Virus record (IMG/VR): IMGVR_UViG_3300027903_000003
Span: 1 to 43,869 of that record
DNA from: a virus
Length of the DNA stretch: 43,869 nt
Direction: 5' to 3' (one strand)
Positions 1-43,869 of the stretch are shown here, piece after piece. Within the stretch, counting starts at the first letter, position 1, and each line of letters starts with the position of its first letter. The notes below the pieces were generated by a model that saw only the letters and a list, made by a program, of their open reading frames with translations, did not search any database and was not told the origin of the DNA. The position numbers and the translations under genes are program-made.

Positions 1-99
1 ACTCCCTTGGGGTGCCATCGGGCTGGCGCGTAATGGCAACGTTGGCCCACATGGCGTTCGACCGATGCGCGCGCAAGATGAAGGTCTTGTCAGGTCCTT
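1..99. repeat. Left copy of 99-bp terminal direct repeat (circular overlap)
   Basis: Bases 1-99 are identical to 43771-43869. A gene reads through the join without interruption when the copies are merged, so the molecule was assembled as a circle. An overlap of exactly 99 nt resembles an assembler k-mer overlap more than a biological terminal repeat, although a true short repeat cannot be excluded. Confidence 0.95.
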
Positions 100-220
100 C
101 TGGCAACAGCGAGTCAAGCGCATCTGCGTAAACTTTGGCTGCAGCCCTCACTTGCGCCATCGCTTCAATCTGAGCATCGGTGGGCTTTAGATATTCGAAC
201 GTCGAAAGGTGAAGAGACAT
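1..220 (-). CDS. acb2: Acb2-like cyclic-nucleotide sponge (anti-CBASS candidate), wraps the contig join
   Basis: This small acidic-helical protein starts at 220 and its TAA stop uses base 1 plus 43770-43769, giving 73 residues when the circle is closed. It is two predicted helices with a turn around LLPEGPDKT (residues 38-46) and ends in the MWANVAITR signature (57-65), the hallmark of the Acb2/Tad1 hairpin family. Acb2 proteins form hexamers that bind the cyclic di- and trinucleotides made by CBASS and so block that abortive defence. The ribosome site CGGAG lies 5 nt before the ATG. It follows the 71-residue gene by 2 nt and is followed by a small polar protein. Family assignment is from recalled motif similarity; binding activity is inferred. 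Two conserved-looking polar positions, Y10 and K45-T46, could be ligand contacts. Confidence 0.72.
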   Translation of the reverse strand, partial: MSLHLSTFEYLKPTDAQIEAMAQVRAAAKVYADALDSLLPEGPDKTFILRAHRSNAMWANVAITRQPDGTPRE

Positions 221-222
221 CG

Positions 223-438
223 TTACTCCGTTGGCCGAAGGGAAGGCAACGCGGCCGTCATCGCGCGCAAGACCGCCTCTATCGCGTGCAGGCGGCTCGC
301 AACGTCGAGGTTGCCTGGGTGATTGAGATGCTCAAGCGCCGCACGAAGCGCTTGGAACGGATCGGCGGGTGCGGGCGGCGCGTGGTCGGCGGGTGCGGGC
401 GGCGCGTGGTCGGCAGGCGCTTCAGTGGTCTCAGTCAT
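223..438 (-). CDS. Small protein with Pro-Ala repeats, upstream of Acb2-like gene
   Basis: 71 residues. The N-terminal third holds two copies of an ADHAPPAP unit (24-nt repeats around 361-415); the rest (from about residue 27) is a predicted helical segment, FQALRAALEHL to AMTAALPSL. The start is supported by AAGGA 7 nt upstream. The stop is 2 nt from the Acb2-like ATG, so the two are almost certainly co-translated. No family recognised. The disordered Pro-rich tail plus helix could serve as an oligomerisation or adaptor module, but nothing in the sequence proves a function. Confidence 0.7.
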   Translation of the reverse strand: MTETTEAPADHAPPAPADHAPPAPADPFQALRAALEHLNHPGNLDVASRLHAIEAVLRAMTAALPSLRPTE

Positions 439-457
439 AGTGTGTTCCTTTTATGAC

Positions 458-478
458 TTCTCGTTCAGTGAACGAGAA
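458..478. other. Perfect 9-bp hairpin between tail gene and Acb2 gene pair
   Basis: TTCTCGTTC (458-466) and GAACGAGAA (470-478) pair around a 3-nt loop, immediately after the stop of the 178-residue exported protein. No T-run follows on the minus strand, so it is not a typical intrinsic terminator. It could protect the upstream mRNA end or uncouple the small-gene pair from the tail genes. Confidence 0.6.
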
Positions 479-1015
479 TCAGTTGATGCAGTCAAATCCT
501 ACACCAAAGGTCGAAGCCCCGGTAGAAGTCGCTGCCGCAGCGTTCGAAATTGCCACCGTAATGGTGCCCGCTCCAGTCACGGCTGATCGGACGTAAGGAA
601 ACGAAGCTGCTGCCGAATTGTCAGCAGTAATCCAGGCTCGGCAGGTGCTGGCAGCCGTGACCAGTGAATTATTGATTACGACGTTGCCGGTCGACACTCC
701 CGCCACAGTCACGCCAGTAAAAGAAAGCAGGCCGCGCATGCTGTTAGCAGTCAACGGAGTGGCGCCAGCCGCCGGGGCAGCAAACGACCCAAGCGACAGG
801 ATACCGCCCGGCTGTGCCGCATAACCGCCGGACCCGAGCGGGGCGCCGTTAAGCTGATTGATAAAGCTGTTGAGCGTCCCGATGATTTGCGACGGCTCGC
901 TGAACTGTGGCGTCGAAGGGATGATCGGCACACCGCCGCCCCAGGCGATCATCGACCCGCCGAGCGCCCCGAGGAACAGGGCAACAGTCACCAGTGCCTT
1001 GCGAATCTTGTCCAT
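479..1015 (-). CDS. Exported virion-associated protein with signal peptide
   Basis: 178 residues. The chosen ATG at 1015 has AAGGGG 6 nt upstream; an in-frame ATG at 1021 is too close to that site. The N-terminus is Sec-like: a basic start (MDKIRK) and a hydrophobic core VTVALFLGALGGSMIAW. The mature part is low-complexity Ala/Gly/Ser/Thr-rich with predicted short beta strands, typical of tail-fibre or decoration proteins, and carries two cysteines (CRAW and a final CIN). It is third in a run of three signal-peptide-bearing genes behind the tail-stabilisation protein. No specific family recognised. Confidence 0.75.
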   Translation of the reverse strand: MDKIRKALVTVALFLGALGGSMIAWGGGVPIIPSTPQFSEPSQIIGTLNSFINQLNGAPLGSGGYAAQPGGILSLGSFAAPAAGATPLTANSMRGLLSFTGVTVAGVSTGNVVINNSLVTAASTCRAWITADNSAAASFPYVRSAVTGAGTITVAISNAAAATSTGASTFGVGFDCIN

Positions 1016-1044
1016 CTTCATCCCCTTGGAGTTGAAAGTTCATC

Positions 1045-2637
1045 CTACTGATTTCGTCCGCGCGTGTCCAGCCAGCCCATCGTGATGGCCTGTATCGAAG
1101 TATTAGCCGACGAAGCTGCAAAACGGTAGCGAATTTGGGCGCTTGTGTTCGTCCGGGTCGAAACCGGCGTGTTGATCGTAAGTGATCCAATTGAGCTGTT
1201 GTTTGTGCCAATGCTCCACACATTGAAAGATGCTGGAGCAATGTCAGTCTGATCTGGCGATGAAATGTAAATAGTCGGCAAGAAAGTCCCGCTAGTAGAA
1301 ATCGCTTGCCAGTTGATCTGCGCTACGACCTTGATTCCAGTCGGCACAGTGAATGTCTGCAAGACCGCAGCTGTACCAGGATTAGTCGTAGAAAGATCGA
1401 ACGGAGGCGAAAGCCACAAAAACTCGTCGCCGTTCTGGTTGAACGCGATGATGTTCGGAGTCGCATCAGTACGAATCGAACCAAGCCGGCGCTTCTTCGT
1501 ATAATTAGCCGGGAAAGTCGGTGCCGTCGCGGAAAGCGAAAACAAATAATCGACCACGCCTGTATCAAGACGTACGATCTCAAAAACATGGTACCATGTG
1601 TTCGCCGCAACCGACCCGGTGTCGAGCGCACCATTCCCAGTGCCGACTGCGAAGGACGCAAAGGTCTTTGTAAACGTCGAGCCGACGATCATCGTGTTGG
1701 CCTGATCGTCGGATGTCGCTGTGCAGGCAGCGATCGTCAGTGTCGTCGAGCCGCCACCAGAAAGCCCACAGCCAAACATGAGGCCCGAAACAGGCGTGGG
1801 CGTGACCGGAATACCGGATGCTTTCGCGTAGTCAACGATCTGCCAGTTGCTCGAGCCCAGATAAAATGCAAATGCCGTGTCGCCCGCAGCCGTTGTGATG
1901 CTCGTTGCACCAGGCAAAATCAAACTGGTAGGATTCTGAGTAAGCGTCAGTACCCCGGCAAACGTCAGCCGGTAGAACGGATAAACCGTGTTGGCTGTCG
2001 AGCCGAACGCGGTAACAGTCGTCACGCCCGTGACGTTGATATTGTGACTGGGGATCGTCCCAAGATCGGCCGTCGCGCCCGAAGCGAGATTGGTCAACGG
2101 ACCGAAGCCGCCAAATTGAGCCTGTCTGGTAATCAGCTGATACTGCGTACCGTCGTATTCGACTTCAGTACGCTCACCGCTGTTGATCTCGCCACCAGTC
2201 AGCGCTTGTATCCCGGATGGCGTCTGCCGGAAAACGTTGATCGCGCCCGTAGCATTCGCGTTCAGCGTGGTGGCGCCCGTGTTGGTGAAACCAGCGTTGA
2301 ACCGCGCTCTGAACCCCGTGGTCAGCGCGAAGGTGTTAGGCGTGACCGTGACCGTCTGCGCATTCGCCGTGCCTGCCGACGTGCCCCCGCTGAAATTCGA
2401 CGTACCGCCGAACGTTGGTCCAAGTGGAGTCGAAAGACCGAACAGCGCCGTGATGTCGGAATTGACGCCCGCAGCGGCGGCATTGCCAAGGCAAGTAATC
2501 AGCGCGTTGTAGTTCGCCATCACCTGCGTGGCATCGGCGACTGTATTGTTCTGAAGGTTGAAAGGCACCGTGCAAGGCACGTTGGCCGCAGCGGCCGAAG
2601 CCCACAAACTGAAGAAGAAAGCGAGAAGTTTTTTCAT
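1045..2637 (-). CDS. Tail fibre-like protein with signal peptide
   Basis: 530 residues. The start is the ATG at 2637 (GAGG 6 nt upstream); an upstream in-frame GTG lies on the previous stop and lacks spacing. Residues 1-18 (MKKLLAFFFSLWASAAAA) form a clear Sec signal peptide. The mature N-terminus VPCTVPFNLQNNT and the following segment about obtaining N-Y-N repeats match the N-termini of many podophage tail proteins. The middle is beta-rich and Thr/Ala/Gly-rich, and the C-terminus (after WLSPPFDL) looks like a small beta-sandwich. It is likely a fibre or receptor-binding component. The role is inferred from position behind the gp10-like protein and from composition. Confidence 0.78.
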   Translation of the reverse strand: MKKLLAFFFSLWASAAAANVPCTVPFNLQNNTVADATQVMANYNALITCLGNAAAAGVNSDITALFGLSTPLGPTFGGTSNFSGGTSAGTANAQTVTVTPNTFALTTGFRARFNAGFTNTGATTLNANATGAINVFRQTPSGIQALTGGEINSGERTEVEYDGTQYQLITRQAQFGGFGPLTNLASGATADLGTIPSHNINVTGVTTVTAFGSTANTVYPFYRLTFAGVLTLTQNPTSLILPGATSITTAAGDTAFAFYLGSSNWQIVDYAKASGIPVTPTPVSGLMFGCGLSGGGSTTLTIAACTATSDDQANTMIVGSTFTKTFASFAVGTGNGALDTGSVAANTWYHVFEIVRLDTGVVDYLFSLSATAPTFPANYTKKRRLGSIRTDATPNIIAFNQNGDEFLWLSPPFDLSTTNPGTAAVLQTFTVPTGIKVVAQINWQAISTSGTFLPTIYISSPDQTDIAPASFNVWSIGTNNSSIGSLTINTPVSTRTNTSAQIRYRFAASSANTSIQAITMGWLDTRGRNQ

Positions 2638-2645
2638 TTTTAACC

Positions 2646-4409
2646 TCACTGATTTTCGTAAACACCTGAAAATCTGAACTTATCATTTACCGCCCACGCG
2701 CCGCCACCATATTTCAGGCATGTACCCGTCGCACTCGCAGCAGTTACGTCACAACCAATCAAATTATTCGTATTTTGGTACTCTCGTCCAGCCATGACCC
2801 CCGACGAATTTGCGGTATTAGGCAATGTGAAAGTCAAAGTTGAAACGCAAGTGCCGATCGCGGTAATCGTCGCATCGCCTTGTATCCAAGTTGTTTTTCC
2901 AAGCGTTTTAGAACGCGTCGAATTGACCGTAAATGTCGCTGTACCGCATGTAAAAGCCGGCGTGTACGTCGTCCAAGCTATCCCGGTATCTCCGGTTCCC
3001 CCATTTGCTACAGGAAGTGGTGAAGTAATCGAGATCGCACCGGTCGCTGCTGCAATAGCCAGAGGGGCCGAAGCTGTAACCGCAGGAGTACCACTGCCCG
3101 ATCCCCAAGTAACCGTAGGCGTTCCTGCGGCTGCTGGCACATTCTGAATAAGCGATCCGCTCGTAGCGCCATTGAGGGTGAGTGAACCGCCCGTACCGCC
3201 ATTTACTCCAGAATTAAGGACCCCAGCCGCAGTTACCGTTCCGGCACTGTTGACTTGAAATCTGGTGGCATTAGCAATCGTGTAATTGACGAAGTTCCCG
3301 GTAAATGTCCCGCCACTGTTGCCAGCATTGATGTAGTCGAAAGTGCCACTGAACGGCGTCGTCGTTTGAAAGCTGCTACGGATATTTCCAGCGGACTGGA
3401 AACCGACGATCCACTGTTGCCAATCAGTTGTGGCTGTTCCGGGGCCATCATCGAAGAATTTTTCAAATACTGAAGTTGCCCCATTAGCCCTTTCCAACGA
3501 TGAACATGAACTAGATACGTTGGTGCCAGTCTCAACACAGTGAAGACCAGTATGAACGTTCGCGGGATTAAGAAACGAATTTTGAATTAGAATTCCCTGG
3601 TCCCCACTAGTACCCGTCGTTACTATGCGGTGTGAAACCCCAGCATTGGACGTTGCACTGTAGATACCATCTCCAACATTATTTTGAAGAACTGCAAACA
3701 GCGGGGTGTCGTTTGCTGCCGCGACCCCTGGCTGAGTGGTGGTCGCGCCGTTCATAAGTACGAAATTTTCGTAAGGCCAATTGGAAACGACCTGATTCTG
3801 GTCGCCGACATTGTTCGTATATCCCACTGGACATAGTTTTTGCGTTGCCAGGGGGATTGTCTGTTGATCGCAGAAATTACTCTGTACTGCCACGTTCTGA
3901 AGACTTGATCTCGCCCCTAGCCCAAGGAAATCCGTACCCGTCGCCCGGTTAGCAGTACGGACAAGGCTCACATTCCCGAGGTTCGGATCGGCATTCTGCC
4001 CAACGATCTGAATTCCATTTGGAACGATCTCGTTACCGCTGCTACTTGGTGGCTGATATAAACAACCCGCAGGCAGTAAAATACGAAAAAATCCAGCCGA
4101 GATCGCCGCTGCAATAGCAGCAGAAGCATCTGTAGACCCTGTACAAGAACCAAGACTTGCGAAGCTTCGTGCATCAGCAAGTGGCAAACCACTTGCAAAA
4201 CTACTGGGCAAAGCACCGCCTACTATGCCATTAAACGTTGCTGTCCCAGTGAAAGTCGTTGCACCATTGAACGTCTGCGCCGCCGACCACGTGTTGATCA
4301 AATTAAACGGATTCTTGAAAGTACCATTAAGCGCAAGGAAGCTGTCCGTCTGCGCCTGGGCAGCGTTCGACAGAACCAGCCCAAGCAGAAAACTAGCCAA
4401 CCACTTCAT
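2646..4409 (-). CDS. Tail spike/fibre protein with signal peptide
   Basis: 587 residues. The ATG at 4409 begins MKWLASFLLGLVLSNAAQAQ, a textbook Sec signal ending in AQA; a longer in-frame start at 4445 would bury it. AGGA lies about 10 nt upstream. The body is long, beta-rich and Asn/Thr/Gly-rich, with an SLGSCTGSTDASAAI segment near residue 85-100 resembling the entry of pectate-lyase-like tailspikes, and late ANGGTG motifs common in phage fibres. It overlaps the upstream tail gene end by 17 nt. It probably binds the host surface. Carrying an export signal on a virion fibre is unusual. Confidence 0.8.
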   Translation of the reverse strand: MKWLASFLLGLVLSNAAQAQTDSFLALNGTFKNPFNLINTWSAAQTFNGATTFTGTATFNGIVGGALPSSFASGLPLADARSFASLGSCTGSTDASAAIAAAISAGFFRILLPAGCLYQPPSSSGNEIVPNGIQIVGQNADPNLGNVSLVRTANRATGTDFLGLGARSSLQNVAVQSNFCDQQTIPLATQKLCPVGYTNNVGDQNQVVSNWPYENFVLMNGATTTQPGVAAANDTPLFAVLQNNVGDGIYSATSNAGVSHRIVTTGTSGDQGILIQNSFLNPANVHTGLHCVETGTNVSSSCSSLERANGATSVFEKFFDDGPGTATTDWQQWIVGFQSAGNIRSSFQTTTPFSGTFDYINAGNSGGTFTGNFVNYTIANATRFQVNSAGTVTAAGVLNSGVNGGTGGSLTLNGATSGSLIQNVPAAAGTPTVTWGSGSGTPAVTASAPLAIAAATGAISITSPLPVANGGTGDTGIAWTTYTPAFTCGTATFTVNSTRSKTLGKTTWIQGDATITAIGTCVSTLTFTLPNTANSSGVMAGREYQNTNNLIGCDVTAASATGTCLKYGGGAWAVNDKFRFSGVYENQ

Positions 4410-6273
4410 AGGCGAATGTCCTGTCTGCCCGCGAGTTATTAGCATGCGTCACCGTGAAGAACCCGGTACCCGGGACCACTGAAGTCGTTGCCCCGTCGTT
4501 CGCAGCATCCGGCGTCTCGGGAGACCACAAGACCTTCGACGCAGGCGTACACGGCGCCGGGACCACCGTAGTCACCGCATTTGCGTTAAGCGTGAAGTCG
4601 CCAATCGCGAGAATCGTTGGCACCTTGGGGGCTCCTACCTGCGCAGCGGGCTGTGCCAGCAGATAACCTAGAATCTGATAGCGCAGATTGAGCCGGCCCA
4701 ATTTTATACCAGCTGCACTCATACCTGTGAAGGCCAGCGTAAGCCGTTGGAAAACCAGCGGTTGCTTCCACAACAGCTGCCGTGGCGCCAGCGCATTGGC
4801 AGCACCCTGCCAGGGCGCCTGCCCCCAGGTAAATGCTCCCCAGATCGTCGCTGCCCCGGCTGCCACGATCGTCACGAGGTCGAGCACTGTCCCGTTCTGC
4901 TCCAGTGCCGCGCATATAATGTTGCTTTGCGATACCAAAGCGGCCATTAGCGTCGCCTCGATGATGCAATTCTGCGACATCTGGTCGGTGTTGGGCAGGA
5001 AAGCGGTCTGGAACGTGTATGTAAGCTGCTGATTGTACTCGACAAACGAACTCGTACCTGACTGCACTTGATCGCTCTGGTAAATCTTCGCGCCTTGTCC
5101 TTGCGCCGTGGTCAGAAACGTATTCAGGTAAGGCTCGATCATCGATACCTGAGTGGTGTGCGGACCCGACCAGACTTCACGGACGAAATCGTACCACCAC
5201 TCCTGCTGCGGGCTCCCCGTCGCATTGCCGTTCTGCACCTGCGCCCGATACACGCCTCCATTGAACGACGCGTTTGCCCGGCTGGGAACCAAAGAAAAGA
5301 AAAACGGCTCGGTAATCCCGTCACCGGCTTTGCCGACTGGGTCGCTGACACGCGCGTTGAAGTCGATGACACGCAGCCCGTCAGGCGCCAGAAAAGCCAG
5401 ACCTTTTGTAGTCGCCGATACTGAATTAGGACTGAGCGTCCCAGTCGCCACATTCAGCGTATTGACTGCCAGATTGGCGAACGCAGCATCACCCGTAATC
5501 TGGTAGATGTTCGCCACACCTTTAAAAATAATAAGCGATTGAATAATACCGCCCAGCTGGTTGAAAAGAGCTAAACCCTGAGCACATGTCAGAGGTACAT
5601 TATCGCCAAACGTCAAAACCTGATTAGCATTGGTAATGACCGTAGGAGCGAGGATGTCGGAAAAATAAGCCCCTGGCTGACCATTCGCGGGATTGACGAG
5701 AAAATAGCAACGGCCGTTGAAATTCGCCAGCCACTGCGGCGGCGCCACAAGCGGATTCACCGTCGTGTTCGTGCCCGCCCAAGTAGGCGCAGCAAAGACA
5801 GCAGTGTCGATCACCCCGAAAAAAGCACCCCCAGCACCAGTAAATCCCGGGTGTGCGATCATAATCTTGGTCCCGACCAGGGCCATGATCGGCGGGTTCC
5901 AGGGACCTGCTATTGCCGGACTTATCGGCGTGTTGACCGCCGTCACCCCGGAGATCGCCGTGAACGTGTTGGTATTGATGTTGTAGCAGAACGGCTCGTC
6001 CTGCCCGGGATTGCGCGTCGTCGACACCATCCCGTATATGCGATTGCCGATAACGATCGTGCATGGGATGAAGGTAGCCCCGGCAAAGCCATTCAGCGCC
6101 AGATCGGTCAGCAATTGCGATGCCGGCCGGCACTGCCAGAGATCCTTGGTCGACGGGTCGGGGATCAAATTCGCCAGCGACGCCATCGCCCCGGTGAACG
6201 CCGTCGTCGAGTCAAGCGTATCACTCGCACCACGCGGGCTCCAGGGAAGAGGTTTGGCCTTACGGAGAGCCAC
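4393..6273 (-). CDS. Tail hub/DNA stabilisation protein (P22 gp10-like)
   Basis: 626 residues, beta-rich with repeated short strand-turn units, as in the beta-propeller-like stabilisation proteins that plug the connector of P22-type tails after packaging. Landmarks include the opening MALRKAKPLPWSP followed by many aromatic turns, and a C-terminal all-beta domain of about 90 residues (after YQILGYLLAQP) ending in ADRTFAYEVVG. Its start lies 3 nt after the stop of the gp4-like adaptor, the order seen in P22-like and related podophages (portal, capsid, gp4, gp10, fibre). Assignment rests on position, size and composition rather than a single catalytic motif. Confidence 0.68.
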   Translation of the reverse strand: MALRKAKPLPWSPRGASDTLDSTTAFTGAMASLANLIPDPSTKDLWQCRPASQLLTDLALNGFAGATFIPCTIVIGNRIYGMVSTTRNPGQDEPFCYNINTNTFTAISGVTAVNTPISPAIAGPWNPPIMALVGTKIMIAHPGFTGAGGAFFGVIDTAVFAAPTWAGTNTTVNPLVAPPQWLANFNGRCYFLVNPANGQPGAYFSDILAPTVITNANQVLTFGDNVPLTCAQGLALFNQLGGIIQSLIIFKGVANIYQITGDAAFANLAVNTLNVATGTLSPNSVSATTKGLAFLAPDGLRVIDFNARVSDPVGKAGDGITEPFFFSLVPSRANASFNGGVYRAQVQNGNATGSPQQEWWYDFVREVWSGPHTTQVSMIEPYLNTFLTTAQGQGAKIYQSDQVQSGTSSFVEYNQQLTYTFQTAFLPNTDQMSQNCIIEATLMAALVSQSNIICAALEQNGTVLDLVTIVAAGAATIWGAFTWGQAPWQGAANALAPRQLLWKQPLVFQRLTLAFTGMSAAGIKLGRLNLRYQILGYLLAQPAAQVGAPKVPTILAIGDFTLNANAVTTVVPAPCTPASKVLWSPETPDAANDGATTSVVPGTGFFTVTHANNSRADRTFAYEVVG

Positions 6274-6276
6274 GGC

Positions 6277-7011
6277 TCACCATCCGATGGTCTTGGTATT
6301 CGGCAGCGCGTTCCACTTGGTCTGCCCAAATCTTCTCCGGTCCAGCTCCACCGTCTTGACCCGACCTTCAGGATCGTCCTTCAGGTTGAGAAAGCGCCTC
6401 AGAAGCACGCCCGCGCCCTGTGGGTTGATCTCTTCCTTATCGGTAAGGAACGCCGCGGCGCGATCGTCATCCGCATCCTGGCACATCTGGCCGGTCAGGC
6501 GGGTGATCAGGTAGTTCTGGAAGGGAAACCACGGAACCACAGTGCTCGTCTCGGGTGTGGCAATGTCCGGCTGCAAGCTGAAATAATGAATTGTCACCGG
6601 GACACCGATCGACGGTGGCGGCCATACGAACTCGACCGGCGGGTTCACTGATACGTCAGTGAAAAAATCACGTGGGAAGTCGTTGAAACCCGGCTGCTGA
6701 ATCAGCGCGTCGTACTCCCACTGGTCGCACGACGTCATGAAATACGGCTGACCGTTGAACAGGTAGAACTGCTTGCCATTCTGCGTGCGCAGATAATCTG
6801 CCGGCAACGTGTAAGGCCCAATGCCGCTGTTGACCCCGTTGGCACCGATGTTGAACACAATCGTCGCAGTCTTGCGCGTAATTGCAAGATCGAAGGTCCG
6901 ACAAAGTTCTTCCAGAATGGTGTTGAGCTGCTGTCCCGCAGATGCGACGAAACCCGGCGTCTTGGCCTTGCTACATGCCAGTGTGACGATCTGCGCTGCG
7001 GTCAAAGGCAT
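6277..7011 (-). CDS. Head-tail adaptor (P22 gp4-like)
   Basis: 244 residues. The N-terminal half is helical with the pattern LNTILEELCRTFDLAITR (residues about 29-46) followed by GPYTLPADYLRT, typical of the P22 gp4/tail accessory adaptor family that binds beneath the portal. The C-terminal half has the ITRLTGQMCQDADDDRAAAFL helix. It starts inside the preceding gene (41-nt overlap) and abuts the gp10-like gene, so it sits exactly where the adaptor is expected. Function is by family and context. Confidence 0.72.
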   Translation of the reverse strand: MPLTAAQIVTLACSKAKTPGFVASAGQQLNTILEELCRTFDLAITRKTATIVFNIGANGVNSGIGPYTLPADYLRTQNGKQFYLFNGQPYFMTSCDQWEYDALIQQPGFNDFPRDFFTDVSVNPPVEFVWPPPSIGVPVTIHYFSLQPDIATPETSTVVPWFPFQNYLITRLTGQMCQDADDDRAAAFLTDKEEINPQGAGVLLRRFLNLKDDPEGRVKTVELDRRRFGQTKWNALPNTKTIGW

Positions 7012-7468
7012 GGCCGTTCAACATCCCTTCCAGCTTGCGCCTGCGCTCCTGCGCGTTCTTCACTTCCGCGCGCGTCAACGCCATCTGGTCCAAAAGGCTC
7101 TTGTGCGCATTGGCTTCCTGCGGACTCAATTTATCATGCGACCACTCCCCCCGCCGCCCGCCTTCCTCGTAACGCACACGAGACCGTTCCTCGATCAGCG
7201 CCAGCTGAGTCTCGAAAGACGCCAGCTTAGGACCAACACCGGCCAGCGACTCGATCAGCAGTTCCAGCTCATAATAAGCCACCTGCCGGTCCATCGCACG
7301 CGCGATCTTGTCAAGCGCCTCGTCGACCGCCCCCGCCGTCGCGTCATCTGGCAAACGGACCTGGGCTTCGATCACCTTGCGCTGAGTCTTGAGCGCAAAC
7401 TCGGTCTGGTAGCGAAAGCCGATCGCGGCGTCGACAAAGACTACCTTTGGCGCTGCTTCTTCCGTCAT
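6971..7468 (-). CDS. Predicted coiled-coil structural protein
   Basis: 165 residues, mostly helical and highly charged, with long heptad-like stretches (residues 50-75 and 115-150, ending KNAQERRRKLEGML). Its ATG overlaps the previous stop as ATGA, indicating translational coupling. It lies between capsid-associated genes and the adaptor, so a head-completion or connector assembly role is plausible. No family recognised. Confidence 0.7.
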   Translation of the reverse strand: MTEEAAPKVVFVDAAIGFRYQTEFALKTQRKVIEAQVRLPDDATAGAVDEALDKIARAMDRQVAYYELELLIESLAGVGPKLASFETQLALIEERSRVRYEEGGRRGEWSHDKLSPQEANAHKSLLDQMALTRAEVKNAQERRRKLEGMLNGHAFDRSADRHTGM

Positions 7469-8010
7469 CGGCCAACCCCCAGCAGAGCCGCCGGGCTGGC
7501 GCCCGCCAGCTGCTCGCTGCTCATGACAAGATCGCGTGGCCGGCGATTGTCACCGAAGTTGGAAAAATTAAGCCCAAGCGGCGGCCGGAAGCGCTGCCGC
7601 GAGCGCTTGTCGCGAACTTCGGTCTCATCCTCATGCGCCCATCCGCGGTTCATCTGCTCGGTCAATACCATGAAAACGTCACCCGTGACTTCGTACGTCT
7701 GCCCGTGGAAGAACTGCGTGCCATCGAGCATGATGTACTCAGAATGCCCTGCGAGGCTGAGGAAGATCGGCTGTGTCTGTTTCCTGGGATCGAGCGCCTT
7801 GCGCTCTTCAGCAGTGAACTGCGCCAATAGAGCCGCTTCCTGCCGCTGTGCGAGCTCCAGCCTGACGATCGAACGCGCCTTCTCGCGGATTGCCTCGATC
7901 TCTTCAGGCGTCAGCTGTGCTTCGAACGACAGCGGATCGTCGACCGTCTTTTTGAGGTCGATCTTGCCCTTGCGCCCATTGGGACGCCCACCGTGAAGAA
8001 CGTCTGACAT
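7465..8010 (-). CDS. Unknown head/connector-region protein
   Basis: 181 residues. Helical acidic N-terminal half with LTPEEIEAIREKARSIVRLEL (about 33-53), then a mixed segment with EYIMLDGTQFFHGQTYEV (about 90-107) that looks like a small beta unit, and a basic C-terminal third with RQRFRPPLGL. The start is supported by TAGGAG 9 nt upstream. Proteins of this organisation sit downstream of N4-gp56-type capsid genes in many podophages. No function can be assigned. Confidence 0.7.
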   Translation of the reverse strand: MSDVLHGGRPNGRKGKIDLKKTVDDPLSFEAQLTPEEIEAIREKARSIVRLELAQRQEAALLAQFTAEERKALDPRKQTQPIFLSLAGHSEYIMLDGTQFFHGQTYEVTGDVFMVLTEQMNRGWAHEDETEVRDKRSRQRFRPPLGLNFSNFGDNRRPRDLVMSSEQLAGASPAALLGVGR

Positions 8011-8011
8011 G

Positions 8012-8347
8012 TTACGGGGCTCCTACAAGGGTCCAAGCCGCCGCTGAAGCCGCAGCCCGACGTGAAAGCAAAATCGGCCAGCCAGTGCCGTCCACCCCGA
8101 CGATATCCCCAGGCAGCATCTTGAGCCACCCGCGGTTTGGAACGAACAATTGCCCAGCGCGCGACCAACCCCAATTCTGGTTGATCGGCTGTGCCGGATT
8201 CTGGTCGTCCTTGATCAGTTGCTGAATGGTCGCGATGTCCGCATCCGCGCGCACGACCGAGGACGCAATCCCGTCAGGTGTGATGAATGATCCAGGGAAC
8301 GACAGCGCCGTAAGCGCCGCGTTCGTCGCCGCAGTGCCTGTTGCCAT
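8012..8347 (-). CDS. Small capsid-region protein with beta turn motif
   Basis: 111 residues. It has a flexible Ala/Thr-rich N-terminus, then a helix DADIATIQQLI, and a C-terminal beta segment LFVPNRGWLKMLPGDIVGVD that is conserved in shape in podophage proteins next to the capsid gene. The stop of the upstream gene and this ATG overlap as TAATG. Likely a head decoration or connector component by position; not proven. Confidence 0.7.
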   Translation of the reverse strand: MATGTAATNAALTALSFPGSFITPDGIASSVVRADADIATIQQLIKDDQNPAQPINQNWGWSRAGQLFVPNRGWLKMLPGDIVGVDGTGWPILLSRRAAASAAAWTLVGAP

Positions 8348-8637
8348 TACGGTTGCCCTGACACCCAGCCCTGCATAACGACGATGGCAGCGTTCATTTG
8401 CGTCGACATGTCTGCAGACAACGAAGCCAGAAGCGCCGTGATATCGGCCGCTGCCAGCGCGCCGCCCGCGCCCGCGCCGGGCACGATCGGCACCAGCGCA
8501 GCGTTGGTATCGAACTGCTTGATCTGTCCTGTCCCTCCCCCCAGACCAGGGAGAGAAGGCGGCGTCAGCGCGGACATCGGACCGGCACCGGCACCGACAA
8601 AGAAAATCTCAACCTGGGCACGAAGTGCGTAAGCCAT
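8347..8637 (-). CDS. Small protein downstream of capsid gene
   Basis: 96 residues, Ala/Gly/Pro-rich. It begins MAYALRAQVEIFFVG and ends with a helix (residues 63-92) of small residues. The Shine-Dalgarno GAGAGG lies 5 nt before the ATG, 15 nt after the capsid stop. It is probably a minor head protein; nothing more can be said. Confidence 0.68.
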   Translation of the reverse strand: MAYALRAQVEIFFVGAGAGPMSALTPPSLPGLGGGTGQIKQFDTNAALVPIVPGAGAGGALAAADITALLASLSADMSTQMNAAIVVMQGWVSGQP

Positions 8638-8652
8638 TGAAACCTCTCCATA

Positions 8653-10005
8653 TCAGCTGAAAGTGACGCTGAAAGCCGAAGTCGACTCGATCCGCATGAA
8701 AAATTGCTGGTTCTCGATCAACGTGCCGTAAAACGCCTTCCAGCCCACAACACGCAGCTGGTTGAGCACATCGGACTTGTCGGCATCCTTCAAGTAGGTA
8801 AAGCGCACGTTATCGAGCACCACCTGCCCGTAGGCACCGCGGCCGAAAATGAAGGTCGGGTAGACCGTGATACCGGCGCCCGGTGCTGCGGGCGGCACCT
8901 GAGCCAAACCGATCGCCGTGATGATCACCGTCTGGCCAGGATTCATCTGCGTCGCCTGCCCGGCGAAAGGCCCGACGGTCGGCCCCGCAGTCGACACCCC
9001 GAGATTGACCGGCTGCACACCGCCCGTGCCCGTGTTGACGTAAACCGTGAAGGTAAACCCCGGAAGCGCCGGCAAAACCACCGAAATCGAACCATTCGGG
9101 CCTACCACCGCGATGTTGCCCGACAGCGCGTAAATCCGCGACTCGTACTGATTCTGCGTATCCTGCGCCGTGACCTGGATGTTGTAGGTCCCAGTCGCCA
9201 GCGAACCCGCAGCGCCCACTGCCCCGGCGATCGCCGCCACCCCGACGAAAGTGGGCACGAGGTTCGACCGACAGAACCGGATACCAGCCCACTCTCCCAG
9301 CTCGTAGTTGTAAAGCCGGTTGATGTCCGAGAAAGTCCAGGCTTGGTTGATGACCGGATTCTCGCGCATATCCGCCACTGTGAGAGTGTGCATCACCCCA
9401 GTGTAATGCGGCATGCTGCGCGGGTTGCTAGACGCCTTAGCACCGCCGGCATCCGCCTCCAGGCGCGTGTCCGTCATCTCATCGCCCATAAAACGCGGGG
9501 CGCCAAGCGTCTCAAGAATCGCCGTAGCGCGCGTGACTTCGTGCGGATTGAGCACGTCGCCAGCTAGGAGAGCACCACGCGAACCGCGCGTGTTGACGTA
9601 GTTGATCTGCGCGCCGGCCAGCAGATTGTTAAAAGTATTCCGCTCGAACGTCTCGGCAATCTGGAGCCCAAGCAATTCCTTGGCCTTGACGAACAGCGGG
9701 TGCTTGATCGTCAGTTCTCCAACGTCGGTGATGGTGATCTTGTCGCCCCACTGCTGCGCAGTCGCAGACACTTGCGAAATGCTCATTGCCTGCCCAATGG
9801 GCGGCACGCCCTCAGCAAGCGGCGCAAAAGGAAGCGGAACGCGATTGTAGCGAGTAGCAGTGTAGGCTGTGCCCCGGCCTTTAGGAAGAGTGAGTGGGTC
9901 TCCGAACTGATAAACTACCAGCTGGCGCCGCGCCAGCGGAAGCGTTTCATCGGCCAAGTAACCTTCGATGTCGGCAGCAAAAGCGCCAGCAACATTCGCA
10001 GCCAT
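8653..10005 (-). CDS. Major capsid protein, N4-gp56 family, with an inserted domain
   Basis: 450 residues. The N-terminal two thirds match the N4-gp56 type HK97-fold capsid: LARRQLVVYQFGDP (25-38), the GKGRGTAYTATRYNR-type loop (41-55, here beginning PKGRGTAY), WGDKITITDVGEL (86-98) and the long backbone helix HPLFVKAKELLGLQIAETF (102-120). Residues about 253-378 form a Gly/Ala/Thr-rich beta domain (GTYNIQVTAQD, then GFTFTVYVNTG) inserted before the C-terminal capsid part (TFIFGRGAYGQVVLDN). This looks like an Ig-like surface decoration. GGAGG sits 6 nt before the ATG. It follows the scaffold gene. Confidence 0.87.
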   Translation of the reverse strand: MAANVAGAFAADIEGYLADETLPLARRQLVVYQFGDPLTLPKGRGTAYTATRYNRVPLPFAPLAEGVPPIGQAMSISQVSATAQQWGDKITITDVGELTIKHPLFVKAKELLGLQIAETFERNTFNNLLAGAQINYVNTRGSRGALLAGDVLNPHEVTRATAILETLGAPRFMGDEMTDTRLEADAGGAKASSNPRSMPHYTGVMHTLTVADMRENPVINQAWTFSDINRLYNYELGEWAGIRFCRSNLVPTFVGVAAIAGAVGAAGSLATGTYNIQVTAQDTQNQYESRIYALSGNIAVVGPNGSISVVLPALPGFTFTVYVNTGTGGVQPVNLGVSTAGPTVGPFAGQATQMNPGQTVIITAIGLAQVPPAAPGAGITVYPTFIFGRGAYGQVVLDNVRFTYLKDADKSDVLNQLRVVGWKAFYGTLIENQQFFMRIESTSAFSVTFS

Positions 10006-10028
10006 ATTTAGCCTCCGTTAGTCGGCGA

Positions 10029-10040
10029 GCTAAATTTAGC
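10029..10040. other. 12-nt perfect palindrome between scaffold and capsid genes
   Basis: GCTAAATTTAGC lies between the scaffold stop (10048) and the capsid ribosome site. It could be a weak operator or an RNA-processing site that helps make capsid more abundant than scaffold; the sequence alone does not decide this. Confidence 0.4.
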
Positions 10041-10047
10041 CCGCACC

Positions 10048-10890
10048 CTAAATCTGCATGCCGGCAAGCCGCTTGGCGCGCGCCTGGGCCTCCGTAAGCT
10101 GCCCGCGCCGCGGCGCCACTACATCGCTGCCTGCGCCAGTCGGCCGTGTCTCCTGCCGCCGTACCCGCTCCTGGCCACGCTGTACCCGCCGTCGCGTTTC
10201 CTTGGCGCCCTGTGGAGAAAGCATGTGCTCACCGAGCAAATATTTCAGCACCACTTCACGCGGGACGATCTGTCCGCCCTGCATGAACTCCTGCCGTTTG
10301 GCCTCTACCTCAGCCGCCCAGCGCTTGTATCGCGGGTCAGCTACGCTCTTGGCATCAAACGAAGTCTTGTCGTGCAACTCAGTTTGCTGAAACTGGAAGA
10401 AGGCCATGCGCTGATTAGACTGGCGCTTGTCCCGCAGATAACGCTGCTCCATCCGCTCGTCAGGCGGAAGCAACTGAAGCCGCGCCGTGAACTGCTCATC
10501 GTTTTCCTCTTGCAACCCGGCCGGCGGCTGAAATGTCGGTCCCGGCGGCTGAAATGTCGGTCCCGGCGGCTGAAATGTCGGTCCCGGCGGCTGAGCCCGG
10601 GTTGCGACCTGACGGCGCAACTCGGCATTTTCGTTTGCAAGCCGCTGAATCCGGGTGACAGCGCGTCCTGCAACACGTTCAACGCGCTCTTCATCAAACT
10701 CTACATCTTCTTCGCCCCCAGTCTCTTGTTCCTCGCCAGTGTCGAGGGCGGCATCGTCTTCGGTTTGGCCGGCACCGTCTTGTCCTTCGAGCCCGAAATC
10801 GCCCTCATCTTCGAATAGGTCTTCTTCGCCATCGCCAACGTCCTGCTGCCGCGCTGCGCCTACCGGCGCGCGTCTAGGTGTTAGTGCCAT
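10048..10890 (-). CDS. Scaffold protein
   Basis: 280 residues. The first 80 residues are very acidic (GDGEEDLFEDEGDF, then EEQETGGEEDVEF), followed by a coiled-coil segment RVAGRAVTRIQRLANENAEL (about 71-90), then three PPGPTFQ repeats, and a basic helical C-terminus ending EAQARAKRLAGMQI that would dock on capsid. This acid-helix-basic layout directly upstream of the capsid gene is typical of podophage scaffolds. The ATG has AAGGA 9 nt upstream and is preceded by its own promoter. Confidence 0.8.
   Translation of the reverse strand: MALTPRRAPVGAARQQDVGDGEEDLFEDEGDFGLEGQDGAGQTEDDAALDTGEEQETGGEEDVEFDEERVERVAGRAVTRIQRLANENAELRRQVATRAQPPGPTFQPPGPTFQPPGPTFQPPAGLQEENDEQFTARLQLLPPDERMEQRYLRDKRQSNQRMAFFQFQQTELHDKTSFDAKSVADPRYKRWAAEVEAKRQEFMQGGQIVPREVVLKYLLGEHMLSPQGAKETRRRVQRGQERVRRQETRPTGAGSDVVAPRRGQLTEAQARAKRLAGMQI
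10523..10585. repeat. Three perfect 21-nt tandem repeats inside the scaffold gene
   Basis: Three identical, adjoining copies of a 21-nt unit (10523-10543, 10544-10564, 10565-10585), followed by a partial fourth. They encode PPGPTFQ repeats in frame on the minus strand. The exact nucleotide identity points to recent slippage or expansion. Confidence 0.95.
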
Positions 10891-10919
10891 GTCGGATTTT
10901 CCTTCGTGTGCAGTGTCTA

Positions 10920-10957
10920 ACGGACACCAGTCGAGGGCACCTTACGGGTACCAGTCG
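10920..10957. repeat. Paired 14-nt direct repeats in the scaffold leader
   Basis: ACGGACACCAGTCG (10920-10933) and ACGGGTACCAGTCG (10944-10957) differ at two positions and have a 24-nt period. They fall at the predicted transcript start and leader of the scaffold/capsid promoter, so they could be regulator sites or leader structure. Confidence 0.6.
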
Positions 10958-10964
10958 TGTGACT

Positions 10965-10992
10965 AATCTACCACATCAAATAATAGGGTCAA
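10965..10992 (-). promoter_or_regulatory. Predicted leftward sigma70-like promoter for scaffold/capsid
   Basis: On the minus strand, TTGACC (10992-10987) and TAGATT (10970-10965) are spaced by 16 nt. It lies just past the stop of the spanin-like gene and downstream of the terminator after the barrel gene. It would restart transcription for the most abundantly needed virion proteins. The -35 box is the same as in the rightward promoter at 19440. Confidence 0.5.
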
Positions 10993-10994
10993 GT

Positions 10995-11258
10995 CTATGA
11001 AATCCTGCCAACTCCGCGTCGCAATTCGTCGTACCACTGCTCCAGCTTCGATGTCCGCCGCTCAATTCCTGCCATGCGCTCGCGATCCACGGCGATCGAA
11101 CCTATGATCACCTCGATCTTCTCGACCGCTGTTTTTATCCCTGACATTTCAGTATCTTGCCTAGACAATTTGCCACCCAGATACCACGTCACCGTAAGCA
11201 TTGTACCGATAATACCGACGATCCCAAGAATCAAGGCCACCCAGGCTTCGGCAGGCAT
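10995..11258 (-). CDS. Membrane-anchored coiled-coil protein, spanin-like
   Basis: 87 residues. A single N-terminal transmembrane segment (residues about 6-28, WVALILGIVGIIGTMLTVTWYL) is followed by a charged helical domain, ISGIKTAVEKIEVI-like region to SKLEQWYDELRR. This shape fits an i-spanin or a hemolysin-XhlA-like lysis accessory protein. GGAGG is 6 nt before the ATG. It sits just after the endolysin, holin and barrel genes. No outer-membrane spanin partner with a lipobox was found. A scaffold or tail role is less likely. Confidence 0.6.
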   Translation of the reverse strand: MPAEAWVALILGIVGIIGTMLTVTWYLGGKLSRQDTEMSGIKTAVEKIEVIIGSIAVDRERMAGIERRTSKLEQWYDELRRGVGRIS

Positions 11259-11272
11259 TCGCGCCCTCCATT

Positions 11273-11296
11273 AAAAGGGCGACCCGAAGGCCGCCC
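11273..11296 (-). terminator. Intrinsic terminator with UUCG tetraloop after the barrel gene
   Basis: On the minus strand GGGCGGCC-TTCG-GGTCGCCC (11296-11277; 8 pairs including one G-U) is followed directly by TTTT (11276-11273). It lies between the outer-membrane barrel stop and the spanin-like ATG, so it would end or attenuate the upstream late transcript here. Confidence 0.85.
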
Positions 11297-11323
11297 CCAG
11301 TACGCTGACGGGTGTTGCAACCG

Positions 11324-11995
11324 TCAAAAGTGATAACTCAGCCGACCACGAACGATATCGACCGGAACGCGCGTACCAAGCGTCTGCACGCCATTCGTCA
11401 CGCTCGGTCCGTCAAGATCGACGTGGAGATACTCGGCGCCAAGCCGTAGATTTGGCGTGAGCGCGTACTCTGCACCAGCACCAAGAACCCAGCCGACCGT
11501 TGGTGTCGTGAAGACAGTGCTGAAATCTCCTACCTTGACGTGACCGTAGGCAGCACCACCAGTCCCGTAAGCCAGAAGATATTCAGTAAGCAAGAAACCG
11601 GCGCGCAACCGCGTAGTGCCAAGCCACGGCAGCGAAGTGCTTACACCGTTCTCGGTATGCTTGATGCCGGTCATGGAGATGTCGGTCTCCGCGCCGACCA
11701 CGAGCATGCCGAACTGGTAGCTATAGCCAAGGTGCGCACCACCAAGCAAACTATTCGCACTGTGCTTGGACGAAAGTGAGCGGACATCTGCGTCGGGGCT
11801 GGAATCGTCGAAGCTAGTGATGAAGTCGGCACCACCATAACCAGCGCTGGCGCCGAAATACAGACCACACCATTGGCAATATGGTGAAGACGCAAGCGGT
11901 GCCTTGAGAACAGGTCGCACTGCCAAGTCCGTAGCATGCGCCTCCAGCGCAGCAACCAGGATCGCTGCGCTGAAAGCGGTAAGAAACTTAAGCAT
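11324..11995 (-). CDS. Outer-membrane beta-barrel protein (host-type Omp)
   Basis: 223 residues. The ATG at 11995 has GGAGG 6 nt upstream; another ATG at 12001 lies inside that spacing. A signal peptide (MLKFLTAFSAAILVAALEAHA) precedes a mature chain of alternating strands: WCGLYFGASAGYGGADF, LLGGAHLGYSYQFG, LVVGAETDIS, TRLRAGFLL, WVLGAGAEYAL, LRLGAEYLHVDL. The chain ends in Phe (LSYHF) as outer-membrane barrels require. This is the eight-stranded Omp25/OmpA-like family widespread in Bradyrhizobium and relatives. It probably inserts in the host outer membrane late in infection, perhaps to block superinfection or alter the envelope at lysis. It lies within the lysis genes and has its own terminator. 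Confidence 0.85.
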   Translation of the reverse strand: MLKFLTAFSAAILVAALEAHATDLAVRPVLKAPLASSPYCQWCGLYFGASAGYGGADFITSFDDSSPDADVRSLSSKHSANSLLGGAHLGYSYQFGMLVVGAETDISMTGIKHTENGVSTSLPWLGTTRLRAGFLLTEYLLAYGTGGAAYGHVKVGDFSTVFTTPTVGWVLGAGAEYALTPNLRLGAEYLHVDLDGPSVTNGVQTLGTRVPVDIVRGRLSYHF

Positions 11996-12061
11996 GTTCA
12001 TCCTCCATTGCTGAGGGCGAACTTTAGCACGTTCGCTAGACGAAAGTGTTACTCAAAAGCC

Positions 12062-12271
12062 TCACGGTCCGTTTTTCGTGCTCATCACTTTCGTCAGCCC
12101 GGTGAGCACCGCTACGTTGACAAAAGCGATCAGCCCCATCCATGCCGTTACCGATGGTATCCACTCCATCGGCACGACGTTGGTCAGATGCACCGTGCCC
12201 CCGGCAATGCCTTGCGCGATCGTCGTAGTTATCCCAAGCCCAAACGTGAAATCCGAAAGCGTGATCTTCAT
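12062..12271 (-). CDS. Holin-like small membrane protein
   Basis: 69 residues with two predicted transmembrane helices (about 8-28, FTFGLGITTTIAQGIAGGTV, and 40-62, VTAWMGLIAFVNVAVLTGL) and a short charged C-terminus (KVMSTKNGP). Size and topology match class II-type holins. It starts 2 nt after the endolysin stop, the usual lysis-cassette arrangement. Function by context; no strict sequence signature exists for holins. Confidence 0.65.
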   Translation of the reverse strand: MKITLSDFTFGLGITTTIAQGIAGGTVHLTNVVPMEWIPSVTAWMGLIAFVNVAVLTGLTKVMSTKNGP

Positions 12272-12273
12272 GG

Positions 12274-12798
12274 TTACACCACCTTCACGTCATGCGCGGG
12301 CGTCGAACCCGGCATGATGATCTTCGCCAGTACTGGCGCCAGCCCGGCCGCCGTCGGCCAGCCATAGCCCAGAAGTCCCATCCGCCGGCCGTTACGCGGA
12401 AGAGCCTCGATCTGCACCATGTCGCCCTCGTTGCCGCCAAGAATATAGAGGTACTCCCCGTTGGCGCTTTCGCCGCGGTAGAACCCGACATGCCCAAGCC
12501 CCGACCGCGGCGCGCCGCGCCAGAAAATCGCCAAGCACCCGAGCGCAGGCGTCAGCATAGGGGTAAACAGCGCATTGCCGATGAAACTATGCGCGCCCGC
12601 TGAGCGCGAGCCATGCACGCCGCAAGTCTCCAGCGCCGCATTGACAAAAATCGCACACCACGGATCACCTTCCTCGCCAGCATGCGCCAGCTCGATATAG
12701 CGGCGCACCACCGGTCCGCGGTTCTCAGGCTGCTCGCGCGTACCCAGCTCGTGAAGCGCCCATTTGAACCAGGGCGGCGCATTGTCAAAATCGCTCAT
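12274..12798 (-). CDS. Endolysin, CHAP/NlpC-like (TIGR02594 type)
   Basis: 174 residues. It opens with PPWFKWALHELGTREQPENRGPV-type sequence (residues 8-30) and carries the catalytic-type cysteine in PWCAIFVN (C48) and histidine in LGHVGFY (H103), the Cys-His pair of NlpC/P60/CHAP amidases of the TIGR02594 group. These enzymes cleave peptidoglycan stem peptides or amide bonds. It lacks a signal peptide, so it needs the holin next door to cross the membrane. A C-terminal helix VKVV end carries no cell-wall-binding repeat. Confidence 0.82.
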   Translation of the reverse strand: MSDFDNAPPWFKWALHELGTREQPENRGPVVRRYIELAHAGEEGDPWCAIFVNAALETCGVHGSRSAGAHSFIGNALFTPMLTPALGCLAIFWRGAPRSGLGHVGFYRGESANGEYLYILGGNEGDMVQIEALPRNGRRMGLLGYGWPTAAGLAPVLAKIIMPGSTPAHDVKVV

Positions 12799-12799
12799 A

Positions 12800-13111
12800 T
12801 CAACCCGCTATCCAGCTGGTCCCATTGCAAAACACCAGCACGTTAACTGCCCCGCCTGCTGCGATCGTTACCCCAAGCGCCGGGAGGAGAGAATCAGTGA
12901 CAAAGAGAATCTGTCCCTTAGCCGCAGCATTGCACGTTGGAAGCGCGCCCACTGTACTCTGGCCGGCGATAGGACCAATCACACTGCCAGTTCCTCCCAT
13001 TGGTAGTGAAAGCGGAATTGGGATAGGCGGAGAAGTCGATGCGATTTGAGCAACCGATCCTACGACAAATGCCAGCGCTCCAACCACAGCGCCGAGAAGA
13101 AAACGAGTCAT
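12800..13111 (-). CDS. Small exported protein with phage tail-type beta motif
   Basis: 103 residues. The ATG at 13111 overlaps the preceding stop as ATGA. The first 22 residues (MTRFLLGAVVGALAFVVGSVAQ) form a signal peptide or membrane anchor. The C-terminal part carries ALPTCNAAAKGQILFVTDS and a VLVFCNGTSW ending, a beta module found as a stand-alone or terminal domain in many phage proteins, with two cysteines. Its place between portal and endolysin is atypical for a fibre. Function unknown. Confidence 0.72.
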   Translation of the reverse strand: MTRFLLGAVVGALAFVVGSVAQIASTSPPIPIPLSLPMGGTGSVIGPIAGQSTVGALPTCNAAAKGQILFVTDSLLPALGVTIAAGGAVNVLVFCNGTSWIAG

Positions 13112-13536
13112 CGCACTTCTCCTGAAAACAAGCAGTGAGCCGTTGCCGTCTTGGTAAAAAACGCCGTCGACGGAGTCGAACATACCAGCGTAATCCCCGT
13201 CGTCAAAAGCAGCGGCGCATCCGCGTAGCTGACAGATAGCACAGTCGAAGCGGCAAGCGGCCACCACTTTACTGGCACGACTGCACCATCGGCCGGAATT
13301 GCCGTCGCATCGAACAACATGACGATAACAGCGCCAGTCGCATCGTTGTTAACCTGGAAACTGGACAGCTGCCCGGCACCAGGCTTCAGCACCCGTCCGG
13401 TCTCAAGCACCGCCGATGGTGCTCCGTAACCGATCGGCGCGTTCTGTCCGTACGCCACATAAGACAAAGCGCCCAAGGCAAACGAGACAAAGTTGATTAC
13501 GACGTAAACCCAAAGTGTCTGCAAAAACCGATTCAT
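13108..13536 (-). CDS. Small membrane/exported protein after portal gene
   Basis: 142 residues. A hydrophobic N-terminal helix (FLQTLWVYVVINFVSFALG, about 4-22) is followed by a beta-rich domain with GAVIVMLFDATAIPADG (about 69-85), SVSYADAPLLLTTGITLV and two cysteines (near 118 and 136). The fold pattern resembles a small surface or tail-associated domain behind a signal/anchor. It starts 1 nt after the portal stop. No family recognised. Confidence 0.68.
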   Translation of the reverse strand: MNRFLQTLWVYVVINFVSFALGALSYVAYGQNAPIGYGAPSAVLETGRVLKPGAGQLSSFQVNNDATGAVIVMLFDATAIPADGAVVPVKWWPLAASTVLSVSYADAPLLLTTGITLVCSTPSTAFFTKTATAHCLFSGEVR

Positions 13537-13537
13537 T

Positions 13538-15769
13538 TCACCCTCGCCCTCTCAGCATCGGAGGCTGGCCCGCGGCCGGGCCGATCTGGTCACGGTGTAT
13601 CATGCCCGGCGGCCCCTGCCCACCGCCACGCTGGCCACGCACCTGCCCGCCACCGCCACGGCCCTGCGGACCTTGCTGCCCCCCGCCCATCATCTGCTGG
13701 ACCTGCTGCATCATCGCGGCCTGCTGCTTCATCTGCATCTGCATCATGTGGCGCTGCATGTGCCGGCCGAAATTGCCCACCGGGTCACCGCCCATTTTCT
13801 GAAGCGCCTCCTGGTGAGCCTTCAGGTGCTCAGGATCCTGGTCCTGCGGATGGACTGCCAGCTCAATCCCCTCAGCCAGCCACTCGTTCTCGAGCTGCGG
13901 CTCAAGAGTGACTTGCTTGGCTTCATCGACAAAGACCAGCGGAGCAAGGCGCGGGCCGAACAGGCCCTCCATCATGTGCGTGATCACCGGAACCAGATTG
14001 ATCTTGTAGCCCTGGTACATCTGCGGCGGCAGCTTCATCACCGTGCCGATCCCGGCGATCTGCTGCTGCATCTGCATCTGGTTGCGCGCCTGCTCGACAC
14101 CGAACCAGCGGTAGGAATATTTCTTATCCATCTGAATCGGCGGTACCCAGTCCATTCTGGCCTTCAGACCCATCTCGCCAAACTGTCGGACCAGCAACTT
14201 GTCCTTGCGATGCTGGTGGTCCAACTCGATAAACATCTGGACAAGCGGCGTAAGTATGCCTTCTTCAAGCGTCGTCACTGCGTCGGCAGTCGTGAGAATG
14301 TCCACTTGCTGCTCGCGCGCCACATCCGCCTGGGATGGCTTGGTCTTCTGCACACCAGATTGTGTGATAGCAGCAGGCGAGACCGACAGAGTCTGCATGA
14401 TCTGCGCTTTACACTGACCGACAATCTCGAATCCCGACTTCCAGATATCCGGAAACTTGACGATCTGCGTATCGTTCGGCGACGTTTCCCACACCGCTGC
14501 GAGAGAAAGCACCATCGAACCGATACGCGGGTTGCGCGCCGGGTCTGTCATCACGATCGGCAGCATCGAGTACATCGACGAATCTGCCGCTTCGTTGATC
14601 ACATCGTTGGCGTAGTACTGCGTCTGCTCAGTCGGCTGGACCTGGGATTTACCCTTGAAGCTGCCCTGGATCTTCTCCACGGGAACCGAAAGAAGGGGCA
14701 CCCTGTCAGACCAGTAAGGATTGCGCTTACAGCCGAGGATGATTTTTTCAGAACCGTAGAACACCCGGCAGATGCGCCGCTCATCTTCGCCGCCATCCAC
14801 TGACGGTATAGTCAGCTCGGTCCAGGTCTCATAAACTTGCGCGTGCTTCATCTGCCCAGTGGTCTTGATTCCCGCCGCGTCCGTCACCACCTTAGCCTTG
14901 TTGGTGGTCGTCGCACCCTTCTCATCGGCCATGTTCTCCAGGATCGTCTCGCCGGCTTCCTCGGTGATGTCTTTGTCCTTTATCATTTTCTTAATCTTGG
15001 ACTTCGACCAGCGCCGGATTATGGTCGCTGAGCCTCCCATCGCGATCGCCTCGTCAACGGTTTCGGCTGTCGCTGGGAGAAGCAGAACATCGGTATCGGC
15101 AAGAACCTCAACATGAGGCCCGCCGTCGGTCAGTGTTTCTTCGGAAATGTCTACCGCAGGTTCGGGTCCTGCAGTGAGCTGTGCAGGCTTGCGCCATACC
15201 ACGTGACGCTCACGCTCCCGCCAGCTGACGTACACATTATACTGCCCCTCGATGTCTCCGTTGACGCAGAGCGCAGGGACCACCGTAGTTCGCAGCTTGC
15301 ACTTGCGGATGTAGTGTTCGACAAGCGACATCTCGGCTTGCGGAAGGGTGCCGTCTTCGGAAGTGACTTCGACGAAGCGGCCGGCCTGAGGGAAAATCTG
15401 ATTAGTGAACCGGGTCCTGCGCGCCTTGACAGCGTCGTGTACGATGGGTAGAAAGATTTGAGAATTTCCCGAGTAATACTGCTTGGATCCAAGCCGGACA
15501 TTGTAGATGTCCCAGTAGTCCATTGCGGCATTGGACCGTTCCTCCTGGTTCTCGAACCCGCGCTCGATGTCCTTATACAGCTCCAGGAGCGCTTCCTCGA
15601 CATCGGGGTTCGCCGACAACTCCTCGTTGCGATCCTCGATACCGGGCTCATCGTCGGACTCGTCGTCCTCGACCGGCTGACCGCCAAGACCCGTGAGCGC
15701 ATCAATCTCTGGCGAATCATCGTCCGGCTGGTCGGTCCGCGAGTCAGGTTTTTTCGCGCGTCTGGCCAT
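13538..15769 (-). CDS. Portal protein
   Basis: 743 residues, the size of P22-type portals. The N-terminus is acidic and disordered (1-60). The core has landmark segments YSGNSQIFLPIVHDAVKARR (about 99-118), RNPYWSDRVPLLSVPVEKI (about 358-376) and QTQYYANDVINEAADSSMYS (about 392-411), typical of phage portals of this group. The C-terminal 80 residues are Met/Gln/Gly-rich (HMMQMQMKQQAAMMQQ) and probably line a flexible barrel or tail contact. TGATG couples it to the terminase gene. It forms the dodecameric DNA channel. Confidence 0.85.
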   Translation of the reverse strand: MARRAKKPDSRTDQPDDDSPEIDALTGLGGQPVEDDESDDEPGIEDRNEELSANPDVEEALLELYKDIERGFENQEERSNAAMDYWDIYNVRLGSKQYYSGNSQIFLPIVHDAVKARRTRFTNQIFPQAGRFVEVTSEDGTLPQAEMSLVEHYIRKCKLRTTVVPALCVNGDIEGQYNVYVSWRERERHVVWRKPAQLTAGPEPAVDISEETLTDGGPHVEVLADTDVLLLPATAETVDEAIAMGGSATIIRRWSKSKIKKMIKDKDITEEAGETILENMADEKGATTTNKAKVVTDAAGIKTTGQMKHAQVYETWTELTIPSVDGGEDERRICRVFYGSEKIILGCKRNPYWSDRVPLLSVPVEKIQGSFKGKSQVQPTEQTQYYANDVINEAADSSMYSMLPIVMTDPARNPRIGSMVLSLAAVWETSPNDTQIVKFPDIWKSGFEIVGQCKAQIMQTLSVSPAAITQSGVQKTKPSQADVAREQQVDILTTADAVTTLEEGILTPLVQMFIELDHQHRKDKLLVRQFGEMGLKARMDWVPPIQMDKKYSYRWFGVEQARNQMQMQQQIAGIGTVMKLPPQMYQGYKINLVPVITHMMEGLFGPRLAPLVFVDEAKQVTLEPQLENEWLAEGIELAVHPQDQDPEHLKAHQEALQKMGGDPVGNFGRHMQRHMMQMQMKQQAAMMQQVQQMMGGGQQGPQGRGGGGQVRGQRGGGQGPPGMIHRDQIGPAAGQPPMLRGRG

Positions 15770-17790
15770 CAGGGTACCTTCAGCTCTGTCGGACCCGCCT
15801 GCGCGGTTGCCAGGATCGTCTTGTACATCCGGCCATCCGCCGCTATCGCGGTCCTGACCTCGCCCTCGTTCTGGTCAGCCGTCTGCCCCATCACCGCCAC
15901 GAAGCTCTCCAGGCCCTCCATGAGCACTTTGTAAGGCCCGTCCACGGGCGCATGGCGCAGCTGGCCACGCTTGTCCAGCTCCCAGGCATAGCCCCCGGCA
16001 AAGGCGTTCAGCGTCCAGCGGGCAGACGCCGCCACGGTCAGGAGGGGCTCGTCGCGGCGGCGCCGGGTAAGCAGCGAGCGCAGAGACTCGCGCCCCTGGA
16101 GTATGTCACCCCCGGTACGCGGCTGCAACTGGGCCGCGCGAGCAGCTACTGCAAGGCCCACAGTATCAACATGATCGCGGCCGAGAGCAGGAGACATGAC
16201 CCGAACGGGCTGTCCTGCATCCAGACGTGCAGCCGAAACAATGTCTGCCAGAACCTCGCCCGGAGATCCTTCCTTGATCCAGTCGGCATGCACCCTCACC
16301 TGTCCGTCCACCACCTGAAGCAGAACCGCAGTGGTGTACTGGGCGGTCGCGTTTACCGCAAGCCACCACTTCTCCCGCGTGCGGTGTAGAGTGGCAGCGA
16401 TATGCTCGTTGCCGAAACCATCGTAAACTGGCAGGCCGGGCCTCATGGATTGGGCGTAGGCAAGCGCGTTGGGGAAGTCTTTACGACCTGTAGGAAAAGA
16501 CAGGAGCTGGCCACGGGCTTCAGCACTGACATCCACAAATTCAACTTCTCCTGCTTTGAAGAACGGTTGTAATCCCCTGATAAAACTATCTTTTCCCCTT
16601 GGAGGAACAAGCCGGCGAAGCGGCAAGAGCTGACGGCGCTGAAGGGCTCTGTGCCGCAATGGCTGCATGATGAATTCTTCGAGCCCGGTGGCTTCGACGC
16701 CGAGCTCGATGGGAGAGAAGCGATCGTCGGTTTCAAGGATGTCCTCCACGATCTGGTCAGGAAGCCAGAGCTGGGCATCGCCACGCCACACGATCAGGCG
16801 CGAGCCTGTCCAGCTGAACACTGCCACGCCGGTCATAGCGGACTTGACGCCTACAGTGCGCGCCGGATCGTAGGCAGCATAAACCGCCTGCCACGTCCGC
16901 ACATGGGCCTTGGTCCTGGCCATTCCCTCGCTGAACAGTCTTGCGCCCGGGTCATCGGCCTCACACATATACTCGCAATTGAAGGCATGCAGCATGCCGC
17001 GCCGCTCGTACTCGGCGCGCTTGACAGCGATTTCCTGGAGGCTGAACTTCTCCGGCCACAGGGCTACCCATTTGCCAGTAGGCAGGTCGTAGCGCTCCAC
17101 GCCGCTGTCAGCCTGCCCCATCACTGGAAAGCGGTGGTGCTGCCACGCCGGGTCGCGGGCGATCTCGGCGATCACCGCCTTGTCGTCCAGGCGATTACCC
17201 AGAAAGCGGATACGGTGGTCCTTGGCGAGCGCCGGAATAAAGGTCCTATAAAGCCAGTCCATCGTCTTCTCGCGCATCTCCGGAGTGCGCACGCTCTCTT
17301 CGTCCTCCAGATCGTCGATCAGCGCAAAGTCCGGCCGGGCATCAAGGTGGCGCATGCCTCGCATCGACATCCCGGCTCCCAGGGCCTGGATCGCCACCCC
17401 GTTCGCCAGAACGATTTTCCCTTCGCCCCACTTCTCTCCCTGCTGCTGGCCAAACAAATACTCGACAGAAGGATTGATCGACAGCTCGTTCTTGACGGCG
17501 TTGAGCCGTTCGCAGGCACGCTGGTAGGAAGCCCCGATGACCACTGCATTCTTAAACTCGCGCAGAAGCGCCTGGATGACGATGCCTTCCTCTGCCAGCG
17601 TGGACTTCGCTGAGTCGCGGAAGCCTTCGATCACGACTTTATCTTTGGACGAGTGGAAGGCATCAATGATCTGGTTGTGAAAAGGCGGAGAAGGAAGAAG
17701 GTGACGATGTTTGAAGATGACAGCGTGCGCGAGCCGGCGCTTGATGCCCAGCTCGATTCGCAATTTGTCACGATCGAGTTCCTCCGTCAC
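15769..17790 (-). CDS. terL: Terminase large subunit
   Basis: 673 residues. The ATPase has a variant Walker A, EGFRDSAKST (55-64), a Walker B FALIDDLED (155-163) and a coupling segment IRFLGNRLDD (about 194-203). The nuclease domain starts near AAYDPA (305-310) with its metal-binding Asp, and continues with GVEATG (about 362-367). Start is GTG, overlapping the KTSC stop as GTGA, and the stop overlaps the portal ATG. The extended C-terminus (about 460-673) is longer than in T4-type enzymes. It packages DNA into proheads. No small subunit is evident upstream. Confidence 0.9.
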   Translation of the reverse strand: MTEELDRDKLRIELGIKRRLAHAVIFKHRHLLPSPPFHNQIIDAFHSSKDKVVIEGFRDSAKSTLAEEGIVIQALLREFKNAVVIGASYQRACERLNAVKNELSINPSVEYLFGQQQGEKWGEGKIVLANGVAIQALGAGMSMRGMRHLDARPDFALIDDLEDEESVRTPEMREKTMDWLYRTFIPALAKDHRIRFLGNRLDDKAVIAEIARDPAWQHHRFPVMGQADSGVERYDLPTGKWVALWPEKFSLQEIAVKRAEYERRGMLHAFNCEYMCEADDPGARLFSEGMARTKAHVRTWQAVYAAYDPARTVGVKSAMTGVAVFSWTGSRLIVWRGDAQLWLPDQIVEDILETDDRFSPIELGVEATGLEEFIMQPLRHRALQRRQLLPLRRLVPPRGKDSFIRGLQPFFKAGEVEFVDVSAEARGQLLSFPTGRKDFPNALAYAQSMRPGLPVYDGFGNEHIAATLHRTREKWWLAVNATAQYTTAVLLQVVDGQVRVHADWIKEGSPGEVLADIVSAARLDAGQPVRVMSPALGRDHVDTVGLAVAARAAQLQPRTGGDILQGRESLRSLLTRRRRDEPLLTVAASARWTLNAFAGGYAWELDKRGQLRHAPVDGPYKVLMEGLESFVAVMGQTADQNEGEVRTAIAADGRMYKTILATAQAGPTELKVP

Positions 17791-17987
17791 GTAAAGGCGT
17801 CCTTGATTGCCGAGTGCCAGTACTGGCCAGCACTGGGAGCGGTGATCAGCTCATCGTATATCTCTTGCGGGACATCGTGGTAAGTGTATGTTCGCCTGCT
17901 GGCGAAGACGATCTTCAGCTCTTTGCTGTCCGTATCGTACTCGGCGCCGGTCAGGGCCGACGACTGCAAGGCGCTCGATAGCTGCAT
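17787..17987 (-). CDS. KTSC-domain protein
   Basis: 66 residues starting at the ATG at 17987, which has GGAG 7 nt upstream; a longer upstream reading lacks a ribosome site. The body matches the KTSC domain: SSALTGAEYD (about 9-18), LKIVFASRRTYTYHDVP (about 24-40) and APSAGQYWHSAIKD. These small domains are frequent in phages and are found fused to enzymes elsewhere, but their function is unknown. It is directly upstream of and overlapping the terminase gene, where a small terminase might be expected. Confidence 0.82.
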   Translation of the reverse strand: MQLSSALQSSALTGAEYDTDSKELKIVFASRRTYTYHDVPQEIYDELITAPSAGQYWHSAIKDAFT

Positions 17988-17998
17988 GGGAGGTCTCC

Positions 17999-18334
17999 GT
18001 GGAAGATAGCCCCGTGCCATCGCACGTTGCCGATGGCGAAGATAGTAAACCATGGTCGATCGCCGAGCAAGTGGTGGAAGACCGCTCGGTTAAGTTTAGG
18101 CTCGAATTCTCGTCGACGCAAAGCGATATTGTACGTGCGGCGCAGACCGGAGAGACGGTAGTGCCAGGGCTCGGAAACGTGGCAGGCGAGGCGCCCCCGG
18201 CCACTGACCGGCAGCTGTGGCTGCGGATATGGAACGAGAACCGCAACCGGGTTCTGGTACTCGAATTTGACCGTGACGGGCTGCTTGTCGCATCGACAGT
18301 AGAAGGACTTGCAGAGCCGGCTCGAGCCGGCTAG
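17999..18334 (+). CDS. Unknown acidic protein on the opposite strand of the late block
   Basis: 111 residues from a GTG start with GGGAGG 5 nt upstream. It is acidic, with SIAEQVVEDRSVKFRLEFSS (about 20-39) and a convincing C-terminal beta pair LWLRIWNENRNRVLVLEFDRDG (split over about 74-95). It is divergent from the KTSC gene with only 11 nt between the two starts, and those 11 nt hold the ribosome sites of both. The leftward late transcript runs antisense through it. No promoter for it is obvious. It is probably real, judged by the start signal, plausible folding pattern and better amino acid composition than the antisense frame. No family recognised. Confidence 0.5.
   Translation: MEDSPVPSHVADGEDSKPWSIAEQVVEDRSVKFRLEFSSTQSDIVRAAQTGETVVPGLGNVAGEAPPATDRQLWLRIWNENRNRVLVLEFDRDGLLVASTVEGLAEPARAG
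18315..18332. other. 18-nt perfect palindrome at the end of the plus-strand gene
   Basis: AGCCGGCTCGAGCCGGCT is its own reverse complement and overlaps the last codons and stop of the gene ending at 18334. It encodes PARAG and may be coincidental, or a binding site or RNA stem. Confidence 0.5.
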
Positions 18335-18409
18335 GAAGAGCTGGCCACGGGGTCCTGTTTGCCGCTCAAGCTGGGATCGTGGTGTTTCTCCTTTGATACC
18401 TCGGACTTG

Positions 18410-18454
18410 CCGGCTGGTTCTTTGACAAATGTCCAGGATCAGCCGGATTTTTTT
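18410..18454 (+). terminator. Possible rightward terminator in the convergent gap
   Basis: CCGGCTG (18410-18416) can pair with CAGCCGG (18440-18446), followed by A and seven T (18448-18454) on the plus strand. The 23-nt loop is long, so this is weak. It would end transcripts of the plus-strand gene at 17999-18334 and lies in the 3' end of the endonuclease-like gene. Confidence 0.3.
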
Positions 18455-18852
18455 GTTGCCATCCGCCATTGCAAATAGAGGATGAACTCGTCAGCGTGCT
18501 GCATAGCCGTGTTCACGTTCAGTAGGCATGACCGGCACATCCTGACCATGCTGCCATCGGATAGAAGCCCAGGTGCTTGCCGGTCGATCACCAGCATGCT
18601 TGCGTTCTTGCACATGGGGCACCAGCCTTGCACGGCTTTGTTCTCTTTTTCTAGCCCGACGCATGTCAGACACGTCGATGTCAGCCGGCCACGGATACCT
18701 TTGCTGAACCAACTGGAATTGTTGGCAAATACTTCTTTGCAGCGCACGCAGCTCTTGGTTGGACGCCTCCACAACCTCTGATAGTCACTGTTCTTTTCTC
18801 TCCAGCTTTTGTATTCCTGGTGCGTCATTTGTTGCGCTTTTTCTCGTCTCAT
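18439..18852 (-). CDS. Endonuclease VII-like zinc-binding protein, catalytic residues apparently lost
   Basis: 137 residues. The ATG at 18852 is chosen because AAGGAG lies 9 nt upstream and the predicted promoter -10 box (18875-18880) excludes the longer reading from 18879. It has four CxxC pairs: C35/C38, C61/C64, C78/C81, C106/C109. The last two flank MLVIDRQ where endonuclease VII/HNH proteins have a DHDH-type catalytic segment, and the tail (NVNTAMQHADEFILYL) matches the end of that fold. The missing histidines suggest a DNA-binding or regulatory derivative. It is the first gene of the leftward block. Confidence 0.62.
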   Translation of the reverse strand: MRREKAQQMTHQEYKSWREKNSDYQRLWRRPTKSCVRCKEVFANNSSWFSKGIRGRLTSTCLTCVGLEKENKAVQGWCPMCKNASMLVIDRQAPGLLSDGSMVRMCRSCLLNVNTAMQHADEFILYLQWRMATKKSG

Positions 18853-18874
18853 GGTTGTGTTCTCCTTATGTAGT

Positions 18875-18903
18875 TTCATATTTCAAATTTTGTGTGATGT
18901 CAA
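18875..18903 (-). promoter_or_regulatory. Predicted main leftward promoter
   Basis: On the minus strand TTGACA (18903-18898), a 17-nt spacer and TATGAA (18880-18875). The -35 box is a perfect sigma70 consensus. The start site would fall near 18868, leaving a short leader with AAGGAG before the ATG at 18852. It is the strongest promoter seen on the minus strand. Confidence 0.7.
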
Positions 18904-19026
18904 ATATTTTGTGAGGTCCGTGAAATGTGATGTGTACTTTGGAGGGTACTGACAAAAATTTCCAACCCCCGCGCGAGGCCGGCCGAATACCCGAGTTAGC
19001 CAGGAAGGCTCCAAGCTCAGCGAACA

Positions 19027-19049
19027 TGAACATTCCTACAGAATGTTCA
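19027..19049. other. 9-bp inverted repeat with 5-nt loop
   Basis: TGAACATTC (19027-19035), loop CTACA, GAATGTTCA (19041-19049). Perfect dyad in the control region, fitting an operator for a dimeric regulator or a small RNA hairpin. No T-run follows. Confidence 0.6.
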
Positions 19050-19208
19050 GGTAGATGAATGAATATTAATGGTATTTAGGTAATAGACAGCCGGTGCGTA
19101 GATACCACAGATTAGCTCGCATGTGGCACAAGCGCACAGCGCATAACATCGACGTAAGAATATTGCGCCGTGCCGCTAAGCAAGCACCGCGCCGCCGACC
19201 ACAAGCTC

Positions 19209-19283
19209 AATGATTTCAAAGGTGTTTATATGATTTAGTTAGAAAAAGGGTTCAGACTTTAGTCTTAAGTCTTTGAAATCATT
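19209..19283. repeat. 13-bp perfect inverted repeat flanking a 49-nt AT-rich core
   Basis: AATGATTTCAAAG (19209-19221) and CTTTGAAATCATT (19271-19283) are exact reverse complements. The 49 nt between are AT-rich and include an AGTCTTAAGTCTT repeat. Such an arm-core-arm layout suits an initiator or regulator binding site. Confidence 0.75.
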
Positions 19284-19385
19284 AGACCTATTATACATCT
19301 ACTACTATCTAATATTAAATTTTATATATATATATATCCATGAATGTTAACATGCACCCTCCTCCTAGGAGTATGCCATTATCTT

Positions 19386-19408
19386 CCTACCCCTCCCCCA
19401 GGGGTAGG
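19386..19408. other. 9-bp hairpin with C5 loop in control region
   Basis: CCTACCCCT (19386-19394), loop CCCCC, AGGGGTAGG (19400-19408). Strong GC hairpin just upstream of the rightward promoter; the A/T stretch that follows on the plus strand is not a T-run. It may insulate the promoter from upstream transcription. Confidence 0.55.
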
Positions 19409-19439
19409 TACATTATTTTATACCCTAACTCTCTGGAAT

Positions 19440-19468
19440 TTGACCATTAAATGCATTAGTTGTATTAG
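19440..19468 (+). promoter_or_regulatory. Predicted main rightward (early) promoter
   Basis: TTGACC (19440-19445), 17-nt spacer, TATTAG (19463-19468). The -10 box lies within a TGTATTAG motif that recurs downstream. It would drive the early block beginning at 19643 with a leader of about 165 nt. Confidence 0.5.
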
Positions 19469-19566
19469 TGGTCTAACATATTTCAGTATTTTCAGTTACT
19501 TGCACGGAGTTTGAACTAATACAAATTAATAAATTTCATCTACATAACCTGTATTAGCTGTGTTAG
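19452..19566. repeat. Cluster of TGTATTAG-type octamers
   Basis: Exact TGTATTAG occurs at 19461-19468 and 19550-19557 and inverted at 19516-19523. One-mismatch copies lie at 19452-19459 (TGCATTAG) and 19559-19566 (TGTGTTAG). In addition GGTCTAACA (19470-19478) and TGTTAGACC (19561-19569) form a 9-bp inverted repeat. This looks like iterons or operators overlapping the early promoter. Confidence 0.55.
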
Positions 19567-19589
19567 ACCTGCGACAACCAGCCACATTA

Positions 19590-19604
19590 CCCCCCGACGG
19601 GGGG
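19590..19604. other. C6/G6 hairpin in the leader of the first early gene
   Basis: CCCCCC-GAC-GGGGGG. It lies 39 nt before the ATG at 19643, upstream of the ribosome site GGGAG. The same hairpin-then-ribosome-site layout precedes the next three early genes. Confidence 0.6.
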
Positions 19605-19642
19605 AGGCATTTATAGAGGCTGCAATCAAAGGGAGTCCTGCC

Positions 19643-19945
19643 ATGCTTACCGACGATGAACGTAAGATACTGAACGATTATCTGGTCAAATCCTTCGAAA
19701 CGGCTTCCGATCTCAACTTGTTCCTGGTCGAAACAGTCTGGCCGCGTTACCGGGTCTCGCGTATCCCGGCTCTCAAGGTTCACCCTCATTATGTCACACT
19801 CGGCGGTGTTCCCATCCCGCTACGCGATATCGTGCAACTCGCCAGGGAGCGCGCCGTCGTGCGCGACACGCGGTCCGGTCAGACCGTACGCCTCGAGGCG
19901 CACGGCCGCGATAGCATCGTCGCATCGCCCCACTTGACAACTTAA
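19643..19945 (+). CDS. First early gene, unknown
   Basis: 100 residues. GGGAG lies 7 nt before the ATG. The N-terminal helical half (DERKILNDYLVKSFETASDL, about 5-24) is followed by a small beta segment HYVTLGGVPIPLRDIV (about 49-64) and a basic C-terminus. As the first gene behind the rightward promoter it is a candidate host-takeover or anti-defence protein, but no family is recognised. Confidence 0.75.
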   Translation: MLTDDERKILNDYLVKSFETASDLNLFLVETVWPRYRVSRIPALKVHPHYVTLGGVPIPLRDIVQLARERAVVRDTRSGQTVRLEAHGRDSIVASPHLTT

Positions 19946-19961
19946 TCATGTTCGCTACATT
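19934..19961 (+). promoter_or_regulatory. Predicted rightward promoter before second early gene
   Basis: TTGACA (19934-19939), 16-nt spacer, TACATT (19956-19961). It overlaps the end of the first gene. The transcript would start inside the following hairpin, giving mRNA with a structured 5' end. Confidence 0.5.
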
Positions 19962-19964
19962 CAA

Positions 19965-19987
19965 TGGGCGCCGGACATCGGCGCCCA
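19965..19987. other. 9-bp GC hairpin at predicted 5' end of second early transcript
   Basis: TGGGCGCCG (19965-19973), loop GACAT, CGGCGCCCA (19979-19987), directly before the ribosome site of the gene at 20002. No T-run; probably a stabilising or regulatory leader stem. Confidence 0.6.
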
Positions 19988-20001
19988 CGGAGGGTTTCAA
20001 A

Positions 20002-20268
20002 ATGGCCGCTTATCTCGAAAAGTCCGACGTTCTCGCTGTCCGCCGCAATCCGCTCTACTGCCACAAGCATGGTCTGCAGCAAACCGCGACCGGATACGGC
20101 CGCAGGCTTGCCACGGAGTACCAAATACAGCTGCACGACAAACGCTGGCGCCGCGTCTACGTCTGTCAAATCTCCAACGCAGGCACAGCTTACGTTCTCG
20201 TGACCGGCGATTGGCGCGTCGTTTCCGACTACGGCGATGTCGCCAAAATGCTGAAACAAGCCGCATGA
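20002..20268 (+). CDS. Small early protein, unknown
   Basis: 88 residues. The ATG at 20002 has GGAGG 8 nt upstream; an upstream in-frame ATG at 19948 lies across the hairpin and promoter. It is basic with a beta-rich middle, EYQIQLHDKRWRRVYVCQIS (about 39-58), and TAYVLVTGDWRVVSDYGDV near the end. Compact alpha-beta small domain; possible nucleic-acid or host-protein binder. No family recognised. Confidence 0.72.
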   Translation: MAAYLEKSDVLAVRRNPLYCHKHGLQQTATGYGRRLATEYQIQLHDKRWRRVYVCQISNAGTAYVLVTGDWRVVSDYGDVAKMLKQAA

Positions 20269-20281
20269 GGATTTCGCGACG

Positions 20282-20300
20282 GGTGGCCGGTGCGGCCACC
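20282..20300. other. 8-bp hairpin upstream of the DUF932 gene
   Basis: GGTGGCCG (20282-20289), loop GTG, CGGCCACC (20293-20300), between the gene ending at 20268 and the ribosome site AAAGGA of the next gene. Confidence 0.6.
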
Positions 20301-20335
20301 TATCGCGGCATTCTGCCGCTCAAAGGAAAACCACC

Positions 20336-21418
20336 ATGGCACACAATCTCGACACCTCCACCGGCAAGCCCGCAATCGCGTTCCGCGGCGATCGCAAGGA
20401 CATCTGGCACCGGTTCGGTGACCAGCATCAGTACGGATGGACGATTCACGACTGGCAGAAACATGCCGGACTCGATTGGACGGCCATCAAAGTTCCGGCT
20501 CTGGCCGACATGTCGGCTCTCGACATGCTGGGCGGACCACTTGGACATTGCCAAGTGGACGGCGATCGCTACGTGGTGCGGTCCGACAATGGCCACGTGC
20601 TCGGTCATTGCTCGGACCGCTACCAGCCCGTACAGCCCTGCGAAGTGCTCGATTGGTTCGAAAAGTACTGTTCGGTCGACGGCCGCTTTCAGCTTGACGT
20701 GGCCGGCGCCTTGAAGAAAGGCGAGATCATCTGGGCAACCGCGACCTACAACGGCGATCTGATCGTGGCCGGCGACAAGCACGTGCCGCGCCTTCTCATG
20801 ACCACCACGTTCGACGGGACTGGCAGCACGGTCAACCGGGCCACCATGACCAGGGTCGTGTGCAACAACACCCTGGACTGCGCCCTGGCCGACAAGCAGA
20901 AATCCATCGTGCGCACCCGGCATTCGACAAAATTCGATGCCGCGCGCGTCGGCAGCGAACTGGCCACCATCGCCAAGGGCTTCGATGCCTACAAGGCAAT
21001 GGGCGAGGCAATGGCCGGCCACCACATGGCCACGCAGGACATCTCCAGGTTCTTCAAAGCCTGCCTGGACATCCCGTTTGATGCCAAGCAGACGGACATC
21101 AGCACGCGCAAGTTGAACCAATATCAAGAGATCAACCAGAGCTATGGCGCCACGGTGCGCGACGGCGCCGAGCGCAATACCGCGTGGTCGGCTTTCAACG
21201 CCTTCACCCGCTACATCGACCACGAGCGCTCTACCAGGGGCGATGGCGAGGCTGCTGAGAGACGTTTCACTTCCAGCGTGGTGGACATGGCCGGAAGCGG
21301 TACGGCCCTCAAGGGACGCGCTGTCGCGGTCCTAGAGGGTATGGGTGTGAGTTGGACAAAACCGGATGACGTGGCCGGCATTCTGGCGCAACCCTTGCGT
21401 ACATCCTTCGATCGCTAA
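20336..21418 (+). CDS. DUF932 family protein (phage/plasmid-like)
   Basis: 360 residues, matching the phage/plasmid DUF932 family in length and landmarks: WHRFGDQHQYGWTIHDWQKHAGLDW (split over residues about 24-48), YVVRSDNGHVLGHCSDRYQPVQP (about 79-101), the central TTFDGTGSTVNRATMTRVVCNNTL region (about 157-180) and a helical C-terminal half. Its biochemical role is not established; members are early-expressed in phages and common on plasmids, often beside anti-restriction or replication genes. AAAGGA lies about 8 nt before the ATG. It is the longest gene of the first early cluster. Confidence 0.85.
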   Translation: MAHNLDTSTGKPAIAFRGDRKDIWHRFGDQHQYGWTIHDWQKHAGLDWTAIKVPALADMSALDMLGGPLGHCQVDGDRYVVRSDNGHVLGHCSDRYQPVQPCEVLDWFEKYCSVDGRFQLDVAGALKKGEIIWATATYNGDLIVAGDKHVPRLLMTTTFDGTGSTVNRATMTRVVCNNTLDCALADKQKSIVRTRHSTKFDAARVGSELATIAKGFDAYKAMGEAMAGHHMATQDISRFFKACLDIPFDAKQTDISTRKLNQYQEINQSYGATVRDGAERNTAWSAFNAFTRYIDHERSTRGDGEAAERRFTSSVVDMAGSGTALKGRAVAVLEGMGVSWTKPDDVAGILAQPLRTSFDR

Positions 21419-21432
21419 ACGTAAAGGTCGAA

Positions 21433-21475
21433 ACCCTCCCCCCGCGAAGGGGAGGGTCGCGCCGTGACGCGGCGC
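21433..21475. other. Two consecutive hairpins after the DUF932 gene
   Basis: ACCCTCCCC (21433-21441), loop of 7, GGGGAGGGT (21449-21457), then GCGCCG (21459-21464), loop TGACG, CGGCGC (21470-21475). No T-run follows, so they are likelier to be mRNA processing or stability elements than simple terminators. Confidence 0.6.
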
Positions 21476-21502
21476 CTGATGAGATCAAGGGAGACAGAAC
21501 CA

Positions 21503-21676
21503 ATGACCAGAAAACACTTCGAAGCAATTGCGACCATTCTCAGCGAACGGAGCGATCAAGCCGCAGTGCGCAATATGGCGCACGATCTGGCCGCGTACTT
21601 CAAGATCATCAACCCGGCCTTTGATACGATTCGCTTTCTGGAAGCGTGTGGTATCGGTACGGGGGTGCGGGCATGA
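21503..21676 (+). CDS. Small conserved-type phage protein
   Basis: 57 residues. The ATG at 21503 has GGAG 9 nt upstream, better than the in-frame ATG at 21464 inside the hairpin. The pattern TRKHFEAIATIL, AAYFKIINPAFDTIRFLEACG occurs in many small phage proteins of actinobacterial and proteobacterial phages. Helical; function unknown. Its stop overlaps the next ATG. Confidence 0.78.
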   Translation: MTRKHFEAIATILSERSDQAAVRNMAHDLAAYFKIINPAFDTIRFLEACGIGTGVRA

Positions 21677-21789
21677 TCCGCAAACTGGGCTGGGCACTGC
21701 TGGCCACGATCGAACTGGCCAGCATCCTGGGCTTCATTGCCGTGCTGCTGACGTGGATACTGCTGACGCAGGGGAGTCTGCCGATATGA
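21673..21789 (+). CDS. Single-pass membrane microprotein
   Basis: 38 residues, overlapping the genes on both sides as ATGA. One transmembrane helix (about residues 7-30, WALLATIELASILGFIAVLL) with a basic N-terminus (MIRK), so the C-terminus is likely outside. It is one of three such microproteins in the early block. Function unknown. Confidence 0.6.
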   Translation: MIRKLGWALLATIELASILGFIAVLLTWILLTQGSLPI

Positions 21790-22025
21790 CCGTTGCTCAG
21801 TACGGCCCGGTCTATCCCGATCTTGGCGCGAGCGTCGCCAAGTTCAGGCGCATCAAGAACCCAACGCGCGAGCAGCGCGCCGCCCACGCAGATGCCATCG
21901 AGAAGGCCATACGCGCCAAGCAGCGCAGTGCCTTGCTGGCCTATCCTGGCAAGGTCCGCCGGGCGCGCACCGCCGAGGAGTGGCCAGAACTGTATGAACA
22001 AGCTATGAGGGGAAAAAACAGATGA
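21786..22025 (+). CDS. Small basic helical protein
   Basis: 79 residues from the ATG at 21786, which overlaps the previous stop. Highly charged, with REQRAAHADAIEKAIRAKQRS (about 28-48) as a long amphipathic helix. Ends ATGA into the next gene. Unknown; may bind nucleic acid. Confidence 0.7.
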   Translation: MTVAQYGPVYPDLGASVAKFRRIKNPTREQRAAHADAIEKAIRAKQRSALLAYPGKVRRARTAEEWPELYEQAMRGKNR

Positions 22026-22225
22026 CCATTCGGGAAGATCTCATCACCCTGGCCGGCAACACCAGCGACTGGACGAAAGCCAAATCGGTCGAAGTCACCA
22101 TTTCGGACGATGGCACGAAAATATGGGTCGATGTCGATGGCCGGAACTGCTTTCGCGCCTACAATGTCGAGCGCATCGTGGTCTACGATGGCCGGGGCAG
22201 CGATCACGGCGATTCGAGTGCTTGA
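22022..22225 (+). CDS. Small acidic beta-type protein
   Basis: 67 residues, coupled to the previous gene by ATGA. Predicted strands KSVEVTISDDGTKIWVDVDG (about 21-40) and ERIVVYDGRG. No family recognised. Confidence 0.7.
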   Translation: MTIREDLITLAGNTSDWTKAKSVEVTISDDGTKIWVDVDGRNCFRAYNVERIVVYDGRGSDHGDSSA

Positions 22226-22274
22226 CGATCTTTCCACTGTTCGCTAAGAACGTGCCAGCGTGAGGGGAAGTCTC

Positions 22275-22487
22275 ATGACTATTCAGGACGCACAGAATAA
22301 AGCCCGCGAGAGCGGCCCGCGCTTCATGCTTAAATTGGCCGACGCGCTATCGCCGAAAGGCATTTGGTGCGGACCATTCGTCCACGATACCGTAGCAACT
22401 TGGCTGTATGTCGGCGATCGTTACGAACCGGACTACAATCCAATGCAGCCACGCGCGCGCAAGCTTCTTGATAGAAGGCTGGCATGA
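22275..22487 (+). CDS. Small early protein, unknown
   Basis: 70 residues; ATG at 22275 preferred to the GTG at 22260 because GAGGGGA lies just before it. Contains GIWCGPFVHDTVATWLYVGDRYEPDYNP (split at about 29-56), aromatic-rich, and a basic C-terminal helix. Unknown. Confidence 0.68.
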   Translation: MTIQDAQNKARESGPRFMLKLADALSPKGIWCGPFVHDTVATWLYVGDRYEPDYNPMQPRARKLLDRRLA

Positions 22488-22828
22488 AAGACATGGCGAA
22501 GGTTTTCAAGCTGCCTGACTGCGCACTGTCATACGACCCTTCGGGCAGCGTTCAGGAGCGCTGCCCGGCTATCCGGGCAGCGGGTCAGCACATTGTCTAC
22601 TGGCGCACCCTGGCGCGCGAGGCGGTTGCCGGCGGGGAGGCGTGGGCTGACGATACGCGCAAGCTGAAAGCCGCGATTGCCAAGGCCATCACGGCTTTCG
22701 ACATGTACGTGAAGCAGGATTTCAATGGTTTTGCTTTCAACCGGCTGAAAGAGCAGATCAATCTTTTGAGGATTCTGACAGATGAAGATCTCGATAGAGG
22801 TAATCCCCCACAAAGACCAGCGGTATGA
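22484..22828 (+). CDS. Small helical protein
   Basis: 114 residues, coupled by ATGA to the upstream gene. Long helices at residues about 41-75 (AREAVAGGEAWADDTRKLKAAI) and 78-98. Its last 47 nt overlap the start of the next gene. Function unknown. Confidence 0.65.
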   Translation: MKDMAKVFKLPDCALSYDPSGSVQERCPAIRAAGQHIVYWRTLAREAVAGGEAWADDTRKLKAAIAKAITAFDMYVKQDFNGFAFNRLKEQINLLRILTDEDLDRGNPPQRPAV

Positions 22829-23222
22829 CACGGCCGGCGATTGGCAGTTTCATCCGGAGGATTCGAAAGAACTGACGGACGGCTGGCTGTCAATTCGCGT
22901 GTCCGATACCGGATACTGGAAGTCGAACATGCTGATTGCCGTGCACGAACTGGTCGAAGCGATTCTGTGCAAGGCACACGGCGTGTCCCAGGAAACTGTG
23001 GACAAGTGGGATATGGGTACAGGCAAGGCGCTGCAAGAGCCGGGCAATGATCCGCGGGCGCCGTATCATGCCGAGCACGTAGTGGCCGAAGGGGTCGAAG
23101 CCATCGTGGGCAGCCATCTGAAGATCGAGTGGCTGGAGCATACGCACAATGTCTGGAATCTGGAGTTGCCGGATGATCTTAAGCGCAGTTCTGACCTTCC
23201 CAGCGAACGCACTGGAGATTAG
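22782..23222 (+). CDS. HExxE metallopeptidase-like small phage protein
   Basis: 146 residues. A zincin-like helix AVHELVEAILCKAHG (residues 53-67) gives H55, E56 and E59, and a later APYHAEHVVAEGVEAIVG (93-110) supplies H96 and H99. Proteins with this arrangement are frequent in phages, but proteolysis has not been demonstrated in general. The motif is HExxE rather than classic HExxH, so the third ligand may come from H96 or H99. GAGG is 10 nt before the ATG. Could act on host proteins early in infection. Confidence 0.7.
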   Translation: MKISIEVIPHKDQRYDTAGDWQFHPEDSKELTDGWLSIRVSDTGYWKSNMLIAVHELVEAILCKAHGVSQETVDKWDMGTGKALQEPGNDPRAPYHAEHVVAEGVEAIVGSHLKIEWLEHTHNVWNLELPDDLKRSSDLPSERTGD

Positions 23223-23409
23223 CCAGGACGCCTATTCACCCGTGCAGTGGGTACCGCCTCCCGGGACCTATATGCCTATCCCGCCGCCACGTCCTGACTA
23301 TTACCGGGAGTGGCAGCGATGGGGTGGCCGGCCGGCGCCTTACCCGCCGTATCCCGGGCAGGCGCCGCGATGGTGCCGCAACGTGTATGGCCAGCTGGTC
23401 AGGTGCTGA
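23173..23409 (+). CDS. Small proline-rich, possibly exported protein
   Basis: 78 residues from the ATG at 23173 (GGAG 7 nt upstream), overlapping the previous gene by 50 nt. A short hydrophobic start (MILSAVLTFPANA) followed by Pro/Tyr/Arg-rich sequence (VPPPGTYMPIPPPRPDYYREW) and a C-terminal pair of cysteines (RWCRN and final RC). Looks like a secreted or periplasmic peptide. Function unknown. Confidence 0.58.
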   Translation: MILSAVLTFPANALEISQDAYSPVQWVPPPGTYMPIPPPRPDYYREWQRWGGRPAPYPPYPGQAPRWCRNVYGQLVRC

Positions 23410-23410
23410 C

Positions 23411-23482
23411 ATGTGGACAATCTGTTACATATTTCTCACTTTGGCCATCTACGCTGTGATTTGTCTGTGGTGGTTTCTGTGA
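23411..23482 (+). CDS. 23-residue membrane microprotein
   Basis: MWTICYIFLTLAIYAVICLW followed by WFL: almost entirely hydrophobic, one membrane span. It begins 1 nt after the previous stop and its TGA overlaps the polymerase GTG start as GTGA. Weakly supported but its coupling on both sides argues for translation. Confidence 0.45.
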   Translation: MWTICYIFLTLAIYAVICLWWFL

Positions 23483-24558
23483 AAATCTTCACCATCGACT
23501 ACGAAACTTATTTCGATGACGAGTATACTCTTAAGAAGCTCACAACTGAAGAGTATATCCGCGATCCGCGTTTCGAAGCGCATGGTGCTGCCATCTGTGA
23601 CGGAGAGACTTCCACATGGCTAACGACAAGAGAATTAAAAGAGCAATTCGAGACTTGGAGTACGCAGCACACGCAAGTCTGCCTGATAGCGCATCACGCA
23701 CACTTCGATGGGCTCATTACGTCTCACCATTTTTCATACTGCCCGGCGCAGTGGGTGTGTACTTTATCAATGGGGCGGGTTGTTTTCGACTCCGGTTTGA
23801 AACTGGGACTTGGCGATTTAGCCGAGCGGTTTGGACTGAGTCCGAAGACGGTACCATACCAGGAAATGAAGGGTAAGCGATGGGGCCAGATGAGTTCGAC
23901 TTTGCAAAAATCAATCGCCGGCAGCGCGTGTCACGACGCGAGCTTAACGCATACTATCGCTGGGTACATGCTGGCCGGCCACCCCATTGTCCCGTACCTC
24001 TTCCCTGTGTCCGAGCTCCCCGTGGTCAGCCTGACGGTGAAGATGTTCACCGAGCCCTGCCTAATCGGCGATCTCGATCTTCTCGGACAGGCGTGGTCGG
24101 CAGAGGAAAAAGCTAAGCAGGATTTGTTTGTGCGCTTAAGCGATGTGCTGCAGTGCAGTCTCGTCACACCCGAACGCTTGCGCAAGGATGTAGAATTTGC
24201 AGCCATGCTTGAAGTGCTCGGTATCGAACCGGAATGGAAGACCACGGCGAAGGGAAACGATAAGTACGCATTCGCCAAGTCGGATTTCTTCATGCAGGAC
24301 CTTGTCACGTCGGACGATCCCGATGTCGCACTCCTGGCCGAAGCCCGCCTGAAAGCCCAGTCGAGCATTTACCAGACGCGCGCCGAGCGCCTGGGGTTCA
24401 TGGCGACGCGCGGCCCGATGTGCGTCTACCTCGCCTATGCGGCCGCGCATACGCGGCGCTGGGGCGGGGGAGACAAGGCGAATTGGCAGAATTTTCCGAG
24501 AAGCGACCCGGCTAAGCCGCGGAAAGGTGCTCTGAGAAGGGCAATCAAGGCACCATGA
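23479..24558 (+). CDS. polA-N: DNA polymerase family A, N-terminal part (3'-5' exonuclease and thumb)
   Basis: 359 residues from GTG at 23479. The exonuclease has motif I FTIDYET (D7, E9), motif II AHHAHFDG (D77) and motif III ACHDASLT (D153). The C-terminal half is the thumb region and ends RWGGGDKANWQNFPR, then ALRRAIKAP, the sequence that precedes motif A in phage enzymes. The reading frame stops there, and the palm and fingers are encoded by the next gene in another frame, joined by ATGA. A longer upstream reading frame would include the membrane microprotein. It replicates phage DNA as half of a two-subunit enzyme. Confidence 0.85.
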   Translation: MKIFTIDYETYFDDEYTLKKLTTEEYIRDPRFEAHGAAICDGETSTWLTTRELKEQFETWSTQHTQVCLIAHHAHFDGLITSHHFSYCPAQWVCTLSMGRVVFDSGLKLGLGDLAERFGLSPKTVPYQEMKGKRWGQMSSTLQKSIAGSACHDASLTHTIAGYMLAGHPIVPYLFPVSELPVVSLTVKMFTEPCLIGDLDLLGQAWSAEEKAKQDLFVRLSDVLQCSLVTPERLRKDVEFAAMLEVLGIEPEWKTTAKGNDKYAFAKSDFFMQDLVTSDDPDVALLAEARLKAQSSIYQTRAERLGFMATRGPMCVYLAYAAAHTRRWGGGDKANWQNFPRSDPAKPRKGALRRAIKAP

Positions 24559-25340
24559 AGCTGGGCAAGATCGACCTCAGCCAGATCGAGTGCAGAATCC
24601 TCAACACGATAGCGGGACAGCATGACATCGTCCGGAAATTCAGAGACGGAGTGGACCTTTACAGTGAGCTGGCCACTCAATTCTATGGATTCCCTGTCGA
24701 CAAAAGCAAACCAGCTGAACGAGGAACTGGTAAACAGCTTGAGCTATCGTGCGGATACGGCGCCAGCGGTCCCACGATTGTACGCACCGCTCGGTCCGAG
24801 ACTTACGGTCCGCCTGTATATCTCACAGACGAGCGCGGGCTTGAAGCGCGTGATCTCTATCGAAGAACACATCCCGCCGTCGTGAATCTGTGGGATACCG
24901 GCAAGGTGGCTTTGCAGGTCCTGCACAGCGGCCAGGACTGGAATTGGCCGGGGGTGCCGTGCCTGACCGTTCATGACCACCGGATTTTCGGACCGGACGG
25001 GTTGTGGCTTGATTACTCGTCGCTTGAATACACCGAAAGCATGGAGTGGCGCCATCGCGTGCGTAGCGGGTACCGCAAGACCTACGGTGCGCGCCTCATT
25101 GAAAATATTGTGCAGTTCCTCGCCAGTATCCCGATCCGGCGGGCACTGGTCTACGGTGCTGAGCTGGGACTTCGCATGCCATTAACCGTTCACGACGATG
25201 TTTTCTGCTTGACCGAAGATAGCGAACAGGGTAAAGAGAAGTTCATGAAGCTGGTCGCTTTCATGCAAAAGCCGTTGGACTTCCTGCCTGACTGCCCGAT
25301 CGGCGTGGAATACGAGCTGCTCGATGCATTGGATAAGTGA
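24555..25340 (+). CDS. polA-C: DNA polymerase family A, C-terminal part (palm and fingers)
   Basis: 261 residues. Starts four residues before motif A: GKIDLSQIECR (D7). Motif B is ERGTGKQLELSCGYG (R56, K60, Y68), motif C LTVHDDVF (H213, D214, D215; the usual second residue is Glu, here Asp). All catalytic groups for nucleotide addition are here while proofreading is in the upstream gene. ATGA overlap suggests equal synthesis by translational coupling. Two-part polymerase must reassemble. A sequencing frameshift is a possible alternative: a single base change at about 24555 could restore one protein. Confidence 0.85.
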   Translation: MKLGKIDLSQIECRILNTIAGQHDIVRKFRDGVDLYSELATQFYGFPVDKSKPAERGTGKQLELSCGYGASGPTIVRTARSETYGPPVYLTDERGLEARDLYRRTHPAVVNLWDTGKVALQVLHSGQDWNWPGVPCLTVHDHRIFGPDGLWLDYSSLEYTESMEWRHRVRSGYRKTYGARLIENIVQFLASIPIRRALVYGAELGLRMPLTVHDDVFCLTEDSEQGKEKFMKLVAFMQKPLDFLPDCPIGVEYELLDALDK

Positions 25341-25364
25341 TCATAGGGCCGGCGGCATGGGAAG

Positions 25365-25378
25365 CCCCAATCTTGGGG
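25365..25378. other. 6-bp hairpin after polymerase gene
   Basis: CCCCAA-TC-TTGGGG in the 135-nt gap between polymerase and the Cas4-like gene. A 2-nt loop would open one pair further. No T-run. Confidence 0.4.
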
Positions 25379-25430
25379 TGTCTGTCTGCGCATAAGCTGT
25401 CGAAAGTGGTCCAAGCCACGTCGCCCTGTG

Positions 25431-25468
25431 CCTCCCAGCCCCACCCAGTAGCCCCCGGGGCTGGGAGG
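25431..25468 (+). promoter_or_regulatory. Ribosome-site-sequestering 12-bp hairpin before the Cas4-like gene
   Basis: CCTCCCAGCCCC (25431-25442) pairs perfectly with GGGGCTGGGAGG (25457-25468) around a 14-nt loop. The Shine-Dalgarno GGGAGG (25463-25468) is inside the stem, 7 nt before the ATG at 25476. Folded mRNA should not be translated, so the Cas4-like nuclease is probably switched by opening this stem. Confidence 0.75.
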
Positions 25469-25475
25469 TTTGAAT

Positions 25476-26159
25476 ATGGAACCGCTTCTTCCCGAACTGC
25501 CGGTCATCCTGAGCTACTCCAACTTAAGTGACTATCTGACCTGTCCAAAGCGGTTCTTTCATAAGCACGTGGCCAAGGACATCCCGCACGAAACGAAGTC
25601 AGCGGCACAAACCAGCGGCACAAAAGTTCATGAGGCACTGAAAAAGAGGTTGAAGATTCGCGAACCGCTTCCCGAAGAATTCAGGCAGTACAAGGAAGTT
25701 TGTGCCACGGTGGAGAATCATAACTCAATCAAACACTTGGAGATAAAACTTGGTGTGTATTCCGATGGCCGTAGCTGTGACTTCTTCGATCCTGCTGTTC
25801 GCCTGCGCGGTACTCTTGATCTGGCGATGCTCAACTCACCCACGGCTTTGATCCTCGACTGGAAGACCGGAAAGCCTTGGGAAGACCCGTTCGAGCTGCA
25901 AATTCAGGGTCTGCTTCTCCAGGCGCACTATCCGGATTTGACTCTGGTCACAGGCTCCTATGTGTGGCTGCGAGAAGCCGGGCGCGTCGGCCCGCTCTAC
26001 AGACTGAATGCCGCGGAGACCTGGGGCAAGGTCTGCGATCTCGCTGCGTCGATCGCGCACCGTATCAAGGCCAACAACTGGCCGCCGGATGACGGGCCGC
26101 TCTGCTCATATTGTCCGGTCCCCAAGATCGTCTGTTCATTTAGGAGGGACCCGAAATGA
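25476..26159 (+). CDS. Cas4-like PD-(D/E)XK nuclease with Fe-S cysteines
   Basis: 227 residues. It has the RecB-type core: GTKVHEAL (H52), GTLDLAML (D115), ILDWKTGK (D128, K130) and the LQIQGLLLQA helix (Q142). Four cysteines, C23 (LTCPKRF) and C210, C213, C220 (CSYCPVPKIVC), are placed as in the [4Fe-4S] clamp of Cas4 and AddB. Such enzymes resect DNA ends. In phages they accompany polymerase and helicase genes and likely serve recombination, DNA degradation or acquisition interference. The start has an accessible ATG but its ribosome site is buried in a hairpin. Next gene overlaps by ATGA. Confidence 0.85.
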   Translation: MEPLLPELPVILSYSNLSDYLTCPKRFFHKHVAKDIPHETKSAAQTSGTKVHEALKKRLKIREPLPEEFRQYKEVCATVENHNSIKHLEIKLGVYSDGRSCDFFDPAVRLRGTLDLAMLNSPTALILDWKTGKPWEDPFELQIQGLLLQAHYPDLTLVTGSYVWLREAGRVGPLYRLNAAETWGKVCDLAASIAHRIKANNWPPDDGPLCSYCPVPKIVCSFRRDPK

Positions 26160-26407
26160 AAATCGCCCGTATGTTCGTCAAACCCGATGGCCGTGTATGT
26201 GTAGACATCCCCCTGGCCGAAGGGCAGGACATGAATCAGGTCGTCATGATGGCCCGCACCGATGGTGTGCTGTACAACGCCTTCAATGCGATCCCGTGGG
26301 ACTCGATTCTGTGGGCAACGACGATTGACGTACCTGATAACCAGATGGCATCGGCCAAAGTCGTGCCGTTCAATCTCAAGACTGACCCGCCGAAAGGTGC
26401 TGCGTGA
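26156..26407 (+). CDS. Small protein, unknown
   Basis: 83 residues, overlapping the Cas4-like stop as ATGA. Beta-leaning sequence (MKIARMFVKPDGRVCVDIPL, then ILWATTIDVPDNQMA). Lies between nuclease and MazG. Unknown. Confidence 0.65.
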   Translation: MKIARMFVKPDGRVCVDIPLAEGQDMNQVVMMARTDGVLYNAFNAIPWDSILWATTIDVPDNQMASAKVVPFNLKTDPPKGAA

Positions 26408-26724
26408 TGCTCGCTATTCTCAGACAAGCTAATATGATCCGCGATAAAGAATGGGACCCTGAGTGCAAACTGGACCTGTCCTTTTTCGGCAACGAGCTGG
26501 CTGGAGAGACTGGCGAAGCCTGTAATGTAATTAAAAAGCTTGAACGCGAGCGGTTAGGATTGCGCGGTAGCCGCGCCACGGTCGCGCAACTGGCTGAAGA
26601 ACTGGCTGATGTGGTCATTGTTGTCGATTTGATTGCTAGCCGATTAAACATTGATCTATCCTATGCAATCGAGCAAAAGTTCAATGCGACTTCAGCAAAG
26701 GTCGGGTTGAAGACGGTGATCTGA
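26407..26724 (+). CDS. mazG: MazG-like nucleotide pyrophosphohydrolase
   Basis: 105 residues, the size of single-domain phage MazG proteins. Signature acidic sites: FFGNELAGETGEACN (E30, E34, E37) and AEELADVVI (E64, E65, D68), the ExxE and ExxD pairs that bind Mg for hydrolysis of NTP to NMP and pyrophosphate. Phage MazG is thought to shift (p)ppGpp or nucleotide pools. The start is ATG in a TGATG overlap; a GTG three bases earlier is possible. It precedes the methyltransferase. Confidence 0.85.
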   Translation: MLAILRQANMIRDKEWDPECKLDLSFFGNELAGETGEACNVIKKLERERLGLRGSRATVAQLAEELADVVIVVDLIASRLNIDLSYAIEQKFNATSAKVGLKTVI

Positions 26725-27320
26725 TGGTAACTGGCACTTCACCCCTTCGCGGCCCGCTGCGCAAGCGCAATTCCCATTTGTGGGAACGCGACGAGCGCGA
26801 CTGGTATGTCGAGCCTGAGTGGTGTTCCGAACGTCTTTTCGAAATGGAGAAGTTCGAAGGGTCGGTCTGCGACCCAGCTGCCGGTTGCGGGCGGATCGTG
26901 CGCAGTGCGATCAAAGCCGGTGTACCAGGGTATGGCAGTGACATCGAACCGCGAAGTGAGGATGTGGCCGGACCATTCGATTTTCTCAGCTACCAAGTTG
27001 AAGCTATGGCAGCACCAAACATCGTTTCAAATCCGCCTTTCAGGCGAGCCGAGCAATTTGCCAAACTGGCACTTCAAGTCGCGAGTTGCAAAGTCGCCCT
27101 TCTTCTTACCGCCAACTGGGTGCAGGGCGACAAGCGCTCGCGCTGGCTGGAGACCACGCCGCTGCGCCGGGTGCTCTACATCACCCCGCGGCCGTCCATG
27201 CCTCCTGGCGCCGTCCTGGCGGCCGGGGGGAAGCCGGGCAACGGGACTACGGATTATGCGTGGTACGTGTGGGAGCACAGCTACACGGGCAAGCCTGAGA
27301 TCGGATGGTGCCGGCGATGA
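26724..27320 (+). CDS. DNA methyltransferase-like protein with NPPF motif
   Basis: 198 residues. SAM-binding motif I appears as VCDPAAGCGR (49-57) and catalytic motif IV as VSNPPFRRAE (N103-F106), the (N/D)PP(F/Y/W) signature of amino-methylating enzymes acting on adenine or cytosine in DNA. A middle strand SDIEP (72-76) fits motif II. Small for a restriction-type enzyme and lacking an evident recognition domain, it resembles phage orphan methyltransferases, possibly protecting phage DNA from host restriction. It begins with the last base of the MazG stop region and is followed by overlapping microprotein. Confidence 0.75.
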   Translation: MVTGTSPLRGPLRKRNSHLWERDERDWYVEPEWCSERLFEMEKFEGSVCDPAAGCGRIVRSAIKAGVPGYGSDIEPRSEDVAGPFDFLSYQVEAMAAPNIVSNPPFRRAEQFAKLALQVASCKVALLLTANWVQGDKRSRWLETTPLRRVLYITPRPSMPPGAVLAAGGKPGNGTTDYAWYVWEHSYTGKPEIGWCRR

Positions 27321-27418
27321 ACTGCGATCTGTGGCCGATTGGCTGGGGGATGATCGCATTTGCGGTCATGGGCTGGACTATTTTCAGACATAGCAAGTGG
27401 TACGTGGATCGCAAATGA
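27317..27418 (+). CDS. 33-residue membrane microprotein
   Basis: A single hydrophobic span (WPIGWGMIAFAVMGWTIF, about 6-23) with a basic tail FRHSKWYVDRK. Overlaps both neighbours as ATGA, which favours translation. Third such microprotein in the early block. Unknown function. Confidence 0.55.
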   Translation: MNCDLWPIGWGMIAFAVMGWTIFRHSKWYVDRK

Positions 27419-27696
27419 AAACCCAGGAAGGCAAACTGAAGGACTCCGTCAAGCTGTATCTCGACTCGATTGGCGCTTACTGGTTCATGCCTGTCCAGAC
27501 GGGCTATGGAAGTGCGACTGTCGATTTTCTGGTCTGCTGGCGCGGGAAATTCTATGGAATTGAGACAAAAGCACCGAAGAAGCAGGCGACGCCGAGACAA
27601 CTGCGAATTTGTGAGAAAATCGAAAAAGCTGGTGGCCGGGCGGTAGTTTCAGATCGACTGGATTTGATAAAGCACTGGTTTGAAAATGTGGCATGA
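27415..27696 (+). CDS. VRR-NUC domain nuclease
   Basis: 93 residues. Stand-alone VRR-NUC fold: GYGSATVDFLVCWRG (D37) and FYGIETKAPKKQAT (E50, K52, Q57), then an alpha-beta end AGGRAVVSDRLDLIKHW. This PD-(D/E)XK subtype is found in phages as small Holliday-junction or structure-specific nucleases. Start is the ATG at 27415, overlapping the microprotein stop; the longer in-frame start at 27397 is inside that gene. It is followed immediately by the helicase it may partner. Confidence 0.85.
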   Translation: MKTQEGKLKDSVKLYLDSIGAYWFMPVQTGYGSATVDFLVCWRGKFYGIETKAPKKQATPRQLRICEKIEKAGGRAVVSDRLDLIKHWFENVA

Positions 27697-29266
27697 CCCG
27701 GAAACAAACCTGATCGTCTACGACGTGCAGGACCCGAAGATTCTGCAGTACGTGCTTGAGGCCAAGCCCATCGATGGCCGGTACATTGCCATGCCGGCCA
27801 GCTTCCAGAATTTGCAGATCATGCGGTGCCTCGGACACCCGGTAATCCGGCCACTGGAGAATAAATACGACTGGCCGCGGGCGCGAATCATCAAGGACCC
27901 GTTTCATGCCCAGGTCGAAACCGCCAACTTTCTCACTGTCCACCCCCGAGCCTGCGTCCTCTCTGACATGGGCACCGGAAAGACTTTGTCCGCGCTGTGG
28001 GCTGCTGATGCTCTCATGGCCGACTCCCCCGGTCTCAGGGCTATCGTCGTGGCTCCGCTCTCGACATTGCAGACGGTGTGGGCCTCGGCCGTTTTTCAGC
28101 ACTTCCTCGGACGGCGAACAGCGGTAATCGTGCATGGGTCGGAGGATAAACGCCTTGAAGCGCTCGCACAGCCTCATGACTTCTACCTCGTTAACCACGA
28201 CGGGATCAAAGTTGGCGCTAAACTCGATAATAGAAGGCGATTGGAACTCTCCGGTTTTGCCGCTGCGCTGGTATCGCGACCAGATATCCGGCTTACGATT
28301 ATTGACGAAGTCGGGGCGTTTCGCGACTACCGTTCTCTACGAAGCAAAGTCGCAAGGCTGCTCTTTGGGCCTAGAGATTACCTCTGGCTCATGACTGGCA
28401 CGCCGACGCCCAACGGGCCGCTCGATGCCTATGGCATCGGTAAGCTGCTTGACAATGCCGGCAACGAGTTTTTCACGCACTACAAGAGCCGGGTGATGCT
28501 CCAGGTCAACAAGTGGAAATGGGTTCCGAAGGCGGGCGCGCACGAGGAAGCGCTCAGGATGATGGCGCCTTATATCCGCTTCTCGATCGACGACTGCATG
28601 GACCTGCCCGAACTGACCTACCAGGATCGCAGTGTGGAGCTGTCCAGCGAACAGGTCAAACTGCTTCGCGAAATCAAGCGTGACCTGATCCTGCAACTTG
28701 GCAAGGGAGAGATCACCGTCGCCAACGAAGCGGCGCTGCGAATCAAGATGCTGCAAATCGCTTCCGGCGTGGTCTACGACAAGGACCACAAGGAGCATAA
28801 GGTGGATTGCAGGCCTCGCCTGCGGGCGCTGCGCGAGATCATCGGAGACGAATCGGCCAAGACTATCGTGTTTGCCCCCTTTACAAGTGTAGTGAACATG
28901 ATAAACTCAGCCTTGAAGGATTTCACCCGGGCTGTTATCCTGGGCGCTACGCCAGTCAAGGAACGTACGCAGATCATCAATGCTTTCCAGCAAGAGAGGG
29001 ATCCCCGTGTCCTTATCGCGCACCCCGAGACGATCGCGCATGGTCAGACTCTTACGGCCGCGGCCACCACCGTCTGGTTTGGTCCGGTCGACAAGACCGA
29101 TAGTTACATCCAGGCGAACAAGCGCATGCATCGTCCGGGACAGAACCGACCTTGCACGGTGGTTAATCTCGCCGGATCGTCCTTAGAAGGTGAAGTGTTC
29201 CGCCGGCTGGCGGCCAATGAATCGATGCAAGGTTTGATGCTCAAAATGGTGGAAATGGGAATATGA
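27686..29266 (+). CDS. SNF2-type DEAD/H-box helicase
   Basis: 526 residues from ATG at 27686 (a TTG at 27680 is possible). SF2 motifs: I SDMGTGKT (93-100), II IIDEVGAF (205-212; DEVG in place of DEAH), III WLMTGTPTPNG (234-244), and near residue 480 motif VI NKRMHRPGQ with its arginine finger. These are ATP-dependent DNA translocases used by phages for replication fork or recombination work. The start overlaps the VRR-NUC gene by 11 nt, which suggests joint action; nuclease and helicase may process branched intermediates. Confidence 0.87.
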   Translation: MWHDPETNLIVYDVQDPKILQYVLEAKPIDGRYIAMPASFQNLQIMRCLGHPVIRPLENKYDWPRARIIKDPFHAQVETANFLTVHPRACVLSDMGTGKTLSALWAADALMADSPGLRAIVVAPLSTLQTVWASAVFQHFLGRRTAVIVHGSEDKRLEALAQPHDFYLVNHDGIKVGAKLDNRRRLELSGFAAALVSRPDIRLTIIDEVGAFRDYRSLRSKVARLLFGPRDYLWLMTGTPTPNGPLDAYGIGKLLDNAGNEFFTHYKSRVMLQVNKWKWVPKAGAHEEALRMMAPYIRFSIDDCMDLPELTYQDRSVELSSEQVKLLREIKRDLILQLGKGEITVANEAALRIKMLQIASGVVYDKDHKEHKVDCRPRLRALREIIGDESAKTIVFAPFTSVVNMINSALKDFTRAVILGATPVKERTQIINAFQQERDPRVLIAHPETIAHGQTLTAAATTVWFGPVDKTDSYIQANKRMHRPGQNRPCTVVNLAGSSLEGEVFRRLAANESMQGLMLKMVEMGI

Positions 29267-29469
29267 GCGATCTAAAATCAGATTACGAAGGCTCACCGCA
29301 CATTGGCGAGATTTTCTCGGTGCGCTGCGGCAGCTGCGAAACCGTCCACAGTGGTCCGGCCACTGACGTGTTCGATTACATCCGCCAGCGCGAAGCTGAC
29401 GGTTGGACGGTACCGATGCCGCCAGCCAATGTTCTGATCAAATGCCCAACGTGCAGGATCAAGTCATGA
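29263..29469 (+). CDS. Small zinc-ribbon-like protein
   Basis: 68 residues with two CxxC pairs: RCGSC (C22, C25) and KCPTC (C61, C64). ATGA overlap with helicase and with the next gene. Could bind nucleic acid or zinc; function unknown. Confidence 0.7.
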   Translation: MSDLKSDYEGSPHIGEIFSVRCGSCETVHSGPATDVFDYIRQREADGWTVPMPPANVLIKCPTCRIKS

Positions 29470-29918
29470 ATGCCGAGACTGTCTTCACTGCTGCCGATAT
29501 CGTCAAGCGCTATATCGAGCTGCGCAACTTCAAACAGCAACGCGAAAAAGAGCACGAAGTCGAATTGCAACCCTACAAAGATGCAATGATCGCCTTGGAA
29601 GGCATGGCCAACCAGATGCTGATCGATACCGGCCAGAAAGCCTTGTCGACCGAGCACGGCACAGCGTTCTACAAGGACGCAGTGTCGGTGACGTGCGAAG
29701 ATCACGACGCGTTTCTGAGATTCGTCCGTGAAGTTGGCGCATGGAACATGTTGACAAAACACGTCAGCAAGGAAGCCGTCGAGGCGTGGATAGAAGAAAG
29801 ACAGAAACAGCTTGACGCCATTGGCGAACGCGATCAACTTGGTGAACCGCTCAAAGCGGTACCGCCGCCGGGCGTCAAAGTTGACTATTTCAAGAAAGTC
29901 CAATTCCGCAAGAGCTAG
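29466..29918 (+). CDS. Coiled-coil protein, possibly host-nuclease inhibitor-like
   Basis: 150 residues from ATG at 29466. N-terminal heptad-rich helix (DIVKRYIELRNFKQQREKEHEVEL-type, residues 10-33) followed by an alpha-beta domain (TEHGTAFYKDAVSVTCED, about 63-80) and a conserved ending PGVKVDYFKKVQFRKS. Helical proteins like this are sometimes Gam-like or Gp157-like and protect DNA ends, but no defining motif is seen. It precedes the cysteine-cluster protein by 10 nt. Function tentative. Confidence 0.62.
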   Translation: MNAETVFTAADIVKRYIELRNFKQQREKEHEVELQPYKDAMIALEGMANQMLIDTGQKALSTEHGTAFYKDAVSVTCEDHDAFLRFVREVGAWNMLTKHVSKEAVEAWIEERQKQLDAIGERDQLGEPLKAVPPPGVKVDYFKKVQFRKS

Positions 29919-29928
29919 GAGGCTACCA

Positions 29929-31137
29929 GTGAACCAAGTCCCGTCTGTCTTCGCCCGTGCCGGTGTCCGGCTGGTCAGCACGTTTGCGCTGGCCAATCTC
30001 GGCCCTGCGATGCACCCGCGCATTAGCATCTTGGGCGGCGCTTTCACCCTGCTCGATGGTGGTGGCAACAAATACCCGGCGCCACTCAAGATTGTCGGCA
30101 ACATGCCGATGATGCTGGCCGTCATCATCGGTGCCAACCCGCAGAAATCGCAAGTGTACTTCGAAGGCAAGTACGACCCGGAACAGGGGGCACCGCCCAC
30201 CTGCTTCTCGGATAACGGCGTGGCGCCGTCATCGCGTGCACAGTCGCCGCAGTCAGCTACGTGCGGAGAGTGCCAGTGGTCGCGCTGGGGCTCGGCAGTG
30301 TCCCAGATAACCGGCAAGGGCATCCCGGCCTGCTCGTCCAAGAAAAAGCTGGCGCTGATGGTGATCGACGATACGTCCGGGCTCGCCTATGAGATGCAGA
30401 TCCCACCGGCCAGTTTGCAGAACCTAGCGGCCTACGGTGCGGAGATCGCACAATACTCGACGCCGGACGGTGCCCGCAAGGCGGATGTGTCCGACTTCGT
30501 GACAGCCTTGCACTTCGTTGCCGGCAAAACCGGCGAGTTGAACTTCAAGCCGTTCGCATGGCTCGACTCCGTCTCCAGGATCGAAGGCACGCAAGGCTTC
30601 TCGGTCGCGCTCGATGCGCAAGGCCAGCCGCTGCCATCGTCCGATGGTGGGCAGGCTATCGGCATGGCGATCGACGAAGCTTGGGAGAAAGAAGTCGTGC
30701 ACGAACTGGTCGGGATGAAGGACATCCCGTGGACGCCGGTAAGGTTGCCAGCACCGGTCGCAGGGCAGGGACAGCTTCAGAGCCCTTACTCGCCACCAGT
30801 CGGCGTCCGGCCGGCCACCCCGGCACCGCTTTTTACCACTCCAGCACTACAGCATCCCGCGATGGCACCTGTCGAGCAGCAAGGACAGGAACAAACGCGT
30901 AGGCCGCGGAGAGTGGCACCACCGGCAACGAATGTTGTGCAGCATCCGGCAGCGCAGGTGCCCGCAGGGCAAGCAGAAACGGTTCCACCGTTTTTGCGAC
31001 CGCGTGCCAACACGGCGGCCTCTGAAATACTGGCTGACAAGCAAGGCCCAGGACCGAACTTCGGCATGGCGCCGGCCGGACCGCCGCCCACTGGACTGAA
31101 AGCAGCAGTCGACGCGGCATTTTCGTTAAAGACTTGA
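29929..31137 (+). CDS. Cysteine-cluster protein, possible single-stranded DNA-binding or replication factor
   Basis: 402 residues from GTG at 29929 (AGGAGG 6 nt upstream). A folded N-terminal region (about 1-290) holds four cysteines in TCFSDNG (C92), TCGEC (C112, C115) and PACSSKKKLA (C135), likely a zinc site; the spacing recurs in phage proteins associated with replication. The C-terminal 110 residues are Pro/Ala/Gln-rich and disordered, as in linkers of SSB-like or scaffold proteins, and end KAAVDAAFSLKT. It sits between helicase-side genes and the primase. Role inferred from context, not shown. Confidence 0.65.
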   Translation: MNQVPSVFARAGVRLVSTFALANLGPAMHPRISILGGAFTLLDGGGNKYPAPLKIVGNMPMMLAVIIGANPQKSQVYFEGKYDPEQGAPPTCFSDNGVAPSSRAQSPQSATCGECQWSRWGSAVSQITGKGIPACSSKKKLALMVIDDTSGLAYEMQIPPASLQNLAAYGAEIAQYSTPDGARKADVSDFVTALHFVAGKTGELNFKPFAWLDSVSRIEGTQGFSVALDAQGQPLPSSDGGQAIGMAIDEAWEKEVVHELVGMKDIPWTPVRLPAPVAGQGQLQSPYSPPVGVRPATPAPLFTTPALQHPAMAPVEQQGQEQTRRPRRVAPPATNVVQHPAAQVPAGQAETVPPFLRPRANTAASEILADKQGPGPNFGMAPAGPPPTGLKAAVDAAFSLKT

Positions 31138-31146
31138 AGGTGTTGA

Positions 31147-31554
31147 ATGACAGAGTTCACACGGAAGTTGAAGTGGTGCAAGCGCCGTGCAGGATTGACG
31201 ACGGCCGATCTCGCACATTTCTTTGGGCGCCTGCACCGCACCGTGCAAGAATGGGTCGTCAATGACCGGCAGCTGACCGGCGCACGGCGCGCAGAGACGC
31301 TTCGAAACCTTGACCGGCTTGAAGTCTACATCCTGCACGGTCAAGGTTTTCCCATCCCTCTCACGCTGAGCACGCGATACCGGGCGACATACATGCGCTT
31401 TCTCGGGGAGGGACGCCTTGCGCGGGCTCGAATTTTTGCAGCTGATCCTCCCGGACGAGGGGCTTTTGGTAGGATTCGCGAAGAAGGACGAACAGCGAAG
31501 GCAGCAAGCATTCACAAGTCTAGAAAAACTGATCGGACGGCTGTCGAGACTTGA
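31147..31554 (+). CDS. Helix-turn-helix protein, overlapping the primase gene
   Basis: 135 residues. The first 60 carry an HTH: KLKWCKRRAGLTTADLAHFF (7-26) and RTVQEWVV (31-38) with a basic recognition helix. The C-terminal 45 residues are basic and low complexity, and lie in the 137 nt that overlap the primase-polymerase start (31418). No stop occurs earlier, so the overlap is forced by the frame. It could regulate the early genes or act at the origin. The tail may be a by-product of the other frame. Confidence 0.65.
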   Translation: MTEFTRKLKWCKRRAGLTTADLAHFFGRLHRTVQEWVVNDRQLTGARRAETLRNLDRLEVYILHGQGFPIPLTLSTRYRATYMRFLGEGRLARARIFAADPPGRGAFGRIREEGRTAKAASIHKSRKTDRTAVET

Positions 31555-34405
31555 TGCTGCGGGCTGGGATGTCTACCACGCTTGTGCATCATTTCGCGAA
31601 CAGAAAATCTGGAATGCCAAGCTCAAGAAATTCGAAGTTCGCAGCCATGACAACGTACTATGGCTTTGCTGCCTGTTCCTTGATCTCGATACCAGGGAAT
31701 CACATGCTGACGCGTTTTATGCGACTCGCGAGGAAGCCTATCTCGCTGTGGTCGCGTTTTGCGCAGTGGCGGGACTTCCGCTCCCAATATTTGTTAGTTC
31801 GGGTGGCGGGCTCCATGTATATTGGCCACTCGCAATTAGATTGTCATTGGTGGAATGGCAGTCCTATGCTTTGGGACTTAAGCGGGCGTGCAAGTGCCAC
31901 GGTCTCCAGGCAGACCCAGCTAGGACTGCTGACGCTTCGTCGATATTACGTACTCCGGGAACAACTCACCGGAAACTCGGTGTTGAAGTCGAGCACGGAG
32001 ATTTAGTCGGACCTTATCCGATTGAATTGTTCGAACACCTGAAAGGAATAGAAAATGACCGAAATGCCCCCGTGGGAAAAACGCGAGTTGTTGGGAATGC
32101 TTCGCCGATCGCGCGAGCAATGTCTAACGTTTACGGGAGTGATACAGGCGACCCAGCACTCGTTGACGGGGCTTGCCGGCAGTGTCGAGGGTTTGTCGCA
32201 TCGCCTGGAAGATATCAAGAACCGTTTCACCACGCTGCTGTCACCCTCTACGGACACTGCGGACCAGGAGGACTTGATTTCTACAAAGACACAGTACGCG
32301 GGAGGCACCCCGACTGGTCAGATGCGTGGGCAGACGACAAGTGGAGCAGATCCCAAGTCTACGGGCCGACGACGTGCAAAAGGTTTGAAGCGCTCAACCC
32401 GGGCGGTTGTGACGGGTGCCCGAACAAGATCACCGAAGAAATCACGTCGCCGATCATCCTCAGCCGTGGTTACAGATTCAGTAAATCCGAAAATAAAGTA
32501 CCAAGTTCAACGATACAAGAAAGGATTCATGCGCAAGGCGATCGGCATAGCAGTCAGCCCGGAATCTACGGACCCGCGAATGCGCCTCACGCTGAAGGAC
32601 ATGAAGCTGAAATAATCCTCCCCGACCCGTTCAAACTGGAAAATAACCAGTTGATTTTTCCGCAGGAAGTCAAAGGTGGGAAGTATGAACCGATCATCGT
32701 CTCAGACTTCCCCATCTACCTGTCCGGTGTTCACGCGGGCGAAACTGATGTTCATAGCCAGCGCTATGTTTTTCAGCACCACCTGCCGCATCACGGATGG
32801 TCTCCCATCGCGCTCGATGCCAGTGCCTTATGGAACGGACTTGGCCTGCCACGCCTCGCGAGTGGCGGCGCGCTTATTCGGGACGCCAAGCTCTTTGTGC
32901 GCTTCGCCCACGACTCGGTACGTGATTGGAACAAAGCGAACAAGATGAAGATTCTCTACGAGCAGTGCGGATGGAAGGACGACTATCACTCGTTTCTGGT
33001 CGGGCATCGGCTTTACAAATCAAACGGGACGGTCATCGAAGCAATCGGCAACGATGAGCTGGCCACCCGTGGCCAGTGGCTTGGCCCGGTGCCCGGCGGC
33101 GACGTGCGCAAATGGGTAACGACGACCAGTGCACTGATCCCGCCCGATCACCACGCAGCGATCTTCGCCATCCTGTGCAGCTTCGCGGCGCCGCTGATGG
33201 CCTTCCACCCCAAGCAGGAAGGCGGAACGATTCTCTCGCTGCTCTCAACGATGTCGGCCAAGGGCAAGACCACTATCCTGGAGATATGCGGCTCGGTGTG
33301 GGGCCTGATGCGCGGACTGGAGATCAAATCCTACGATACCGGACCGTCCAAGGGGCTCGTATTTGCCACGCTGGCCAATATCCCGGTGATCTTCGATGAG
33401 CTGGCCACACTAGCCAAGAAGCAGCACCCCGAACTGCTAGCTGAGTTTGTCAACATGTTCTCGCAGGGTACCGACAAGCTGCGCGCTTTGCAGCATGGCC
33501 AAGGCATCCGGCACACTCAGGGCGGCTGGCTGACGGTGCTTCTGACGGCTTCCAACCACTCGATCATCGACCAGCTCGGCGCCACTTCGCGCCTGAGCGA
33601 CGCCCCGGGCATGCGAGTACTCGAATTGCCGGCAGCGTGGAACAAGCTGTTTAACGTCGTCGAGGGCGAGAAACTGCGCAACGAGCTGTTCGTCCATGCC
33701 GGCCATGCAGGCGAGAAGTTCATCCAGCACTTGTTGCAACCAGAAGTAATGGCCTTCGCGCGCCGGGCAATCGAGACCTGGACGCGGGATATCTGGCGGC
33801 AGCTGAACTTCCGCCCCGAGCATCGCTTTCGCGTCCGCTTAATCGCCGCAGCTGCCGTGGCCGGGGAGCTGCTGCGTCAGCTTGGGCTGTTGCAATTCGA
33901 CCTGGAGGCGACGATCCGCTGGGTTATCGAGCAGCTGGGGGGCGTCCAGGGGCGCGACGATGCGCGCGAGGTCAGCGGCCGCGCTGCGCTGGTCGACTAC
34001 CTCTCAGTGCACACCGGCAATGTCCTGACTGTAGAGAACTCCTGGATCCCGGGTCAGGCCCGGATCAACCCGCTGCCATGGCAGATGCCGAAAGGCCGGT
34101 TGATGATTCGCTACGAGACCAAGCCTGAACGCCTGCTGACGCCCGTGGCGGAATTCAAACGATTCGCCATCGAGCAGGGCTACCCCTACGCAGAGATGCT
34201 GGACAACCTGCAAGTCAGCGGTATCGTCAAGAATGCGCGCAAGCTGGCCACGCTGTCCGCGGGAACGACTTTGCCCGGCGGGCAGGCGCTCTGCCTGGAG
34301 ATCGACATGAACCATCCGGCCATGTCTGGCGTGGCCCGACTTGTGGAGAACCAGAATGACGAAACCTCTAGTAGGTCTGTGGCGAGACAACCTAGAGACG
34401 CCTGA
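31418..34405 (+). CDS. Primase-polymerase with DUF927-type helicase domain
   Basis: 995 residues from TTG at 31418, with a strong GGGAGG 7 nt upstream. N-terminal AEP domain: motif I CLFLDLDTR (D89, D91), motif II SSGGGLHVYW (H133), motif III region ADPARTADASSILRTPG (166-181). A zinc module follows with GPTTCKRFEALNPGGCDGCP (about 313-332). The C-terminal half is a DUF927-like ATPase with TMSAKGKTT as variant Walker A, VIFDELATL as Walker B and a sensor LTASNHS. It combines priming and unwinding. This long fused protein is typical of phages lacking a separate DnaG. Ends overlapping the next gene. Confidence 0.88.
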   Translation: MRGLEFLQLILPDEGLLVGFAKKDEQRRQQAFTSLEKLIGRLSRLDAAGWDVYHACASFREQKIWNAKLKKFEVRSHDNVLWLCCLFLDLDTRESHADAFYATREEAYLAVVAFCAVAGLPLPIFVSSGGGLHVYWPLAIRLSLVEWQSYALGLKRACKCHGLQADPARTADASSILRTPGTTHRKLGVEVEHGDLVGPYPIELFEHLKGIENDRNAPVGKTRVVGNASPIARAMSNVYGSDTGDPALVDGACRQCRGFVASPGRYQEPFHHAAVTLYGHCGPGGLDFYKDTVRGRHPDWSDAWADDKWSRSQVYGPTTCKRFEALNPGGCDGCPNKITEEITSPIILSRGYRFSKSENKVPSSTIQERIHAQGDRHSSQPGIYGPANAPHAEGHEAEIILPDPFKLENNQLIFPQEVKGGKYEPIIVSDFPIYLSGVHAGETDVHSQRYVFQHHLPHHGWSPIALDASALWNGLGLPRLASGGALIRDAKLFVRFAHDSVRDWNKANKMKILYEQCGWKDDYHSFLVGHRLYKSNGTVIEAIGNDELATRGQWLGPVPGGDVRKWVTTTSALIPPDHHAAIFAILCSFAAPLMAFHPKQEGGTILSLLSTMSAKGKTTILEICGSVWGLMRGLEIKSYDTGPSKGLVFATLANIPVIFDELATLAKKQHPELLAEFVNMFSQGTDKLRALQHGQGIRHTQGGWLTVLLTASNHSIIDQLGATSRLSDAPGMRVLELPAAWNKLFNVVEGEKLRNELFVHAGHAGEKFIQHLLQPEVMAFARRAIETWTRDIWRQLNFRPEHRFRVRLIAAAAVAGELLRQLGLLQFDLEATIRWVIEQLGGVQGRDDAREVSGRAALVDYLSVHTGNVLTVENSWIPGQARINPLPWQMPKGRLMIRYETKPERLLTPVAEFKRFAIEQGYPYAEMLDNLQVSGIVKNARKLATLSAGTTLPGGQALCLEIDMNHPAMSGVARLVENQNDETSSRSVARQPRDA

Positions 34406-34685
34406 AGGCAAGTATCTCGTCAAACGTCGAGATGGGACGATTGTCGAGTGGCCGCATATGACTCTAGGCGCGCGCGACCCTTGTTCGCCGGCTGCATTGC
34501 GTGCCTACGCAGCTAAAGCCGCCGAGCTGGGGATGAACCCTGCCTACGTGAAAGGTGTTGCCCAGTTAGCTGACGAATGGGAAATCTATCGGGTCGAGCA
34601 CGGTGAGGGCGACCCAGATCGTGGCCGGCACCGCGTCGATGATCCAGTTACGATCGCCGAAATGCGCAAGGGGAGGGGTGTGTGA
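34356..34685 (+). CDS. Small conserved-type phage protein
   Basis: 109 residues. ATG at 34356 has GGAG 7 nt upstream; a GTG at 34341 is possible. Landmarks KPLVGLWRDNLETPEGKYLVKRRDG (split over 3-27), PHMTLGARDP and AQLADEWEIYRVEHGEGDPD recur in phage proteins next to replication genes. Overlaps the primase end by 50 nt. Role unknown. Confidence 0.75.
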   Translation: MTKPLVGLWRDNLETPEGKYLVKRRDGTIVEWPHMTLGARDPCSPAALRAYAAKAAELGMNPAYVKGVAQLADEWEIYRVEHGEGDPDRGRHRVDDPVTIAEMRKGRGV

Positions 34686-34939
34686 TGCCATTGAAGATAC
34701 CGGCGCCGCCGCGGGAAAAGTTTGAGCTGCCATTTACGGGCAATTCGCATATCGATTATGGACCGCACTCCACGACGCACACGCGCATCATCGCACATGC
34801 GCTTCGCGAGATGTCGGATGACGAGCTGACGGACTTGGCACAGGCAATCAAGGGCAAGCGGCCAATGCGTGTCTTCACCGTCGAGACGCTGGCAATCTGG
34901 TTGCGCGCGTGGGCGATCACAAATCTAGTTCAGGATTAG
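34685..34939 (+). CDS. Last early gene, unknown
   Basis: 84 residues, coupled to the upstream gene by a TGATG overlap (a GTG at 34682 is an alternative). Polar N-terminus, then a helical C-terminal half with MSDDELTDLAQAIKGK and TLAIWLRAWAITNL. Its final 23 nt overlap, tail to tail, the 3' end of the convergent minus-strand gene. Function unknown. Confidence 0.68.
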   Translation: MPLKIPAPPREKFELPFTGNSHIDYGPHSTTHTRIIAHALREMSDDELTDLAQAIKGKRPMRVFTVETLAIWLRAWAITNLVQD

Positions 34940-35120
34940 CCGCGCGAGCCCGGCGAATTTCCTCCAGAATAGATGGCAACATGTCCAGCTCGCGACGGCG
35001 CAGCGAGCGATCCTCGACGCGCAGCGTCCCGGCCAGCATGGCCCGGCCGGCGCGATCGCGAGCGCGTAGCCACATCGACCACTCATCGCGCGGATAGACG
35101 TGCAGTGGCGTGTCGAGCAC
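34917..35120 (-). CDS. Small protein at the end of the leftward block
   Basis: 67 residues from GTG at 35120; the frame is open further upstream within the ATP-grasp gene but has no other start nearby. HVYPRDEWSMWLRARDRAGRA and RRRELDMLPSILEEIRRARA are charged helices that look like genuine protein. GGAG lies 12 nt upstream, so the start is weak; a frameshifted extension of the ATP-grasp gene is an alternative. Convergent with the last early gene and overlapping it by 23 nt. Confidence 0.5.
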   Translation of the reverse strand: MLDTPLHVYPRDEWSMWLRARDRAGRAMLAGTLRVEDRSLRRRELDMLPSILEEIRRARAANPELDL

Positions 35121-35158
35121 CCAGTGGCAGTGCTCCAGATAAAGACCAGTATTGAGGG

Positions 35159-36499
35159 CTAACTGTTCGGCTGGCTTGAGTAGGTCAAACCGCTGGCGTA
35201 CCCCATCGCTTGCAGGGTAGGCAACTGCTTCGACAGTCTCAAGCCGATGTCCGTTCGATACATCGGCGAACCCGGCATCCGCTTCTTGATCCGCTCCAGG
35301 CGCTTGTAGACCTTGCCCCGGGCGTCCTGCACCGTCGCCCCCAGCGATGTCATCACCAGTACGTAGTCGCCGGCCGTCATCAGCGTGGGCATCTTGATCA
35401 AGGCCCCAGCGGCTTCGCAGTATGCTTCCCCCGCCATCATCTCGCACGGGTGCAAGTCTTTCATCAACCCGGGCGTGACGCCGAGGAGCGGTATCCCGAC
35501 CACTTCCTTGCGGGTCAGACGCGAGTAGGGATAGTCCGGCACGGACAGCACGACTCCGATTGCCAGCTGGTCGAGAAAAAACGGACGGGCGTCCTTCCCC
35601 GTCGCCAGATCGTACAGCCACTCTACCGGGTCTCCGCGTAGCAGAGCGCACTGGAGCTGGAACGCCGGCCAGCCCAGGCGCATGGTGAATTCAAGCGGCC
35701 AGGGTTTACCCTTTGCGTCGATGATACAGTTGACCGCGACATCGCCTACATAATTCAGCTTTTCGAGCTGTTTGGTCAAGGGCACAAGGATCTTGTTCGC
35801 CAGCTTCGATGCGCGTACATAGCGCAGCACGGTGCCTTGCTCGCCCGTAGCGGGACCGCACTCGCCATTCATCAATTTCTTGAATTCGAAACACTCTTCC
35901 CAGCCAGCGTTCCAGCCATGCGGACCAAACCAGCCAGCGGCGCCCATCTCGATACCTGGTATAAACTCTTGCAGAATGAAGCTCCCCTTGAGTTTATCCG
36001 CGCCCTTCCACCGTTCGAGCATGTAGACCATGTCGTCCGGCCCCGAGGAACAGTAGGAAAGGGCTTTGTCTGCGTTGGCATCGTCGCACGGCTTGCTGAC
36101 GAATCGCCCCATCGTCTTTTTCACAAAGCTGATCGCATCGTCGTAGGAATGAAATTCCTTGGAAGTCGCTATGTCGATGCCCGCCTTGCGAAAAACATCC
36201 TGACCCAGCTTCCGGTCCAATTCCCAGCTGGCTGCTTCCTGCGAGGGGGCGACAATAAGACCTCCTTCTTTGCGATGCTGATCGAGATCTCGGAGATAAA
36301 GCGAATTATCGGTGCAGACAATCAAGTTGGCCCAGCGCAGCCACGGCTTGTGATCGGCCACTACCTCACAAAGTCCGCGCCCAATATGCTTGGTCTTTTC
36401 GTCCTGACGAATAGCCAGTTTTACTTCATGTCCTGCGTTCTGGGCACGGATCGCCAGATCGAGCCCGTGACCGGGCGGGTCGACAATCAGTAGTCTCAC
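35159..36499 (-). CDS. PurD-like ATP-grasp enzyme
   Basis: 446 residues from GTG at 36499, overlapping the HiPIP-like stop as GTGA. N-terminal Rossmann-like start MRLLIVDPPGHGLDLAIRA (1-19), ATP-grasp core with GRFVSKPC (about 131-138), SFILQEFIPGIEMG (about 173-186) and GDVAVNCIIDAKGKPWPLEFTMRLGWP (split at about 254-280), where NCIID and LEFTMRLG supply metal/ATP acids. The overall order matches phosphoribosylamine-glycine ligase (PurD), which makes amide bonds with ATP. A purine role for the phage is possible, but an unknown ligation (for example of a DNA-base or virion substrate) is equally possible because it is placed in the virion block. Confidence 0.75.
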   Translation of the reverse strand: MRLLIVDPPGHGLDLAIRAQNAGHEVKLAIRQDEKTKHIGRGLCEVVADHKPWLRWANLIVCTDNSLYLRDLDQHRKEGGLIVAPSQEAASWELDRKLGQDVFRKAGIDIATSKEFHSYDDAISFVKKTMGRFVSKPCDDANADKALSYCSSGPDDMVYMLERWKGADKLKGSFILQEFIPGIEMGAAGWFGPHGWNAGWEECFEFKKLMNGECGPATGEQGTVLRYVRASKLANKILVPLTKQLEKLNYVGDVAVNCIIDAKGKPWPLEFTMRLGWPAFQLQCALLRGDPVEWLYDLATGKDARPFFLDQLAIGVVLSVPDYPYSRLTRKEVVGIPLLGVTPGLMKDLHPCEMMAGEAYCEAAGALIKMPTLMTAGDYVLVMTSLGATVQDARGKVYKRLERIKKRMPGSPMYRTDIGLRLSKQLPTLQAMGYASGLTYSSQPNS

Positions 36500-36702
36500 A
36501 GCCTCGCCTTTGCCAGCCGCTTGTTGCGCGTGTACCGTGCCATATCATGTGCTTTGAACATTTTGCACCATCCTCCTGGTTTGATGGCGCCGTGTACGAT
36601 CGCGCATGTCTTCCGGTCAATGTAGTGCACGCAAGCTGAACAGTGTTCTTCGATCGTGCCCTTGTCGGTGTAGGCGACTTCCGTCTTGGAAAACTTGGTC
36701 AC
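36496..36702 (-). CDS. HiPIP-like small cysteine protein
   Basis: 68 residues, GTG start overlapping the previous stop. C21, C24 (EHCSACVHY), C33 (KTCAIVHGAI) and C46 (KPGGWCKMF) with G38 and W45 reproduce the signature of high-potential [4Fe-4S] ferredoxin-like proteins (C-x2-C ... C ... GWC). Basic C-terminus RNKRLAKARL. Such genes are seen in alphaproteobacterial phages; their use in virions or electron transfer is unclear. Lies between an ejection-protein block and the ATP-grasp gene. Confidence 0.72.
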   Translation of the reverse strand: MTKFSKTEVAYTDKGTIEEHCSACVHYIDRKTCAIVHGAIKPGGWCKMFKAHDMARYTRNKRLAKARL

Positions 36703-36971
36703 AGCTTAGTTCGTCCCGTCACGCCGCGGCCTCCGCGCCCAGGCGTCCGGCTACTGCCTTTTGGTGGCGAACCGGGTATATCGACGTGCGGGGTGAAGTA
36801 CTCGGTGTCGAAGTAGCTCCCGCCTTTGTGGCCACTCTTGTTGACGATGAAGCCGTTTTCGATTTGCCGGATCGACATGCGCAGCGTGTCGCGCTCGCGA
36901 CGCGGCGATTCGACCGCAGAAGGCCCGTCATGAACGATCCTCACCGGAATTGGTTTCTGTTTCTTGCTCAT
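36699..36971 (-). CDS. Small basic protein, unknown
   Basis: 90 residues, coupled to the large ejection protein by ATGA. Basic and Gly/Pro-rich C-terminus (PGRGGRGVTGRTKL); N-terminal half with IRQIENGFIVNKSGHKGGSYF (about 34-54) is beta-leaning. Possibly virion-associated. No family recognised. Confidence 0.68.
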   Translation of the reverse strand: MSKKQKPIPVRIVHDGPSAVESPRRERDTLRMSIRQIENGFIVNKSGHKGGSYFDTEYFTPHVDIPGSPPKGSSRTPGRGGRGVTGRTKL

Positions 36972-39724
36972 TGCGGGCCTCCATATCGTTGCTCCTGCCC
37001 ACCGTCTTTAGCACGTTCACGATCGATGTTCCTACCGACCAGCGATGAAGGCGTAACAAGCTGGCCTTGAGTCGAAGGGTCAGGCCCCCTTCCCTGCGGC
37101 GCCCCACTCCGCACGCCTTGTGCCAGGATGAACTGCTGCAACACGCTCATGGTACTGCGGGCGCGCACCGGATCGACGCGGACTTCATCGGCCAGCAGGT
37201 GCAGAATGCGCGGGTGGTCGGCAACCCAGCCGGCAATCTGCTTGGTTATGTACTTGCTAACCGCAAGCGGATTCAGCCACAGACCGCCTTTGATGCTGGC
37301 CGCGGCAAGCGATGTGCCCATGTCACTTGACGCCGATTCAGGAAACAGAAAACGCGCTTCCTTGGCCAGCATCCGCATATCATCGGCCAGTCCACCGGGA
37401 AATAGAAGTTCCTGCTGGCGCGGCGTAAATGCCCGCAACGCGCGGTCGATCGCTTCGCCCGCAATGGTCTTGTCAAGCGATTTGCGCTGGATGATCGACG
37501 ACGCAAAGAGTTTCTGCATCGCGTGGCGGCGGATTGTCTGCCACGCGGGCGATCTTTCTCCGAGCGTGTGTGCAGCGGCTTCTGTGACTGCTTCTCGTCC
37601 CGGCCGGGTAATTTGCGCCAGCGCGGCATCGACTTTCATCGGTGAGTTGGATACGAGTCCACCGAGCGGATTCTGCTGGACGAAGATATCGGCCGCTTGC
37701 CGTGCCGCCACGGCTTCGCGCAGGAGCTGCGTGATGTCGGTCGGATCGCGCAGCGCCGTCGCATCTACGCGACCGTCGAACGCAGCCAACTGTGTGGCAT
37801 AAAGTCGCAGTTCTGCCAGCGTATCGGGCGGATAGGTAGCGGCAAGCAAGCGGTGCCGCTGGTCCAGCAGTTTTATCAGGCTCTGGCCATCGACCACCAT
37901 CATGCTGCGATCGTTCCACGTCGCGGCCTGATGTAGCATGGCATTGAGATCGGCCTGCACCACCCGGCGCCGCATGTCCACAGGCAGCATGGTCAGAACT
38001 TCGCGCGCGAGGTTCACGTTGTCCGGCGTCATGAACAGGCGCGTGACGGTTCCCGGTTCGGGCACGATCCCGGATCGCAGCTCCTGCACGACGCGATTTA
38101 TGCTCCTGTTGTTGAACCTGCGGATGCCTTCGCGATACAGCGTGTCGACCCGGCGCAGCGACTGCGCTGCCTGCTGCCCCGTAGTCCCTTCGGCACTCTG
38201 CATCGCCCGGTCGACTGCCCCGGCCATGAGACGGTAGTGATGCGGCGTGATCCCTTGCGCTGCCACATCGGATATCTCGCCATGCTCCCGGAACACGGTA
38301 CGCAGCGCATGAGCCTGCTCAAAAGTGAACGGCTCGTTTCTTCCTACCAGTCCGCGAATGATTGGCGGTACAGCCTGGGGAGGCAGAAGACTGACGATCT
38401 GGCGAGCCTGCTGATCGATAGAAACGGGAGGTACTATAGGGGTGTCGCCGGTCATGCGATCAACAGCCCGGTAGGCGTCGGACATCTCGCGTCCGAACTG
38501 CCGGCGGCGCGTCACGATCGCGTCTGCAACACTTTGCCCCAAGCTGGCCGGCGCGCGCGACAGGCTCTCCAGCACGCGCGTATGGTGATTCAGCTGCCGT
38601 TCAGCTTCATCGCGCGATGTGTTGGCAGTCTGTACCAGTCCTTGGTGCGCCCGCTGCGCTTCGCTGGTTATCGCCTCCCCAGCCGTCCGTGCCGACATCC
38701 TGGCCGATGTGTCGCCAACCTCGTTCATGAACTGCTCGACTTGAGGCGGCGCCAATCCCTCGTTGGTCAAGACACTGCGCATGCGACTGTTGAGGTAAAG
38801 GATGTTTTTCTGCTCAGCAGCACTGCCTCCAGGACCGGACAGGATATCACGCAGCTGCCGCTTGTACTCTAGCGAAGTCGCCCCGGGCGCGTAGGAACCG
38901 ATCGGCGGCACGGCGCCGCCGGCAGACAGGTCCCTGGCCATCATGCTACTGGACGGCGTGACGCCGCTGAATCTCTGCAGTGCACGCTGCAATGGTGCTT
39001 TGAGCGTCCGTACGGCTGGACCGGCACCCTGCAAAACACCCGCGATCGACCCTTCAGTAGCCATGCTACCAACGACTTCGGCAGGCTTCTGGGCAAACGT
39101 GCCCATCGCCCATTTCGTAAGCTGGTCAAGGCCCTTGCCGGCCGCCGCCCCGGCCATGGCGCCCGGGATACCGCCGCCAGCGGGGAAAACCACTTCGCCC
39201 CCGACGGCGCCCAGCGTGGCGCCAGCGGTTGCGAAAGGCGAGGCCACTATTCCAGAGAAGAAATTCCTGAGCCCGCCGCTCAACCCCTTGGGCAGAACAG
39301 CGACCCGACGACTGGTCGTTTCCAACGGCATGCCATGGTGACGGGCTGCAATTTGCTCGAGCGAACCTGCTTTGGAACTTGGCACGTCTTGCCTGACCCA
39401 CCACTGGTCGAAGCGGTCCTGGCCGAAATTTCCCCGGCCATATGTGCGCTCAAGCGTCTTGTAGGCTTCCGTGGGATTTTGCGCGCCTTGCAGCTGCGCG
39501 CGCACGGAAAAAGGCGCCCCGGTACTGTAATCGATATCAGCCTCTTCCTTTTGAATCAGTTGCCGGCCACGATCGAGCAGCTTGTTTTCGACGTCCGGGT
39601 CGGATGAAGCCGGCCGGTCGGAAAGAATTTCCCAGCTACCCGCACCTGTCTGTGGAGAAGCTGGCTGAACAGGCGCCTGAAAACCCCTGGCAGGACGATC
39701 GGAGAGGATTTCCCACTCGGCCAT
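36968..39724 (-). CDS. Large internal virion/ejection protein
   Basis: 918 residues from ATG at 39724 (TGATG overlap with the double-HTH gene). N-terminus has two WEILSDRPA repeats (about 3-11 and 31-39), a hydrophobic glycine-rich helix GATLGAVGGEVVFPAGGGIPGAMAGAAAGKG (split over about 167-197) that could insert in a membrane, then long helices. Length, helicity and position after the tail genes fit a podophage ejection protein that enters the host envelope with DNA. No transglycosylase motif seen. Confidence 0.75.
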   Translation of the reverse strand: MAEWEILSDRPARGFQAPVQPASPQTGAGSWEILSDRPASSDPDVENKLLDRGRQLIQKEEADIDYSTGAPFSVRAQLQGAQNPTEAYKTLERTYGRGNFGQDRFDQWWVRQDVPSSKAGSLEQIAARHHGMPLETTSRRVAVLPKGLSGGLRNFFSGIVASPFATAGATLGAVGGEVVFPAGGGIPGAMAGAAAGKGLDQLTKWAMGTFAQKPAEVVGSMATEGSIAGVLQGAGPAVRTLKAPLQRALQRFSGVTPSSSMMARDLSAGGAVPPIGSYAPGATSLEYKRQLRDILSGPGGSAAEQKNILYLNSRMRSVLTNEGLAPPQVEQFMNEVGDTSARMSARTAGEAITSEAQRAHQGLVQTANTSRDEAERQLNHHTRVLESLSRAPASLGQSVADAIVTRRRQFGREMSDAYRAVDRMTGDTPIVPPVSIDQQARQIVSLLPPQAVPPIIRGLVGRNEPFTFEQAHALRTVFREHGEISDVAAQGITPHHYRLMAGAVDRAMQSAEGTTGQQAAQSLRRVDTLYREGIRRFNNRSINRVVQELRSGIVPEPGTVTRLFMTPDNVNLAREVLTMLPVDMRRRVVQADLNAMLHQAATWNDRSMMVVDGQSLIKLLDQRHRLLAATYPPDTLAELRLYATQLAAFDGRVDATALRDPTDITQLLREAVAARQAADIFVQQNPLGGLVSNSPMKVDAALAQITRPGREAVTEAAAHTLGERSPAWQTIRRHAMQKLFASSIIQRKSLDKTIAGEAIDRALRAFTPRQQELLFPGGLADDMRMLAKEARFLFPESASSDMGTSLAAASIKGGLWLNPLAVSKYITKQIAGWVADHPRILHLLADEVRVDPVRARSTMSVLQQFILAQGVRSGAPQGRGPDPSTQGQLVTPSSLVGRNIDRERAKDGGQEQRYGGPQ

Positions 39725-40302
39725 CACTTATCTCCAAATATTTTCAGGAATCGGGCTAATTCGGCAGGATCGATGTCTTCGGGTAATTGCATGGATTTCA
39801 GTTGCGGTAATGAGGGCGTGCGTTCCTGGCTGGCTCTATAGCCAAACGGCGTATTCTGACTTTGCAGTCCCAGAACCCTCGCCCTGCCAGCGATTGCACC
39901 CCGAGAGGTTCCCATGGTGCGCGCCGCCTCGTTGTAGCTCCAGCCCTGACCGAGTAACTTTGTCAGTTGCGTATCGGTTTTATCAGTCCAAAATGGGGGT
40001 TCTGCTACGTCGCCTGAAGTTCGTTGGCGCGGATTATTTTGCCGCCAGACGCGACCAGCTACTGCTTCCCGGCTGATCCCCAGCTCGTCAGCTATATCCG
40101 CAAAACTCTTCCCCTCAGAGCGCATTTGCGTAAGACGGCTGGCTTTTTCAGGATTAGCCCATGCGCTGAGAGGTCTATTGACTCCCCGAGCCATCCCTCC
40201 AAAATTGAAGGCGCTGGCCTGTTCTATGTTTTTGGCAAGTATGTCCGGATTGCGAAGAAGCTCACGCAGATAGTCGGCGGGCTTGGTTCCAGGCAGATGC
40301 AC
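39724..40302 (-). CDS. Protein with two GcrA-like helix-turn-helix motifs in the ejection operon
   Basis: 192 residues, GTG start at 40302 with no clear ribosome site. Motif 1: SRLTQMRSEGKSFADIADEL (55-74) then GISREAVAGRVWR. Motif 2: FWTDKTDTQLTKLLGQGWSY (104-123) then GTSRGAIAGRARVLGL. Both follow GcrA's N-terminal motif, including the W-T-D-E/K start and the A-I/V-x-G-R turn, and GcrA binds sigma70 and methylated promoters in alphaproteobacteria. The C-terminal helix (PEDIDPAELARFLKIFG) is separate. Lying between two ejection genes it may be a virion-carried regulator or DNA-binding structural protein. Confidence 0.72.
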   Translation of the reverse strand: MHLPGTKPADYLRELLRNPDILAKNIEQASAFNFGGMARGVNRPLSAWANPEKASRLTQMRSEGKSFADIADELGISREAVAGRVWRQNNPRQRTSGDVAEPPFWTDKTDTQLTKLLGQGWSYNEAARTMGTSRGAIAGRARVLGLQSQNTPFGYRASQERTPSLPQLKSMQLPEDIDPAELARFLKIFGDK

Positions 40303-40333
40303 CGGGTCATATCGCGAAAGGCTGTCCGACCTG

Positions 40334-42031
40334 TCAGGGACCTGGAAATTGCTGTTGTGGGGGTGGCCCTCCTTCAGAACCCCCCTCAGCGCCTCGAACT
40401 TCTACAGGCTCGCCATTGCGCAGAATCCATGTGTGCGTGCTGCCATCGGGATGCCGTATGGTCCGCTCTCTTCCTTCCGCAAGCTTGTCGATCGGTGGAG
40501 GCTCCACCGGCTGCTGGCTACTTCTTTGCGCCGGTCGTCCACTGACTGCGCCAGCAGGCGCTTTCGATTGAATGACTTGCTTGAGATACTGCAACGAGTC
40601 GATCGCAGCTTTCGGGTCGGTAAAAGTGCTCAAGCCCCGCACGATTTTGTCGATTTGCGCGCGTTCTTCGGCACTGATGCGGCCGACGCCGGCAAGCAGG
40701 CGCGGAACCTGTGCTTGCAAGGTACGCACCTTGCTCTCAAACACTGTCGCCCGCGTCTCACCTTCCTGCCCGATAGCGCCTTGCCCCCACTCTTTCCAGC
40801 GGTTGAGCATTCCCTGCACACCGGTAACCGTAGTGCCACCTTTCTGGCTGTCCGTAATATCGGAAATGACACTATCGATCTGGTCGATGGCCGATTTACC
40901 TGCCACAATCCCAGGTGCCTGTTTGGCAGCAATGCCAGTTTGCTGGCGTTCAGCCGCAGCGCCAATCGCCTTGTCCTGCCTCGCACCTGCGGCCTCAATC
41001 CCTCGTTCCTGCCGTGTCCCCGCGGCACCAATCCCGCGCTCCTGCCGCGTTGTGCGTCCCTCTTCGAGAAACTCTGTCAGTTCCTTTCGAGCCTGCGCAT
41101 TCATGCCGGCGATCTCTTTGCGCGCCTGCGCGGACAGCTCGGCACGCTGTTCCCGCCCGGCTTCCAGCCTGTCGGCGATCTCCAGTCTGGTCTGCGCTGA
41201 CAGCTGGCCAAGCGTCGTTCGCGTCGCTGCCGACAATTCGGCGCGCTGTTCGCGGCCAGCTTCAGCCTCGCGACGCAGGTCCGCGGCCAGCTCGGCGCGG
41301 TAATTGCGCCCCGTTTCCTGCTGTCCCGCGATAGCCCCGCGCTGCCCGATTTGCAACCCCAGCAACTGGTTGTGCTCGCGCCGCAACTCAAGCTCGACAT
41401 TCCTCCAATTCTGCTGGGACTCTGCATTCATGAGCGGCATGGCCTTGCTGATCGCTGCGGCAAGGCCGGCATCGGAGATGTTCGGGTTTGCCGCCGCAAT
41501 CTTGCGGCCGATGTCTATCCACATCGACCCAGGCCCAGACGTCATACCGCCGCCCATGCCCTGGGAAGGACCTTGCAGCCGTCCCTGGGGTGACATAGGC
41601 GGGGCACCAGCCGGGGGTGCGGCGCCGCCCGGCGGGCCTCCAAAACCACCTGGAGGGATAATCGGACCTGTCAAATTCTGCGGCTGTCCAGCCAGCATGC
41701 CAGGATTGACCATACCTGGAGACGGCCCGCCGGGCATTGGCTGAGCATTGGGCATGGTCATCTGAGGGGGCTGAGACCCTCCCCCAGGCGCTTGCCCTGG
41801 CGGCTGGAACATCGACGGGGGTGGTCCGCCCATCGGCTGCGTACCGGGCGTAGGACCTCCGGGCATCGGCTGCGCACCAGGGAGCATTCCCGGTGCGCCT
41901 ACACCCCGCAGCCACTTCCCGAATCCAGATGCCCCTTCAGCCTCGATCTCAAGATTCCGCCGCCGCCAGTAGTCGGCAGCGCCCTGATCGTAGCCCTCCC
42001 CGACAAATGCCAGTCCGCCGAATCCCGCCAT
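40334..42031 (-). CDS. Internal virion protein with Gly/Pro-rich arm and repeated helical units
   Basis: 565 residues. Residues about 45-165 are Pro/Gly/Met-rich, disordered (PGAQPMPGGPTPGTQPMGG). The middle contains near-repeats GREQRAELSA (nucleotides around 41128-41175 and 41230-41275) and a periodic G-I-x-A-A-x-x-R-Q segment (around 40955-41060), giving a long polar coiled coil. The C-terminus is helical then acidic. This architecture is typical of ejection or DNA-injection proteins. Its ATG is 3 nt from the next upstream gene's stop region. Confidence 0.7.
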   Translation of the reverse strand: MAGFGGLAFVGEGYDQGAADYWRRRNLEIEAEGASGFGKWLRGVGAPGMLPGAQPMPGGPTPGTQPMGGPPPSMFQPPGQAPGGGSQPPQMTMPNAQPMPGGPSPGMVNPGMLAGQPQNLTGPIIPPGGFGGPPGGAAPPAGAPPMSPQGRLQGPSQGMGGGMTSGPGSMWIDIGRKIAAANPNISDAGLAAAISKAMPLMNAESQQNWRNVELELRREHNQLLGLQIGQRGAIAGQQETGRNYRAELAADLRREAEAGREQRAELSAATRTTLGQLSAQTRLEIADRLEAGREQRAELSAQARKEIAGMNAQARKELTEFLEEGRTTRQERGIGAAGTRQERGIEAAGARQDKAIGAAAERQQTGIAAKQAPGIVAGKSAIDQIDSVISDITDSQKGGTTVTGVQGMLNRWKEWGQGAIGQEGETRATVFESKVRTLQAQVPRLLAGVGRISAEERAQIDKIVRGLSTFTDPKAAIDSLQYLKQVIQSKAPAGAVSGRPAQRSSQQPVEPPPIDKLAEGRERTIRHPDGSTHTWILRNGEPVEVRGAEGGSEGGPPPQQQFPGP

Positions 42032-42034
42032 GGA

Positions 42035-43006
42035 TTACCACGCGCCTGCCAATGGAGTTGCCGCACCGCCGCCCCAGCCGCTGAAGGCATCGCCCCAGCC
42101 GGAACCGCCCATGCCCCACTGCTTGCCCCAAGGTGTCTGCCCCATACCGTACATCGACCCGCCGAGCGCCTGACCGTACTGCTGGTTCTGTCTAAACTGC
42201 TGCTGTTGCTGCGCCAACGCGAGTTGCGCGGTCTGATTGTTGGCGCTCTGCTGCTGCGTACCGGCCTGGATGTAGTTGAGGTAGTCCTGGATCTGCTGTT
42301 GACCGAGTCCCTGCCCCTGACCAGCGAGTCCGAGAAGCTGACTGAGCGCCTGATTCTGCCCCTGGCCGATCTGGCCAAAAACCGAGTAGGGCATACCGGC
42401 AGCTTGCAGGAACTGGCCCGGGGCGCCTGCCTGCATGCTGGAGCCCATGCCAATAGCCTGACCACCGCCTTGAAGCGCCTGGAGTTGCCGGCCAAGCTGC
42501 TGATTCTGCCAGTCGATGTTGAAATTGCCCAGCGTCTGGCCTTCGACCCCGGCACCGTAAGGCGTCATGTTGACGCCGCGCGCCTCCAGGCCGGCGCGCA
42601 GCTGTTCCTGTGTTTGCTGAAGCGAGCGGTTATAAAGTGCACTTCGCGGGTCGAAGCCAGTATTGATCGCCTGCCCGCCAAATCCCATGAGCTGCCCGCC
42701 GGCACCGTACTGATTGAGCGCCGCGTTCATGCCGAGCCCGGAGGCCCCACCGGCACCAGATTGGTACATGCTGGCGTAGGGGTTGTAAAATTGCTGTTCA
42801 AATATGTTCTGGGCGAACGGCATCGTTTGCATGCCCAGATCGGTCCAAGGCTGCATCCCCTGGATGCCGCTGAAGGCCCCGCCCGCCGCCGCATCGCGGT
42901 TGGGCATGTTCCATTGCGGGGGGAGCTGAACGTCGGACGCCTTGCCACCGCCGAACATGCCGGCCAGCGCGCTGGCGCCGCCGACGAGTGCCATGGACAT
43001 GCCCAT
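42035..43006 (-). CDS. Gly/Gln-rich internal virion protein
   Basis: 323 residues. N-terminal hydrophobic segment ALVGGASALAGMFGGGK (6-22), then Gln/Gly/Met/Ala-rich helices such as NRSLQQTQEQLRAGLEARG (about 126-144) and QLALAQQQQQFRQNQQYGQ, ending in a Gly/Trp-rich tail (WGMGGSGWGDAFSGWGGG). Similar to small ejection proteins that precede larger ones in podophages. First of the ejection set on the leftward transcript after GNAT. Confidence 0.72.
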   Translation of the reverse strand: MGMSMALVGGASALAGMFGGGKASDVQLPPQWNMPNRDAAAGGAFSGIQGMQPWTDLGMQTMPFAQNIFEQQFYNPYASMYQSGAGGASGLGMNAALNQYGAGGQLMGFGGQAINTGFDPRSALYNRSLQQTQEQLRAGLEARGVNMTPYGAGVEGQTLGNFNIDWQNQQLGRQLQALQGGGQAIGMGSSMQAGAPGQFLQAAGMPYSVFGQIGQGQNQALSQLLGLAGQGQGLGQQQIQDYLNYIQAGTQQQSANNQTAQLALAQQQQQFRQNQQYGQALGGSMYGMGQTPWGKQWGMGGSGWGDAFSGWGGGAATPLAGAW

Positions 43007-43101
43007 CTAAAGTCTCCGTCGCGCTCGATAAACCGGTTTAGGCACACGCATCCAATGTGTCGTGTACACCCACCAGCGATGCCAATGTGCATATTGCCGC
43101 T

Positions 43102-43623
43102 TCACAACCGCCTCCGCATTACGATGTCAGTCGGCTCATAGCCGAGCCGCGCCAGCAGCTTGCCCACCCGGGCGTCCTTGTAGTGCAGCTTGAAGTTGAT
43201 CGTCGTGATCACGACTTCGCGTTCCTTCAAACCGCTCAGGTTTTCCAGAAACATCTTAACAGGTTGCCAGCCTTTGCGGAAGCGAGGGTGCAGCCAGAAC
43301 ATCTCGGTGTGCGCAAAGCGCGTCGAGACATAGTGGTTGTGCGAACCGACCAGATTGAAAATGTACCCGGCCAGTTTGCCGTTGTAGCGCGCCGTCAGGA
43401 TGTGAAGAAGCCCGCGCTCGTCGAGAACGAAATAGTTCTCCCAGTCGGGATCGAGCGGCACAGCGTCCTGATCGTGCGCGATCTCGCGATAGTGCAGCCT
43501 GAAAAGCGGGCACAGTTCTTCCGAAATCGCGATAAAGTGCTCCCAGCGAAAAGTAAGGTCAGGCCGTGCGCGGACCGAGCGACTTGGGACCTTGGCCGAT
43601 GGACGAACGTGTTGCATCATCAT
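43102..43623 (-). CDS. GNAT-fold acetyltransferase-like virion-region protein
   Basis: 173 residues from the first of three ATGs (43623), with GGGAG 5 nt upstream; overlaps the preceding small gene by 65 nt. GNAT pattern: ELCPLFRLHYREIAHDQ (start helix), a strand set LLHILTARYNGKLAGYIF, then FWLHPRFRKGWQPVKMFLENL, where RKGW replaces the acetyl-CoA binding R/Q-x-x-G-x-G/A, and the final LLARLGYEP. GNATs of this type are common just before ejection genes in podophages; substrate unknown. The phosphate-binding loop is degenerate, so catalysis is uncertain. Confidence 0.72.
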   Translation of the reverse strand: MMMQHVRPSAKVPSRSVRARPDLTFRWEHFIAISEELCPLFRLHYREIAHDQDAVPLDPDWENYFVLDERGLLHILTARYNGKLAGYIFNLVGSHNHYVSTRFAHTEMFWLHPRFRKGWQPVKMFLENLSGLKEREVVITTINFKLHYKDARVGKLLARLGYEPTDIVMRRRL

Positions 43624-43765
43624 TGACGCTCCCACCGCCCTTGCCGTCGAAGCCTTTCATCCTGGCCGACGCATCCGGCCACTTGGGCGACTTATTGGTC
43701 AGCCCTTTGTGGAGATCAGTGGTCGTCTGGTTGTTCGACTTACCGGAACCGAATTTGTCGTGCAT
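43559..43765 (-). CDS. Small polar protein after Acb2-like gene
   Basis: 68 residues, Gly/Ser/Lys/Asp-rich and mostly disordered (MHDKFGSGKSNNQTTTDL). GGGAG at the end of the Acb2-like gene lies 6 nt before its ATG, so it is co-translated after it. Its end overlaps the GNAT gene. No family recognised. Confidence 0.65.
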   Translation of the reverse strand: MHDKFGSGKSNNQTTTDLHKGLTNKSPKWPDASARMKGFDGKGGGSVNDDATRSSIGQGPKSLGPRTA

Positions 43766-43768
43766 GGG

Positions 43769-43869
43769 TTACTCCCTTGGGGTGCCATCGGGCTGGCGCG
43801 TAATGGCAACGTTGGCCCACATGGCGTTCGACCGATGCGCGCGCAAGATGAAGGTCTTGTCAGGTCCTT
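43769..43869 (-). CDS. acb2: Second, truncated copy of the Acb2-like 3' end (contig overlap)
   Basis: Bases 43771-43869 repeat 1-99, so this is the same gene as at 1-220, here lacking its 5' part and carrying the TAA stop at 43771-43769. Do not count it as a second gene. Confidence 0.9.
   Translation of the reverse strand, partial: GPDKTFILRAHRSNAMWANVAITRQPDGTPRE
43771..43869. repeat. Right copy of 99-bp terminal direct repeat
   Basis: Identical to 1-99; see the left copy. Closing the circle here restores the Acb2-like gene and its adjacency to the gene at 43765. Confidence 0.95.

Follow-up and report, generated by a model that had tools for sequence, protein, structure and literature searches.

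The locus at the ends of the contig

The window analysed here is the whole stretch of 43,869 nucleotides (IMG/VR record IMGVR_UViG_3300027903_000003), which comes from an uncultured soil phage. Translation of the ORF running from 220 to 2 on the minus strand gives a 73-residue product, MSLHLSTFEYLKPTDAQIEAMAQVRAAAKVYADALDSLLPEGPDKTFILRAHRSNAMWANVAITRQPDGTPRE, in which both the PEGPDKT turn and the MWANVAITR stretch reported in a first-pass annotation of the same DNA are present (Table 1). A GGAG ribosome-binding-like site lies directly 5' of its ATG. The ends of the window carry an exact repeat of 99 bp (1-99 = 43771-43869) and when the circle is closed, as had been recommended at that stage, a TAA is found immediately 3' of codon 73; the second copy of the repeat, at the other contig end, encodes the last 32 residues of the protein only. 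The contig join is backed independently by the gene order, relatives having the 68-aa gene and the GNAT gene straight after the tail-fibre module. The acb2-like gene had also been described as cut by the contig ends and likely to be missed by automated annotation. The stop codon does cross the join, but all 73 codons are intact, and since the contig edge costs the gene its stop codon only, edge-tolerant gene callers report all 73 residues, so that the expectation of a missed gene was overstated.

Table 1. Features of the acb2-like locus and second PF24729 proteins in two other contigs (window coordinates unless another locus is given)
Feature	Position	Strand	Remarks
acb2-like gene, 73 codons	2..220	-	PF24729 29.8 bits; TAA continues at 1, then 43770-43769 across the join
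99-bp terminal repeat, second copy (= 1-99)	43771..43869	.	holds the last 32 codons of the acb2-like gene
Pro/Ala-rich ORF, 71 aa	223..438	-	next ORF upstream, ending 2 nt short of the acb2-like ATG
Conserved late gene, 68 aa	43559..43765	-	next gene downstream, beyond the join; its ATG follows the acb2-like stop by 3 nt
GNAT acetyltransferase-like gene	43102..43635	-	adjoins the 68-aa gene in relatives too
Probable tail-fibre protein, 534 aa	1045..2649	-	N-terminus conserved, rest variable in relatives
Second PF24729 protein, G047 of L055	L184:877-1059	-	resembles canonical Pseudomonas-phage Acb2
Second PF24729 protein, G043 of L018	L185:5221-5376	-	PF24729

In the window, the acb2-like gene stands between the Pro/Ala-rich ORF and the 68-aa gene with a spacing of 2-3 nt. 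In a relative (G002/L171), a Pro/Ala-rich ORF of 110 aa occupies the slot of the 71-aa ORF, and it abuts and overlaps the 68-aa gene. The acb2-like gene is best read as one accessory gene inserted singly into the late operon, after the tail-fibre module. Judged from its position, it would be expressed late and is probably translated together with the virion proteins. The first-pass annotation had located it between tail and ejection genes: its late surroundings are real, but an ejection role for the downstream genes of 323, 565 and 919 aa finds no support, as none of them has a Pfam or PHROG family match. The tail-fibre protein shows a weak match to the second Mtd domain (E 0.012, under the cut-off).

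Conservation and family membership

A scan of IMG/VR gave at least 80 homologous loci, with 53-88% identity to the 73-aa protein. Mean identity among the homologs was 0.76, 0.81 and 0.39 for the codon positions 1, 2 and 3, respectively, and for the twelve nearest relatives pS ranged from 0.72 to 0.95 and pN from 0.08 to 0.15. The residues P40, P43, D44, K45, T46, R50, R53, M57 and W58 never vary in 67 sequences, and the PxGPDKT turn is, together with R50 and R53, nearly invariant across the short homologs. The acb2-like gene is old and under strong purifying selection. Recent transfer as the cause of the high identity was ruled out because the synonymous sites are close to saturation. No near DNA relative was found among GenBank phages, a plasmid search gave no matches, and the scan of bacterial genomes returned just two loci.

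In agreement with the Acb2/Tad1 hairpin assignment made earlier, the 73-aa protein scores 29.8 bits against the Pfam family PF24729 (Acb2/Tad1 hairpin), above the curated cut-off of 27 (E=7e-7), and T4 Vs.4, used as a positive control, scores 71.4 bits. The same family is matched by 31 of the 32 aligned homologs and in 44 of the 45 larger homolog-bearing contigs (34 over the cut-off), against none of the 14 control genomes. The score of the single protein lies just 2.8 bits above the cut-off, and this could favor a chance similarity, or an ORF that is no gene at all. Both the coding signal and the wide occurrence of the family already refute such a reading, whose probability is practically nil: across the 80 homologous loci the synonymous differences are near-saturated and the non-synonymous ones few, and nearly all the homolog-bearing contigs match PF24729.

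The protein also matches phrog_1454 in PHROG (E=1.7e-11), a family without function annotation. NCBIfam holds no model for the 73-aa protein nor for T4 Vs.4, and our literature search found phrog_1454 and the structure 9ptq mentioned in no paper. No Acb2 chain was recovered when the PDB sequences were searched with phmmer directly or with the family profile; the link to known structures comes from Pfam and from the folds. The profile-profile comparison with Vs.4/Acb2 was weak (probability 29%, E 6e-4 for a single pair); a profile that already includes PDB sequences is circular and was kept out of the evidence. We consider with high confidence that the 73-aa protein belongs to the Acb2 family.

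Predicted fold, known relatives and putative ligand pocket

The AlphaFold (AF2) model of the single chain has helices at residues 5-8, 15-38 and 43-64, with a mean pLDDT of 95.5, and lacks any strand longer than two residues. Its topology, one short helix followed by two long antiparallel helices, is that of Acb2 (PMC10419184). In the Foldseek comparison with the PDB the two best chains were both T4 Vs.4 with cGAMP, and the structural realignment placed Vs.4 first (Z 6.8) and Acb2 8h2x second (Z 6.2), values below 8 lying in the range given by common helical hairpins. The two-helix hairpin anticipated by the first-pass annotation is recovered in the monomer model. Given such modest Z-scores and so widespread a shape as the hairpin, the argument relies on the ranking and on its agreement with Pfam. 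Of the first 19 hits in a viral structure library, almost all bear the name of an Acb2/Tad1 hairpin protein (the top twelve at probability 1.00, the best rmsd being about 1 Å), and as these names stem from the same domain family they bring consistency and not independent proof.

The 73-aa protein shares its Pfam domain with the Acb2 of T4 (Vs.4, 7uq2) and of Pseudomonas phages (p26; 8h2x, 8h2j, 8ixz), from which it differs by being 15-20 residues shorter, with shorter hairpin arms that an invariant PxGPDKT-type turn closes. Its identity in the joint alignment is 20% to T4 Acb2 and 15% to Pseudomonas Acb2 (partial sequence). The short hairpin proteins of mycobacteriophages and lactococcal phages (Phabba, Myrna gp211, 1706 and CHPC971) reach 31-37% identity over the hairpin and share a P(D/E)G(A/P)(D/E)K turn and an M.AN ending, but they differ by extra N- or C-terminal extensions; every one tested matches PF24729, and we found no tested function for them. 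Acb2 homolog 43 (9ptq, 76 aa), 16% identical over a partial sequence in the joint alignment, is a short solved homolog with a similar turn, LPEGREK, so that shortness itself is not new. The helical hairpin of Tad1 (7uav, 8kbe) is the same Pfam domain, 7uav being matched at Z 5.0 over 47 residues. In Tad1 an N-terminal antiparallel beta-sheet domain precedes the hairpin (PMC12043709), and this domain is absent from the 73-aa protein. Neither the family nor the fold is new, and even short members have been described before; our search found no experimentally tested member of the compact short group.

For the joint alignment, T4 Vs.4 was taken from the T4 genome, and the PDB supplied the sequence of Pseudomonas-phage Acb2. 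The Y and the K/R at two aligned positions of the dinucleotide pocket are shared with both proteins: Y10 is aligned with T4 Y8 and R25 with T4 K23, and their counterparts in the Pseudomonas-phage Acb2, according to the aligned PDB sequence, are presumably Y11 and K26. In contrast, the positions of T4 F82 and R79 differ, being T64 and V61 in the 73-aa protein, and T4 T68 corresponds to the invariant R50; F82 is likewise absent from the aligned PDB sequence of Pseudomonas-phage Acb2. For T4 Acb2, the Y8A substitution abolishes the binding of cyclic dinucleotides and residue F82 makes a stacking contact with the ligand (PMC12657218), and T68M lowers binding (PMC12657230). As read from the aligned residues, the dinucleotide pocket appears to be conserved partly, not fully, and a shifted ligand preference is therefore possible.

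Distribution and proposed function

Nearly all the homologous loci have no neighbours in common with the window, and for this reason synteny was dropped as a proof of function. At 22 loci the neighbours include replication genes (PolA, Cas4-like exonuclease, Sak4, SSB), at 12 others terminase or portal genes, and no locus belongs to both sets. The late position holds for the window genome and not for the family, in which replication neighbours are commoner. Among the 38 records that share the capsid protein of the window, some of which are fragments, just two carry the gene (one of the 13 records of at least 41 kb), as expected for an accessory counter-defence gene; in G019 it lies just upstream of terL, and in G033, which is the contig of L009, the start of TerL is some 0.8 kb further downstream. 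A 12-kb contig, L091 (IMGVR_UViG_3300012189_000123), encodes a capsid protein identical to that of the window and is probably the same phage or a very close one.

The place of the gene in a late operon, at 2-3 nt from its neighbours, and the commonness of the two-helix hairpin shape could also fit a small structural or virion-assembly protein with an incidental helical fold. This is very improbable, since the gene is missing from 36 of the 38 capsid-sharing records (fragments included) and stands elsewhere beside the replication, terminase or portal genes mentioned above, and since the profile and fold matches concur on an Acb2 identity; no family hit supports a virion role.

Characterised Acb2 members mop up bacterial cyclic-nucleotide alarm signals. 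By analogy with them, we propose that the 73-aa protein is probably a cyclic-oligonucleotide sponge against CBASS or a similar system. Its hairpins would most likely assemble into a small homo-oligomer, as in the Acb2 of T4 and Pseudomonas phages (a hexamer in the solved cases), and this oligomer would bind, without cleaving it, a cyclic di- or trinucleotide from the CBASS or similar signalling of the host. The capture of the ligand would keep the death effector off during phage maturation, and the phage would have gained this function as a single accessory gene behind its tail-fibre module. Sponges are known to act by stoichiometric sequestration, without cleavage (PMC12043709).

Two contigs bear on the nature of the ligand. 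In G047 (the contig of L055), a short family member is accompanied by a separate protein resembling the Pseudomonas-phage Acb2 (63 bits to PF24729; phmmer 5e-4 to p26), and in G043 (the contig of L018) a second PF24729 protein of 65 aa is found. Such pairs suggest that the paired proteins may have different ligands. They would also fit an Acb2-fold sponge directed at something other than a CBASS dinucleotide, such as a trinucleotide that type III CRISPR also uses, the gcADPR of Thoeris or another nucleotide signal. PF24729 taking in Tad1 too, and the partial conservation of the dinucleotide pocket beside a nearly invariant turn and R50/R53, point in the same direction. However, the beta-sheet domain of Tad1 is missing, the residues equivalent to Y8 and K23 are retained and a clear second copy is present in only 2 of the 45 contigs, so that we regard this alternative as unlikely. 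The sponge against CBASS or a similar system is the reading that we retain. A broader and tentative hypothesis, which we find possible although doubtful, is that the short PxGPDKT proteins form a distinct sponge subfamily with its own ligand, unlike that of canonical Acb2, acting from several genome slots including a late virion operon, and that some phages combine one of them with a canonical Acb2 and so counter two alarm signals.

On sensing Acb2 activity, Panoptes triggers defence (PMC12657218, PMC12657230); as a speculation, this cost may help to explain the sporadic distribution of the acb2-like gene. Our data add to the Acb2 family a compact group of striking conservation, drawn from metagenomic phages whose hosts are probably Alphaproteobacteria. 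The two contigs with a second PF24729 protein, having two putative sponges per genome, make ligand specialisation directly testable, and the late-operon site raises a question of timing, that is, whether a sponge made alongside the capsid proteins counters CBASS at the moment when it is triggered.

Concerning the host, a 192-aa protein of the late region (39724-40302, minus strand) has a GcrA-like match of 52 bits and an HTH, GcrA being an alphaproteobacterial cell-cycle regulator, and a Rhizobiales contig (L089) carries a homolog of the 73-aa protein; together they point weakly to an alphaproteobacterial host. Two other genes of the window deserve mention. The product of 35159-36499 (minus strand) is a PurD-like ATP-grasp protein of 446 aa, with 58-77% identity in the related phages examined; it scores 72.6 bits against TIGR00877, for a cut-off of 288, and GARS_A and GARS_C are likewise under their cut-offs. 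The homologs of the 626-aa late protein encoded at 4393-6273 contain one in-frame TGA each in G026, G027, G028, G014 and G010 and one in-frame TAG in G008, which may reflect an artefact of assembly, a gene split in two or the recoding of a stop codon.
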